From NCBI GenBank assembly GCA_951394045.1, contig OX595985.1, positions 5,642,001-5,706,000 of the forward strand: DNA of 64,000 bases. The letters run 5' to 3'. Positions within the stretch are counted from its first letter, which is position 1, and each line of letters opens with the position of its first letter. The position numbers and the translations under genes are program-made. Source of the stretch: Nitzschia sp. DOCU1. Its lineage: Eukaryota; Bacillariophyta; Bacillariophyceae; Bacillariales; Bacillariaceae. The notes beneath the pieces are model-generated. The model ran no database searches. It was not told the DNA's origin and saw nothing but the letters and a program-made list of their open reading frames with translations. Below, one piece after another: positions 1 through 64,000 of the stretch.

Positions 1-205
1 ATTAGACCGGCGAATTACGGTTGATTCGGCCCCTATTGGGCGGGGAGAACACGTACATTTTGTACCAGTTCTACGAGAGTCTACTCTTTCCCCATGATCC
101 CTGGGTGCGTGAAACTGCACCACCAACAACTCTGGCTTTCAAGAGCAGACGGCATTACGGGGTCTTTGTCTCCATCTTTTGTAATTACTTACTTGGCCTT
201 TTTCA

Positions 206-1561
206 ATGGCAATACGAAGGGTTCTCCAACAAGGGCAGGGCCACCAGGAGCAGCAGCAACGAGATTCTTTGTGTGGAAGCAGTGGGATGTGTGGTGGTGA
301 TGAATTGTCCTGGTTATCTTTGTTAAAATGGATGGTGATTCTGGCGCTAGTGGTAAAGACGGTATTGTTTCCTCCACGTGGCCTTAACAACTTCTTGGCC
401 GTCACTACAGCAGTGGTGGAGCAAACTGCTGTTGTTGACAGTGGCTACAGGAAGAAAATCATCACCAACTACACCCCATCCACAATCGAAACCTATTTTT
501 TGGAGCATGCTGTGGAGCTGGGCTTTGATAAGACAAACCCCCTGCCAAAGGGATGTACTGCCTGGACTGAGGCATCAAATCCCCTCTTCTCCCAGCTAAC
601 AACCTTTCGAGCCGAATTAGAAGACTACCGACACCGGTTTCAGGCATTCCAGGGAAGGCCTGGCAGGTGGGATCTCCGTGATCACATTGTTGCCAATAAA
701 AATTACTCCATTTGTGATACTCTTGATTTGCACCCCCAGGGTCTTGCAGGCATCTTTCCAAGTGGAGCTCTTTCAAAAAACAAATATGGAGACTTGCTGG
801 AACCATTATATCCACCACTTCGAAGCCCCAATTTTTGCTTCTCAGAGAAAAGGTTAATGTCGTTAGATTATTTGGTGCATGACTTTGCAGCATACTGTCG
901 GCGACTCAAACCTCACTCTCGAATTGTGCTAGTGGACATGGGAGCTGCCTTGGATTTTCATGGGGGTCAGGAATCACCTGCTATTTACTTGACTGCAACC
1001 TTTCAACGATTTGGATTTCACTTTGATCACATTTATGCCTATGAAATAGCTGGCAAGGATCCAGCACAAGTGTTTGAACGAGTACCTGATGAGCTATTGG
1101 AAGCCTATCATTGGATGAATGTTGGAGTGAGTGCCGAGAAAGATGCAAAGTTAAATCCTTGGAAGCGGTTGCTCAAAGGCTTTGGAAAAGACGATCTTGG
1201 TAAGTCCAACAACCAAACAATGCTTTCTCCTTTTTTACAGTTAGGGGTTCTTTATAGTACTGAGGTTGCTCACAATTCTTTCTTCTTCTTCCTCGTCTAC
1301 TACTAATTCTTGCCTCTTCTTGTCCTAGTAATTGTCAAGTTGGATATCGACACTCCTGACATTGAGAATCCATTGGCACAACAACTACTGGATACACCTG
1401 AGCTCCATGAACTGGTTGATATTTTTTATTTCGAACATCACGTGTTTCTTGGGGAGCTTGCAGGTAATTGGGGATCATCCATGCGAGGGACAGTGCAAGA
1501 ATCCTTGCAACTGTTCCATAGCATTCGAGAAACTGGTATTGATGCCCATTCATGGCCCTAG
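206..1561 (+). CDS. FkbM-like methyltransferase candidate, N-terminal membrane anchor, two exons
   Basis: Exon 1 is 206-1199 and exon 2 is 1329-1561. The intron 1200-1328 starts GTAAGT, ends TAG and keeps the frame, giving 408 residues. A hydrophobic stretch at about residues 40-58 suggests a signal anchor with a short cytosolic tail. The body holds V-L-V-D-M-G-A-A (SAM motif I-like), an A-Y-E-I strand about 40 residues later, and V-K-L-D-I-D-T-P right after the intron. That order fits the FkbM methyltransferase fold (VD-GA ... EP ... K-D-EG). Family assignment is from these motifs only; substrate unknown. The ATG at 206 is the first in frame; the ATG at 332 would start inside the anchor and is less likely. 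Function is inference; the splice is well supported. Confidence 0.6.
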
Positions 1562-2426
1562 TAGTAATGCATACTAGTAGGGATAATATTAGTTCTGTTG
1601 TTCTGAAGACTTTTTGAAGGTGTTTATTGTCATTGTTGAGGGCAGGAGGAAGCCGGTGTGGAGTTTGGCCAAAGCTTCCAGGAAGTGAAGGGCCAGCCAT
1701 CCCTTGTTATCCATGCAAAGGAATCCAGCTAGACAGGACTTCTTGGTCAAAACTGCCTCCAACACCTCCTCCTTGCAAATGGACAAGCCGGTTCATTGAG
1801 CAGTTTCTTCATTTGCCCAAGGCCACAAAGGCTCCCACCAGTGCAAAGCTCACTTTATCTTTACCTTGACCATTTTTGATTGCTCATAAAGCAATGTGGT
1901 CGCCTTGGCCAAAACCCTCACCATTGGAAACCTCCAGCAGGGCATTACCAACCAAATCATATCAGCCATTGGGCATTCTCTACCTTTTCAAAGTTTTTTA
2001 ATGCCAGCAGTGCAACGGTCAGCACTACAATTGTTGAGTGCAAGATATCGAAAGAAGGTGATCTTAACCACACAATCTCCCCCCATCGTAGCAGGTGCAA
2101 CAAAGAATCAACCATGGGCTCTGGATCAAACCCAAGAAAAGTTGAGTTCCAGGGAGAGACTGAAAAATTGCAACCAGATCCCAAAATCAAAGCCAATGAT
2201 CACAGCCCAATTATTGGAAAATCTTCAGGAGATGAAGCACCATCAAGTTCTGCAAGAAGCTCTGTTTCCAAGGCGAGAAGTTTTTTAAAGATTCTGTAGT
2301 GGGTGCTTCAAATGCCCCGCCTCCCAAAAAGTCCTGACCGGGCATTGAGAATAATTAGAATCTCAAACTCGTAGCATTTCCAAGAATCCCATCCAGTCTG
2401 AACGAGATCTTTCATGAGGCACTCCG
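1562..2426. other. No recognisable gene
   Basis: Two overlapping plus-strand open frames of 130-139 codons (1880-2299) exist, but their translations share no motif I recognise and neither has a clear start context. I see no repeat structure or LTR. It may contain 3' UTR of the upstream gene. Confidence 0.4.
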
Positions 2427-2612
2427 TCATGTTTTCTCATCATTTGACTCTTGAACGTCCACCAAAACCAAACTGCTAGTTGCTTCATCCAATGTCGATG
2501 GACACGAGCGCAAATGCTCCCTAACAGTTTGTCGTTCTTGTGCGTCGCCGTCGTTCGTTACCTTGATGGTGTAGCAAACGTCGCTGGGAATATCCTTTTG
2601 TATCTTGACCAT
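2427..2612 (-). CDS. Small hypothetical ORF, possibly a last exon
   Basis: A 61-residue frame from an ATG at 2612 to TGA at 2427 reads as polar, protein-like sequence (starting M-V-K-I-Q-K-D-I-P) with no low-complexity bias. Nothing in it matches a family I know. It may be a stand-alone small protein or the 3' exon of a gene whose upstream exon I could not place. Weak call. Confidence 0.22.
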   Translation of the reverse strand: MVKIQKDIPSDVCYTIKVTNDGDAQERQTVREHLRSCPSTLDEATSSLVLVDVQESNDEKT

Positions 2613-2844
2613 TGTAACTTCTTCGCGCACTATTCCTTCAATACATGTAAGTACCAGGTGTCAGTACATTTCTGTCTCTTGTCCTACGAAGAGTGATCGA
2701 TGCTAATTTTGTTCCAATCTACAGGGGGGGGTCCTGAGGAGCGAGAGTGGGGAATAAGCCAGCCTGTAATGATTCCATCTCGAGCCGTCGAGGCGGAGTA
2801 CTGTACCTCCCACTCACATCAATGCGTACTCCGTAGAGACATAA

Positions 2845-3804
2845 TTATGCTCTAATGTCGCTGTATATTGTATTGTTCCCTATTGATTGTTGGCTGACCA
2901 TTTGGGATACCGTCAGGCATTTGAAATTGCGCTCTTGCAAACCCTCCAAGAATTCCCGCAATGCGTCAATCGTAGTCTCGCGAAAACCCCGCTGGGGCAT
3001 GTGGAAAATGGCGATACTTCCAGCCAGAACTTGCTTCAACAGCAATGGGGCTACCGTCTCTGTTGTTGACCCGACGTTTTCCGCAAAGGCCCAGTCATCA
3101 CAATAGCAATCGCCCATGACGTTTGTCATTTGTCGTTCGTAAAGTACATTGCACATAGCTTTGGACATGGCGCCTTGAGGTGCTCTGAACCAAGATATTC
3201 TGGGCTTTGTGCCTTCATCCTGCGCTACTATGAACTCTTGTAGAATCTGATTCGTCTCGTCAAGCTCCTTCTGAAATTCTTCCTCGCTGAGATTGCAATA
3301 AAATCCAGACTTGTCTTCTCGCAAATGATTGCCCAGTTCGTGACCATTTTCCAACACAATTTGTGCGTCCTCCTTGGTTGTATAGTCAGTGCATACAAAG
3401 AAGGTCGCAAGCGCATGCTATTGTTTCAACAAATCACAGACTTCCTCCACCATGCTGGCGGACTGCATGCCGTCGTCATCATTGGAATTGCCACGGACGA
3501 GGCCGTCGTCAATAGTGAGGGCAATGCTTCGTCTGTCGGCCATTTCGCTGCCATCGTGTACATCAAAATAAAAGATCGAGTTACCATAGGCGGATGGATA
3601 CCAACGTTTCAACAAGTTCCCAAGTCGCCGCAATCCAATTCGACTCACCAAGCTCCAAAAAGAGTGGATCGCCGAAACTTGAAGGCGACCAGAAACAGAC
3701 ATTGGCGGTGGCAGAGAAGCGAGATGTCGCTTTGATTTTCTCGCCAGCGATACGAACGAACGGTTATGATCCGAAAGGATGAACCCTATTCCATGGATGG
3801 ACAT
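2845..3804 (-). pseudogene. Polysaccharide deacetylase (NodB-like), one in-frame TAG
   Basis: Carbohydrate esterase 4 / NodB homology domain, which removes N-acetyl groups from chitin-type or related glycans. Visible motifs in order: T-I-D-D-G (catalytic and metal Asp pair), H-E-L-G-N-H (metal-binding HxxxxH type), W-F-R-A-P-Q-G (motif 3), and A-I-F-H-M-P (motif 5 position). The frame is open from ATG 3804 to the stop at 2845 except for a TAG at 3418-3420, between L-L-K-Q and the A-T-F-F-V strand. Both sides are in the same frame, so one base change explains the break. The N-terminal 80 residues are basic and without an evident signal peptide. Either a recent pseudogene, a sequencing error, or read-through; an intron is unlikely since the domain is continuous. 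Confidence 0.75.
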
Positions 3805-3819
3805 GACAATTACTGGCAC

Positions 3820-4309
3820 CGCTGTTGCTCACCGATAGCAACAGTACCTACCAACATACAAATGCCGATGATGGAGATGGCGGGTTTGGCGTGCGTCTTT
3901 GGTATGTTGTGTGCAGGCGCGGATGGCAGAGGATTCTGACTAAACGCCACCGCAAACAGCGTACCCATAACCTAATCTTGGTCAGGTGACAGACGGACCC
4001 CCCTCCCCCAAAATCGGACCCGGGAACCACCGTCAAAACTAGCGAAGACCCCCGCCTACGAGCCTGCCTTCCAACCCATTTCAAATTTAAATAAGGTTGT
4101 CGCCCGCCCAGCCTCCCACCGCATTTTGTTCCCATTCACTCCACTTTTTTCGGACAAGTGATGTCTCCCACATGTTTTACCTTCCTGTAAGTATTTTCGG
4201 CCACGAGTCTTGTTTCTTTTCTTTCGACCATGGTGCTAATAATTCCTTCTCTAAATGCTTATCTGTTGAGACGCTACCTCTGCACCAATTGAAGTTCGAA
4301 AGTCGACGG
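3820..4309. other. No gene seen upstream of the deacetylase
   Basis: Contains the 5' flank of the minus-strand deacetylase and the left edge of the minisatellite. A plus-strand ATG at 4158 followed by GTAAGT at about 4187 could be a tiny first exon, but no acceptor gives a sensible protein. Confidence 0.35.
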
Positions 4310-4680
4310 TGTTGGCCTCACTACCTCTGCTTCTGTTGTCCCTGCCGTCGGCGTTGCTTCCTCTGCTGTCCCTTCCGCTGGCGTTGGCATCGTCGGCATC
4401 GCGTCGCTTCCTCTGCTGTCCCTTCCGCTGGCGTTGGCATCGCGTCGCTTCCTCTGCTGTCCCTTCCGCTGGCGTTGGCGTCTTCCGCATCGCTACCTCT
4501 GCTTCTGCTGTCCCTTCCGGCGCTGGCGTTGGCATCGCTACCTCTGCTGTCCCTGCCGTCCGCGTCAGTGTTGCTACCTCTGCTTCTGCTGGCCCTGCCA
4601 TCGTCGTCGCCACCTCTGCTGCTCCTGCCGTTGGCGTTTTTACCTCTGCTTCTGTTGGTGTCGCTACCTCTGCAACAATC
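4310..4680. repeat. GC-rich minisatellite, unit about 41 bp
   Basis: Degenerate direct repeats built on gctacctctgctgtccctt / ccgctggcgttggcatcgc. The clearest tandem unit is 41 bp, not a multiple of three, so the reading frame rotates with each copy and long stop-free frames appear on both strands. I treat these frames as composition artefacts, not genes. Confidence 0.75.
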
Positions 4681-6131
4681 TAGTAGGCTCTATGTATTGT
4701 TCACAACTTGTCACAGCTATTGTTAAAGCAAAGGACATGGTGACAAAGATAGATGGGGCGATGAGCATTTTGGCCTTGACTACCGTACACCAGCTGATTG
4801 TAGCATTTGTGGTGCTGGGAGGAGTCTGCTCAACAATGTATAGACTAGCCAGCAGACGCTGGACAAGCTTTGTCTCTCTTCATGTGAAAGCTAGAACAAG
4901 AAGTTGAGTTGGAGCATGGAATACCATTCTGGGTTTACCTCCTCTTTGCCACTCCACTCCTAGCCATGCATTGCATTTCGTCGCCTTTGTTTGTTTGCCG
5001 CACACACTCTTTCAGCACAGGAATCATCATCACATCTCATTATTTGGAAGAGTCTCGAAGACTCGCAATGAAACATTTAGACACTCAATTCTGGCCCATC
5101 ATCAATCAATGCAACAACAGGAGGGTCCTCATGGGGGTGCTTGTCAGCGTGGCAATACAACAATGGAATTCTTCGTCCTCCTCGTGTCATCGTAGGTAGC
5201 ACCTCCTTCTTGTATCACAGTACGTGCCCTTGAGCAAGCCTAGGGCTTCAGCTAGTACCAAAGTGTTTGCCGATGCGTAGTTTGGCCATCGTGTGTGAAA
5301 ATTGTGAAAGGAGAGTTGTGGGGAGGAAATTTGAATTGAAATGGCGAGCCGGCCAAGGCAATCAAAATATCGGGAAAAATTTAAAAAGAAGAGGGGGAAT
5401 GAATCCAAAATGATCCCAAGATAGGGGGGGGGGACGATTTGGGCTTGAGGTTATGGGTTGTCCGTTTGCGGTGGTCTTTAAACAGAATCCATTTGGCGGG
5501 TGCGTATGTCCAAGTCGATATCAGGTATCATACGTGTGGAGTGTGCAGTACTCGTAAGCCGCGGTGTTTGCTAGAAAAGTGAACCTATTTTAAGGGATGT
5601 AAATGTAGGAGGGAACTCAGCGATCCCATCCAAGATTAGATGAAGAGTTACGAGCTTGACGACAACAGCGTAGGATAGGACAGATACGAATCTCTTGTCG
5701 GGCCTCTTCTAGAACGATGCAGTAGTTAGTCTTGTGGAAGTTTCTTTTTTGTATTGTTTCTTTGATAGTCGTAGTAGTGTCGCAGTGCAGTGGGAATCCC
5801 GAGTCGTTCCCGCGAGCCGATTACTTAGGGACGAAGACATCGCCGGGACAGGTCTCGATCTTCCCACTTGGGGGATGATTAGAAGCGGGGGAAATAAAAC
5901 ACATGGGCAAGGAACATTCTTCGCCTGATACCGGAAAGTTCCGCGCAGGTCAGACGGCGAACAGACGGGGGACCTGCACTCCATTACAAAAATTTCAGAG
6001 CACGTCTGACAGGCGCGCAAAAATAACGAGTCATCCGGCAGGCGCACTCTGTTGAACCATTACGAAAATTTGTGTAGGACTAGGATAACTGCATTTCCGA
6101 CTCGTTTTCCTAAGTAGATTTGACTAACTGT
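4681..6131. other. Gene-poor DNA, one weak hydrophobic ORF end
   Basis: From 4728 to 4907 (+) a short frame reads K-D-M-V-T-K-I-D-G-A-M and then a hydrophobic stretch of about 18 residues, like the last exon of a membrane protein, but no upstream exon can be tied to it through the minisatellite. The rest (4910-6131) holds only short unrelated frames. A G-run lies at about 5424-5433. Confidence 0.35.
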
Positions 6132-6244
6132 AACTTTTAACCAATTCAAGATAAGTGTTACGAGGCTTCAGATCTGTCTCTAGGATAGTAAAATGAATGC
6201 TGGCGTGAAGTCGCATAACACTTATCTTGCATTGGTTAAAAGTC
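6132..6244. repeat. Imperfect inverted repeat, about 36-nt arms
   Basis: Left arm 6132-6167 (acttttaaccaattcaagat...) and right arm 6208-6244 (reverse complement acttttaaccaatgcaagat...) share about 36 nt with few mismatches, separated by about 40 nt. It could be a MITE remnant or a hairpin. No clear target duplication seen. Confidence 0.6.
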
Positions 6245-6730
6245 GATTTTGCAGCAATTTCCCTTTGGGACTAACCAGTCATGCACATGCGCGCGCACGT
6301 AGGTTTATTACCAAGTGCTACTGGGACCAGGGTGGAAAGGTGTTGATGCTCACTAGTCTTTACCACTTACATCCAGCGTGAAATCCTTTTGATACTCTTT
6401 TTCGTGGTGCCTTAAAGAATGAATCCCGAAAGTTACTACGCCTGAGAAGCCAAACTCAGCTCAGTATGCACTACGTCGTTTGTAGGATCGAAATAGTTGT
6501 GAAAATTATGACTAGCTTTAGGAATAAGCTTTTGCATCATGCAAAGTTGTCTCGTAGCCTCTCGTAGTTCTAGTAGAGTCGAGACATTGACATGCGTCGA
6601 CAACAATCCGAACAGGAGGTTGATGCATCTTGTAGTAGACTAGCTACGACGTTCCACTAGGGTTCCTTGGACGTTGTCAGCTACAAACAAACAAACCATT
6701 TATAGTTATACGGCTATCACTATAGCCCCA
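6245..6730. other. Flank / probable 3' UTR of the LINE
   Basis: No ORF of note. In the minus orientation this follows the LINE ORF2 stop and may include its 3' UTR; no poly-A or simple tail marks the end, so the LINE 3' boundary is not resolved. Confidence 0.35.
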
Positions 6731-7655
6731 TTAACGGAAACTAGTAGACTCACCGGGATGGCCCCGAAGGGCGATCCTAATCAAAAGCCAAAAGTCACCT
6801 AGCTTGCGTTGCCGGGGCCTGAGGGGAGCACTAACAGAGTCCAGAGCGGGTGAGACCACACGGTAGGCCTCAAAGCCATGATGTTGCGCCAAGTGGACTG
6901 TCGGGAAATAGGCAGTCAGGCGAGAGGATGTGGGTGATGCAGTACCACGCGAACGACAGCGCCGTCCATGGCGGTGAGGAATAGGAGGTGGCCGGGGAGC
7001 GTGGCCAGCAGAAGAAGACGGCAAGGAAGATGGCGAGCGCTGTACCACGGGAAAGAACTGAGTGATTGGAGGCATGCATCGAACTGCTTCATGATGAGCA
7101 CGCTTAGCACTGTCACGGATCAAGCCTCGATGAACCTGCATCCAATTCTGGATTGCACGAGTGGACTCCTCTAGATGGACCTCCACGGAAGCTCGAAAAA
7201 TCCCGCGATCTTCCGCTTGGACAGAAGCCTGAGCTTTGTAGAGCTCCCGCAGTTCCCGTTCGACTTGGCAACGTTGAGCCGCAGCACGAGTGGCGGAATC
7301 ATCACCATGACGCGCTTTATTCCGCTGCAGCCACAATGCATGGCATTGTTGGAAAATGAGGGATATGACAAGTGACAGCCATTGAGTCTCCTTGGTCCTA
7401 GGGGTTCTTCCTGCCCAAGACCAGCATTGGTGTTGAACTTCCTGCCACTCGGCAACAAACTTCCCACGAACGATCTGATTCCAGCCGATAATCAATTGGC
7501 GACGAATAAGACGATGGAACTCCACAGGAAACTCCTCGCGGTCAACGGAGCGCCCATGGAAGAATGCCGACAGACCAGTAACCAGCAGGCGGAACAAGGT
7601 GGGATCCATAAGTGGCTTGGCTTTATGATCCAGCAACAGAAGCAGATCACGGCGC
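6731..7655 (-). pseudogene. LINE ORF2 C-terminal tail with PIP-box-like motifs
   Basis: After the 10-bp insertion the protein resumes in the other frame as H-W-R-R-D-L-L-L-L-L and runs about 310 residues to TGA-side end at 6731. It has a helical Trp/Arg-rich middle and a Ser/Pro/Arg-rich tail. Three short motifs of PCNA-binding shape occur in the tail: M-P-P-I-T-Q-F-F (7052-7075), S-S-R-L-T-A-Y-F (6905-6928) and Q-R-K-L-G-D-F-W (6788-6811). Only the last has the leading Gln. No enzymatic domain is recognised in this tail. Confidence 0.7.
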
Positions 7656-7662
7656 CAATGAT

Positions 7663-9563
7663 GGCCAATGATCACGATCCGGAACTGGACAGCAGAAAAC
7701 ATGATCATCCGTCTCATGGGGAGCAAGGCAGCTTGGGCATCTGTCGTCATACTTGCAGTCTCGACGATGAAGTCGGTCGCCCACAGGTAGCAGTCGAAAA
7801 TTCAACTTGGTCAGAAAGTTGCAAATTTGTTTGTTCTTGGCAAAGGCCGAACCGAAGGCTTCCCAGTCGAGACCCTGGAACCACTCCTCCTCCCAGTGGA
7901 ATCGCTCGCAATAATATTTCTTCAGGGCAGGCAGCTGAGCCGCAGTGCTGATAGTCTTCTCAAGGCGACGGGTGACAGAATGTCCATTCACAACAAGCAT
8001 GACTTGGCTAGAGGGATCAAATGGGACAAGGGGGAATGGGGTACCGCATTCCTCCATATATTCATTGCAGAGCCGATCAGCATCAACATTCAGCTTAGCG
8101 CTAAATGATAGTTCCTCGTACGACTTGGTTTTGTCTTGATGTCCTTGCACGTGTAGGATAGTGGGCTGGTCAGGATACCGGGCCAGAGTATCAAAATTGG
8201 CTTGGAGAATGTCCCACTCCGAGTCCAGAACCGACTTCGTGAGTGCAAGACGATAACTAAACAGCCAGTTCAGTTTACGAATCATGCCCAAATTATCTGC
8301 ACAGAGACGCAAGCTGCCAGTGAGTAATGGACGACCAAGGAACTCAAACGCTTTCTGGATGAATAAGTTACCAGCCCAAGATCCATAGTTCTCTGAGCGA
8401 TATGATCGCGGATCGAAACCAAAGACTGGCCCCTTGCCTTGAGCGAGTCGACGAGGCGGATCCCTTGTGGCGACAACCCAACCAAAAGCCCCATAAAGAT
8501 ATGGCACAGCACCGCCGTCACTGGCGACAATAGCATTCGACAAATCGCCCAGAGCGTCGCAGAAAGCTTCCACAGAATCCACCAAAAGGTCAAATCGAGC
8601 AAAAGCGGTCGCAATGTGTTCTGGCTGGGAGGCAAGAAACTCGTCGAAAGAGCCCGGAGGGGCAGGCCGGGACAGAGTAACCAAACCCGGAGTAACTGCA
8701 GGAATGCAATAACCATCGCGATACTCTCGAACAGAAATTGGAATGCCATCATGGCAGCTGCGGCGAGCAAAGTACGGATGCTTGCTGAATACACGAGAGC
8801 GACAGCGAGGATGATAGTGATACCAGCCATCACGGAAAATAACAAGACACTGCCATTGAACCGAGAAGAGCAGCTTCCACGAGCGGCGCAGAGAAGAGTT
8901 GGCCTTCAGCCACGGACCAAGCGGCCGTCGTAACAATTCCTTAGAATTCTTGGAGTCCAAAATCAGGAAGCGAAGGAGTTTCCTCCACCGAGGCCAAAAC
9001 TTTGCCTCAGGGCAAGCCTGCCGAGGTTCTTGCAAGCGCGAAGGATTCATGTCCGAGCGCACCCCCTGAGAAATTCCTGGGAGAAGCGCTGTGCCGTCAG
9101 CAGTAGCTATGTCGGACACAGTCAACACCTGGAGGTAAAGGCGGCATGCGTTGATAATGCGAATGTCCTCATCGGAGAAGACGCCTGTAGTGAGGGCAAT
9201 CTCCATAATGTACTCGTCTCCCACGCGCTGAAGCGGCTGAATAACCAGGCCCGATATGCACAAGTAGCCATTACTCTGATGAAGAAATGAACGAATTGAT
9301 TGAATCCAGAAGCTGTCGAGGTGTGGAAGGTGGCGACTTGGTCGTTCGAGAAGGGGAGTTTGGATGCCAACTGCAAACTGCAGCACATCCAGAGTAATCC
9401 GGATGAGCTGCTGCCCCTGCCCACGTGGTGTCCGAAGATGGTGGATAATCAACCGTAATTGGTCTATGCCCTGTTCAATACGCAAATCCCGATAGTCGAG
9501 GCCTCCGTAGGTACCAGGACCAAAGACAATGGCACGGGCCATGGTGCTATTATACCCCATCTT
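7663..9563 (-). pseudogene. LINE ORF2: RNase H domain and zinc knuckle
   Basis: Continues the RT frame. RNase H residues are visible as A-S-D-G-G (Asp), R-S-E-N-Y (Glu), C-A-D-N (Asp) and H-V-Q-G-H-Q-D followed by L-N-V-D-A-D-R-L. Downstream, C-P-S-C-L-A-P-H-E-T-D-D-H-V-F-C-C-P is the CCHC-type finger typical near LINE ORF2 C-termini. Right after D-H-W the frame is broken by a 10-bp insertion (cattgg repeated), producing a premature stop at 7647. Confidence 0.8.
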
Positions 9564-11516
9564 TTACAGGGTCACGCAGACCATCTTGCACTGGATCTCG
9601 TCAAGTTGGGAACGGGATAGATGGGACACGCCCAGAGGAAAACCAACACTGCGAAGGAACACCGCATAGTAGAATATCCATGCCTCATGCGGACGAGCTG
9701 CACTAACAGCTAACGTCCTGGCAAACAGCTTGGCCTTGCGCAGTAAGGCAGTGAATTGCGTTTGCTGGTTAGCCACCGGGGCCTGGTAGCTACCCAAGAT
9801 CTTGTGCGGGGTGGCGAAGGATTTTTGGGTTATGACAACTTGATTACCCAGGTGATCAGATACTTGCAGCGGTGGACCAAAGGTACCTGGACGGAATGTT
9901 GGACGGCCTTTTGGAGTAAAGTCGACCCACAGAAGATGATAATAACATTTGCTCAATTCCAGGTCGCCTCCACTAGCGAACAGGATATCTCGCCATAGTT
10001 GAGCATCGTGCTGCGCTCGGCCAATTAGATCGGAAACGGAAGTGTTTGCTGAACCCACAATCTGACTCTTGTTGTCATCCACAAATCCTCCCATGTAGAG
10101 AGTAAGTTGCTTGGAGTGATCTGGCGATCGATACGTGGCCCCGTGGCCCTGTTCCTGAAAAACATCGAAGAGCGTGGAGCATTCTAGCCCCCAAGCCGGT
10201 GGAGACGAGGTGCTACCCTGGCCATTGCCGAAGGCAGGCGAAGCAGGATCATGACGATAGAATTTCTCGGAAACTCCTAGCATCGTTTTCATAAAATAAC
10301 GTGCGAATTCAAGGAAATTACCTTGAACTTCTGCCACCGCGACTTGTAAACCAAACGACCGAGCAATAAGCACAGTTAGGTGTGCCAACATGCGATCGTA
10401 GCATGCCTTAGCATCGTTGCTGAACTGAAGATGCGGGAATCGAGTAGCAAGAACATAATCATATTGCAAAATTTCCAACAAAATAGGGTCCAAGGCTTGG
10501 CGGTGAGGCCGAGACCCGTAACAGCCAGGATTAATTTTGTCATGGTCCTCCGCGTAGTGGAGTAGGTCGCGATATTTGATGCCAAGAAACGCATTCAACA
10601 CAGCTTCATACAGGTGGATTACGCGTAGCCGATGAAGCATCAGATTCCCCGGCTCTTTCTCCAGCATGGCAGTAACAACAGTCTTCCACAGATCGAAACA
10701 ATAACCGTGTTTCTCAGCATAAGACAATGTGGCAAAATGAGTCTGCCAAATATTGCGTCGCTTCCGAAGTTGATCATCGAAACTTGGGTCCTCAGGCCTG
10801 AGTCCGTTAGGACGGAAAAGAGCGTGGTAGTGGCTCAGATGGCGTCCGGAAGGTGACGTGGTAGTGGATTCACGCCATAGTTTGATTTTTGTCTCGAAGT
10901 CCTTTAGGGAAAGCTGCTTAGTCATTGGAGGCAGTTTGCGTTGGCAGTGCCGAAGGATGTTTTGAGCCTGTTTGTCGGTAGTAAGCTTGGAGACATCATA
11001 AACGCCGTCAAGGATCTGCTCCGCGGTCGGTGTAGTGGCACCCCATCCGATTGCCTGAAAAGTTTCCTCCGATGCCAAAGGAGTAACTTTGGCCTGTCCA
11101 AAATGAGCAATATTTCGTTGCAATAGCATGTCTTCCATTTCTGTGGGATCTTGTACCGTGCGCCAGAGACTCGGATCGCTACGAGGCACCGCTGTGGGAT
11201 CAGCACTGGGATCAGTAGGAACAATTAGCATTGACAAGCCCCCATGGTTGGTTGGTTTCACTCGTGGTATACGACAATACATGTCTTTAGTTGCTTGTGC
11301 ACGGAGGTACTGCTCCGCCAGCTTTTTCGGATCCTTGTCAGGAAATTGAGCCTGTAAAGCTGCAATACGCAGCTCATGATACTCGTCACGGGTGCTACGT
11401 GCCTTCTGAGCAACTTCGCGACATCGACGACGGGCCAGCCTAATGGCGCGGATGGTGTCTTCATATGACATAGGAACATCGACGGGGTGCTGCAGCTTGT
11501 GCTGCCGCCATTCGAT
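9564..11516 (-). pseudogene. LINE ORF2 middle: reverse transcriptase domain
   Basis: Same frame as the endonuclease, directly after its TAA. Reverse transcriptase motifs: S-N-D-A-K-A-C-Y-D-R-M (motif A Asp), G-Q-G-S-T-S-S-P-P (motif B) and G-F-V-D-D-N (motif C, F-x-D-D form). The frame closes with TAA at 9564-9566 and reopens at once as K-M-G-Y-N-S-T. No frame change occurs, so one substitution (for instance from CAA) would explain it. Confidence 0.82.
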
Positions 11517-12860
11517 TTATGCAGTCATGTCAGCACGACCAGTCGAGAGAGCAGTCAACTGACACTTGAGGATATTGAGTGTAGTCATGGCTGTATGAAC
11601 GTCCAGGGACCATGGTAGTCGCTTGAAATTCTTGCAACGGAGCTCGGCATGGAGCATCCCTCGAAGAATATCACGCTCAACCGCTTCCGCTGCCTCATGA
11701 TCTGGCAGATCGGACTCAAGCAAATCCGACGCCCGCTGATACACACCATGTAGTTCCAGGTATTCGCTGAGGGCATTCGTGTATTTAATGATCAACGGAG
11801 GCACATCCGTTCGTACGTGCCGAGCAGATGGAGATGCCACGGCCACAGGAGCGCGGTCGAATATTCCAGGAAGACGCAAATCCACGAACGCCCCACGATG
11901 ATCAGAAAAGATACGCTGATTGAAGGGCTCTATACCAGCAGCCTTGATGTGTGGCACCAGGCGAGGCGAGACAAAAATGTAATCGACACGCTTCTTGCCC
12001 CGTGCATAGGTGGGTCGCTCTGTCTCCAGGCCATGACGGTAGGAATGGCAATCCGTTAAGTCCCCAGCATCCAATACCTGTTGCATTCCAGCGGTAGAGA
12101 GCCCGATCTCTTCATTAAAATCCCCCATCAAGATTAAATCCTCACCTGCATCGCGAATAGATTTAACATGGGCTGCGAGGGCCGACACGAAGAGTTGTCT
12201 AGGATTAGGGCTAGCGATTCCCTGCTCCCGGTACATGGCACGTTGCTGCTCATACAGCGTGGTATCCCCTTGATCCCCTCGTTCTTGAACCACTCGATAG
12301 GCGACCACCACATGTACTAGGCGACTATCCCGACCCAACAAGGTAAACCCACACCACCGACCCATAGGATCCGCATACGGAGACCGACATCTTCCGACGA
12401 GACGGTTAGTCAAACCCAGCAACAAACCCCCAGGTTTGTCCGGCCCTGCAAAGGGAAGTTCTGAATGACCGAATTGTAACTTGCTTTGCTGCCATATTTT
12501 CCGACTGTAGGCATGAAACAACGAACGCACCGATGGCAGCTGGGAGTTGATCTTGGTTTCTGCGAAGCCAAAACTGTCGGCATTAATTTCGTCCATTTGG
12601 TGCAAGACGTCGCCTATATCCATCCCGTCATCACCCAGCCGAATACCATTAACATTTTGGAAGTAGATTCGGATTACTTGGTCTCTCCAGGTTGCCTCTT
12701 TGCCTTCATCAACTAGGGAAAGTAAGCTGTCCAAGTCATCGCCATACGGTTGGTTTGTGCGTAAATTGCCAGGAGTGAGACTCGCCCGGCGCCGAGAGTG
12801 GTTACGCTTGATATTACGAGGCCTGGTGGAGCGAGGGGAATATGGGACCGAGGCAACCAT
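11517..12860 (-). pseudogene. LINE ORF2 N-terminus: AP-type endonuclease domain
   Basis: Starts at ATG 12860. Exonuclease-endonuclease-phosphatase fold motifs are visible: I-Y-F-Q-N-V-N-G-I (Asn site), F-A-E-T-K (Glu site), L-I-L-M-G-D-F-N-E-E (GDFN), R-V-D-Y-I-F-V-S (Asp) and F-S-D-H-R-G (SDH). All catalytic residues seem present. It nicks target DNA for target-primed reverse transcription. The frame ends in TAA at 11517-11519, but the same frame stays open for 15 codons to the next Met (11471) and on into the RT domain, so the TAA splits one ORF2. Confidence 0.82.
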
Positions 12861-12868
12861 GGTGACTG

Positions 12869-15063
12869 TTATTGCTGAGAGCGGTCTACCCGAGGATCGG
12901 GAGCAGCTCGAGGCGGAGGAATTGGTGCCGCAGGGTGGGCATCCACCATCGTTTCATCATGCGAATCACGGCTTGGAGAACGGGTAGTAGCCGAGGGCGT
13001 GGACGGAGCGTTGGGGGCCGGACGGATGGGCGACTGGATAGGATGCGATTGACGTTTGCGAGCCTCACCTGGTGGCGCCTTCTGAGGAGTGACCGGAAGG
13101 GCAGCGGCAGCAGAAGGAGGGGCGGCAACAGCCGGGGCAGGCGCAAGGACCACAGGAACTGGTGGCACAGGCGGGGCGGGTGGAACTGAAGCCACAGGCG
13201 GGGCAGGAACCGGAGCTGATGGCAAGGGCGCAACTGAAGGGAGGTGTTTCAGAATTGTACTCATCATCTGCAGCATCATGTCAGTTTGACGAGCCTGGAC
13301 TTCCGCTTGTTTCATCTGAAAGGCGGTCTGTTGGCGGTGCGATTCTGTTTGTTGCTCCAGCATGGCACTTATTTGCTCAGATTGCTTTGTCAGGACCGAC
13401 TCGAAGTTGGTGAGAACCGTGCTCATTGCCTCGGAGTAGACGCTCTTACCGGCCGAGCGTCCGGCAATAGAAGTCTCATCATTGGCAGGGGTCACGATTC
13501 GAAGGGAAGGCTTCGAACTTTTCACTGTGGCAGCATAAGTATTTGTCGTGGCGTGGGTGCTTACGGAAGCGGCATTGTTAAGGTCTTGTGGAGTGGCGGT
13601 AGCAGCAGATTCAGAGGCTTGAACGGCCGAAAGATCAAACATACTAGGAGCAGGGCGAGCGGTTTTCGCAAGAAGAGCCCCACCTGGGCCAGCAAGGATT
13701 TGTTCATGTTGGTGAACGCGTTCCATAATGGCATTCACTCGTTCAGGCCCCGTCGAGCGGCGAGCCGAACCAAATTGAAGATGTGGCCATTGCTGGTAGG
13801 CATCAAGATATTTGGTCGTAGCCATGGTACGCGAAAGAATTCGGTTAGGACGGTCTCGGCTTCGGCAAATTTGTCGGCATGAACAACTAGGATGTGGCGC
13901 CCATTGCGATTGGTCGACTCTGTACATTCAATTGAGTGGAAGTATCCAGATTTCTCTAACTGCTGACGCATCGTTAGTTGGGTTCCTGGAGCATTCGGGA
14001 ATACGTACGAAGGTCAGACTAGGGCTATATAATTGCAATCACCCCTGAAGGCCCATTCGGCGGAATTCCAATGATTGCTTGCGTGACTCATATTCAGTAG
14101 ATTTTCCTTAAGTAGAAATTCCTTAAGGAAAATTTCCTTAAGGAAAGTAGATTTTCCTGATTAAGTAAATTTTCCTTAATCGGTCGGTCGTCGGACGGAC
14201 CATTTAAGGAAATTTTCCTGAATGTCTTCCGAAGGGTCGGTCGTCGGACGGACCAAATTAAGGAAATTTTCCTGAATGTAGAGAACGGTCGGTCATTGGA
14301 CAGACCGCGGGTTTGACAGACAATTGAGAACACGTGAGAGAAAAATAATTAATAGGTTACGACATGGATTACCACACTAGCTTAATAAGACGAAGTTTGC
14401 AGATGCGGTGCACGCTTTTTGAGTTGTTGTGTTTTGTGTTGTTGTGTGTTGTGTTTTGCTGCGGTCGCGTCGTTGCACTTTCAGAAATCTTTCTACGGCG
14501 CCTGCCCGCTGTGATGAATCATTATGACTGTTGATATTCAGGAAAATCTACTGAATGACTTTTGGAATCATTATGACTTTTGATATTAAGGAAAATCTAC
14601 TGAATGACTTTTGGAATTCAGTAGAATCAACTGACATTAAGGAAAAAATCCTTAAGGAAAATTTCCTTAAGGAATTTCTACTTAAGGAAAATCTACTGAA
14701 TATGAGTCACGCGAGCAATCATTGGAATTCCGCCGAATGGGCCTTCAGGGGTGATTGCAATTATATAGCCCTAGTCTGACCTTCGTACGGATTCCCGAAT
14801 GCTCCTGGAATGACCATTTCCCATGCCGCAGGGTGCAAATACATAACGGCGATCGAATTCAACTTGTGCACAAAAACATTATGGTTGCCGACCAATCGCG
14901 CGAAGTTGTCAAGTCCACATTCTTTCTCGAAGCCAATGGGAATCAACTCGTATTGGAACGATCCTGGAGGAATGAGTGGGAGCAATTTCTTAACAACACC
15001 AAGACTTCGGCGAGAGCAAACCTGTAATTGGAGAACGGAGAATTTTAGTATTCTCACGTACAT
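12869..15063 (-). pseudogene. LINE ORF1, split by MITE and frameshift
   Basis: N-terminal part lies at 14811-15063 (ending W-E-M-V before the insertion); the next part at 13735-13982 begins Q-L-T-M-R-Q-Q-L-E-K in the minus strand. A frame break at about 13825-13832 separates F-F-R from A-T-T-K-Y-L-D-A, after which the frame runs 13820-12869. The C-terminal half has a Gln-rich helical stretch (about 13300-13420) likely to form a coiled coil and then a Pro/Ala-rich tail. LINE ORF1 proteins usually bind element RNA; no zinc knuckle is visible. It ends with TAA at 12869-12871, 8 nt before the ORF2 ATG. Confidence 0.65.
13983..14810. mobile_element. MITE-like element inside LINE ORF1
   Basis: Long terminal inverted repeats: left arm from 13983 (ttcctggagcattcgggaat...) and right arm ending 14810 match for well over 120 nt, through gaaggtcagactagggc and tcaggggtgattgcaatt to the ttaaggaaattttcc motifs. 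The interior is AT-rich with many short ttaaggaaa/tttccttaa palindromes and has no real ORF. Removing it joins the LINE ORF1 reading frame, so the LINE was there first. No target duplication is obvious at either edge. Confidence 0.85.
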
Positions 15064-15180
15064 TTCTCAGATAAAGTGAGTTACTTAGAATATGAAAATA
15101 CATAATTTCTCATAGTCGAATGCTTACTTAGTAGAGGGGGTATGGGACAAGGGCGGATCGATCACTCCAAAAAGTACGGT
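15064..15180. other. Short spacer between LINE and gypsy1
   Basis: AT-rich, no ORF. Possible 5' end of the LINE; ends at the gypsy1 target duplication. Confidence 0.4.
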
Positions 15181-15185
15181 ATGTA

Positions 15186-15451
15186 TGCAGTGGACGTCAG
15201 GAAACGCCACTTCCCCGCGGGCATTCCTATTAGTCACGAAGGGCCATTCCTATTAGTCACGAATGGAGGAGAAGCGTAACGACTTCGATCTCCCGCGGGG
15301 CGAATCCCGAAGACAGACGAAAGTGCAGGCGAAGCTTCGGATTCAAAGGATTCAATCGTATATTGCTGGCTTTCCAGGCCATCGACGATAGCACGTAAAA
15401 TAGGCTCACAAATCACCATACAACACAACCTTCTCTTAGTGAGTTCGTGCA
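15186..15451 (+). repeat. gypsy1 5' LTR
   Basis: About 266 bp, TG...CA. Contains an internal direct duplication of cattcctattagtcacgaa at about 15221-15263, also present in the 3' LTR, so the duplication predates this insertion. Confidence 0.85.
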
Positions 15452-15453
15452 TT

Positions 15454-15470
15454 CTGATCAGAGCAAGTAC
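15454..15470 (+). promoter_or_regulatory. Candidate gypsy1 primer-binding site
   Basis: The sequence tgatcagagcaagt just after the LTR end resembles the initiator-Met tRNA 3' end complement (tggtatcagagc) used by many LTR elements. Match is partial, so the tRNA identity is inference. Confidence 0.4.
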
Positions 15471-15543
15471 GCTCGCTACGCAGAAGTACGCTGCTAAGTA
15501 AAAACACGAAAACACCTCTCGCGAGAAATAAGCAAGCTACGCA

Positions 15544-18500
15544 ATGGACGACGACAACCACGCTGTTTTCCCTCTTATTTTAAAGGATTCCTCCAATGAG
15601 TATCCTGTGAAGTGGAAGGTGGCAAATACCACCTATGAGGCTCATTTGAGCCGGCTCGATCGTATCGTGTCTGGGGCAGTGATTCAGCATTGCCACCAAG
15701 TTCTCCATCGTGTGAGAGATGCAGTCGCCTCGGCAGCTCACATGGGACCCTCTCTATTCAGGGTTTTCCCCCGTACTTTGAGTATCCCTTTGACTTCGAT
15801 CTGGGATCAAGTTCTTGCCGATCCTCTGCATGTTGGGCAAGGTCAAAATACGAGAGAGGACTTCGAAGTCTTCGCCAAGGCTTTTGTGGCAGCTCATACT
15901 TCGCCTGAGGAACGTTACGACGCTGTAATGCAGCTGAGAACGTACACAAAGCCCCGTCAGATGATGGTCCGAGCCTTTTTTGCTCGTCTTTGCGAGATTA
16001 ACGGCTATATCGAGTGGATGCCCGGTAATGAGGCACCACTTAATGAGCAACAGCTACTCCAAGCTTTGTTCGAAGGCATGCCATTGGCATGGAAACACCG
16101 TTTTACGGCTGCGGGAAATTCCCCTTCCGCCACTAATCGTGGTAAGATGCTATATTACTTTGCTATGCAGGAGCGCCAGGCCGCCGAAAAGGAGCACTTA
16201 AATACCAGGAAACAACGTGCTTCTAGGCAGCAATCAACAGAGCAAGGTGGGAAGCATAATGCTGGCTCGAAACGCCGTCGAAATGGGCATCGCAAGCGTG
16301 CCAATTTTAATGACGGTCCGGCAAAGAAACGCAGTACTCGAATTGGAGACGAGGTCGACTGCCCAGTGCATCCGGACGCCGGACACAAGTGGGGTGAATG
16401 CTTTGCAAACGCCTTCAACAAAAATAAGAAAGCAAAGGCTACTGGAGCTTTCAAAAAGAAGGACAAAGATGGGGACAAGTCCCAATCCAAGTCTGTATCG
16501 TTCATAGTCGAGTCTCCCCAAGGTGGCTCGAAAAATGACGCCGAAAACGACGCCTTTATGGTGACATTGCAAGACAATGTTTCCAACATGTCGATTGATT
16601 CAGTCATCAATCCGCCTGACAAGGAATGTAAGTCCTACGCGATAACGACGTCTTTCGTCACTGATGTGGTGCCTACCATCTCTCATGCTATTGATCTCTT
16701 TGATCCTATGATCTTAGAAGAATCTGGCGCGTCGTTCGGCGACGACGTTGGAATATACATGGCTGAGATGAACGAAGCATACCTTTCTGGAGGTGGCTTA
16801 GAGAGCACAACTACTATATCAGATAATATTTTAGAAACTAATGTTTCATCGCGATTACGACCTGCGTCGTTAGCTATAGTAGCTAGTATCCAAGGATGCG
16901 CGACACGAACACCTTTGAAGGTATTATTCCATAGTGGGAGTGAGATCACATTGTTATCTCGCACCGCATTACCAACCGGTTGCAATCCTGAGCACGCCGA
17001 CGCGCGAGCTTTATTTGGCATCGGTACAGCGCAGAGTAAACTCAAAGTGCGCCTTGAAAAAGTTAGATTCCCTGAATTCTCGCCCACGCAGTGCGTTGAT
17101 AAACCTATTAGCGCGCACGTCGTGAACGCTTTAGGCCCGTACGATCTCGTTCTCGGAACAGACGTACTTGTACCTCTAGGTATTGATGTCCAATCGACAA
17201 CGCGAACAATATCCTGGCTCGGAAATTTCGTGCCTCGGAAGCCTAAAGATCACTTCGACCGTGATATTGAAAATAAGGAATTAACCGCATTTTGCTATTA
17301 CATAGACACTCCTTATTCCTCACATTACGAGGCCATTTCTAATGTCTTCACGATTACACGTCCACGCGACGAAATCAAGCAGTCAAAATACGAGATTGCA
17401 AATCCCGCTGATGTTGCCAAGCAGCAACTTCATTTGACGCCGTCACAACGCGACGACTTGACTAAGGTTATTAGTAAATACGAAGCACTCTTTAATGGCA
17501 CGCTCGTCAATACTGGACACCTGCCTACTTTTCGTAAGAAAGTGCACTTAGACTTACTACCTGGTAGTACGCCTTTCCGTAGTCGACCATTTCCGGTCCC
17601 GGAACGTAATAAAGCCGTCTTCAAAGCTGAATTAGATCGCTTAGAAGAAATTGGCGTGCTTTCACGCTGCGGCCCATCCGAATGGCTAGCGCCTACTTTC
17701 ATCATTCCAAAGAAAGATGGACGAGTGCGCTGGGTCAGCGACTTTCGCGCCCTAAACAAATGCATCAAGCGTAAAGTCTATACGATTCCCAAAATACACG
17801 ATATTTTAAAGAAACGTTCAGGCTATAAGTTCTTCACTAAGCTTGACATCTCGATGCAATTTTACACCTTTGAACTCGATGACGAGTCGAAAGAATTGTG
17901 TACTATTGTCACACCTTTTGGTAACTATCGTTACAATAGACTACCTATGGGAGTCAAACAATCTCCTGACATCGCTCAAGAAGCAATGGAAGATGTTCTT
18001 CGAGAAATCGAGGATGCCGAAGTCTACATCGACGACGTTGGTATTTTTTCGAACTCGTGGGAAGCTCATTTGAAAACTCTCGATAGAGTACTCACAATTC
18101 TCCAACGCGAGAATTTCACTATCAATCCCCTTAAGTGCGAATGGGGCATAACAGAGACAGATTGGCTGGGCTATTGGCTCACACCAATTGGGCTTAAACC
18201 CTGGAAGAAAAAGATAACAGCGATTTTAAATCTCAGTTGTCCTACGACTATTCCAGAGCTTCGCTCCTTCATTGGCGCGGTCACTTTCTATCGTGACATG
18301 TTCCCACGGCGATCGCACATCTTAGCGCCGCTTACGGCTCAGGTCGGAAAACGCAAACTCGTTTGGACCGTACAATGTCAACAAGCTTTTGACGAAGCCA
18401 AAGCAATGTTAGCTAAGGACGTCCTCGTCCACTACCCAGACCATAATAAAGCATTTCACGTTTACTGTGATGCCAGCGACCGCCAGCTCGGCGCTGCAAT

Positions 18501-20172
18501 CTTTCAAGATGGTAAACCCGTCGCATATTACTCACGTAAGTTAAATCCTGCTCAACGCAACTACACTGTTGGCGAAAAGGAAATTCTCTCCATTGTCGAG
18601 ACTTTAAAGGAGTATCGCTCCATGTTATTTGGTTGTCGTGAACTACATGTTTACACCGACCATAAAAACTTAACCTTTAATCGCTTAACGACGCAACGTG
18701 TCATGCGATGGCGTATGTTCTTAGAAGACTTTGCGCCCATCTTTCATTATATCAAAGGCGAAGATAATACTCTCGCCGATGCACTTTCCCGACTGCCAAT
18801 CACTGAAAGGCAGAGTAGCGGATATAAGGATCCTATCGACCAATATCGGTCGAGTATCGTTCTTGACAGCGTGAAAGAAGTAGACGCTGATGAATTGACG
18901 TCGTCGCGAGACATGCTCTCGTTCCATTCATTCTATTCTATAGTAGTGGACGACCCCGATCTGGTAGATTGTTTCTTTCACCTTCCTGACCAAACAGGAC
19001 ATAACTTCGTACTTAGCTACGATAAAATAGTTGAGGCTCAAGAGCGGGACGCCGTTCTACAAGCCGCAGCTGCAAATGATCCACAGCGATATGAGCAAAG
19101 ATTATTGGCGCCTGACACAAACGTGTGGTGCTATACGCCGCCAGACAAACCCTGGAAAATTTATCTTCCACTAGAGTTATTGGAGGATGGTATCCAATGG
19201 TACCATTATGCTTTGAGCCATATTGGTGGCTCTCGTCTCTACGACACAATGGCAAAGCATTTCTACAATCCTAGATTAAAAGCTCGCACTGAAGAATTAG
19301 TGCAGCGATGCGACACATGCCAACGCATGAAATTAACGGGCCGAGGACACGGTCTATTAGCTCCAAAGGAGGCACCATTATTACCATGGCGAGATGTTGC
19401 AGTTGATCTCATCGGACCATGGGAAATTGATGTTGGAAACCACGTCGTTTCATTTTCGGCTTTGACGATGATTGATCTCGTCACCAATTTGACGGAAATC
19501 GTGAGAATCGAAAATAAGAGCGCCGCACACATCGCGCAACTCTTCGAACAAGGATGGCTCGCCCGCTATCCTATGCCCCAGGCCATTATTTATGACCAAG
19601 GCTCTGAGTTCACGGGTTATCATTTTCAGCAAATGTGCGCTCGCAATCATATTGAAAGGCGCCCAATTTCCACGAAGAATCCTCAAGCCAATGCTGTATG
19701 CGAACGCATGCACCAAACCATAGGTAATTCACTACGTACATTGCAGACGCTCAATCCACCTGCTGGAGTAGTGACGGCAGCGCAAATGGTAGATGCTGCT
19801 ATTGCCGAAGCAATGTTTGCTCATCGAGCATCCTATAGCGAATCTCTAGGATCCACGCCAGGCTCTATAGCTTTCGGCAGAGACATGATTCTCAATATAC
19901 CCATTATCGCAGATCTCATCTCGATACGACAAAAGCGACAGCAGCTCATAGATGATCGATTGATCAAAGCGAATCGACAACGATTTGCATACGACTACGC
20001 CGTTGGAGACCAAGTTCTCAAGTTGGTCTACAAGCCTAACAAGCTACAGCCTCGAGCTGAAGGACCATACCCTATTACTCGTGTACATACTAATGGCACT
20101 GTTACGATACGTCTATCACCATTCGTGATTGAACGCATCAATATCCGCCGTGTGAAACCATATCGGCAATAG
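15544..20172 (+). CDS. gypsy1 Gag-Pol polyprotein
   Basis: 1542 residues in one frame. Gag at about 1-300 with a Lys-rich region and a Cys/His cluster (C-P-V-H-P-D-A-G-H-K-W-G-E-C) that may bind nucleic acid. Protease site at residue 463 reads F-H-S-G-S-E: the catalytic Asp expected in D-S/T-G is His (codon cat at 16930-16932). RT has F-T-K-L-D-I-S and V-Y-I-D-D-V; RNase H has V-Y-C-D-A-S-D and Y-T-D-H-K-N. Integrase has an HHCC finger (C-D-T-C-Q-R-M) and Asp-Asp-Glu in V-A-V-D-L-I-G-P, Y-D-Q-G-S-E-F and A-V-C-E-R-M. No chromodomain. The ORF is otherwise full length, so the protease change may be its only coding lesion. Confidence 0.92.
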   Translation: MDDDNHAVFPLILKDSSNEYPVKWKVANTTYEAHLSRLDRIVSGAVIQHCHQVLHRVRDAVASAAHMGPSLFRVFPRTLSIPLTSIWDQVLADPLHVGQGQNTREDFEVFAKAFVAAHTSPEERYDAVMQLRTYTKPRQMMVRAFFARLCEINGYIEWMPGNEAPLNEQQLLQALFEGMPLAWKHRFTAAGNSPSATNRGKMLYYFAMQERQAAEKEHLNTRKQRASRQQSTEQGGKHNAGSKRRRNGHRKRANFNDGPAKKRSTRIGDEVDCPVHPDAGHKWGECFANAFNKNKKAKATGAFKKKDKDGDKSQSKSVSFIVESPQGGSKNDAENDAFMVTLQDNVSNMSIDSVINPPDKECKSYAITTSFVTDVVPTISHAIDLFDPMILEESGASFGDDVGIYMAEMNEAYLSGGGLESTTTISDNILETNVSSRLRPASLAIVASIQGCATRTPLKVLFHSGSEITLLSRTALPTGCNPEHADARALFGIGTAQSKLKVRLEKVRFPEFSPTQCVDKPISAHVVNALGPYDLVLGTDVLVPLGIDVQSTTRTISWLGNFVPRKPKDHFDRDIENKELTAFCYYIDTPYSSHYEAISNVFTITRPRDEIKQSKYEIANPADVAKQQLHLTPSQRDDLTKVISKYEALFNGTLVNTGHLPTFRKKVHLDLLPGSTPFRSRPFPVPERNKAVFKAELDRLEEIGVLSRCGPSEWLAPTFIIPKKDGRVRWVSDFRALNKCIKRKVYTIPKIHDILKKRSGYKFFTKLDISMQFYTFELDDESKELCTIVTPFGNYRYNRLPMGVKQSPDIAQEAMEDVLREIEDAEVYIDDVGIFSNSWEAHLKTLDRVLTILQRENFTINPLKCEWGITETDWLGYWLTPIGLKPWKKKITAILNLSCPTTIPELRSFIGAVTFYRDMFPRRSHILAPLTAQVGKRKLVWTVQCQQAFDEAKAMLAKDVLVHYPDHNKAFHVYCDASDRQLGAAIFQDGKPVAYYSRKLNPAQRNYTVGEKEILSIVETLKEYRSMLFGCRELHVYTDHKNLTFNRLTTQRVMRWRMFLEDFAPIFHYIKGEDNTLADALSRLPITERQSSGYKDPIDQYRSSIVLDSVKEVDADELTSSRDMLSFHSFYSIVVDDPDLVDCFFHLPDQTGHNFVLSYDKIVEAQERDAVLQAAAANDPQRYEQRLLAPDTNVWCYTPPDKPWKIYLPLELLEDGIQWYHYALSHIGGSRLYDTMAKHFYNPRLKARTEELVQRCDTCQRMKLTGRGHGLLAPKEAPLLPWRDVAVDLIGPWEIDVGNHVVSFSALTMIDLVTNLTEIVRIENKSAAHIAQLFEQGWLARYPMPQAIIYDQGSEFTGYHFQQMCARNHIERRPISTKNPQANAVCERMHQTIGNSLRTLQTLNPPAGVVTAAQMVDAAIAEAMFAHRASYSESLGSTPGSIAFGRDMILNIPIIADLISIRQKRQQLIDDRLIKANRQRFAYDYAVGDQVLKLVYKPNKLQPRAEGPYPITRVHTNGTVTIRLSPFVIERINIRRVKPYRQ

Positions 20173-20278
20173 AGGGTTTTTTCTCTCATGCAAGTTTTCC
20201 CTCTCTCATAAATGATACATCTCATTTTTTTTATTATCCTTATTTCCTACATCATGGAAATTGAGTTCGGTCACCCTT

Positions 20279-20290
20279 GGAAAGGCAGGA
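20279..20290 (+). other. gypsy1 polypurine tract
   Basis: Purine-rich ggaaaggcagga immediately 5' of the 3' LTR, the usual plus-strand primer position. Confidence 0.55.
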
Positions 20291-20546
20291 TGCAGTGGAC
20301 GTCAGGAAACGCCACTTCCCCGCGGGCATTCCTATTAGTCACGAAGGGCCATTCCTATTAGTCACGAATGGAGGAGAAGCGTAACGACTTCGATCTCCCG
20401 CGGGGCGCATCCCGAAGACAGACGAAAGTGCAGGCGAAGCTTCGGATTCAAAGGATTCAATCGTATATTGCTGGCTTTCCAGGCCATCGACGATAGCACG
20501 TAAAATAGGCTCACAAATCACCATACAACACAACCTTTTCTCTTAG
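20291..20546 (+). repeat. gypsy1 3' LTR, main part
   Basis: Matches the 5' LTR up to ctcttag and then stops. The remaining 12 bases of the LTR (tgagttagtgca) are found at 24274-24285, after the inserted element. Confidence 0.85.
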
Positions 20547-20778
20547 GGATGTAAAGTATTCTGGCAGAAGTTCCAGCCAATCATTTCATATTAATGGTGT
20601 CTTAATAGTGTCCTCGTGCCTAATCGGAAGACCTTCAAATATTAACACGACACAATTAAATTCATACATAGATTCAAAGTCGAGCAAGGCATGCTTTTCC
20701 CTCCACAAAAGGGTGCCCACAACGAAAACAAATGCACCCATTTCCCATTGCGACTGTCACATTGATTGAGATTCCGTA

Positions 20779-23700
20779 ATGAACGAGATGATGACAGCGG
20801 CTACTACTTCAACAAGATGCATCATCAACCCTTACCTGAGGCCACCACGGCTTCCTCTTTCACAAAATGGTGTTGCTGCAGCTACTACTGCTATCGACAA
20901 CACTGTAGTAACTGCGGCAGCGACAATGGGCATCCAATCGCAGAAACGAATCGGTGCGAATGCCAAGGCAAGGAAAAAAGCATCACGGTTCAAAGCAAAA
21001 CACGGGCGGCAATACGCAATTGATGGTGGATTGGCCTTTGATCCAGTTCTCCACTGCATCATTTGTAAGACGAAGGCGTTCAATGCACGCCTTGATTCCA
21101 AGCCAAAACTACGTATCCCAAAGCGGCCGCACCACAGGCTGTGTTCAAAGAATCGCAGGACGAAGGGACTTTCGGAGCAAACTGTGTTTGTGGAACGAGA
21201 AGCAGCCCGCAATCTACAGCTAAATTGTGCTGCCGTCGCCAGTACCAGTACAGGTAGTAATCGCACTACTAGTGGATTCTGTGGCTTCTTTGCAAAAAGA
21301 GAAACAGGGCGAAAGATGGTTCATTCTTCACCATTGCGTATGGCAAAGAGTCTTGCAAATCCCACAAATCTTCGCCGCGAAGTCGATTCTAGGATTAGTA
21401 AATTCAAGAAGGGCGAAGAATATCAGTGGCTTAGTGCTAAGAAATACCCACCAGCAGTTGGGCTGCTTGCCGACTACATTTGCTCCGTCATCGAGCACAA
21501 GAAGCCGGCAGACACTAGCATTCCTGTCCCTGAGACAATCAAGGCACTTGAAGCGATGGAGACCTATCGCCACTTCTTCCAACCTGGTTCGTTGGAATTC
21601 AAATTTCCAAAAGAAGTCAACGAGCAGAATGACGACCCCAGCCCTTACTACCATGCTCTTGAAGGCACTTCCATCTTGCACATCGACTGGAAGGTTGCCT
21701 ATCCCTCTGCTAAACTATTGTGCTACAACTGCAAGCTTGCAAGTGGTGCAAATACTTTTCTAGTTCATGACAGGACGAACTTTTCAAAAAATCAGACGCT
21801 CTTCCCGGTGTTTACTACTGGACGCCCAATGTGGTGCATCGTCATGAGGTACCGGTGCAATGCATGCAAGACATGCTACTCTGCAAATGATGGCCGTCTC
21901 CTATCCCTCCTGGATCCTGATGTGGCAGCAGCATACCCTGTCAGTCCGATATATGCGTCCCCAATTGCACACCAGTTCCAGTTTAATGAAGAGTTGACCG
22001 ACCATTTGGAAGCCCTCATGAAGACTTACGCCAATGGGAAAATGGTGAGTGAAACGATGTACACCAATATGGGAAAGACATTCACAAGAGTGGCACGCAC
22101 ATACTTTGCAAGGTCACCAAAAATCCCTTTCATTTCATACGAGGAATTCCATGGCTCAATGGTGCCCCCGGCTGGCACTGCCATTCGACAATACTATGAA
22201 GCAGCCCAACGAAGTCCCCTGACACCGTATGGATACTCCCATTATGATCGTTTCAAACGGGAGCTGCAGAGTGTGACGTTGAAAAAAGGAGATAAGGTGG
22301 CGTTTGACCACACGTTCGCCACAGTGAAAAACTTCAATGTGCCGGGTGGAAAGGCTCTGTTCACGGCGTGCAAGGGGTCGACAAAAGAGATTGTGACTTT
22401 AGCTATTGTTCCATCGACAGGAGCAAACGAGATTTCCCACCTCATGCTCGAAAGCTGCCAGAAACGAGCAGAGTTCTCACCAAGCGAAGTATATACCGAC
22501 ACTTGCCCTCACAATGATGCATTCTGGAGGCGGATATTTGGTGACATCGACTTCAAGCTCGGACTTTATCACTTTCTCCATCGGATAATTGACACTCTTG
22601 ATTCTAAAAGCGGCGTATACTGGAAGTGTCTTGTTGCCCTGAAGAATGCCGTATATTCGTATGAATACAAGGACGAGGCTGGGTTGCTCCATGCTCTCAA
22701 GAGTGGATTATTTTCAAAGGACAATCACAAATACACCGATGATGAAGTTCGTGACCTCCGGCACTCAAAGCGATGGAAAGAGCGATGCGGTGAATATCTG
22801 CGAAAAAACATTTTGCCCGGTGCAGTCATCACAGCCCGCCTCACAAGTTGGATTGTTGAGTTTAAAAATGATTGCGACGAACTTGGCCGACCAGTCTTCA
22901 CCAAAAATACAGAAAAGGTGGCACATGAACAGCTTAACAAGGCTAGATTTGTTGGCGATACTCCAGGCGAGACATACTATGATGAGATTCCAGCTGGACC
23001 TCGCAGCTCCCACCAACTCTCAAAGTGGCGATCCCATAGACCTGAGACAGCGCTTGAAAAGTGGCATGAACTTGCAGCACACTACGCCAATACCGGTATG
23101 AACAGAGGGCTTGCTGATGTTCTTACTCTTGGAGGAACTTGTGAACACAACGTCAAGCAGCGTTGGAAGTATGAAGTTAACCAGCAGCGTCTCAAAGGAA
23201 ATTGGCCAAGCGGACCAGCTGGATTTGCTGATTTGCCCCGCTACTATGATCACACCATGCTTCATCACTTGAACGAGCTTGCAAGAAAGTGTGGATTTAG
23301 CCTGATGTTTGGCAATGTCCGAATTCCAAAAGAAGACAATGGTGAAGTTTTTTTGTCCGAGTATTTTGAGGCACAAGCCAGGCGAAATGCCACAGTCGGT
23401 CAAGATCCAGCTACCAAGTTGTGCAAGTGCTCGGCTTGCGCTTCGTTCGTTGCATCTCGTTGCTTGGCCCCGCAGGAAAAAGAAGCACTGGTTGGTTGTT
23501 GCTTGGCCCTGCAGGAAAAAGAAGCACCGGTTGCACAACAAGCACTGCCACCCTCCCCTCCCATTGAGCAAATTCACCCCGCTCCCACCCAGCAGCAAAT
23601 TCCACTGGCACAAGCCGTAGTAGTGCCATGCCCATCATGGCTCGTTCATTACCCACCGATGGGGATGATGACACATTGGCGACCGAGGCCGGACAATTGT

Positions 23701-23829
23701 TGTTACAAAGTTGGTCCTCGTTATTTTTGTTCCACATATTCCGTATATCTGCAACGAAAGGAAGATGGGGCAGTTGTTCGTGGCAAGCCGCCGCATGACA
23801 ACAACTGCCCTGTCCGATGCAAAGTTTGA
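20779..23829 (+). CDS. Putative DDE-type transposase with zinc-ribbon-like region
   Basis: 1016 residues, intact, first ATG used. The N-terminal 130 residues are Ala/Thr- then Lys/Arg-rich and include C-x-x-C (C-I-I-C-K-T-K). A four-Cys region (C-Y-N-C near residue 315; C-N-A-C-K-T-C near 358) suggests zinc binding. The core reads V-A-F-D-H-T-F-A (about 507), V-Y-T-D-T-C-P-H-N-D (about 572) and L-G-L-Y-H-F-L-H-R (about 594), an arrangement like the Asp-Asp and following helix of RNase H-fold transposases. The third acid cannot be fixed by eye. The tail repeats L-A-x-Q-E-K-E-A twice and ends in a Cys-rich segment. It is the only gene in its insertion, so a transposition role is a reasonable inference. 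I do not recognise a named family. Confidence 0.6.
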   Translation: MNEMMTAATTSTRCIINPYLRPPRLPLSQNGVAAATTAIDNTVVTAAATMGIQSQKRIGANAKARKKASRFKAKHGRQYAIDGGLAFDPVLHCIICKTKAFNARLDSKPKLRIPKRPHHRLCSKNRRTKGLSEQTVFVEREAARNLQLNCAAVASTSTGSNRTTSGFCGFFAKRETGRKMVHSSPLRMAKSLANPTNLRREVDSRISKFKKGEEYQWLSAKKYPPAVGLLADYICSVIEHKKPADTSIPVPETIKALEAMETYRHFFQPGSLEFKFPKEVNEQNDDPSPYYHALEGTSILHIDWKVAYPSAKLLCYNCKLASGANTFLVHDRTNFSKNQTLFPVFTTGRPMWCIVMRYRCNACKTCYSANDGRLLSLLDPDVAAAYPVSPIYASPIAHQFQFNEELTDHLEALMKTYANGKMVSETMYTNMGKTFTRVARTYFARSPKIPFISYEEFHGSMVPPAGTAIRQYYEAAQRSPLTPYGYSHYDRFKRELQSVTLKKGDKVAFDHTFATVKNFNVPGGKALFTACKGSTKEIVTLAIVPSTGANEISHLMLESCQKRAEFSPSEVYTDTCPHNDAFWRRIFGDIDFKLGLYHFLHRIIDTLDSKSGVYWKCLVALKNAVYSYEYKDEAGLLHALKSGLFSKDNHKYTDDEVRDLRHSKRWKERCGEYLRKNILPGAVITARLTSWIVEFKNDCDELGRPVFTKNTEKVAHEQLNKARFVGDTPGETYYDEIPAGPRSSHQLSKWRSHRPETALEKWHELAAHYANTGMNRGLADVLTLGGTCEHNVKQRWKYEVNQQRLKGNWPSGPAGFADLPRYYDHTMLHHLNELARKCGFSLMFGNVRIPKEDNGEVFLSEYFEAQARRNATVGQDPATKLCKCSACASFVASRCLAPQEKEALVGCCLALQEKEAPVAQQALPPSPPIEQIHPAPTQQQIPLAQAVVVPCPSWLVHYPPMGMMTHWRPRPDNCCYKVGPRYFCSTYSVYLQRKEDGAVVRGKPPHDNNCPVRCKV
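23458..23530 (+). repeat. Tandem duplication within transposase tail
   Basis: Two copies of about 36 bp (tgcttggcccygcaggaaaa plus agaagcac) in frame, giving two L-A-x-Q-E-K-E-A blocks. Confidence 0.7.
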
Positions 23830-24265
23830 TAGTCCATATTTAAAGTATCTACATAGCTTGAATAATCTATTACCCTTAGTAAGACTCGCTTGCCGATCGC
23901 AAGACTCATCGTCGTTTGCCAATTCTGCATTTTGTCGACGGAGGTGCGCCGACGTATGATGTTTTCAAAATCCTGCGCGCCCTTTTTCGTTGCCGCCAGG
24001 CGTCGCTGTAAAGACAGTCTTATTGAAAGAAATAATTATCGACGTTCTGATTTGCTTAGAAGTTTTCCCCTGTCGCGCCCCCATCCTACATTAAAGTCTA
24101 TATATATGAGAATGTCGTAGGCCGGGTCCATTCGGAGTATGCATGCCGTGACCATGTGTTCTTCGCGGGGAATCCGGTGTGGGGAATCCTTGCGTCTCCC
24201 TTCTTTTTTTTCCTTTTCCCTTTCTTTTTTTCCCCTCCGCTTCCGCCCTTTCCCCCCCCATTATC
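23830..24265. other. Non-coding right end of the 3.7-kb insertion
   Basis: No ORF of note. Contains a strong polypyrimidine tract (about 24195-24237) and a C-run before the target duplication. Confidence 0.45.
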
Positions 24266-24273
24266 TCTCTTAG

Positions 24274-24285
24274 TGAGTTAGTGCA
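24274..24285 (+). repeat. gypsy1 3' LTR, displaced last 12 bases
   Basis: tgagttagtgca matches the end of the 5' LTR (tgagttcgtgca) with one change, is preceded by a second copy of tctcttag and followed by the gypsy1 target duplication atgta. Confidence 0.7.
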
Positions 24286-24290
24286 ATGTA

Positions 24291-24744
24291 AAGGTATTAT
24301 GACTTTTAAACGGGACTGCATATTCCCAACGGGTTTCTATATCGCAAAAACTCCGATAGGGACAGGAGCAATTATAAGCCATGTCACCATTGTGGTTCAT
24401 TCGGTGAAATTCCTATTGTGGTTTGATCGCGACTCAACTGATTCTGCTTATAAGCCAAATCGTCAGCATATTTAGGCCCTACTTCAGTATTCCTGTCAGC
24501 AAAAAGTGTGAACGGAGAACTCAAAAGAATGCTCAGAAACCGAATGATAATAATAATAAACGATACGATGTTCCTTAATTAACGATATGCGACAGTCGCC
24601 AAAAAAGCTTCCGCGACTCAACGCATCCGCCGATACCAGGCCCATGGCCTAAAAGGGCATATGTAGGGCATATATATCGATCACATAGAAGCGAGTGCTT
24701 TGAATTCCGCGTTATTCCAACCGCCTTGATAACTATCGCTAAAA
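24291..24744. other. Intergenic, no gene seen
   Basis: Host flank to the right of gypsy1 and upstream of the GT25 gene. No repeat or RNA gene recognised. Confidence 0.4.
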
Positions 24745-24843
24745 CAACTTCCCCTCAACTTCCCCTCAACTTCCCCACGTCGACAACTTCCCCTCAACTT
24801 CCCCTCAACTTCCCCTCAACTTCCCCTCAACTTCCCCACGTCG
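24745..24843. repeat. 11-bp minisatellite, acttcccctca units
   Basis: About eight copies of acttcccctca in two blocks separated by acttccccacgtcgaca. It lies about 125 bp upstream of the GT25 start, and the same repeat recurs at 27217-27300. Confidence 0.85.
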
Positions 24844-24968
24844 TCTACCGTGCGCGCCAAAGGGATGACCGTGCGCGCCAAAGCCAGCCAGTCCGACATC
24901 CACCAACAGACCGAGTCGGCCGACCAAGGTCACATCTCAATCGTGTGGTTCGAGAAACAACGACGGAC

Positions 24969-25961
24969 ATGTCGTTGCCACTCACGACTGCTTTTGAGTT
25001 GGAGCAGAAGGCTCGCTGCAACAAGTGCAATGGGGTTAAACGTCTCTGGCGATATATCCAGACTCTCTCTGTAGTCGGCAAGGTGGTGCTATGTGTTTCG
25101 ATTGCCCTGTTTGTATGGTGGTTTGTCCGCCAACTGTTGTATTGGATTCCACGCATCGAAAAACCTTTCGAACCATATCCCTACTGGCGGGCACTCATCT
25201 TCAATCCACTACGATATGCGCATGCCAAGTACTTTGATTCCGTCCACCCCAAATCCATCCGAAAATTTGTTTTGACAAGCGAGAAGGCCTTTGTGATCAA
25301 CCTGGAACGTTCGACGCAGCGATTGCAACGATTTCGTACTGTGAATCGAGACGAGGCTGGTGAGATTGAAATTCAACGATTCCCGGCGCATGAATGGAGT
25401 AATGACCCCATGTCGGAAAAGGGCAAGCTCCAAAAGTATTGGATGGATCAATATCCATTTTAGCAGTTTCTGCATCCAAAGGGAGCTTTGGTGATGTCGG
25501 CCGTTCCCTGTCTCATTTGCAATTGTGGAAAGAAAAGTTGCTGGACGGAAAACAAGATTATCTCTTTGTTTTTGAAGACGATGTTAGACTCTTGGAGCCC
25601 CTTCTTCGGCGCTCTGCTACTACTGGCGACGGCATTAGCAACCATCCAGTCATTGAGGCTCCCGACGTCGTGGCAGACATGGTATTTCTAGCACCTTTTG
25701 CTTTCAAGCGCGTGAACGTGAGCTGGAGTTATGAACGAGCCGTCAGACTCTTGGGTGGTTTTGGAAACTATGGGCTACATTATAACTAAGGAGGGCGCTG
25801 AAAAGATGATGCAGTACATACAGACTAGTCGCCAGCCTCTTGACATTTTGCTGTTTGCGACCGCGTCCATGCGAATATTTTTGCCCGTGTCCAAGCAATG
25901 GCCGGCTGTTTCGCACGATCGAGCACCATCGGCCCGACTAGGACTCAACCAAAAGGGGTAG
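24969..25961 (+). pseudogene. GT25-type glycosyltransferase, two frameshifts
   Basis: ATG at 24969 gives a type II membrane protein: a short Cys-containing tail, a transmembrane segment at about residues 34-58, then A-F-V-I-N-L-E-R-S-T-Q-R (start of the GT25 fold), L-S-H-L-Q-L-W (conserved SH block) and Y-L-F-V-F-E-D-D-V (donor/metal ED-D). After a break come G-Y-I-I-T-K-E-G-A-E-K-M and P-L-D-I, the usual C-terminal block. GT25 enzymes transfer sugars in the Golgi (e.g. collagen Gal-transferase) or in LPS synthesis. Frame is lost at a T-run at about 25458-25461 (one base short) and again at about 25765 (one extra base). Two small indels in an otherwise well-kept domain mean either a young pseudogene or assembly errors. 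Confidence 0.78.
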
Positions 25962-26006
25962 TTCTGCAAACTATGACATACACACGTGAAGTAGCAAACT
26001 GAAAGG

Positions 26007-26886
26007 CTAGCTGGGATGCAACTTGTTTACTTTGCTGTCAGTGGCGGCAGCTTTGGAGGGGCGCTTACAGCTTTCCAAGACGGTTTTGCGTCGGACGAAA
26101 CACTCAAAGATACTTTCTTCGTTGAAATCATCAGAAAAATCCTTGGCGAAGCGAGAGCAGTCAAAATAATGGTCCCGTGCGGCAACTTGCAGCAAACAAT
26201 CCGTTGCGTCCACAAAAGGCCATCTCAAAAGCACATTCCAGGATGCCACCCAATGGAAAAGGGCTACAAAGTAGGTCACCACCCACACAGGAATGTCGAT
26301 AGAATGAATGCCATAGGCTTTTCGAAATTCTTGCAAGTAGTAGCCGTATGCCACGGGTTGTTGCAGCAAGAGAGGGCGTGTGTAGTAGTAAATCGTCTGA
26401 ATGTCGCCCCCCTTTTCCGCACGGCCCAAAATGGAGTCCATGGCTCGCGAAACGTTGGCACTCGAGTTACAATCAATCATCAAGGGAAGATAGCATCCGA
26501 CTCGGCATTGTAGGTATAATGCACTGCACTGAATGCAACTGGTTTCGTCCGAAAAGATGGCGCTCAATCGCAAGTTACAACAAGGGACACTGTATCGATT
26601 ACAAATTCGTGTAATTTCGTGTTCCGAACGTTGTTTGAATAAGTCATATGGCGCCTTGTATTGCGACAAATCATCAGGCAATGGATGATTCTCATTCCAA
26701 AAGACTTGGGCTCGCAAGTGACCGGCCGCAGCGACTGACGACACATGGGCGGCGTGGATTCAATCCTGCAAAGACAAGATTTTTCGGACCAAACTGATTA
26801 ACATACGTCCGTGCAAGGCTGGACGTTCCTCCCAGCCACAATGTCACTCCTTTCCGTTTGGTATGAAGAGTAGCATTTCTCGTCAT
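26007..26886 (-). pseudogene. 3-beta-HSD/epimerase-like SDR, internal gap
   Basis: N-terminal part from ATG 26886: V-T-L-W-L-G-G-T-S-S-L-A is a Rossmann nucleotide-binding loop, followed by a second strand L-V-F-A-G-L. Then the frame changes at about 26755 and the protein continues as H-V-S-S-V-A-A-A-G with Y-D-L-F-K (catalytic YxxxK) and a hydrophobic C-terminal region (V-V-T-Y-F-V-A-L-F). In extended SDRs of the sterol dehydrogenase or epimerase type, about 80-90 residues should separate these two parts; they are missing here. A hidden intron would not restore them. Likely a deleted copy. Confidence 0.6.
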
Positions 26887-26931
26887 TGGCAGATTTTGAG
26901 TTCCAATTTCTTCCTTCACAACATATAAAAG

Positions 26932-27655
26932 TTGTCAGGAAAGAGTACTGCTCTTCCTCGCATCGTCTTCTTTGAAATTTGCAAAAGACCATCAACAGAG
27001 GGAAACGCCTCGGCGACACTGCAACTCGGGAGACGAGAGGCGATCCCATCTCAAAGATCGGTCGTCTCGGTGGTTGGATGGTCTTTCATGTGGCAGCACT
27101 CTATGACCAGTGATCCAAAGTTTGAATGTGAATGTCCAAAACGTTTTCAAAACGTCTTCGACAGGGCTGGCTTGGCGGTTGAATCGGCCGGCGTGATTTT
27201 CGGTCGACCTTGCGCACTTCCCCTCAACTTCCCCTCAACTTCCCCTCAGCTTCCCCTCAGCTTCCCCTCAGCTTCCCCTCGTCGACAACTTCCCCAAGAC
27301 TTCCCCAGATCATCGCCGAAATGGTTAGCTCGTTTTCGGGATACCGTTCGCGCGGTATCGAAGTTCCTCGGTGTACACACAGAACTCAGTATAACGTCAC
27401 TAGGGCATGGGCCAGTACGAGTCCAGTTCCCGCAACGAAAAATTTTGGTGAATCGTGCCCATATCATTTGGAATCTTTTTTGGCATGTGATTGACGAATT
27501 TGGTGAGCGATCAGGAATAACGGTCCTGTTGAAACAATGATTGACCTTTTGGGGCAAAGAGAAGCAAGTCATTTTTTCTTTGCAAGTAAGTGGCGATGCC
27601 CTTTTAATCCCTTACCACCTTGTTTCGCCATTTTCGGAATTGAAATTGATGCAAG
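26932..27655. other. Intergenic between SDR and tail-anchored gene
   Basis: A 202-codon plus-strand frame (26932-27540) crosses the minisatellite and shows no domain; I do not call it a gene. This is the likely divergent promoter region for the two neighbours. Confidence 0.4.
27217..27300. repeat. Second acttcccctca minisatellite array
   Basis: Units acttcccctca and gcttcccctca, then cgtcgacaacttcccc, the same spacer as in the array at 24745-24843. Confidence 0.85.
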
Positions 27656-29800
27656 ATGCCCAAGCCGATCAGCAGAGCCTACCAACGTTTTCAGGCAGCC
27701 GTGTCTGCAAAGCCAGAACAAGGGACGTACGATATGAACGACGAAGAATACACTGACAACAGCAACGTTGATGAAGCTGTCGCATCAGAAAGCTGTTCTG
27801 CCGACTTAGCTTCCGTATGGACGGGAGACGACAACGCCTATTCTGACGAAGGCTGCCAAAATCACAAGTCAACTGCGAATAAAAAAGAGGAAGATGGAAA
27901 AAGCCTTAAAAGCCTTTCATTTTCCGATATAGTTCCACCTGAGAATGGGGAAGTATCTTGGAGTGACTCGGACGGATCCACGTACATATCCGAGTCACCA
28001 GGGCGTGTGGCGTCCGTGGCAAACGTTCAGTTAGGTCAAGACGTCAACTCCCTGGAGTCGCGAGGTGCACATACATGGGGGTCTGCAGCCAACCGAGGAG
28101 AAAATATGAAATTGGAAGACAAGTTTGAAGACTTGGACTTGACAGATAAGCCTTCTCGGCCGCGAAACAAGATAAAGAAATCAGCTAACAGCATGCCTCG
28201 ACCCCATGATACACCGCGAAAAAGGGTCACCATTGAGTCACATCCTGATCCAGACTTAAAAAAGAATACACAGGGAAATGCTATGATTTTGGAGCATGTC
28301 CAGTATTTTGACGACATTGAAGTCGCTTCCACTGATGACGGAATAAGTGAGGTTTGTTTCATTTCACAGGAAGCAACACATCCGATATTTGTCCGCCGTA
28401 TGGTTCCTTTAGAGATTCCGGTTCGAGAAAAGTCGGATGTAGATGTTTCAACCATCTCCTCCCAGAAGGCCGGGTCGATCATAGCGGAAGGAGACGCATG
28501 TTCTGAAAGAGCAGTCTATACGAAACGGGGCGCAGTCCCCCAACAGGCAAAAAGGAACAGAGTGAATTCAAGAGCACTGGAACATGTCAAGTACTTTGAC
28601 GACGTTGATGTTGCATCAAACAATAATGATATCAGCACAGTTGCGTATCGCTTGCCCGAGCAAGTTGCTGCTCCAGCATTCCAATTTCAACTAAAGAGAA
28701 ATGAACGGGGAGATGACGACTTTTCTTCAAACGTTTCCGAAAACCCCGTGGCCCAGGTGCACGTCCACACAAGAGTTGATTCGATGTCAACGCTGGGCTC
28801 TATATCAGCTACAAGCAACGCTGATGATAATCCATCTTTCTCTCTCGACTGCGATCGTAGCAGTGCCGCGGTTCGAGGCGACCCCGATGGTCGCATTCGA
28901 GGTGATGAACCGTCTGGTGCGAAGCCATTGGACTCCGAACATACATCGTCAGCACCGCAGTCTGTGGCAAGAAACGATATTACACCAGCGAATCCGTCAA
29001 GGCCCGATATCGATGTGGCGAGTCCCGCCTCATATGTGTCCCCCATCGAACCCGAGTCAGCGACCGATCGCCGAATCCGAGATTTGAAAGAAAAGATCCG
29101 CAAAATGCAAGTCACTTCGACTTTGGCTATGCTTTCTGAACAACAAAACCGATCGAAATCAACATTGTCAATTTCTTCCAAACTATCAAAATTGCCTACC
29201 ACATCTCAATCGCCAATTCAGGAAAAAAGGAAACTATGTCCAGATACAACTGAACTTTCCGAGGAATCAAATACATTACATATCCAACAGAGGGCTTCCA
29301 ATGCATGCGACAGAGATTCGGATCTAGCCCGTCGGCTGAAACAACAAGAAGTAGGTATTTTGGCCTCAGAAAGTGCAGGAACCCACTTTTCTCGTATCGA
29401 AGCGAAAGTTTCACGTGCCAAGAGAAGCAAGAGCTCTTTTGGCCAAGGGATGATCCCTTCAGAAGTCACTCCCGTTTTAGGTCAGTCGGACGATGTGTCT
29501 ACTATCCATTGCGACATAGAGTTGGGAATGGCTGATGATGGCTCCGGCGTGCGCAAGCAACAACACATTGAACATTACTGCTGGAACTGTTTCGTACAAA
29601 AATCCTCCGTTCTTGCAAAGAAGACAGATGGCTTCTTGCAGAGGTACGAATCATACTGCTACCTAAAGAGCGTTTTGTTGGGCTTGTGGAAAAAGCATAT
29701 GCAGGGCCGCTCCCCAACAGAACGAGCAATTATCGGGGTTATTCTGTTGTCAACGGTTTGTTTGTTCATACTTTTGATTTCAGTTGCTTCTTCCAAATAA
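27656..29800 (+). CDS. Tail-anchored protein of unknown function
   Basis: 714 residues, single exon; ATG 27656 is the first in frame (27734 is an alternative). Mostly polar, Ser/Asp-rich and probably disordered. Residues of about 212-228 and 308-324 form an internal repeat (E-H-V-Q-Y-F-D-D-I-E-V-A-S and E-H-V-K-Y-F-D-D-V-D-V-A-S). A short charged helix (R-R-I-R-D-L-K-E-K-I-R-K-M) sits near 480. The last 25 residues are a single hydrophobic segment (A-I-I-G-V-I-L-L-S-T-V) followed by S-S-K, typical of a C-terminal tail anchor, so most of the protein faces the cytosol. Three Cys and a W-N-C-F lie before the anchor. No enzyme motif seen; not recognised. Confidence 0.75.
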   Translation: MPKPISRAYQRFQAAVSAKPEQGTYDMNDEEYTDNSNVDEAVASESCSADLASVWTGDDNAYSDEGCQNHKSTANKKEEDGKSLKSLSFSDIVPPENGEVSWSDSDGSTYISESPGRVASVANVQLGQDVNSLESRGAHTWGSAANRGENMKLEDKFEDLDLTDKPSRPRNKIKKSANSMPRPHDTPRKRVTIESHPDPDLKKNTQGNAMILEHVQYFDDIEVASTDDGISEVCFISQEATHPIFVRRMVPLEIPVREKSDVDVSTISSQKAGSIIAEGDACSERAVYTKRGAVPQQAKRNRVNSRALEHVKYFDDVDVASNNNDISTVAYRLPEQVAAPAFQFQLKRNERGDDDFSSNVSENPVAQVHVHTRVDSMSTLGSISATSNADDNPSFSLDCDRSSAAVRGDPDGRIRGDEPSGAKPLDSEHTSSAPQSVARNDITPANPSRPDIDVASPASYVSPIEPESATDRRIRDLKEKIRKMQVTSTLAMLSEQQNRSKSTLSISSKLSKLPTTSQSPIQEKRKLCPDTTELSEESNTLHIQQRASNACDRDSDLARRLKQQEVGILASESAGTHFSRIEAKVSRAKRSKSSFGQGMIPSEVTPVLGQSDDVSTIHCDIELGMADDGSGVRKQQHIEHYCWNCFVQKSSVLAKKTDGFLQRYESYCYLKSVLLGLWKKHMQGRSPTERAIIGVILLSTVCLFILLISVASSK

Positions 29801-29935
29801 GAAAAAGGGGACGATTTTAGAAATACAGGTTGTTTAGGGCACACTTGCAACCAAAGAAGAAATTATTGTTTTCAATCTTGACAACAACTTGTTTGGATCC
29901 CTTCCAAAATACTAAACAACGAATTTCATCGACAA

Positions 29936-30090
29936 ATGTTTCGCGACCACTCATCTCTCATCTCTCGAACGCAACACTGTCAACCATGTTATGCAAATTT
30001 CGAGGGTGGATAACATGGGGATAAGGAAGTCAGTTCAGTCAATTTTCGCGACAACTCATCTCTCATCACTTGACCACAACACTTAAAGAT
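29936..30090. repeat. Direct repeat pair, about 50 bp
   Basis: tttcgcgaccactcatctct at about 29939 and tttcgcgacaactcatctct at about 30043, each followed by similar cgaac/ccacaacact text. Confidence 0.55.
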
Positions 30091-30399
30091 AGAGAGATCT
30101 TTCATGAAATATGTTAGTTTGGATAAAAAATCCTAGTCTTATGGTCATGTTAGTCTTGTTTCTTGCGCCTACCCTCCCAACAATAAGCAAAACACTTCTC
30201 GGCGAGAAAAAAATCAAAGAAGTCAATTTTACCACCATCACGACACAATCTGTTGCTATTTTACTTAGATCTATTTTTCCCCTTTCTAATTCTTTTGATG
30301 CTTGCCAAAGCGACGATTATTTGTTGAACATGCGACAACAAATATGTTGAGAAGTCAGTAAGACTTTTAGTTCAATCTTCATTATTCAGAAGCGCTACA

Positions 30400-30850
30400 T
30401 CATGGTGAGGGATTGGGATGACCACTCATAGCATGGTGTAAGTATTACTGGTAGAATTTAGCTCTTCCACGAACAACAGAAGTTTGTGTACCATCTTGAT
30501 CACATTTCTCACTTCGTAAGGTACAATTCTTGTAAGTGGAACTACAAACAGAGGTCGTTTTGACAGAGTATTCAGCTCATTCTCCCCAGAGTTTTCAGCT
30601 GTTGCCTCTCCCTGCTACATCCCAGCAACGCGAAATCTTGGCGGTAAAAGTATCAGACAGGTGTCGCAGCGCGGATTTGCTATACACCTAATTAGGCTCT
30701 TCTACGAACAAAAGAAGTTTGTGTACCATCTTGATCACGTTGCTCACGTGAGAGGTTTGGAATGATGTGAAAGTATGGTGTAACTATTCCTGGTTAATTT
30801 GGGCTTTTCCGCGAACAACAGAAGTTTGTGTACAATGTCTGTTAAATCAG
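30400..30850. repeat. Three imperfect copies of a short dispersed repeat
   Basis: gaacaacagaagtttgtgta or a close variant occurs at about 30471, 30707 and 30818. The first and third also share an upstream ggtgtaa-tatt-ctggt block, and the first two share downstream ccatcttgatcac. Confidence 0.65.
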
Positions 30851-31588
30851 TTTCCTGTGAGAAGAAGTACAACCAGGAGAAAGAAACACAGGCCGAGTAT
30901 TGGTCGATTACAATGGCAGTTTCTTTCTTTTTTGAACAACGTGAGGAGAATCGTAACAAGTCCACTGTTGCTGCGGCTACCAGTCACATTCTACCCTGAC
31001 TTTCTCAGAAGGCTTTTACCAGCCCATTAGGGAACATATAATAGTAATGACATCCATCATCGCAGCGACGGGGACTGATGGTGCGTGTGCGCGACCGTTA
31101 AGAAGTTTGGAAGTGTTGAAACTTCGTGTCACTTCTAAAATAGGCACTGCGTTTTTTCAGCATTTTAGAAGTGCCATAATTTTCGTCTGTCATTCTTTCG
31201 CACCCCAGAATTAGGGCCAAGCAAGGTGAATTTTGCCGAACCGCGTCCTTAATTTCTAGCAGATTTCTTCCCGCAAGACTGAATCCAGTCGATTCGACTG
31301 ATTTCAGTTGCTACTAGAGCCCTTGAATTTTAATAAATTTCACCATTAATGGATACATGAATCAAATTTGTATCTAAGGCCGCATTCGTGTAGAGGGGAA
31401 GCCGCGAAAAGTGTCTCCATCCGAAGAAGACAATGGCATTGGGGCCATTGTTTCGGCCCTTTTCAAGGATGCTCCACCCACCTGGCAACATCAGTGTGCA
31501 GTAACAATCAACCAGATGGGGGTCATAAGTTTTCTGGCTTGTTTAGCTTGCGTTTGTGGGGCGAAAATCCGTGGAAATATCTAGAGCT

Positions 31589-31782
31589 GTAAATCCTGCT
31601 GTGATCTGCAGTTCTCTCAGTCGTTTATTGGCTTCACTACATAAAAGTAACAAATATGAAATCTAAATATTCTGCATCAAAGAGGGCAAGCTGTAGAAGG
31701 GTTGTAAATTGTGCTGACGTCTGCAGTTTTCTCAGTCCTTTATTGGCTTCACTACCTAAAAGTAACAAATATGGAACAATCA
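31589..31782. repeat. Direct repeat, about 75 bp, period about 115 bp
   Basis: Two copies of tctgcagttytctcagtc / tttattggcttcactac / taaaagtaacaaatatg at about 31603-31660 and 31720-31775. Confidence 0.75.
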
Positions 31783-31982
31783 TCCCGAGGTAGTTATTAT
31801 GAAAAAGCATTTAATTTCATAGGTCTTATTTTATTAAACGTTGTTGCTCCTAGCATCGGCATGCCGATGTGTCGGTCGGCCCACGCTCCCGGCGGATGGT
31901 GGCGGTCCGCGACGATGGTTATGAGCCGACAACACCAGAGGTAGGACGAAACATGGGGGCCAGTTGCGTTGGGCTTGAGCAT

Positions 31983-32100
31983 TCAGTAAGAGAGGAGGTT
32001 GCCAAGATTCGGTGGTTCTTTGTAGGCGACGAAAATTTGGTCTAAACCAATAAGAGCATTGGGCTGGTAGGCGTTTCGAATATGGCGCTCGAGCCAAGAA
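31983..32100 (-). pseudogene. Short retroelement-like fragment
   Basis: The minus frame reads N-S-W-L-E-R-H-I-R-N-A-Y and then Y-K-E-P-P-N-L-G-N-L-L. The P-N-L-x-N-L-L box resembles the segment just after the RT domain in Penelope-like and related elements. Too short for a firm family call. Confidence 0.25.
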
Positions 32101-32110
32101 TTGTTTCGAG

Positions 32111-32217
32111 CATAAACCGTTTGCGTGGCGAGGTATATAGCTCCGAAAATTCGGAGCGCGCGATAGCTCGTCTTATCCAAGTGGATTATACCTCGCTCCG
32201 CGCGCAAACGGTTTATG
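32111..32217. repeat. Small MITE-like palindrome
   Basis: cataaaccgtttgcg at the left is matched by cgcaaacggtttatg at the right, and gcgaggtata by tatacctcgc just inside. The 107-bp unit has a short AT/GC core and no ORF. Confidence 0.75.
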
Positions 32218-32277
32218 ATCATTGCAAAGTGGAGCTTGAGGATGGTACTGCACATGGAAAAAAATCGTGGATCGTCA

Positions 32278-32477
32278 NNNNNNNNNNNNNNNNNNNNNNN
32301 NNNNNNNNNNNNNNNNNNNNNNNNNNNNNNNNNNNNNNNNNNNNNNNNNNNNNNNNNNNNNNNNNNNNNNNNNNNNNNNNNNNNNNNNNNNNNNNNNNNN
32401 NNNNNNNNNNNNNNNNNNNNNNNNNNNNNNNNNNNNNNNNNNNNNNNNNNNNNNNNNNNNNNNNNNNNNNNNNNNNN
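32278..32477. other. Assembly gap, 200 N
   Basis: Exactly 200 N, a typical fixed-size scaffold gap. It falls at the edge of Copia remnant A', so repeat content probably caused it and the true distance is unknown. Confidence 0.98.
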
Positions 32478-33176
32478 TCCATTAAAAGTGTACTGTGCAG
32501 TAACCCGGATTACGCACTTAGGGGAGAAAGAGCTGAAAAATCAGGCCTTATCACACTTATAACCTCAGTAAGATGCACTGAAACTGTATACCAATGACAA
32601 CACGTCACCCGGAGCGAACAAAGAACTCGCTGAACCATACGGCAAGCTTGAACCAGGAGAGTGCCCTACTATGTGTACTGTCCGGCAATTGGTTTGGGAT
32701 AGGGCTTTATAAGCACACTCTTATCAGTACCGTAGTACAAGAGCTGGCAGTACGTCGCCCACTGGCCTATCAACCAATGCAGTTTAGTGTGAATGTTCTG
32801 GAACCACCTCTAAAACAGCGAGCGGCTATCCGTCCTGGGCTGAGTGGCTGCCGATGTTACGTCGGACTTTAGGCACGTTCTGTTTTGCCAGGCAGGTCGC
32901 AATGTTCAGCCTCACTTACCACAGCCAGGATATGATACACTCTCCAATGTATACACTGAGGGTGTGGATGCTGTCATCCCTGTCTTGTGGACACTCACAC
33001 AGGAGAATGTACAGTTGACTTGGGGTTTTTATAAAGGAGGTTCTTTCTCCCGGTATTATCGTTCCAATCCTTCTGAGAACCAAAAAATAAACAACAGAAT
33101 TCCAAAAGCCTGTTTCGAGAACCCACCCCCTGGACACCCAAACCAAACTCGCCAGATCTCCGATGGGGGGGGGGGG

Positions 33177-33696
33177 TGCACTAGGCTAGAAACTGCAGTA
33201 GATTGTTTTTGGAAATTGTGAGACTATTTTAAAGTTAGATCTATCGTTGCATCGACTCCATCTTCCCATCTGATCGTGATCACGACTATATATCTTAGTA
33301 GACAAGATAGTTGTCAAGAAGGTAGGACATGCCCATCCCTAACTAGCAGTGTTGTGTTTCTTGATGACTGCTCTAGCTAGTGACGCCTAGCATCCTATGA
33401 CCTTCGAACATCTATAGTATGACTCTAGGTCCTGACGCCTAGCGTCAAGACCGGCATCAAGATAGATATAGTCGTCGCCTCGCTCCGACCATATATGTGT
33501 GTCACACTTTCTTTGCGCAAGCGCGCCACCTGGCATGCTCGACGACGTCACGTGGCCTCTGTGTCCGTCCGTCGACAGTATATATTTGTACGTACGTATG
33601 TTATGTTGGATGCTATGCGTTATAGCTAGTCCTGTTAGTCTACATTAGTCATGTTAGTCCTGTCACGCCGTTTCAGGCATTATCGTGCCTACTGCA
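33177..33696 (-). repeat. gypsy2 3' LTR
   Basis: 520 bp, TGCA at both ends, appears identical to 38305-38824. Confidence 0.92.
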
Positions 33697-33724
33697 CTCG
33701 CCCCCCGGATCGGAGCCGTTAATC

Positions 33725-36700
33725 CTACGACTTATACGGGACGATCTGTCTTATGTTAAGTCTCTCGATAAGGTTACCGAAACGTAGTGTGACCGTACCA
33801 TTAGCATGTACTCGCTCAACAGTACAAGGGCCCTCACGTTTGGGCTCTACCTTGTTTGGGTCAGCTACTAGCTTCAGCACGCGGTCGCCCACTGCGTAGT
33901 CGTGTTCGACGCGTCGTTCATTTTCTCTCTTATTGTTTTCAGCAATTCGTCGTTGCTTCTGTTCCTCGATCATCTGCCAATCCGCCTGATGTTGGATCGG
34001 AAAGATCATGTCTCGGCCGAACACCAATTGTCCTGGTGTCGCCTTGAGTGTCGTGTGATAGGTACTCCGAATTCCGAAGCATACGGCGCTCACCAGTCCG
34101 GCGAACGGTTCGTCGTCATCGACGTTGTCGAAGTTGAAGGTGCGAATCATGTTCCCGATAGTACCATGTACTCTCTCGAGTATGGCGTTCGACTGGGGGT
34201 TTCGTTTTGATGAAGGCTTCGCCTTGATCGCGTATTCGTTCTTAATTAACTCTTGAAATTCGGCCTTGAACTCGGGGCCTGCATCGTATGTGATGAGCTC
34301 CGGCCAAGGATATCGCGAGAGCCATTGCTTCTCTACCATGTTCGCGATGTTATCGGCTTGTTTGTTATTGATCTCTGTCATCTCGAACCATCCTGTAGCA
34401 GGATCAATAAACGTTAGTGCCATGAATTCTAGCGGCTTCTTTCCTCTTCGCCTAATCTTATAGGGTCCAATCGTGTCGACACACAAATGTTCCCATGGTT
34501 GGGCCTCTGCGAGCTTCTCTGGAAGCTTCCCGTACTTAAGCCTTTTCGTTTTACCCTTTTGACATGGGTCGCAACGTTGAACTACTTTCTTAACGTCGGC
34601 TTTAATACCTGGCCAATAGAGATGCTGGGCAATTGTTTCTGCCGTTCGCAATTCTCCCGGGTGCATTAAGTATTCGTGGTACCAATTGATGACATGGTTA
34701 CGCAGTATGCGCGGAATGTAAATCTTATCTTTGTAGCAAATCAGCTGTTCGCCCCCACGGAATCTCTTCCGTGTGACGTCAGGGTGAGATTCCGTGAGCT
34801 GTTGCATTTGCAAATCCCGTTGTTGATACTCAGCAATGACGCGAAAGCTCAAAGGGAAGAGGTCGGCTGGAAGCCTATCTCCCGCGAAGAGCTCGTGCGC
34901 TTGTTCTCGCGTCAGCGCACTGACCGGAACGACTGGAGTATCAGAACGAGGATAGCGGCTAAGCACGTCAGCGACGACGTTGTTGACGCCTTTGATGTAC
35001 TCGATGTTGGCACCATATTCTTCAATTAGTAGACGCCAGCGTAACACGCGATCCGTCTTGAGATCGTTAAATAGTAAATTCTTGTGATCTGTATAGATCG
35101 TTATCTTCTGTCCAAGAAGAATAGTACGGAACTCTTTCAGAGTCTCGACAATTGAGAGCAGTTCGCGCTCAGTTGTCGTGTAGCGCGTCTGCGCGTCGGT
35201 CAGTTTCCTGCTGTAGAACGCTAACGGACGTCCGTCCTGCGTGATGACGCCACCAAGCTGGTATTTAGAAGCGTCCGTGTAGATAACGAACCGTTTTAAG
35301 AAATTTGGAAACGCTAGTATAGCTTCTTTACTAATTATACGTTTCGCCTCATCGAAGGCCTTCTGTTGTTCTTCGCCCCATCGCCAAGGGACGTTCTTGG
35401 ATGTCATAGACGTTAATGGTGCGAGCACGTGTGAACGACGTCTCCACATGTCGCGGTAGTAGTTAACGAGACCAATAAAGCCTCGAAGTTCCTTTCGGTT
35501 CTTTGGCGCTTTCATTGCCAAGATGCTGTCGACCTTTTTGGGGAGAGGTTGGACACCTTCCCTGGTTACCCAATAACCAAGGTACTCGATCTCGCCTCGT
35601 CCAAAGAAGGATTTCTGCGCATTTACCTTGAGCCCGGCTTTGGCGATACGCGCTAGGGCTTGCTCGAGTTTGGTAAGGTGGTCGTTAAAAGTACTTGAAC
35701 TGACTATGAGTACGTCATCGAGATAGGTTCGTACGAATTCGAGTCCTGCCATCAGGGAGGACATTTTTGCTTGAAAGATATCTGGCGAACCAGCCACTCC
35801 CATGGGTAAGCGTCTATACTTGTACTTGCCAAAGGGCAGCACAATAGTACATAGCTTGGACGCCGCAGGGCTTAAACGTATAGTATAGTACCCCATGTTC
35901 AGATCTAAAGAACTTGCGTATTGGAAGCCTTGCAGCTTCAATAGCATGTCCTGAATCTTAGGGATAGGATACGGTTTACGCTTGAGCATCGTGCTTATGA
36001 ATCGTACGGTACCATTCTTTTTGGGGATAATAAACGAGGGTGCCCCCCATTCACTATCATTATCTTCTTCCAAGACGCCTAACGCGCAGAGTCGTTCGAC
36101 TTCGCGTCGCATAGCGCCTTCATGTACTTGCGGTATGGGAAAAGGACGTGCATGATACGGTTTCGCATCATCCCTTAGTTCTAAATCAATGTCGGTTCCC
36201 TTCCACTCGCCGAGTGTACCGTCAAATAGTGTTTCATATTTGCGAAGTAGTCGTAGCAAGTCGCCTTGTTCCGTCTCTGACAGGTGCGACTGCTCCTTGC
36301 ACAGTTGTTCTAGGTTAGCTTTTTCATAGTGCGCGTCCAAAATCTCAGTGGTGCGCTTGGCTAGTTCGGCGGTAGACTCCGCCTCTTGTGAGAGGTTGTA
36401 TACTTCCATAGCTCTGCTACGGTCGCGCAGCGCTCCGAACTCTCGCATGGGTACTTCTATTCCGTCCCATTTGAGGGTGAGGCTACTATTTAGTATATCT
36501 AAGCCCATGTATTGCTGTATGTCCTTACCGAGTATAATATCGTAGTTCTCTCGTTTGGACTTAGACTGGGTGTCCACGTGGCACTCCCATTCTATTTGTT
36601 TCTGTCTTGTGAAGTCTGCAAATATCAGTGGTATCTTTGCTTTCTTTGTGGTGCAGAATGTACCACCCTTTGTCGTCCACTGTCCGGTGCGATCCTTCCA

Positions 36701-36949
36701 GGTTCTGCGCCGAGCTGTGAAGTCATTTAGGATGATGGTTCCTGTACAACCACTGTCAACAAGCCCACGTAACACCATTGGCGCGCCTCCTGGTACCGTA
36801 GACGGGACTAGGATTAGCACCTCTGGCGAACGCTGCGTTCTCTGTCGCTTCTTCGGCCTATGTAGGCTAGAGAGAATGTGACATTCGGCGGGGCATTGTG
36901 CGACAATTCGTTTTCTATTAATTAAGTTGCTATTACATATGTAGTCTGA
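33725..36949 (-). CDS. gypsy2 Pol (protease, RT, RNase H, integrase)
   Basis: Open in the gag frame from the codon after the TGA to the stop at 33725, 1074 residues. Protease L-V-D-S-G-C-T-G; RT Y-L-D-D-V; RNase H I-Y-T-D-A-S and Y-T-D-H-K-N; integrase finger H...C-D-P-C-Q-K and Asp-Asp-Glu in C-V-D-T-I-G-P, Y-D-A-G-P-E-F and I-L-E-R-V-H. RT lacks six residues in the conserved fingers block: V-R-F-I-S is followed at once by T-M-L-K-R-K, where gypsy1 has V-R-W-V-S-D-F-R-A-L-N-K. The gap is in frame (18 bp, at 35992/35993), so the ORF stays open but RT is probably inactive. Confidence 0.9.
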   Translation of the reverse strand, partial: SDYICNSNLINRKRIVAQCPAECHILSSLHRPKKRQRTQRSPEVLILVPSTVPGGAPMVLRGLVDSGCTGTIILNDFTARRRTWKDRTGQWTTKGGTFCTTKKAKIPLIFADFTRQKQIEWECHVDTQSKSKRENYDIILGKDIQQYMGLDILNSSLTLKWDGIEVPMREFGALRDRSRAMEVYNLSQEAESTAELAKRTTEILDAHYEKANLEQLCKEQSHLSETEQGDLLRLLRKYETLFDGTLGEWKGTDIDLELRDDAKPYHARPFPIPQVHEGAMRREVERLCALGVLEEDNDSEWGAPSFIIPKKNGTVRFISTMLKRKPYPIPKIQDMLLKLQGFQYASSLDLNMGYYTIRLSPAASKLCTIVLPFGKYKYRRLPMGVAGSPDIFQAKMSSLMAGLEFVRTYLDDVLIVSSSTFNDHLTKLEQALARIAKAGLKVNAQKSFFGRGEIEYLGYWVTREGVQPLPKKVDSILAMKAPKNRKELRGFIGLVNYYRDMWRRRSHVLAPLTSMTSKNVPWRWGEEQQKAFDEAKRIISKEAILAFPNFLKRFVIYTDASKYQLGGVITQDGRPLAFYSRKLTDAQTRYTTTERELLSIVETLKEFRTILLGQKITIYTDHKNLLFNDLKTDRVLRWRLLIEEYGANIEYIKGVNNVVADVLSRYPRSDTPVVPVSALTREQAHELFAGDRLPADLFPLSFRVIAEYQQRDLQMQQLTESHPDVTRKRFRGGEQLICYKDKIYIPRILRNHVINWYHEYLMHPGELRTAETIAQHLYWPGIKADVKKVVQRCDPCQKGKTKRLKYGKLPEKLAEAQPWEHLCVDTIGPYKIRRRGKKPLEFMALTFIDPATGWFEMTEINNKQADNIANMVEKQWLSRYPWPELITYDAGPEFKAEFQELIKNEYAIKAKPSSKRNPQSNAILERVHGTIGNMIRTFNFDNVDDDEPFAGLVSAVCFGIRSTYHTTLKATPGQLVFGRDMIFPIQHQADWQMIEEQKQRRIAENNKRENERRVEHDYAVGDRVLKLVADPNKVEPKREGPCTVERVHANGTVTLRFGNLIERLNIRQIVPYKS

Positions 36950-36952
36950 TCA
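36950..36952 (-). promoter_or_regulatory. In-frame UGA between gag and pol, possible read-through site
   Basis: gaa TGA tca, with pol open in the same frame for 44 codons before the first GTG-like start and no ATG near. Some retroelements make Gag-Pol by suppressing one stop codon; here that, rather than a -1 shift, fits the layout. Confidence 0.5.
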
Positions 36953-38266
36953 TTCGTTAGTGTTCTCGTTGATGAAGGCCTCAAGCTGAGCCTCATCTTC
37001 GGGGCTTAGTTCTTCGAAGATTCCATCCTCGTCTTCTTCAATGTTGTTAAGTTCCATCTCCTCGTCGGAGTCTTCGCGGGCCTTCTTCTCCACGCTGGCA
37101 CGCGCGGCCTTAACCATGGCCAAGACCTCCTTGGAAGTGTAAGTGCGTTCTCCGCGGTTCGCGCCATTGGATTCTCCGCGACGCCAAGTCTTGTTGTGAG
37201 TTGTGCGCCCTTTGTGGGGCGACTTCTTGAGCGTACTGGGGTGCTGGGCCTTACGGACCGCAGCGACCTTAGACGCATGATTAAGCCAGACCTTGCACTC
37301 AGAGTCGCTGTGTCCACAGCCTTCTCCGTGCAAGCGGCAGTTCTTTGGGTTGTTACCATTATTGCCCTTCTTAGAAGGGGAGTCACGGTTCGTCTTCCGA
37401 CCGCGGTTCAGGGTGCCCAATTCGGGTCCTGCATTGGTTCCACTGGCGACGCCAGCTTCCCCGGGTTTACGCCCTTTGTTGGCTTTGCTCGAGCCAAAGG
37501 CAAGCAGTCCGGTGACACCGTGACGCATCTCGTACACTTCAAGTTGCTCCGCATAATCAATCTGCTTCTCGAAGTTGAAGCGGTTCTGGCAATAGTCGTG
37601 GAACATCAACTCCTTAACACTCAACCACGCGGCAGGCAACATACGCTCGTAGATCAGGGGCAGTTCGGTCTCGTTCAGGCGATCAACCACGTCAGTACGA
37701 TTGCCACCGTCGTTGGGGAAGTAATCGAACCACTTGTTGACCTGACGCAAGCGAGTAGCCAATCCGCGAGCAGACATCTTTGCAGGCTTACGACCCTCGT
37801 AGCGGAGGTACGACGTCTGATTCTGGGCGGCATAATCAGGGAAGAACCGAGCCGCGACGTAACGCAACGCACGAGACACATGATCGACAGTCGCAGTGAC
37901 GCTGGGACGAGCGAAATACTCCTCGAACGTGTCCTTCGCCGAACCCGCGAGAAGCGTGAGAGTCATCGCGCGACGATCGGGGCCACTGGTGAGGCTCAAA
38001 CAAGTCCAAACCTTAACGAGATCGTCATTCCAGCGACACCACTGTTCGGGGGTTCCCGATTCAAACACATAGAACTTTTCGGAGTATTTTGGGGAGGTCG
38101 CATCCCCAGGAACGGAACGAAGTTCGAGTTTCACCGAACGAAAACCATCCTCGTCGGCGTCGCCGGCGCCGTCAGACGAGCCCGTCGAGCCAGTTTTCCA
38201 CTTGCAAGGCGGGTACAACGGGATGACGCCACGAGCGGCAACGAACGAGTTGAAAGCGAGACGCAT
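36950..38266 (-). CDS. gypsy2 Gag
   Basis: 438 residues from ATG 38266 to TGA 36950-36952. The middle is helical with Trp/Tyr-rich capsid-like segments. A knuckle-like C-R-L-H-G-E-G-C-G-H-S-D-S-E-C lies at about residues 310-325 next to Lys/Arg-rich stretches, a likely nucleic-acid-binding region. The C-terminus is strongly acidic (E-E-D-E-D-G-I). The stop is followed in the same frame by pol without any other stop. Confidence 0.88.
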   Translation of the reverse strand: MRLAFNSFVAARGVIPLYPPCKWKTGSTGSSDGAGDADEDGFRSVKLELRSVPGDATSPKYSEKFYVFESGTPEQWCRWNDDLVKVWTCLSLTSGPDRRAMTLTLLAGSAKDTFEEYFARPSVTATVDHVSRALRYVAARFFPDYAAQNQTSYLRYEGRKPAKMSARGLATRLRQVNKWFDYFPNDGGNRTDVVDRLNETELPLIYERMLPAAWLSVKELMFHDYCQNRFNFEKQIDYAEQLEVYEMRHGVTGLLAFGSSKANKGRKPGEAGVASGTNAGPELGTLNRGRKTNRDSPSKKGNNGNNPKNCRLHGEGCGHSDSECKVWLNHASKVAAVRKAQHPSTLKKSPHKGRTTHNKTWRRGESNGANRGERTYTSKEVLAMVKAARASVEKKAREDSDEEMELNNIEEDEDGIFEELSPEDEAQLEAFINENTNE

Positions 38267-38304
38267 GATACTTATCCTCTAGACTGACAAGTCTTTGATC
38301 AAAG

Positions 38305-38824
38305 TGCACTAGGCTAGAAACTGCAGTAGATTGTTTTTGGAAATTGTGAGACTATTTTAAAGTTAGATCTATCGTTGCATCGACTCCATCTTCCCATCTG
38401 ATCGTGATCACGACTATATATCTTAGTAGACAAGATAGTTGTCAAGAAGGTAGGACATGCCCATCCCTAACTAGCAGTGTTGTGTTTCTTGATGACTGCT
38501 CTAGCTAGTGACGCCTAGCATCCTATGACCTTCGAACATCTATAGTATGACTCTAGGTCCTGACGCCTAGCGTCAAGACCGGCATCAAGATAGATATAGT
38601 CGTCGCCTCGCTCCGACCATATATGTGTGTCACACTTTCTTTGCGCAAGCGCGCCACCTGGCATGCTCGACGACGTCACGTGGCCTCTGTGTCCGTCCGT
38701 CGACAGTATATATTTGTACGTACGTATGTTATGTTGGATGCTATGCGTTATAGCTAGTCCTGTTAGTCTACATTAGTCATGTTAGTCCTGTCACGCCGTT
38801 TCAGGCATTATCGTGCCTACTGCA
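38305..38824 (-). repeat. gypsy2 5' LTR
   Basis: 520 bp. In the minus orientation it is followed by ctttgatcaaagacttgtca and, 39 nt after the LTR, the gag ATG. The sequence after the LTR is not a standard tRNA match I recognise. Confidence 0.92.
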
Positions 38825-38867
38825 GGGGGGGGGGGTCGGGGGGAAATTAACACTTACCAATGCGACA

Positions 38868-39857
38868 ATGAAGATCATCGACCACGTCGCAAGCGCAACT
38901 CAAAAAGGCAACAATAACACCATGGATGTCAACTCCCACGGTGGTTACTATAAACATAGTGCCCGGTACACCATAGAGAAAAGGTTGGAAGTGATCCAGA
39001 TCTTTCTGGAGCTTCAGCAAGTGGGTGGAGATCCCAACTACCGAAATCGGGGTCGGCTGTGTACACGGGAAGTTGCAGAGATGGCGAAGGTTAGCATCAG
39101 CTATGCCTACCACGTCATCTCTGAGTATATGGAGACTGGGGGTATCAAGGACAACGAAGTCAGGAAGGCAGAAGTAGCCAAAATCAGGCAACAATACACT
39201 AAAATTGGCCCTCTGGAGACCCTGGTCCTTCTCTCCCTACGATCAGAGAACGATCAGATGTTGCTTGTGGAGTATAAAAACAATCTACGACGAATAACAG
39301 GGGCAAATGTATCGGTGCAAACCATCGATTATTTCTTCAAGCACCGATTTGACTACCGTGGATCCCTTCGAAAGGCCTCGCTGGTGCCAGTGGACAAGTG
39401 GAAAGAGGAGAACATTGCCCGGTACCACGAGTTCATGGAAACCATCGCCAAGTTTCCAGATCACTCCCGCTACCACTTTATTGATGAAAAACATTTCGTC
39501 AATAAAGATGCCTACAACAACAAGGTCCGTGTCAATCCACTTGATGGGAGCATCCGTGCCATCCCAGTTTCAGGAAACTTCCGCGATCCAGTGAATATGA
39601 TCATTGCGATCATCCGATGTTGTGGCTGGGAACAAGCAATGCACTACACGATCGGGAAGGAGAACGGCACCACCGCTCTCTTTACTGCCTACATTGAGCA
39701 CCTCCTGGCTCATAATTGGTTCCAGGAGGGCGACCTCCTCATTATGGACAAAGTCGTCTCGCATTTTCTCCATCTCCCTTATTTTCCTTGTGGAGATTGG
39801 ATTCTGCCACGTTTGCATTGGATTGTGCCCTTTTGCACGCAATCTCCGAATTCTTGA
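38868..39857 (+). pseudogene. Tc1/mariner-type transposase, 3' truncated
   Basis: ATG 38868. N-terminal helix-turn-helix (T-R-E-V-A-E-M-A-K-V-S-I-S-Y-A-Y) as in paired-like DNA-binding domains, then the catalytic start Y-H-F-I-D-E-K-H-F (first Asp) and D-L-L-I-M-D-K (second Asp, 39747-39749). Just after the second Asp similarity stops: the expected N/H block, the third acid and the S-P-x-x-N-P box are absent, replaced by codons that are antisense to the coiled-coil ORF. The reading frame to 39857 is therefore chimeric and the transposase inactive. Confidence 0.78.
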
Positions 39858-40305
39858 GGTCCGACTCGAGCTTCGTGACTTGGGCATCTCGGTCCTTAAT
39901 AGTCTTGGAGAGCTTGGCGATCTTGTTGGCGGCCTCATTCGCAAGGGAGCTGAGCTTGGCCAGCTCTGCGTTGTGCTTTTTGCTCGCCTCGCTCTCCGCC
40001 TTGATCTTGTTGGCCTCCAGAATCGCAATCTGGGTTTCGATAGATGCTTCTAGGGTCTTATCTGCCTCCTTCTTCTGGAATTTGACGTCTCTGTACTGGA
40101 TGGCCTTCATGTGCTCCTGGGCTTTCCTCGAGTTTTCCCTCTGAAGCTCATTGATCTTATCCTTTAGCTCAAAGATGACCACGTGGCATTGGCTATCCAT
40201 AGGGCAGGCAGGCGGATCCACATGCTCCTTCTCGCCAATATTGCTATGATTGGGCTCCATGTCAGAGCCGTTGGTTGTCTTGTAACCAGTCTTGTTAGAT
40301 GTCAT
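39742..40305 (-). CDS. Coiled-coil ORF of the Tc1/mariner-type element
   Basis: 187 residues from ATG 40305. After about 45 polar residues (with C-P-M-D-S-Q-C-H) it is a continuous heptad-rich helix (K-D-K-I-N-E-L-Q-R-E-N onward, rich in Lys, Glu, Ala). It runs convergent with the transposase and overlaps its 3' end by 116 bp. A second accessory ORF in this element type is unusual; it may be captured host sequence or an element gene. The stop (TAA) lies inside the transposase second-Asp motif, so its own C-terminus may also be cut. Confidence 0.6.
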   Translation of the reverse strand: MTSNKTGYKTTNGSDMEPNHSNIGEKEHVDPPACPMDSQCHVVIFELKDKINELQRENSRKAQEHMKAIQYRDVKFQKKEADKTLEASIETQIAILEANKIKAESEASKKHNAELAKLSSLANEAANKIAKLSKTIKDRDAQVTKLESDLKNSEIACKRAQSNANVAESNLHKENKGDGENARRLCP

Positions 40306-40705
40306 CGTTGCCGATTTTGTGAGAGCAACAGAAATTTTGTTTCAACCGTTGGATGTCTACTATGGTCTACAGGGCTAACTTGCGCGATGGCTCTAGATTT
40401 TCCCTCCAACCCCCCCCCCCATCGGAGATCTGGTGAGTTTGGTTCGGGTGTCCAGGGGGTGGGTTCTCAAAACAGGAATTCTGTTTTTTATCCCAGCATG
40501 CCCCCATGCCGGTTTTCCAAGTTTTAATTCAGTCCCGTTGCCGCCGCTTCCACTTCCGCTTCCGCCACTTCCGTGCCCATTTATTTTGTTGACGCATGGA
40601 AGGTACGCACGGCCTTGTGCGCTCTAAAAACCCGCATGCTGGGTACGTCCTTCGGACATTTTATTTTTTTGGTTCTCAGAAGGATTGGAACGATAATATG
40701 GACCC

Positions 40706-41000
40706 TGACAAGAATCCGGCAGGGACTCTTAGGAAATGCGACGGCAAACGCGACGACAATCAACAGATGTGGCGGCACTTGCTCAACTATGCTGACGATT
40801 CTCCACAAACGACCAGGGAGAACCAACAACAACTACAACTATGCCTCTCTACGCTAGAGGCGCTCGATATACTTAGCTTTTTGGGGGAGATGGGTGACAA
40901 TACGTTCACGTAAGTGATTCTAAATATTGTGAGTTATCTACGTCTGCCGCCGACGGCGGTCACTCATCTTCGAGCATCATTCCTCGTTGTCATGCGCGCA
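40706..41000 (-). repeat. Copia A' LTR, left arm of palindrome
   Basis: 295 bp, TGACAAG at the left (the LTR 3' end TTGTCA reversed). About 95% identical to the adjacent inverted A LTR, judged by eye (about 14 differences). Confidence 0.8.
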
Positions 41001-41295
41001 TGCACGCATGACAACGAGGAATGATGCTCGAAGATGAGTGACCGCCGTCGGCGGCAGACGTAGATAACTCACAATATTTAGAATCACTTACATGAACGTA
41101 TTGTGACCCATTTCACTCCAAAAGCTAAGTATACCGAGCGCCTCTAGGGTAGAGAGGCATAGTTGTAGTTGTTGCTGGTTCTCCCTGGTCGTTTGTGGAG
41201 AATCGTCAGCATAGTTGAGCAAGCGCCGCCACATCTGTTGATTGTCGTCGCGTTTGCCATCGCGTTTCTTAAGAGTTCTTGCCGGATTCTTGTCA
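41001..41295 (+). repeat. Copia A 5' LTR (possibly truncated)
   Basis: Starts tgcacgcatgacaacg at the palindrome centre, ends ggattcttgtca. If the real LTR starts at TGTGTTAG, as the sequence before the 3' copy (48644) may suggest, this copy lacks its first about 50 bp. Confidence 0.75.
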
Positions 41296-42466
41296 GATTA
41301 ACAGTCGCAGTTTCGCCCCGCTGAGACTGCGTTTATCGTTTGTTACTTGTTACTGGTACGCTCCGTATCAGTCCACCTGAGCCCCGTCGCCGGAGCCCCC
41401 GATCGTCATCGTCGTCGTCGTCGACGGCGTGTTTTCTTGGTTTGTTGATTGCGTAGGGCGCCGTAGGTTCCCTACCGGTACTGTTTTTTTCCCGCGCTTT
41501 TACGCGTTGTTAGGCCCCTTTTGTCCGATTCGCCGAAACTGTCGGCTTGTCTGTCGACTGTAGTCTAGAGTAGCCGCGCGCACCGCACACCCGCGAAACA
41601 ACTCTCTCCCACCTGCCGACGGACGGCCGAGCTCGAAGGCGCACCACACCGATTCGAGAAGAGCCCGTTAAACAAAAGTGGCATCAGGTATTGGTAGCCT
41701 GCATACTGGTATCGTACTGAACGTGCAGGCCCAAGCCCCGAGTGGCATTTGGATTGCTTGCCTTACGACAGTACGTTACACAGTGCGGTCCATACCGGGA
41801 GAAGGAACCTCCTTTATAAAACCCCCTAGTTGACTGTACATCCTCTTGTGTGAGTGTACACTAGACAGGGACGAGAGCGTCCACGCGCTCAGTGTATACA
41901 TTGGAGAGTGTATCCTGGTTGTGGTAAGAGGGTCACAGTGGAGAGCGATCTGCCTGGCAAAGCAGCGTGCCTCGTGACTAAAGCCCGACGTAACATCGGC
42001 AGCCACTCAGCGCAGGACAGATAGCTGCTTGCTGTTTTAGAGGCGGTTCCAAATATTCGCGCTAAACTGCGTTGGTTGATAGGCCAGTGGGCGACGTACT
42101 GCCAGCTCTTGTACTACGGTACGGATAAGAGTGTGCTTATAAAGCCCTATCTCGAACCAATTGCCGGACAGTGCACGGAGTAGGACACCCTTCTGTCCGA
42201 AGTACCTGATTCGAGCTTGCCGTATCGTTCGGCAAGGTCTTCATTCGCTTCAGGTGACGTGTTGTCATTGGTATACAGTTTCAGTGCGTCTTACTGAGGT
42301 TGTGAGAGTGATAAGGCCTGATTTAATCAGCTCTTTCCCCTTAAGTGCGTAATCCGAACCCTTCCAAAGTCCGGGTTATTGCGCTATAACACTTTTATCT
42401 GGTGAGAGTTCCTAGTGTTCTCTCTTTGGACCTGTTCTCTAGGAAGCTTTAAATCTAAAAGTCATC
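41296..42466 (+). other. Copia A untranslated leader
   Basis: 1.17 kb without a sensible ORF, homologous in part to 32478-33053 (reverse). Contains a polyR/Y-poor GC-rich start (gattaacagtcgcag) where the primer-binding site should be. Confidence 0.65.
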
Positions 42467-45400
42467 ATGACCGACGATTCCACCGCCGGCATGGCATCGT
42501 TGCCCATCCAATTGGACGACCCATCCGGGATTGGTTCATCGATCGCCGGTATGCAGGTTGGCATTGACACCGACGTCAGCCCCGCCGGAACGCCACGTAG
42601 CGCAGGCAGCACTGTTGTGCATATGCCCAACCCCTCTGTGAACAGTGCGAATAGCACCCCTGCGCCCAGCACCACGTCATCGCATCACCCCAACGTCACG
42701 TCGCGTAGCCGAGCGGCGTATGACCACGTCATGGGTATCATCGGTGTTAAGCCCAATCATTGGGTGTACCGCGCACTCGAGGAACAGGGCATCTGTTCCC
42801 TCGCCGACCTGTTCGCCCTATGCAGGAATGACTTTGCGAACCTGTCCTTCGTCGACGAGACTGGGACTGTACACGTACCTAAGCTCGTCGATATTAACCG
42901 CTTAATGCGGGCGAAGGGTTTTGCCGTCCACAAGATGGCCGACGGTGCACACATGACTAACGCCGCCTGGCTGGCGACGACTCCACTCGAGTACGGAGAC
43001 TGGCTTGCTTCCCCCGCTTACGTCTATTGGGGTAACAATGCACACGAGATGGCACAGAGGGCGATGCACCCTCCAAATGATCTGAACGCACGTGCCCGCG
43101 CATATTACCCCTCCGTAGTTAACTTTCAGCGTGGCATGAAGCGTGACATGAATGTGTACCCTAAGTTGAAGCTTGTAGAGAACTTCCAAGACTGGGATCG
43201 GCAGATGCAGATTCATGCCCGAGCCCAAGGCGTTTACAACGTCATCGCGGATGAGCGCGACCATATCCGCCCTGTCACTGACGAAGACCGTGCTCTCTTC
43301 AAGGAACAAGAGGTCTACGTCATGGCTGTACTGAATAACTGTGTGCTTACTAATTATGGTAGAACCTTAATTACTAAGTATGGTGAACGTTCCTCCGCCC
43401 GCCTTCTATACCTAGACTTGAAGAAGGAAGCGACCACGTCTGTTGCGGCGCGCCAACAGGCCAATGCGTTGATGAAATGGTTATCAGCCACCAGACTGAC
43501 TGCTGATTGGCCGGACACCACGCACACGTTCGTCCTGTACTGGCACGCTCGCTACGAGGACTACCAGCGTCTCTCGCCGCCCGACATGCGCATGCCAGAA
43601 CACCTCGCTGTCAACCTGCTCCAGTGCGCCGTAGAAGGCGTACCATGCCTCAACCAGGTTCGCGTGACGAGCGACACGTACCATGTACACGTCTCGCTCC
43701 ACATCGGCCAGCTCGTCGACCCGAACGACGTTACTGCACCCACGCGTTCCCTCCCGTACGAGACATATCGCCAGCTCCTGCTCGCCGCCTGTGAGCAGTA
43801 TGACCAGGAACGCGCCACGCACGGACACCGCGCCGCCGGCAAGCGCCGCACCGCACGCGTCTACGCCACGGATGTCGCCTACGACGACCCCGAGCCTATG
43901 TACGGGGAGCCCTATGATGTCGCCGACGACGCGCCCGCCTTCGAGGCCTTTAAGGTCTCGATAAATACTCCGATTACTGAGCTCCAGCGTTATCAGGCCT
44001 ACCAGGCGCGTCTCCAGGCTTCCACGTGGCATGCACTTTCGCCCGACGGACAGCGCGCATGGGACACACTGACAGACGCTGACAAGGAGGTGATTATCGC
44101 CAACCAATCAGCCGCCAGTCGTGGGTCCGGGTCCAGTCGTACCCCAGGACGTCCGTCTGGCCGTCCACCCGATCGCGACCGGCGCGCTTCCCGCCCGCCC
44201 ACCCCGCGCACCGCCATGTATGCCTCGTCGTATCCGCCTAGCAATACGGGGAGCGATGATGATACTGATGATATTGCGGCAGCGGAAGACGAGCAGACCG
44301 ACGACACGGTAACGGCCATGTCTATCCAACAGAAGAAGCCGAAGTCGCCTGCCAACCTCGCTAACATGATGTCCCCAAGCAAGGCACGCCCTAGTAATAG
44401 TAGTCGTAAGGTTAATACTTGCGAGATTACCTACACTGTTTCTAAGGTTCAACGGAAGACCAACGGACAAGCACTGGTCGACCGTGGTGCTAATGGCGGC
44501 ATAGCAGGGAACGACATGCGCGTCATCCACATACAGCCGTACCGATCTGTCAAGGTAGAAGGCGTGGGTAAGCACCAACTAGTTGACATACCTGTAGTTA
44601 CCGCCGCCGGCGTCCTTAGTACCACCGACGGGGAGGTCATAGGTATCTTCCATCAGTACGCGCATATCAACAGAGGACCTAGTATTCTGTCCGCCGTACA
44701 GATGGAGGCCTACAAGCAACAGGTAGACGATAAGTCTTCTAAAGTTTCCGGTATCAAGCAACGTATTACTACTGTAGATGGATACGCCATTCCGATTAGT
44801 CTACGCAACGGTCTGCCGTACGTCCACCTGCGCCCGCCCAGTGATACCGAGCTGGCAACGCTTCCACACGTCATCATGACTAGTGACGTCGACTGGGACC
44901 CCCCCATCCTAGACGATGACGGGGAGGACCCGGACGACACGCGTCCATGTGTGAAGTCAACGGCCGAGCATGCCATCCACGACGGTTTCGACGAGTATGG
45001 TAACTACGTAGATGAAGACTTTTACGTTATCTCAACTGCTGTACTCCACGAGGACGCCCTGCTGCGCGAGTTCTCCAATCGTTATGTAGTATCCGCAGCC
45101 AACGTCTACCGGGACTACACTGTCATTGATAAGGCACCTCTCCCAGACCACCTCATGTACGTCGATACACATGAGCCCTTCGATGACTCCGAGGGCCCCC
45201 CGGGAGACCCCGAACCCAAAGCCGCGAAATCTCCGCACCCGGACACTGGCGATCCAGACGTTGAAGTCAATAAGTCCGGTGGTCGCGCTGTGAAGCCCGA
45301 AGAACCCGACTATGAGAGCAAAAGGCCCCTCTTCGCTTGGTTGCCTTCCGAGGTCGTTAAACATACCTTTCGGAACTCAACCCAGTATGCCCGAATGCCA

Positions 45401-48400
45401 GTAGGTACACATTTAAAGCGTACTTTTAAATCACCGTTTCCCGCTTTGAATGTACGTAGACGAGAAGAACCGGTGGCAACGGATACCGTCTATTCCGACA
45501 CGCCAGCTGTTGATAACGGCGCCACACAGGCACAGTTCTTCGTCGGCGTTCACACGGGCGTATGTGATGTGTTCCCGCTTTGCAACGAGCGACAGTTCAA
45601 GAAGGTCCTCGTGGACATCATTCGCATTCGCGGCGCCCCGACCAAACTGATTAGTGACTCAGCTAACTTAGAGACTAGTCAGGGCGTTAAAGACATACTT
45701 AGAGCCGTATGCACGCAGGACTGGCAGAGTGAACCACACCAGCAGCCGCAGAACGCGGCCGAGCGTAGGTACCAAACCGTCAAGCGGCTGACCAACACGG
45801 TACTGGACAGGACCGGCGCGCCGGCGTACTGTTGGCTACTGGCACTCACGTATGTCTGCTTCGTCCTCAATCACACGGCGTGCAAGGGGCACGGCTGGAA
45901 CATCCCGATGCGCCTGCTCACAGGAGTCACCCCTGACATTAGCCCGCTCCTACGCTTCCGATTCTACGAGCCCGTCTACTATGCCGTGAATGAGCCCGCC
46001 TTCCCATCCGAGAGCCGGGAGGCCCGTGGACGGTTCGTGGGAATCGCGGACAACCTAGGACACACCATGACGTATCGTATACTAACGGACGATACTCTAA
46101 AGATAATTGATAGATCCTTAGTTAGATCTGCTGAAGACCCTCTAGCCCCCAATATACGCGCCGACTACGCGGCTAAGGGACCAGAGCAAGTAGTTAGGTC
46201 TAGGTCTGATGAGTCCGACCGTGGTCCCGACGACGGTCACGCCGCCGAGGCCGACGCCGCGAAGCCGTCGTTGTCGCTTATCGACTACACGGACTTTATC
46301 GGACGGTCGTTCCTGCTCGACAAGGACGAGAACGGGGAGGTCCATCGGGCGACCGTTACCGAAGTCGTCGACTCCATCGACCGCCATCACTATGACCTCG
46401 GGCACGAACAGAAGCCGGTCATGTTCAAGCTCCGCATCGGCCAATCAGAGAAGGAGGAGCTGATGACGTATGACCAGGTCATCTCGCACATCGAGCGAGA
46501 ACTCGAAGGGAATGTTCTCTGGAAGTACAAGGGTATTGTATCACACGAGGGACCTCTCACGGCGAGCGACCCGAGGTACAAGGGCTCTATGTACAACGTC
46601 ATGGTCGAATGGGAGAACGGGGAGATTACTAGCGAACCCCTGACGACGATGGCTGCCGATGACCCGATTCCCCTAGTAGAGTACGGCATTAAGAATAACC
46701 TACTAGAGTTACCAGGTTGGAAGCGTTTCCGCAACCTCGCTAAGCGGCAGAAGAAGCTCTACCGTATGGCGAACCAGGCGAAACTCCGTTCGTTCAACAA
46801 CGCCCCCAAGTACAAGTACGGGTTCCAGATTCCACGGAAATACAAGGAAGCCGTCTGGCTCGACAAGATGAACCGGAACTCGAAGTGGGCAGACGCTACT
46901 AAATTAGAGCTCGCACAGTTGGACGAATACCAGACCTTCCAGGACGTAGGTAAGGTAGTGCCGGCTGGTCATAAGAAGATTCGTGTACACCTTGTCTTCG
47001 ACGTGAAGCACGACGGACGACACAAGGCCCGCCTTGTCGCCGACGGACACCTGACGGACATACCTGTAGACAGTGTGTACTCTGGAGTACTAGTCTCGTT
47101 GAGAGGGATTCGTATGATCACGTTCCTCTCTGAGCTTAACGGACTTCAATTCTGGGCTACTGACATAGGTAATGCTTACTTAGAGGCCAAGACCAAAGAA
47201 CGTGTCTGCATTCTAGCGGGGCCCGAATTCGGACCCGAAGTTGAAGGGCACATATTGGTCATCAAGAAGGCCTTATATGGACTCAGGACCAGCGGATTAC
47301 GATGGCACGAAAGATTCGCCGAGTGTCTCCGAAACGAAGGGTTCTTTCCATGTAAGGCGGAACCGGACATATGGATGCGGAAGAGCGGTGACGTCTACGA
47401 GTACATAGGGGTATATGTAGACGACCTCGCGATGGCGATGCTGGACCCTAAGTCCTTCACTGAACGACTAATGGAGACCTACAAGTTCAAGTTGAAGGGA
47501 ACTGGGCCTATAAGCTTTCACCTCGGAAGCGATTTTGTCCGCGATTCCGATGGCATACTGTGCCTCAAGCCCAAGAAGTACATCTCGCGCATGGTCCACA
47601 CGTACAAGGATCTCTTCGGGCACATGCCGAAGCGTCGCGTACGTTCCCCGCTTGAGAAGAACGACCATCCGGAGCTGGATACTACTCGCCTATGTAACGA
47701 TAATGAAACTAAGGACTACCAGTCTGTCGTAGGTTCTCTACAGTGGGCCGTATCCCTCGGGCGTATCGACGTCACGACGGCCGTTATGACCCTGTCGCGC
47801 TTCCGTGCGCTTCCCCGGATCGGGCACTTGGATAGGGCGAAGCGTGTCGTCGCGTACCTCGCGAACATGTCCGACGCGTGCATCCGCATCCGCACACATA
47901 TGCCTGACTACTCGGGAATACCAGAGGTAGAGTACGATTGGACGACGTCCGTCTAGAGACATCGAAGAGATGATTCCCTATGACGCCCCCGAACCCCTCG
48001 GGAACTATGTCCTATTAACCCACTACGTAGACGTGAACTTGTACCACGACATGCTAACTGGTCGTTCGGTCACTGGGATACTCCACTTCCTTAACGCCAC
48101 TCCGATCGATTGGTTCTCCAAACGCCAAGCGACCGTCGAGACAGCGACCTACGGATCGGAGTTCGTCGCCGCGAGAACATGTGTAGAACAAGTAATGGAC
48201 CTACGTAACACGTTGCTTTATTTAGGTGTCCCAATTCTTGGTAAGAGCTACATGTTCGGTGACAACGAGTCGGTGGTTAACAGTTCTGCTAAGCCCCATG
48301 CCAAGCTACATAAACGGCACACTGCACTTAGCTTCCATCGCGTTCGCGAGGCTATTGCAGCGGGCATAGTCGGCTTTTATCACATGCCTGGGCCTGAGAA

Positions 48401-48599
48401 CCCCGCCGACATCCTCTCGAAGCATTGGGGATACCAGCAGATCTGGGCACAGCTCAAGCCACTTATGTTCTTCGCTGGTGACGTCGCCAATATGGGAGAA
48501 GTAGAATTTGAGGAAGGAGAGGAAGAGGAAGAAGATTTGGAGGAAGACGGAAAGGAGGGCACCCCCCCGAGCGCGAAAGAGGGGAGTGATGGAAAATAA
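42467..48599 (+). pseudogene. Copia A polyprotein, 2-bp deletion before RNase H
   Basis: ATG 42467. Gag region to about residue 600; protease L-V-D-R-G-A-N-G-G-I-A-G near 671; integrase Asp-Asp-Glu in F-F-V-G..., L-I-S-D-S-A-N and N-A-A-E-R-R-Y (about 1020-1100); RT with F-D-V-K-H-D-G-R-H-K-A-R, T-D-I-G-N-A-Y-L and Y-V-D-D-L-A. At 47946-47952 gtctagagac replaces gtctacggagac of copies B and D: loss of two bases creates TAG. The RNase H part (Y-V-D-V-N-L, G-S-E-F, G-D-N-E-S-V, A-D-I-L-S-K) continues in another frame to 48599 with an acidic tail. Everything up to RT is intact. Confidence 0.9.
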
Positions 48600-48693
48600 G
48601 GTAGACGAGCGACGGACGGACGGTCCGCACGTGACGTCAGTAGTGTGTTAGTCAAGTTAGTCTTTCGCTCCGAGTGGTCGGACGACGCGCGCA

Positions 48694-48988
48694 TGCACGC
48701 ATGACAACGAGGAATGATGCTCGAAGATGAGTGACCGCCGTCGGCGGCAGACGTAGATAACTCACAATATTTAGAATCACTTACGTGAACGTATTGTCAC
48801 CCATTTCACTCCAAAAGCTAAGTATACCGAGCGCCTCTAGCGTAGAGAGGCATAGTTGTAGTTGTTGCTGGTTCTCCCTGGTCGTTTGTGGAGAATCGTC
48901 AGCATAGTTGAGCAAGCGCCGCCACATCTGTTGATTGTCGTCGCGTTTGCCGTCGCGTTTCTTAAGAGTTCCTGCCGGATTCTTGTCA
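48694..48988 (+). repeat. Copia A 3' LTR
   Basis: Matches 41001-41295. The upstream bases (from about 48644, tgtgttagtcaagttagtc) are shared with copy D and may be the true LTR start. Confidence 0.8.
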
Positions 48989-50251
48989 CATCTCTTCGAT
49001 GTCTCCGTAGACGGACGTCGTCCAATCGTACTCTACCTCTGGTATTCCCGAGTAGTCAGGCATATGTGTGCGGATACGGATGCACGCGTCGGACATGTTC
49101 GCGAGGTACGCGACGACACGCTTCGCCCTATCCAAGTGCCCGATCCGGGGAAGCGCACGGAAGCGCGACAGGGTCATAACGGCCGTCGTGACGTCGATAC
49201 GCCCGAGGGATACGGCCCACTGTAGAGAACCTACGACAGACTGGTAGTCTTTAGTTTCCTTATCGTTACATAGGCGTGTAGTGTCGAGCTCCGGATGGTC
49301 ATTCTTCTCCAGCGGGGAACGCACGCGACGCTTCGGCATGTGCCCGAAGAGGTCCTTGTACGTGTCGACCATGCGCGAGATATACTTCTTGGGCTTGAGG
49401 CACAGTATGCCATCGGAATCACGGACAAAATCGCTTCCGAGGTGAAAGCTTATGGGCCCGGTTCCCTTCAACTTGAACTTGTAGGTCTCCATTAGTCGTT
49501 CAGTGAAGGACTTAGGGTCCAGCATCGCCATCGCGAGGTCGTCTACATATACCCCTATGTACTCATAGACATCACCGTTCTTCCGCATCCATATGTCCGG
49601 TTCTGCCTTGCATGGAAAGAACCCTTCGTTTCGGAGGCACTCGGCGAATCTTTCGTGCCATCGTAATCCGCTGGTCCTGAGTCCATATAAGGCCTTCTTG
49701 ATGACCAATATATGCCCTTCAACTTCGGGTCCGAATTCGGGTCCCGCTAGAATGCAGACACGTTCTTTGGTCTTGGCCTCTAAGTAAGCATTACCTATGT
49801 CAGTAGCCCAGAGTTGAAGTCCGTTAAGCTCAGAGAGGAACGTGATCATACGAATCCCTCTCAACGAGACTAGTACTCCAGAGTACACACTGTCTACAGG
49901 TATGTCCGTCAGGTGTCCGTCGGCAACAAGCCGGGCCTTGTGTCGTCCGTCGTGCTTCACGTCGAAGACAAGGTGTACACGAATCTTCTTATAACCGGTC
50001 GGTACGACCTTACCTACGTCCTGAAACGTCTGGTATTCGTCCAACTGTGCGAGCTCTAATTTAGTAGCATCTGCCCACTTCGAGTTCCGGTTCATCTTGT
50101 CGAGCCAGACGGCTTCCTTGTAGTTCCGTGGGATCTGGAACCCGTACTTGTACTTAGGGGCGTTGTTGAACGAGCGGAGTTTCGCTTGGTTCGCCATACG
50201 GTAGAGCTTCTTCTGCCGCTTAGCGAGGTTGCGGAAACGCTTCCAACCTGG
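48989..50251 (-). pseudogene. Copia T, reverse transcriptase part
   Basis: Begins G/W-K-R-F-R-N at the insertion edge; contains F-D-V-K-H-D-G-R-H-K, Y-V-D-D-L-A and ends Y-G-D-I-E-E-M exactly where the Copia A LTR begins. RNase H is absent. Confidence 0.88.
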
Positions 50252-50467
50252 CCCCTGCGTTAGTACGGCCAACTCGCGCCGGCCGGGCTTCATTGTTCAT
50301 GGGCCTGCCGGGTCGGAGTTGGCAAACACATGGAAACATGTTAATATAATATATGGCGTTGAATAATATATTCCAAGTTGATTCAAGAGAAGCCCCCATT
50401 TGGTAACTTCCCCCAGTTCCAATTGCCCTATTAGCATCAGAAGCGTTAAATTATAAGCCTTGGAAGA

Positions 50468-50530
50468 ATCGTGACGAAATCGTGACGAAATCGTGACGAA
50501 ATCTTGACGAAATCATGGCGAGAACATGGC
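50468..50530. repeat. Left subterminal 11-bp repeats
   Basis: Four to five copies of gtgacgaaatc and variants (catggcgagaa), about 215 bp inside the left TIR end. Confidence 0.8.
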
Positions 50531-50752
50531 AGAACTTTGACACGGCTGTGACACAACCTTGACATGATATTGATAAATCCTTGACATAAATTGCACAAAG
50601 GCGACGATGGCGCCGTCGTCATCCGAGCTCTCTCATCTCTCTCTCTGCGATGATCGGCACTGCGACGGCCACGTTTCATTTGAGACAATACCCACTTTAC
50701 TCCATCTCCATAATCTGACAATCTGCAACTATATTAGAGTGGCGTTGTCAAC

Positions 50753-51256
50753 ATGTCATCCAGTGCTCCTCCCGTGGTGGCTAGCAGTAGCAATGGCGAC
50801 GTGAGTGCCTCATCACCTTCAGGAGGCAACAATGGGAATGCAGCGTCCGCAACGTCTACCGCCCGTCCGACCAAAGCCCAACCATATCAAGCTCTGTGGG
50901 ATTTAGATGGTCCAGCGTTGGACAAGTGGGTCAAGACGGTTCCTGCCATTCATGGTGAGTCGTAAGAGTCCAAACCAGTGATCGATGGACTGCAGCCCAT
51001 GTGAGGCAAACGATCGGAACTGCACGGGGAGGATTTCACTCGCACGTTTCTTCACTATCCGTTGCACTTCCGATAGTGTCGTACAGTTGCGCCTCCCTCG
51101 TTGCCTGTCTGACACCTCTTATTTTCTGTTGCCATTGAATTAGGATCTGACAAGAATCGCAAAGATTCCATGGTGACGGCTGAAGTTGCCGCTCAAGTTT
51201 GGAAGAACCTTTCTGCAGCTTTGAACGCCTTGATTGTCAAGTCGACGCTGTTGTAA
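50753..51256 (+). CDS. Small two-exon hypothetical gene (104 aa), possible captured fragment
   Basis: Exon 1 50753-50954, intron 50955-51143 (GTGAGT...TTAG), exon 2 51144-51256; the codon Gly is rebuilt across the junction. The N-terminus is Ser/Ala/Asn-rich, then A-L-W-D-L-D-G-P-A-L-D-K-W-V-K; exon 2 reads V-T-A-E-V-A-A-Q-V-W-K-N-L. Not recognised. Following sequence resembles a continuing protein in another frame (V-V-N-K-P-K-K), so this may be the 5' end of a captured gene with a frame break. A TATA-like tatatta lies about 25 bp upstream. Confidence 0.38.
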
Positions 51257-52313
51257 ATAAACCCAAGAAACACCTCGGTATCAGTGACAAGGCCGAACAA
51301 ACGGTTGCACTGCGTGTCATTTCCCCACCGATGAGCCTGTTCAATGACGTCGCGAAAGTTGTTTGCATCACCTCTGCTGCTTCTTCCGGAGAAATGGAAC
51401 AGTTGAGTCCAGCTTCGAAGATAGCACTCGCTGTGAAGGTTGTCCCAATGTCGCACGTTGTGTTGTTTCCAATGCACGGTAGGAGAACATTGTCTTGTTG
51501 CAATAAAGTTAAGTCAAGAGCGTCGGTGACTTCAGATTCCAAAGGAGAACGCCGGGGGAGTGTTGAGTTGCAGGTACACGTCCCGTCATCTTCTTGGTCA
51601 CGGCGAGTCTTGAGATCGTGGGCTGCGTACAAGTGCCTCCTTGCTCCTCCTTCAAATCCCGAAGTCATCTCATCGTCAATTGAGAGATCAGGGAATCCAT
51701 AGACGTTGGTCCGAAGGAGATCGCAGCCGTAGCAGATCACCGTGACTTCGATCCGGAGTGGTACGCTGGTGCCGCCCGCTCTCAAGTCGCCGGTGGCAAG
51801 AACCTTGGCGGAGGTCACCTCCAAGAAGTTAAACGGATCACACACCATACCTCGAAGGCTATTGTAGGCCCTGACTCCCGCATGTGGCCTGTTCCTCCAC
51901 TGTGACGTTTTTACCACCAAGAAGATGATGCATCATGGTGACTTCGATGAGCTTTTCGAATGGGATACTTCTTCTTGTTATTCTTGCTTTCTCACTGTTT
52001 TTGATTATCCTAGCTGAAAAGTGAGTGCGGCAGACGAGTTACACCTCCTTGTTCATGCACAGCAGCGAGGAACTGTACTACTAGAGTCGTCGTACCCGGC
52101 TAATGTCGTCAACACAAGATGGTAGTTATTGCTCTTTGAGCATGAGACGTAGCACCTCTAGTAATAATGTTCCTTTTGTCAACGAAGCAGATGACTGCAC
52201 CGAAAAACGTCGTATCTACCTCTTATAGTACTGTGCTGCTGCTGCCTTGTTCGCCAAGAATTCCAAGCATGATGACGATGCCCCACCTCCACCACCAGCA
52301 CCACATTTTTCTT
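51257..52313. other. HSF element interior, unresolved ORFs
   Basis: A 228-codon minus frame (51237-51920, only a TTG start) and plus frames overlap here without a recognisable domain. Probably captured exon sequence whose frame I cannot determine. 51960-52310 shows nothing coding. Confidence 0.35.
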
Positions 52314-53235
52314 TTATGTCACTTGGTTGGAGGAGTCTCCCTGGTTCTTTTGAGGGAATCCATCATCGAACATCTCACGTGGCATCATGATGCCCATCGC
52401 TCGAGCATCTGGTCGGAACTCGTCGATGAAATCGCGTTGACTAAAGATGTCAGCAAATAGATGCATGTCTTCCGACATCTTGCCGCTGCCTCCGATCAAA
52501 GCTCGTGGTGCAGTGTTGCGATCTGTGTAGTTCGTATGGCAGAAAGAGTCCGTCCCTCCTACCCCAAATGGATCCATGTAAGTGGAAGAAGTCGAAGCAG
52601 GCTGGCAGTTTACCTCCTTCTGCAACTGAAACGCCTCCTTCGGAATGGTATTCAGGTTTCCGAACAGGGGGTTCTTCAACGGGAACATTTGATCCATGCC
52701 AAACAGAGCCATGTTGCTACCCTCATTAAGGCGGTTGCGCTCGGAAGGCATGGATTCCATAAGACCAATAGGAGCTGGGGTGCAGCTCTTCTCGTCGTCG
52801 TCGTTTTGCTTGCCATCGGGGACAGGCGCCCGCTTAAGCAACATGCATAACTCAGGGATTCCCTGAACGAAAGAAGGATGGAAGTATCCACCTCGATTCT
52901 TCCCTGTACCGATGCGCTTCCATCCATAGATGTTAACTGTATTATAAGAAGCAGGTATCACCATGTTAGATTGTGCTTTGCCTAACGCCGCGCCCACGCA
53001 ATGCAGCCTACAATGCAAGGAACTTACGTTGCCTCTGGAAGCTCTTCAGTTTGGTTTGCTTGAAGTACTTCGGCATGATGGTAGCAACAAAGACTTCAGG
53101 ATTCCAGACTCGGAACGAATTGCCCCCTTCTTGCCAGGAAACAATATTAGCGTACCCCCGCCTTTCAGCATTCTCAAGCAAGTTGTGAAGCTTAGCTGGG
53201 AAGAAGTTAGTTGGGGTTTTCTTTTTCGACGGCAT
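52314..53235 (-). CDS. Heat-shock-factor-type transcription factor
   Basis: Exon 1 53235-53028, intron 53027-52937 (GTAAGT...ACAG, 91 bp), exon 2 52936-52314; 276 residues. HSF DNA-binding domain at about 8-100: F-P-A-K-L-H-N-L-L-E, I-V-S-W, S-F-R-V-W-N-P-E-V-F, P-K-Y-F-K-Q-T-K-L-K-S-F-Q-R-Q (recognition helix), L-N-I-Y-G-W-K-R-I (across the splice), G-G-Y-F-H-P-S-F and L-C. A basic N-terminus (S-K-K-K) may aid nuclear import. After the domain come an acidic/Met-rich region and a short tail; no clear heptad oligomerisation region, as in many short diatom HSFs. Splice sites and domain are intact, so it looks functional. It lies wholly inside the TIR element. Confidence 0.88.
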
Positions 53236-53314
53236 GTTGAATGGCTTTTCCTGAGATAATTCTCGAAGTCAAATTTATGATCTCCAGATTGCACTTCACA
53301 ATTTTCGGTCAGCG

Positions 53315-53686
53315 CTACAACTTTCTGTGATGATTCGTTTGGCCCAAGGGAAATCGCGCCGATGTCTTGTGCATCTCATGCATGATGGAAGAGTTGATTC
53401 CCCGACGTGGGGGGCGGTGCAACGCCATAAAACTCAACAAGTCCCCGGCATAAAAATTCAGGGGAAAGTTGAGAATCAAAAAGCTCAAACCCAGGCCATA
53501 TCCCAAGACGGAAACATCATTTGGCAAGGCCAATACACCCACACCCAAACAATCGGCTGTCAACAAGGCGACACCTTGCCACAAGACTAGTTTATTGTTG
53601 GACGACTCGATGGTAGTAGCAGCGGGTTCGCCGTCCTGTCCGTCGTGGTGGTCGCGGGGTTCATACGAGGGAACTGCTTGCATCAT
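53315..53686 (-). pseudogene. AAAP amino-acid transporter, N-terminal fragment
   Basis: From ATG 53686: about 32 polar residues, then G-V-A-L-L-T-A-D-C-L-G-V-G-V-L-A-L-P (first membrane segment of amino-acid/auxin permeases) and a second segment L-G-L-S-F-L-I-L-N-F-P-L-N-F-Y-A-G. It then runs into unrelated residues and stops. Full transporters have 10-11 segments, so only the 5' end was captured or kept. Confidence 0.75.
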
Positions 53687-53882
53687 CGTTGCTAATTTGA
53701 CGAGAGCGGCCGGGAATCGATCAAATCCTTATGTCATGATGATGATATCTTAGCTGGCAGTGGTAGTGGTAGTGGGTTGTCGATAAAAGTGCAACGAAAA
53801 ATGGAAATAGGAGTTTTGACAAAAGGATACGCGCGCGTGGAGTACACGACACTCGCACATATGCTCTCGCTATTTTACTACC

Positions 53883-54050
53883 ATGGCGAAATCATGGCGA
53901 AATCATGGCGAAATCATGGCGAAATCATGACGAAATCATGACGAAATCATGACGAAATCGTGAGGAAATCGTGACGAAATCGTGACGAAATCTTGACGAG
54001 ATCGTGACGAAATCGTGACGAAATCTTGACAGAACTGTGACGAGGTTTTG
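53883..54050. repeat. Right subterminal 11-bp repeats
   Basis: About fourteen copies of atggcgaaatc / atgacgaaatc / gtgacgaaatc. Same unit and strand sense as the left array, longer. Confidence 0.88.
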
Positions 54051-54240
54051 AGGAGAACCCGAGTGCCGGAAAGAACAAGATAAGTGGGGGCTTCCGCTGG
54101 CTTCCGCTATCGATTTCATGAACCAATATAAATATAAAATATCAATCACCAGTCAACCCACATTGGTATTGCCAACTCCGACCCAGCAGGCATATGAAAT
54201 AATGCCCGGCCGGCGCGAGTTAGCCGTACTAACGCATGGG

Positions 54241-56163
54241 CCTGGTAACTCTAGTAGGTTATTCTTAATGCCGTACTCTACTAGTGGAATCGGGTCGTCC
54301 GCAGCCATCGTCGTAAGGGGTTCGCTAGTGATCTCCCCGTTCTCCCATTCGACCATGACATTGTACATGGAGCCTTTGTACCTTGGGTCGCTCGCAGTGA
54401 GAGGTCCCTCATGCGAGACAATACCCTTGTACTTCCAGAGAACATTCCCTTCGAGCTCTCGTTCGATGTGCCAAATGACCTGGTCGTACGTCATCAGCTC
54501 CTCCTTTTCTGATTGGCCGATGTGGAGCTTGAACATGACTGGCTTCTGTTCGTGCTCGAGGTCATAGTGATGACGGTCGATGGAGTCGACGACTTCGGTA
54601 ACGGTCGCCCGATGGACCTCCCCGTTCTCGTCCTTGTCGAGCAGGAATGACCGTCCGATAAAGTCCGCGTAGTCGATAAGCGACAACGACGGCTTCGCGG
54701 CGTCGGCCTCGACGGCGTGACCGTTGTTGGGACCACGGTTGGACTCATCGGACCTAGATCTAACTACTTGCTCTGGTCCCCTAGCCGTGTCGTCGGCGCG
54801 TATATTGGGGGCTAGAGGGTCTTCAGCAGATCTAACTAAGGATCTATCAATTACCTTAAGAGTATCGTCCGTTAGTATACGATACGTCATGGCGTGTCCT
54901 ACATTGTCCGCGATCCCCACGAATCGTCCGCGGGCCTCCCGGCTCTCGGACGGGAAGGCAGGCTCGTTCACGGCGTAGTAGACGGGCTCGTAGAAGCGGA
55001 AGCGTAGGAGCGGGCTAATGTCAGGGGTGACTCCTGTGAGCAGGCGCATCGGGATGTTCCATCCGTGCCCCTTACACGCCGTGTGGTTGAGGACGAAGCA
55101 GACATACGTGAGTGCCAGTAGCCAACAGTACGCCGGGGCGCCGGTCCTGTCCAATACCGTATTGGTAAGTCGTTTGACGGTTTGGTACCTACGCTCGGCC
55201 GCGTTCTGCTGCTGCTGGTGCGGTTCACTCTGCCAGTCCTGAGTACACACGGCTCTAAGTATGTCCTTAACGCCCTGACTAGTCTCTAAGTTAGCTGAGT
55301 CACTAATCAGTTTGGTCGGCGCGCCGCGAATGCGAATGATGTCCGCGAGGACCTTCTTGAACTGTCGCTCGTTGCGAAGCGGGAACACATCACATACGCC
55401 CGTGTCAATGCCGACGAAGAACTGTGCCTGTGTGGCGCCATTATCAACAGCTGGCGTGTCGGAATAGACGGTATCCGTTGCCACCGGTTCTTCTCGTCTA
55501 CGTACATTCAAAGCGGGAAACGGGGATTTAAAAGTACGCTTTAAATGTGTACCTACTGGCATTCGAGCATACTGGGTTGAGTTCCGGAAGGTATGTTTAA
55601 CGACCTCGGAAGGCAACCATGCGAAGAGAGGCCTTTTGCTCTCATAGTCGGGTTCTTCGGGCTTCACTGCGCGACCACCGGACTTATTGGCTTCAACGTC
55701 TGGATCGCCAGTGTCCGGGTGCGGAGGTTTCGCGGCTTCGGGTTCTGGATCTCCCGGGCCCTCGGAGTCGTCGAAGGGCTCATGTGTATCGACGTACATG
55801 AGGTGGTCTGGGAGAGGTGCCTTATCAATGATAGTGTAGTCCCGGTAGAGGTTGGCTGCGGATACTACATAACGATTGGAGAACTCACGCAGCAGGGCGT
55901 CCTCGTGGAGTATAGCAGTTGAGATAACGTAATAGTCTTCGTCTACGTAGTTACCATACTCGTCGAAACCGTCATGGATGGCATGCTCGGCCGTTGACTT
56001 CACACATGGACGCGTGTCGTCCGGGTCCTCCCCGTCATTGTCTAGGACGGTGGGGTCCCAGTCGACGTCGCTAGTCATGGACTGATGACGTGTGGGAGCG
56101 TTGCCAGCTCGGTATCACTGGGCGGGCGCAGGTGGACGTACGGCAGACCGTTGCGTAGACTAA
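54241..56163 (-). pseudogene. Copia T, integrase part of polyprotein
   Basis: Open from 56078 to the insertion edge, with integrase residues S-D-S-A-N and N-A-A-E-R-R-Y, ending at E-L-P-G. A 4-bp insertion near 56080 (catcagtccatgac versus catcatgac) breaks the frame upstream. The reading continues in 50251-48989 as W-K-R-F-R-N. Confidence 0.85.
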
Positions 56164-56310
56164 GAGGCCAGGATAACAGCGCGCGCAAAGCGTCCAGCAG
56201 TGCGTCCAGCGTCCAGCGTCCAGCACAATATCCGGGTTCCCCCGTCCAGCTGGACGCTTTTCATGCGTCCATGGACGCTCGAGCCAGCCAGCCGTCCAGC
56301 ACGCTGTAGA
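56164..56310. repeat. Harbinger left subterminal gtccagc repeats
   Basis: cgtccagc recurs at about 56189, 56199, 56208, 56214, 56246 and 56285; counterparts at the right end (58635-58680) are inverted. Likely transposase-binding sites (inference). Confidence 0.7.
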
Positions 56311-56533
56311 ATTCTACGGCCCCTGGTAGCGCAGCAGGGTGTCCAGCATCAAAAAATATTGCGGCGCGCCTCAATTTGGAGGCATATTTGACCATTCGAC
56401 AGAATATCGCAGCATTGGTGGCAATTCCCGATGATGGATGCTCTTCTGTTATCGCAAGAGGTGCACCATGATCGTCATTCAACGGATCATTACTTCTGTA
56501 TCAACATTCAACGTAACACTCCTACTACTAGAG

Positions 56534-57297
56534 CATGACATTTCCTTCGTTCCCTCTTCTCCCTACCGGGGACTCCTCAGATGATGATGAATCCTCTCGT
56601 CTACCGACGCCGCCGTCGCTGCCGTCGTTGCCAGTCATCAACCAGCGCCCAGCCCACTCCAAGTGGCGACAGCCATGTTGCATCCACCTCCTCCTCGTCT
56701 GATCAGACAAGCTCTACCAGTGATGAAGTTGAATGTCTGCAGGTCAGTTTGCCTGTCAAAGAAAGTGTCCTCGCAAATGCCACCATCGAGGACATTGTGG
56801 TCTCGGCAGGCCCCTCGAATCCAATCAAGAAGCCAAAGAAAGGGGCGCCTCCGAATTCAGAGCCTTGTACCAGACTTCAAAGCATCATGGATATCCCTAT
56901 ACTTGACTTGTCTGTGGATGACCTACGACCTTTTGTAAGCTCCATACAAATTAAAAGTGGGCGGCGCATGACAAAACTTGCATTGTGCCAGGCGATTGTG
57001 GAACGCAAGACTCGATACGAGCAAGACAAGGCCTCTGGCAAGGAGAATGAGAAGAAGGTTCCAGCTACAAAGAAGGGGAAGATTGCTAGCAACCGGGTCA
57101 TCATCAAACCCCGGTACTTCATCTCCATCTTCTTCTTCATATACAGTGGCCGCATCCCATTGGTTGTTGCGGTCAATATTATGTTGGGGTCGTTGTACCT
57201 CGTATTCTTCAATCTTTTGCAACATTTTGTCGCGCCGCTCTTTCCCTGCCTGTTGGTGGGTAGTATTGGTTCTATTAGTATTTCGTTGAGGCAGTGA
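56534..57297 (+). CDS. Second Harbinger ORF, possible frameshift
   Basis: Frame from 56581 gives 238 residues: Ser/Pro-rich N-terminus, I-P-I-L-D-L-S-V-D-D-L-R-P-F and M-T-K-L-A-L-C-Q-A-I-V-E-R-K (a SAP-like helix pair), and a Lys-rich stretch. From ATG 56534 a different frame gives acidic S-S-D-D-D-E-S-S, more like a true start, so a frame break near 56660 is possible. Harbinger elements normally encode a second DNA-binding protein that partners the transposase. No Myb repeat seen. It overlaps the transposase 3' end. Confidence 0.5.
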
Positions 57298-58431
57298 TTC
57301 CAAATACCCCCAGTTGTTGTTGGGGCCTTCAAGTAAAGGTGTGGCATTGATTGCCTCGTGATCCCCACTTCGTATATTGTTGTAGTTTAGACCGTCATAG
57401 TCGATGATAAAGTTGTGTAGGCGTGCAGCGACTTTACAAATCTGGATATTCTTCTCTAAAGAGAAATCAAGGTTGCGACGGAAGATACGCCACTTTGTCG
57501 TAAAAAGACCAAAGGTCATCTCCACTCGTATGCGTAGCTGACTCAGATAGTAGTTGAAAGTACGTTTGAGTGGCTCAAATTTTTCAGCGCCGCTGAATGG
57601 GATCATCATGGTATCACTCAGTGGGTACGCGTTATCCCCACCCAAGAAAACGTCACTGGGCAGATTGTTTAGCCAAGTATTCAATCTTTCGCACCGCATG
57701 AACGCCCTGGCATCATTGCATTTGCCAGGAGCGACAACACAGAAATATAAAAAGCGAAGGTTGGCATCACACACGCATTGAACATTTAGACCATAGCGTT
57801 GATAATGGCCACTGTAATAGTCGCCTTGATTGTCCACGTTAGCAGGCATTTCCGTACAGCATAGCCACCCATCAATAGCACCCACGAACCCATAAAAGAT
57901 GTCTCCTGCGGACGAGTGCTCGAGCCACTCATTCATGCATTTAGACAGTTCCTCGTCTGTTGTAGGGAGCCGGATCTCCAGTTCTGGCGATGCCATGGTG
58001 GCATGAAGGAAGAGCTGCACAATTCGCTCTACCGACTTGATACTCAATCCATAAATGTCGGCAATCGACTTCGGATATTCTCCGCCAAGAAATCGCAATC
58101 CTGAGCCAACGACCAGCTCAGGGTAGATAGGATCATTGCCTCGCGTCGAGGCTTTTGATTTTATAACATCAATTGTGATATCCCTTGCTAAGAGGATAAC
58201 AAGCCGGTCAAAACCCTCTTCAGAAACATTGTAGCGAGTTCCAAAGCCATCTGTATGACGTAGCATTTCTAGATGGTCCTCCCAAGTAATGCGTTTGAAC
58301 TTATACTTGACGTTGCGTTCGTTCTTTCGTTGTCGAACAAACCACATGCGAACTTGTGCGACCTCTTCATCATCTTGGTCCCCCAGTTCACCGTATTTAA
58401 GGGAATGGACAATGCCTTTGTTAAATACCAT
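56923..58431 (-). CDS. PIF/Harbinger transposase (DDE_Tnp_4 type)
   Basis: 502 residues from ATG 58431; the frame extends further upstream but only with a TTG. Catalytic acids: F-V-G-A-I-D-G-W (Asp 1), L-G-G-D-N-A-Y-P-L (Asp 2) and R-I-R-V-E-M-T-F-G (Glu). Before them a helix-turn-helix (S-I-A-D-I-Y-G-L-S-I-K-S-V). The C-terminus after the acidic E-E-E-D-G-D-E-V-P-G-F is antisense to the convergent ORF and becomes hydrophobic and Cys-rich, unlike the family; the original stop may have been lost. All catalytic residues are present. Confidence 0.9.
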   Translation of the reverse strand: MVFNKGIVHSLKYGELGDQDDEEVAQVRMWFVRQRKNERNVKYKFKRITWEDHLEMLRHTDGFGTRYNVSEEGFDRLVILLARDITIDVIKSKASTRGNDPIYPELVVGSGLRFLGGEYPKSIADIYGLSIKSVERIVQLFLHATMASPELEIRLPTTDEELSKCMNEWLEHSSAGDIFYGFVGAIDGWLCCTEMPANVDNQGDYYSGHYQRYGLNVQCVCDANLRFLYFCVVAPGKCNDARAFMRCERLNTWLNNLPSDVFLGGDNAYPLSDTMMIPFSGAEKFEPLKRTFNYYLSQLRIRVEMTFGLFTTKWRIFRRNLDFSLEKNIQICKVAARLHNFIIDYDGLNYNNIRSGDHEAINATPLLEGPNNNWGYLESLPQRNTNRTNTTHQQAGKERRDKMLQKIEEYEVQRPQHNIDRNNQWDAATVYEEEDGDEVPGFDDDPVASNLPLLCSWNLLLILLARGLVLLVSSLAFHNRLAQCKFCHAPPTFNLYGAYKRS

Positions 58432-58719
58432 GGTGGGATAGGAGAGCAAGAGGGAGAATAGTCTATTTAATAATAGCAATGCAACTCGTCAACTACACCG
58501 TCGGCAGTAAGTTTTGGTGAAATGGGCATTTCGGCCGTATCAATCCGATTGATCGAATGAGTGTGCGCAGTGTGCGCGCGCTGGGCAGGACAGGTGGTGG
58601 CGCGGGCGGTGATATCCAAAAGCGCGCTGGCGTCCTCCAGCACAGCTGGACGCTGGACGGAAAATCGCGCGCTGGACGGCAAAAACCGCCTGTTATCCTG
58701 GGCTCTAATCGGAATGGCG

Positions 58720-59013
58720 TGACAAGAATCCGGCAGGAACTCTTAAGAAACGCGACGGCAAACGCGACGACAATCAACAGATGTGGCGGCGCTTGCTCAA
58801 CTATGCTGACGATTCTCCACAAACGACCAGGGAGAACCAGCAACAACTACAACTATGCCTCTCTACGCTAGAGGCGCTCGGTATACTTAGCTTTTGGGGT
58901 GAAATGGGTGACAATACGTTCACGTAAGTGATTCTAAATATTGTGGGTTATCTACGTCTGCCGCCGACGGCGGTCACTCATCTTCGAGCATCATTCCTCG
59001 TGTCATGCGCGCA
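58720..59013 (-). repeat. Copia D 3' LTR
   Basis: tgacaagaatccggcagg at the left, tgtcatgcgcgca at the right. One base shorter than the A copies. Confidence 0.82.
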
Positions 59014-59107
59014 TGCGCGCGTCGTCCGACCACTCGGAGCGAAAGACTAACTTGACTAACACACTACTGACGTCACGCGCGGACCGTCCGTCCGTCGCTC
59101 GTCTACC

Positions 59108-62100
59108 TTATTTTCTATCACTCCCCTCTTTCGCGCTCGGGGTGGTGCCCTCCTTTCCGTCTTCCTCCAAATCTTCTTCCTCTTCCTCTTCTTCCTCAAA
59201 TTCTACTTCTCCCATATTGGCGACGTCACCAGCGAAGAACATAAGTGGCTTGAGCTGTGCCCATATCTGCTGGTATCCCCAATGCTTAGAGAGGATGTTG
59301 GCGGGGTTCTCAGGCCCAGGCATGTGATAAAAGCCGACTATGCCCGCTGCAATAGCCTCGCAAACGCGATGGAAGCTAAGTGCAGTGTGCCGTTTATGTA
59401 GCTTGGCATGGGGCTTAGCAGAACTGTTAACCACCGACTCGTTGTCACCGAACATGTAGCTCTTACCAAGAATTGGGACACCTAAATAACGCAACGTGTT
59501 ACGTAGGTCCATTACTTGTTCTACACATGTTCTCGCGGCGACGAACTCCGATCCGTAGGTCGCTGTCTCGACGGTCGCTTGGCGTTTGGAGAACCAATCG
59601 ATCGGAGTGGCGTTAAGGAAGTGGAGTATCCCAGTGACCGAACGACCAGTTAGCATGTCGTGGTACAAGTTCGCGTCTACGTAGTGGGTCAATAGGACAT
59701 AGTTCCCGAGGGGTTCGGGGGCGTCATAGGGAATCATCTCTTCGATGTCTCCGTAGACGGACGTCGTCCAATCGTACTCTACCTCTGGTATTCCCGAGTA
59801 GTCATGCATATGTGTGCGGATGCGGATGCACGCGTCGGACATGTTCGCGAGGTACACAACGACACGCTTCGCCCTATCCAAGTGCCCGATCCGGGGAAGC
59901 GCACGGAAGCGCGACAGGGTCATAACGGCCGTCGTGACGTCGATGCGCCCGAGGGACACAGCCCACTGTAGAGAACCTACGACAGACTGGTAGTCCTTAG
60001 TTTCCTTATCGTTACATAGGCGAGTAGTGTCGAGCTCAGCATGGTCATTCTTCTCAAGCGGGGAACGTACGCGACGCTTCGGCATGTGCCCGAAGAGGTC
60101 CTTGTACGTATCGACCATGCGCGAGATGTACTTCTTGGGCTTGAGGCACAGTATGCCATCGGAATCGCGGACAAAATCGCATCCGAGATGGAAGCTTATA
60201 GGCCCAGTTCCCTTCAACTTGAACTTGTAGGTCTCCATTAGTCGTTCAGTGAAGGACTTAGGGTCCAGCATCGCCATCGCGAGGTCGTCTACATATACCC
60301 CTATGTACTCGTAGACGTCACCGCTCTTCCGCATCCATATGTCCGGTTCCGCCTTACATGGAAAGAACCCTTCGTTTCGGAGACACTCGGCGAATCTTTC
60401 GTGCCATCGTAATCCGCTGGTCCTGAGTCCATATAAGGCCTTCTTGATGACCAATATATGCCCTTCAACTTCGGGTCCGAATTCGGGTCCCGCTAGAATG
60501 CAGACACGTTCTTTGGTCTTGGCCTCTAAGTAAGCATTACCTATGTCAGTAGCCCAGAGTTGAAGTCCGTTAAGCTCGGAGAGGAACGTGATCATACGAA
60601 TCCCTCTCAACGAGACCACTCCAGAGTACACACTGTCTACAGGTATGTCCGTCAGGTGTCCGTCGGCGACAAGCCGGGCCTTGTGTCGTCCATCGTGCTT
60701 CACGTCGAAGACAAGGTGTACACGAATCTTCTTATAACCGGTCGGTACTACCTTACCTACGTCCTGAAAGGTCTGGTATTCGTCCAACTGTGCGAGCTCT
60801 AATTTAGTAGCGTCTGCCCACTTCGAGTTCCGGTTCATCTTGTCAAGCCAGACGGCTTCCTTGTAGTTCCGTGGAATCTGGAGCCCGTACTTGTACTTAG
60901 GGGCGTTGTTGAACGAACGGAGTTTCGCTTGGTTCGCCATACGGTAGAGTTTCTTCTGCCGCTTAGCGAGGTTGCGAAAACGCTTCCAACCTGGTAACTC
61001 TAGTAGGTTATTCTTAATGCCGTACTCTACTAGGGGAATCGGGTCGTCGGCAGCCATCGTCGTCAGGGGTTCGCTAGTAATCTCCCCGTTCTCCCATTCG
61101 ACCATGACGTTGTACATAGAGCCCTTGTACCTCGGGTCGCTCGCCGTGAGAGGTCCCTCGTGTGATACAATACCCTTGTACTTCCAGAGAACATTCCCTT
61201 CGAGTTCTCGCTCGATGTGCGAGATGACCTGGTCATACGTCATCAGCTCCTCCTTCTCTGATTGGCCGATGCGGAGCTTGAACATGACCGGCTTCTGTTC
61301 GTGCCCGAGGTCATAGTGATGGCGGTCGATGGAGTCGACGACTTCGGTAACGGTCGCCCGATGGACCTCCCCGTTCTCGTCCTTGTCGAGCAGGAACGAC
61401 CGTCCGATAAAGTCCGTGTAGTCGATAAGCGACAACGACGGCTTCGCGGCGTCGGCCTCGGCGGCGTGACCGTCGTCGGGACCACGGTCGGACTCATCAG
61501 ACCTAGACCTAACTACTTGCTCTGGTCCCTTAGCCGCGTAGTCGGCGCGTATATTGGGGGCTAGAGGGTCTTCAGCAGATCTAACTAAGGATCTATCAAT
61601 TATCTTTAGAGTATCGTCCGTTAGTATACGATACATCATGGTGTGTCCTAGGTTGTCCGCGATTCCCACGAACCGTCCACGGGCCTCCCGGCTCTCGGAT
61701 GGGAAGGCGGGCTCGTTCACGGCATAGTAGACGGGCTCGTAGAATCGGAAGCGCAGGAGCGGGCTAATGTCAGGGGTGACCCCTGTGAGCAGGCGCATCG
61801 GGATGTTCCAGCCGTGCCCCTTGCACGCCGTGTGATTGAGGACAAAGCAGACATACGTGAGTGCCAGTAGCCAACAGTACGCCGGGGCGCCGGTCCTGTC
61901 CAGTACCGTGTTGGTCAGCCGCTTGACGGTTTGGTACCTACGCTCGGCCGCGTTCTGCTGCTGCTGGTGTGGTTCACTCTGCCAGTCCTGCGTGCATACG
62001 GCTCTAAGGATGTCTTTAACGCCCTGACTAGTCTCTAAGTTAGCTGAGTCACTAATCAGTTTGGTCGGGGCGCCGCGAATGCGAATGATGTCCGCGAGGA

Positions 62101-64000
62101 CCTTCTTGAACTGTCGCTCGTTGCGAAGCGGGAACACATCACATACGCCCGTGTGAACGCCGACGAAGAACTGTGCCTGTGTGGCGCTGTTATCAACAGC
62201 TGGCGTGTCGGAATAGACGGTATCCGTTGCCACCGGTTCTTCTCGTCTACGTACATTCAAAGCGGGAAACGGGGATTTAAAAGTACGCTTTAAGTGTGTA
62301 CCTACTGGCATTCGGGCATACTGGGTTGAGTTCCGAAAGGTATGTTTAATGACCTCGGAAGGCAACCAAGCGAAGAGGGGCCTTTTGCTCTCATAGTCGG
62401 GTTCTTTGGGCTTCACAGCGCGACCACCGGACTTATTGACTTCAACGTTTGGATCGCCAGTGTCCGGGTGCGGAGATTTCACGGCTTCGGGTTCGGGATC
62501 TCCCGGGCCCTCGGAGTCGTCGAAGGGCTCACGTGTATCGACGTACATGAGATGATCAGGGAGAGGTGCCTTATCAATGACAGTGTAGTCCCGGTAGAGG
62601 TTGGCTGCGGATACTACATAACGATTGGAGAATTCGCGCAGCAGGGCGTCCTCGTGGAGTATAGCAGTTGAGATAACGTAAAAGTCTTCATCTACGTAGT
62701 TACCATACTCGTCGAAACCGTCGTGGATGGCATGCTCGGCCGTTGACTTCGCACATGGACGCGTGTCGTCCGGGTCCTCCCCGTCATCGTCTAGGACGGT
62801 GGGGTCCCAGTCGACGTCACTAGTCATGATGACGTGTGGAAGCGTTGCCAGCTCGGTATCACTGGGCGGGCGCAGGTGGACGTACGGCAGACCGTTGCGT
62901 AGACTAATTGGAATGGCGTACCCATCTACAGTAGTAATACGTTGCTTGACACCGGAAACTTTAGAAGACTTATCGTCTACCTGTTGCTTGTAGGCCTCCA
63001 TCTGTACGGCGGACAGAATACTAGGTCCTCTGTTGATATGCGCGTACTGATGGAAGATACCTATGACCTCCCCGTCGGTGGTACTAAGGACGCCGGCGGC
63101 GGTAACTACAGGTATGTCAACTAGTTGGTGCTTACCCACGCCTTCTACCTTGACAGATCGGTACGGCTGTATGTGGATGATGCGCATGTCGTTCCCTGCT
63201 ATGCCGCCATTAGCACCACGGTCGACCAGTGCTTGTCCGTTGGTCTTCCATTGAACCTTAGAAACAGTGTAGGTAATCTCGCAAGTATTAACCTTACGAC
63301 TACTATTACTAGGGCGTGTCTTGCTTGGGGACATCATGTTAGCGAGGTTGGCAGGCGACTTCGGCTTCTTCTGTTGGATAGACATAGCCGTTACCGTGTC
63401 GTCGGTCTGCTCATCTTCCGCTGCCGCAATATCATCAGTATCATCATCGCTCCCCGTATTGCTAGGCGGATACGACGAGGCATACATGGCAGTGCGCGGG
63501 GTGGGCGGGCGGACGGCCAGACGGACGTCCTGGGGTGCGACTGGACCCAGACCCACGACTGGCGGCTGATTGGTTGGCGATAATCACCTCCTTGTCAGCG
63601 TCTGTCAGTGTGTCCCATGCGCGCTGTCCGTCGGGCGAAAGTGCATGCCACGTGGAAGCCTGGAGACGCGCCTGGTAGGCCTGGTAACGCTGGAGCTCAG
63701 TAATCGGAGTATTTATCGAGACCTTAAAGGCCTCGAAGGCGGGCGCATCGTCGGTGACATCATAGGGCTCCCCGTACATAGGCTCGGGGTCGTCGTAGGC
63801 GACATCCGTTGCGTAGACGCGTGCGGTGCGGCGCTTGCCGGCGGCGCGGTGTCCGTGCGTGGCACGTTCCTGGTCATACTGCTCACAGGCGGCGAGCAGG
63901 AGCTGCCGATACGTCTCGTACGGTAGGGAACGCTTGGGTGCAGTAACGTCGTTCGGATCGACGAGCTGGCCGATGTGGAGCGATGCGTGTACATGATACG
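59108..64000 (-). pseudogene. Copia D polyprotein (partial), 25-bp deletion in Gag-protease linker
   Basis: Frame 63556-59108 covers protease (D-R-G-A-N-G-G-I-A-G), integrase, RT (Y-V-D-D-L-A) and a complete RNase H (Y-V-D-A-N-L, G-S-E-F, G-D-N-E-S-V, A-N-I-L-S-K where A has A-D-I-L-S-K), with the acidic tail E-E-E-E-E-E-D. The last RNase H Asp is therefore Asn here. Gag (64000 to about 63515) is in another frame because 25 bp present in A (acccgatcgcgaccggcgcg...) are missing near 63515. The start lies beyond the window. Confidence 0.88.

Follow-up and report, generated by a model that had tools for sequence, protein, structure and literature searches.

A 3'-truncated heat-shock-factor gene in a probable Pack-type, Harbinger-like transposon of a diatom

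A heat-shock-factor (HSF) gene that lies between the inverted ends of a DNA transposon raises the questions of what kind of element carries it and whether such capture is a route of HSF expansion. The locus is part of the window, i.e., the whole 64,000-nucleotide stretch of DNA analysed here, and is found at G000:C1:5692251-5696241 of a 52-Mb assembly of 63 contigs. An earlier note had described it as a complete HSF gene inside an unassigned transposon. Our reading is that the window element is very probably a Pack-type, non-autonomous, PHIS/Harbinger-like member of a cut-and-paste family with a CWG target, and that its HSF is captured debris.

Boundaries, relatives and transposase

The TIR ends and the reading of the target duplication placed the element at 50251-54241 of the window, with the following features at its margins (window positions):

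50248..50250, unstranded: target duplication CTG, left (joined-flank alignment, comparison of two-ended copies)
50251..50325, plus strand: left TIR (GCCCCTGCGTTAGTACGG...; end alignment, genome TIR search)
50467..50521, plus strand: left subterminal 11-bp array (AATCGTGACGA; repeat units)
53882..54030, plus strand: right subterminal 11-bp array, 13.5 units (repeat units)
54167..54241, minus strand: right TIR (end alignment, genome TIR search)
54242..54244, unstranded: target duplication CTG, right (joined-flank alignment, comparison of two-ended copies)

The inverted ends, given earlier as ~74 bp, were ~75 bp long and identical in 66 of 77 columns of an end-to-end alignment. The 11-bp arrays noted inside both of them were confirmed (4.4 units on the left, 13.5 on the right). 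Similar subterminal arrays were present in other family copies, and they are putative transposase-binding sites. When the flanks of the element were joined at one CTG, they gave gapless 600-bp alignments with window positions 60694-61293 (95.2%) and 47012-46413 (94.3%), which are two other Copia copies. Because the joined flanks run gap-free through both sister copies, this is an allelic empty site, and a genuine insertion has taken place. The earlier note had reported this empty site and had made its case depend on the allelism.

The target duplication, in contrast, had to be revised. In a frame picked after inspection of the flanks, in which all two-ended copies read alike, the 3-bp duplication outside the GCCCATGCGTTA-type terminus was identical in 10/10 two-ended copies and was CAG or CTG each time, whereas a 5-bp duplication agreed in just four of them. 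The 5-bp (Transib-like) reading was rejected, as it fails in the other six. The CCTGG proposed earlier is best read from these letters as a 3-bp CTG with matching neighbour bases. No Rfam match was found in window positions 50000-54500.

The genome search with the TIR, which had been suggested as a check, found the ends at no fewer than 15 loci, with one or both ends present and with interiors and cargo that differ among copies, so that the idea of a unique TIR pair fails. Both ends were found in ten copies (window, L009, L010, L011, L012, L016, C7 copy, L021, L022, and L023), and one end each, in the sequence examined, in L015, L017, L018, L019, and L020. Two further exact ends lie at C1:5037823 and C4:2601191, beyond the opened loci. 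Approximately 300-450 bp per end, consisting of the TIR and the 11-bp array, are common to the family copies. A 16-base terminal pattern with up to two mismatches gave 105 matches versus 75 for the reversed control; therefore, mainly exact matches were used, and two-mismatch matches were accepted solely where they closed L021-L023. Another repeat family has similar termini: it shows repeated same-strand pairs of GCCAATGCGTTACTAG and GCCCATCCGCTACGAC, with a spacing of ~2.1 kb, on G000:C1, C9, C12, and C14 (e.g., C14:1302015 and 1304123).

The lack of a transposase in the window copy was confirmed, because genome scans for PF13359 and for the family transposase gave no match there, and when 13 of its ORFs were scanned with Pfam, HSF and Aa_trans were returned and nothing else. 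A DDE_Tnp_4 transposase was present, intact or broken, in four other family copies. It was missed by the initial PF13359 genome scan, which had none of its 33 matches within a two-ended TIR element, and was recognised by reading the ORFs of the copies. P0010 in L020 matched PF13359 with E 8.3e-8 (32.4 bits versus a cut-off of 24.8), and transposases of this type, 93-100% identical, were found in L016, the C7 copy, and C9. Residues D197, D277, and E310 were invariant across 31 transposase sequences. The gene has one in-frame stop in L016, the C7 copy is split by a Copia, and the C9 copy is broken; in L020 the frame is open, but this copy runs off a 14.7-kb contig. Among the copies examined, none was both two-ended and intact for transposase.

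A second family protein, P0002, is mostly helical and is encoded in sister copies together with the transposase; no Myb or SANT match of this protein stood clear. The transposase-bearing family also has a third ORF of 469 aa. Foldseek against the PDB gave no match at E ≤0.001 for either structure model, the best match of the transposase model being the Mu transpososome at E 0.0085, above this threshold. A solved-structure sequence search gave one match, a human receptor at E 0.028, and none that was credible. One relative of 545 aa, P0126, is a transposase fused to a P0002-like partner domain. The relatives that bear source names came from a Cylindrotheca closterium record (taxid 2856), Bacillariaceae sp., and Cyclotella atomus, which gives indirect support for a diatom host.

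Because four loci with shared ends hold the DDE_Tnp_4 transposase, the family is PHIS (Harbinger-like) of the CWG-target type, and the element is no longer unassigned. The combination of this transposase with TIRs and a 3-bp duplication in every two-ended copy is that of PHIS, and the CAG or CTG at each of these copies is the 5'-CWG-3' duplication of NuwaI. A DDE_Tnp_4 ORF of 521 aa at window positions 56923-58488 (minus strand), near the Copia that hosts the element, was rejected as the transposase source. It is a PF13359 protein of another family, was absent from the 48 places that match the family transposase, and had no family TIR listed alongside.

Captured DNA in the window copy and other copies

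Five captured segments, from C6, C4, and a C11-type gene family, account for 3210 of the 3296 interior bases (97%). These segments and the frames within them are:

50587..51241, plus strand: captured segment of the gene at C6:3183394-3184709 (656 bp align to L010 at 99.5%; initial 113 bp = C6)
50753..51256, plus strand: truncated 5' part of the C6:3183394-3184709 gene (ATG 50753, intron 50955-51143, STLL-stop at junction)
51242..51869, unstranded: segment of the C11:695889-696517 family, 77% identical (genome match; the C11 place marks the family, not the exact donor)
51956..52321, unstranded: C4:189844-190222 segment, 88% identical (genome match)
52322..53415, unstranded: HSF-bearing segment, 95% to C4:184610-185726 (genome match)
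52314..53235, minus strand: 3'-truncated HSF gene (ATG 53235; exon 1 53028-53235, intron 52937-53027, exon 2 52314-52936)
53315..53686, minus strand: truncated AAAP transporter 5' ORF (90 codons from the donor, continuing as a chimera into the sequence upstream of HSF)
53416..53882, unstranded: C6:3179719-3180178 segment, the AAAP transporter donor, 98% (genome match)

The two C6 pieces are collinear and in the same orientation, lie 5 kb apart at their source, and each abuts an element end. They are 98-99% identical to the source, whereas the middle segments are 77-95% identical; because of this greater divergence, the true donors of the middle segments may be other alleles or paralogues of the matched loci. 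The two C4 pieces come from places ~4 kb apart at the source and are in opposite orientation. The 5' part of an AAAP transporter, listed earlier as cargo, is indeed present. The small spliced gene of the same list has its intron but is not a whole gene, as it is a 5' piece of the C6 gene that ends at the junction.

Captured host-gene DNA with an identifiable donor was found in 7/10 two-ended copies (window, L009, L010, L011, L021, L022, and L023). The remaining three are L016 and the C7 copy, which bear the transposase, and L012, which consists of dispersed repetitive DNA. The interior of L019 matched dispersed blocks and was left out of this count. L009 and L010 have the same left C6 junction as the window copy and contain 1315 bp of that C6 donor (99%), beside repetitive DNA. 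L011 contains 2.7 kb from C14:1800099-1802833 (98%), where the DUF2252 ORF has 383 codons versus 495 in the donor, and an extra piece of ~285 bp that is 79% identical to C3:145201-145485, among others. L021, L022, and L023 contain 3.3 kb from C4:426356-429665 (97%) with an ABC1 kinase, which is missing the donor start region and has a frameshift relative to the continuous frame of the donor. Because the ABC1 cargo of these three copies differs by 0-2 substitutions per ORF, the packed DNA multiplied after capture; the earlier note had proposed such copying for HSF genes. No TIR hit was listed at the donor places, the TIR scans being a lower bound. The TIR family, the duplication, and the empty site together uphold the description of a non-autonomous DNA transposon that carries captured host genes and was inserted as a unit.

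Some of the interior DNA of L009/L010 is from a high-copy family that forms tandem arrays with a period of ~1.53 kb (C10:1891777-1900034, C15:169130-175861, and others). Where the ABC1 cargo of L023 begins (oriented positions 366-400), it has two small insertions that the donor lacks, one of them CTGGTAC, and earlier excisions could have left them as footprints.

State of the HSF copy and HSF numbers

The nearest chromosomal match of the element HSF was found by direct genome search. This donor on C4 encodes 389 aa with two DNA-binding domains (DBDs) and is 95% identical. It occupies L032:4211-5327 and 3906-4187 (C4:184305-185726). Several other HSF ORFs with two matches were also observed (e.g., C4:377632/378472 and C6:393630/394455). 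The element HSF has 276 aa and one DBD (Pfam E 1e-20), and its intron 52937-53027 has GT..AG ends and leaves the frame open. Compared to the donor, the second DBD and the C-terminus are lost and domain 1 is intact, with residues 1-121, DBD 1 included, identical. The last codons and the stop come from the adjoining fragment and are foreign to the donor. A complete HSF gene was thus rejected: the splice signals, the open frame, and the first DBD of the intact spliced HSF described earlier stand, but its completeness does not. Judged by comparison with the donor, the element HSF is an open truncated copy, very probably captured debris with a one-DBD frame.

The element HSF differs from the C4 donor protein by eight substitutions and one insertion. 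At the DNA level, where the differences are unpolarised, 8.5 nonsynonymous and 16.5 synonymous differences were counted over 273 codons (dN 0.013, dS 0.103, ratio 0.13, Fisher p ~1e-6). P0131, which is 96% identical and has the second-DBD region, agrees with the donor at 6/8 substitutions and at the insertion, and with the element at two; because of this, most of the changes are placed on the element side. Two DBDs were also found in the relatives P0132, P0133, and P0134 (other records) and one in the P0131 and P0136 sequences, where P0131 is without the start of domain 1 and keeps domain 2. Since P0132, P0133, P0134, and the donor have two domains and P0131 keeps domain 2, these sequences suggest that the two-domain form came first.

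The earlier note had also proposed transposon capture as a route of HSF expansion. When the PF00447 list was compared by eye with the places of the elements, one of 150 scored matches (241 candidates; matches are not equal to genes) lay inside the ten two-ended elements. This match is the window HSF, which is truncated. Therefore, HSF expansion here is not explained by this TIR family, and the proposal was rejected for it. A separate HSF match at C1:1774598-1774861 lies ~309 bp outside the right end of L023 (C1:1774289). In such genomes, truncated copies carried by transposons can enter into HSF counts, but this TIR family adds only one here.

Routes of capture and comparison with known systems

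As in Pack-TYPE elements, captured host-gene DNA with a donor elsewhere lies between TIRs, and transposase-bearing relatives share the ends. The family ends are kept, and the interior is replaced by DNA that matches host loci without a listed TIR hit. The transposase, with P0002 as its presumed partner, would act on the shared ends in trans, and the packed DNA would spread with new copies. An ordinary segmental duplication or an assembly join with incidental TIRs would also give cargo highly identical to chromosomal loci, but it is extremely improbable given the identical 3-bp duplications in all ten two-ended copies, the ends shared at at least 15 loci, the allelic empty site, and the donor blocks that stop where the element ends begin. 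It is also unlikely that the captured HSF functions as a regulator with a single DBD, possibly under the control of the AAAP upstream region, with transposition scattering a stress regulator. The uninterrupted 276-aa frame and its correct splice signals, the identity of residues 1-121 to the donor, the DBD match at E 1e-20, the dN/dS of 0.13 (273 codons, Fisher p ~1e-6), and the AAAP start upstream on the same strand speak for such a function. However, the second DBD and the C-terminus are gone, the stop is foreign, 6/8 substitutions and the insertion fall on the element side in the P0131 comparison, the genome search gave one HSF-bearing copy, and the low dN/dS may predate capture and stem from a chromosomal lineage. 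A slightly more doubtful extension is that an expressed single-DBD HSF downstream of the AAAP 5' region competes with its two-domain parent and that a Harbinger-like family shuffles regulatory genes; if true, the transposon would be a source of dominant-negative stress regulators.

For the Pack-type element as we read it, the most likely route of capture, with the chances roughly balanced, is that two nearby insertions with one good end each were mobilised together with the intervening DNA, because the outer pieces are collinear in one 5-kb C6 stretch and each abuts an element end. A later event, such as gap repair with template switching or recombination with an older pack element, would have brought in the middle (C11-like, C4, and HSF). 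This order is proposed because the C6 pieces are little diverged and the middle is more so, which points to a longer separate history. Capture wholly by abortive gap repair, in which repair of a post-excision break switches several times between ectopic templates, is possible but somewhat doubtful. It would explain the five-piece mosaic (C6, C4, C11-like) with abrupt junctions and little microhomology by eye, as well as the two C4 pieces in opposite orientation ~4 kb apart. Yet three of the cargo sets each derive from one uninterrupted donor block (C4 3.3 kb, C14 2.7 kb, and C6 1.3 kb), an objection qualified by the ~285-bp, 79% piece in L011 and the repetitive DNA in L009/L010, and two-ended capture is simpler for the collinear outer pieces. 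The data fit both the two-insertion and the gap-repair model.

The best-described cases of gene capture by TIR transposons come from land plants. In the Pack-MULEs of rice, gene fragments lie between conserved ends; the present element works alike, but its superfamily differs, with a 3-bp CWG duplication and a PF13359 transposase. The family offers a compact system for how capture happens, as the donor, the junction, and the product can each be read. Its assets are the shared ends, donors for 7/10 two-ended copies, transposase-bearing relatives, a target-site rule, and a 52-Mb genome.

Pack-MULEs are named in PMC12477816 as a likeness for Ectocarpus families without a transposase homologue. 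The same paper describes giant gene-carrying DNA transposons of Ectocarpus (KDZ, EnSpm, and Sola-1) and Harbingers with ANT or TNA duplications. The giant transposons resemble our element in their stramenopile host and in including families without a transposase homologue, but belong to other superfamilies, and the Harbingers there differ in duplication motif. For maize and rice, PMC8903248 describes Pack-TYPE elements, PIF types among them; capture through mobilised neighbouring insertions is treated there and in a review (PMC13317346). The Pack-TYPE PIF/Harbinger elements of PMC8903248 and the present element are alike in being non-autonomous, in their TIRs and superfamily duplication, in captured gene pieces, and in a related transposase, whereas the diatom host, the CWG duplication, and the long shared ends with 11-bp arrays set the present one apart from those of maize and rice. 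The NuwaI group of PHIS has a CWG target, a DDE transposase, and a second ORF with a Myb/SANT domain, and occurs mainly in animals (PMC4482050). The likeness of our family to NuwaI as described there rests on the 5'-CWG-3' duplication and on ORF content (DDE transposase and second ORF), while the third ORF of 469 aa and the non-animal host differ. Harbinger-like elements have been reported in Thalassiosira pseudonana (PMC2806351), and no earlier description of a Pack-type Harbinger in a diatom was found among titles and the beginnings of abstracts in the library searched. The Pack-type, Harbinger-like kind is already known, and the present member of it has an unusual host lineage and a CWG target.
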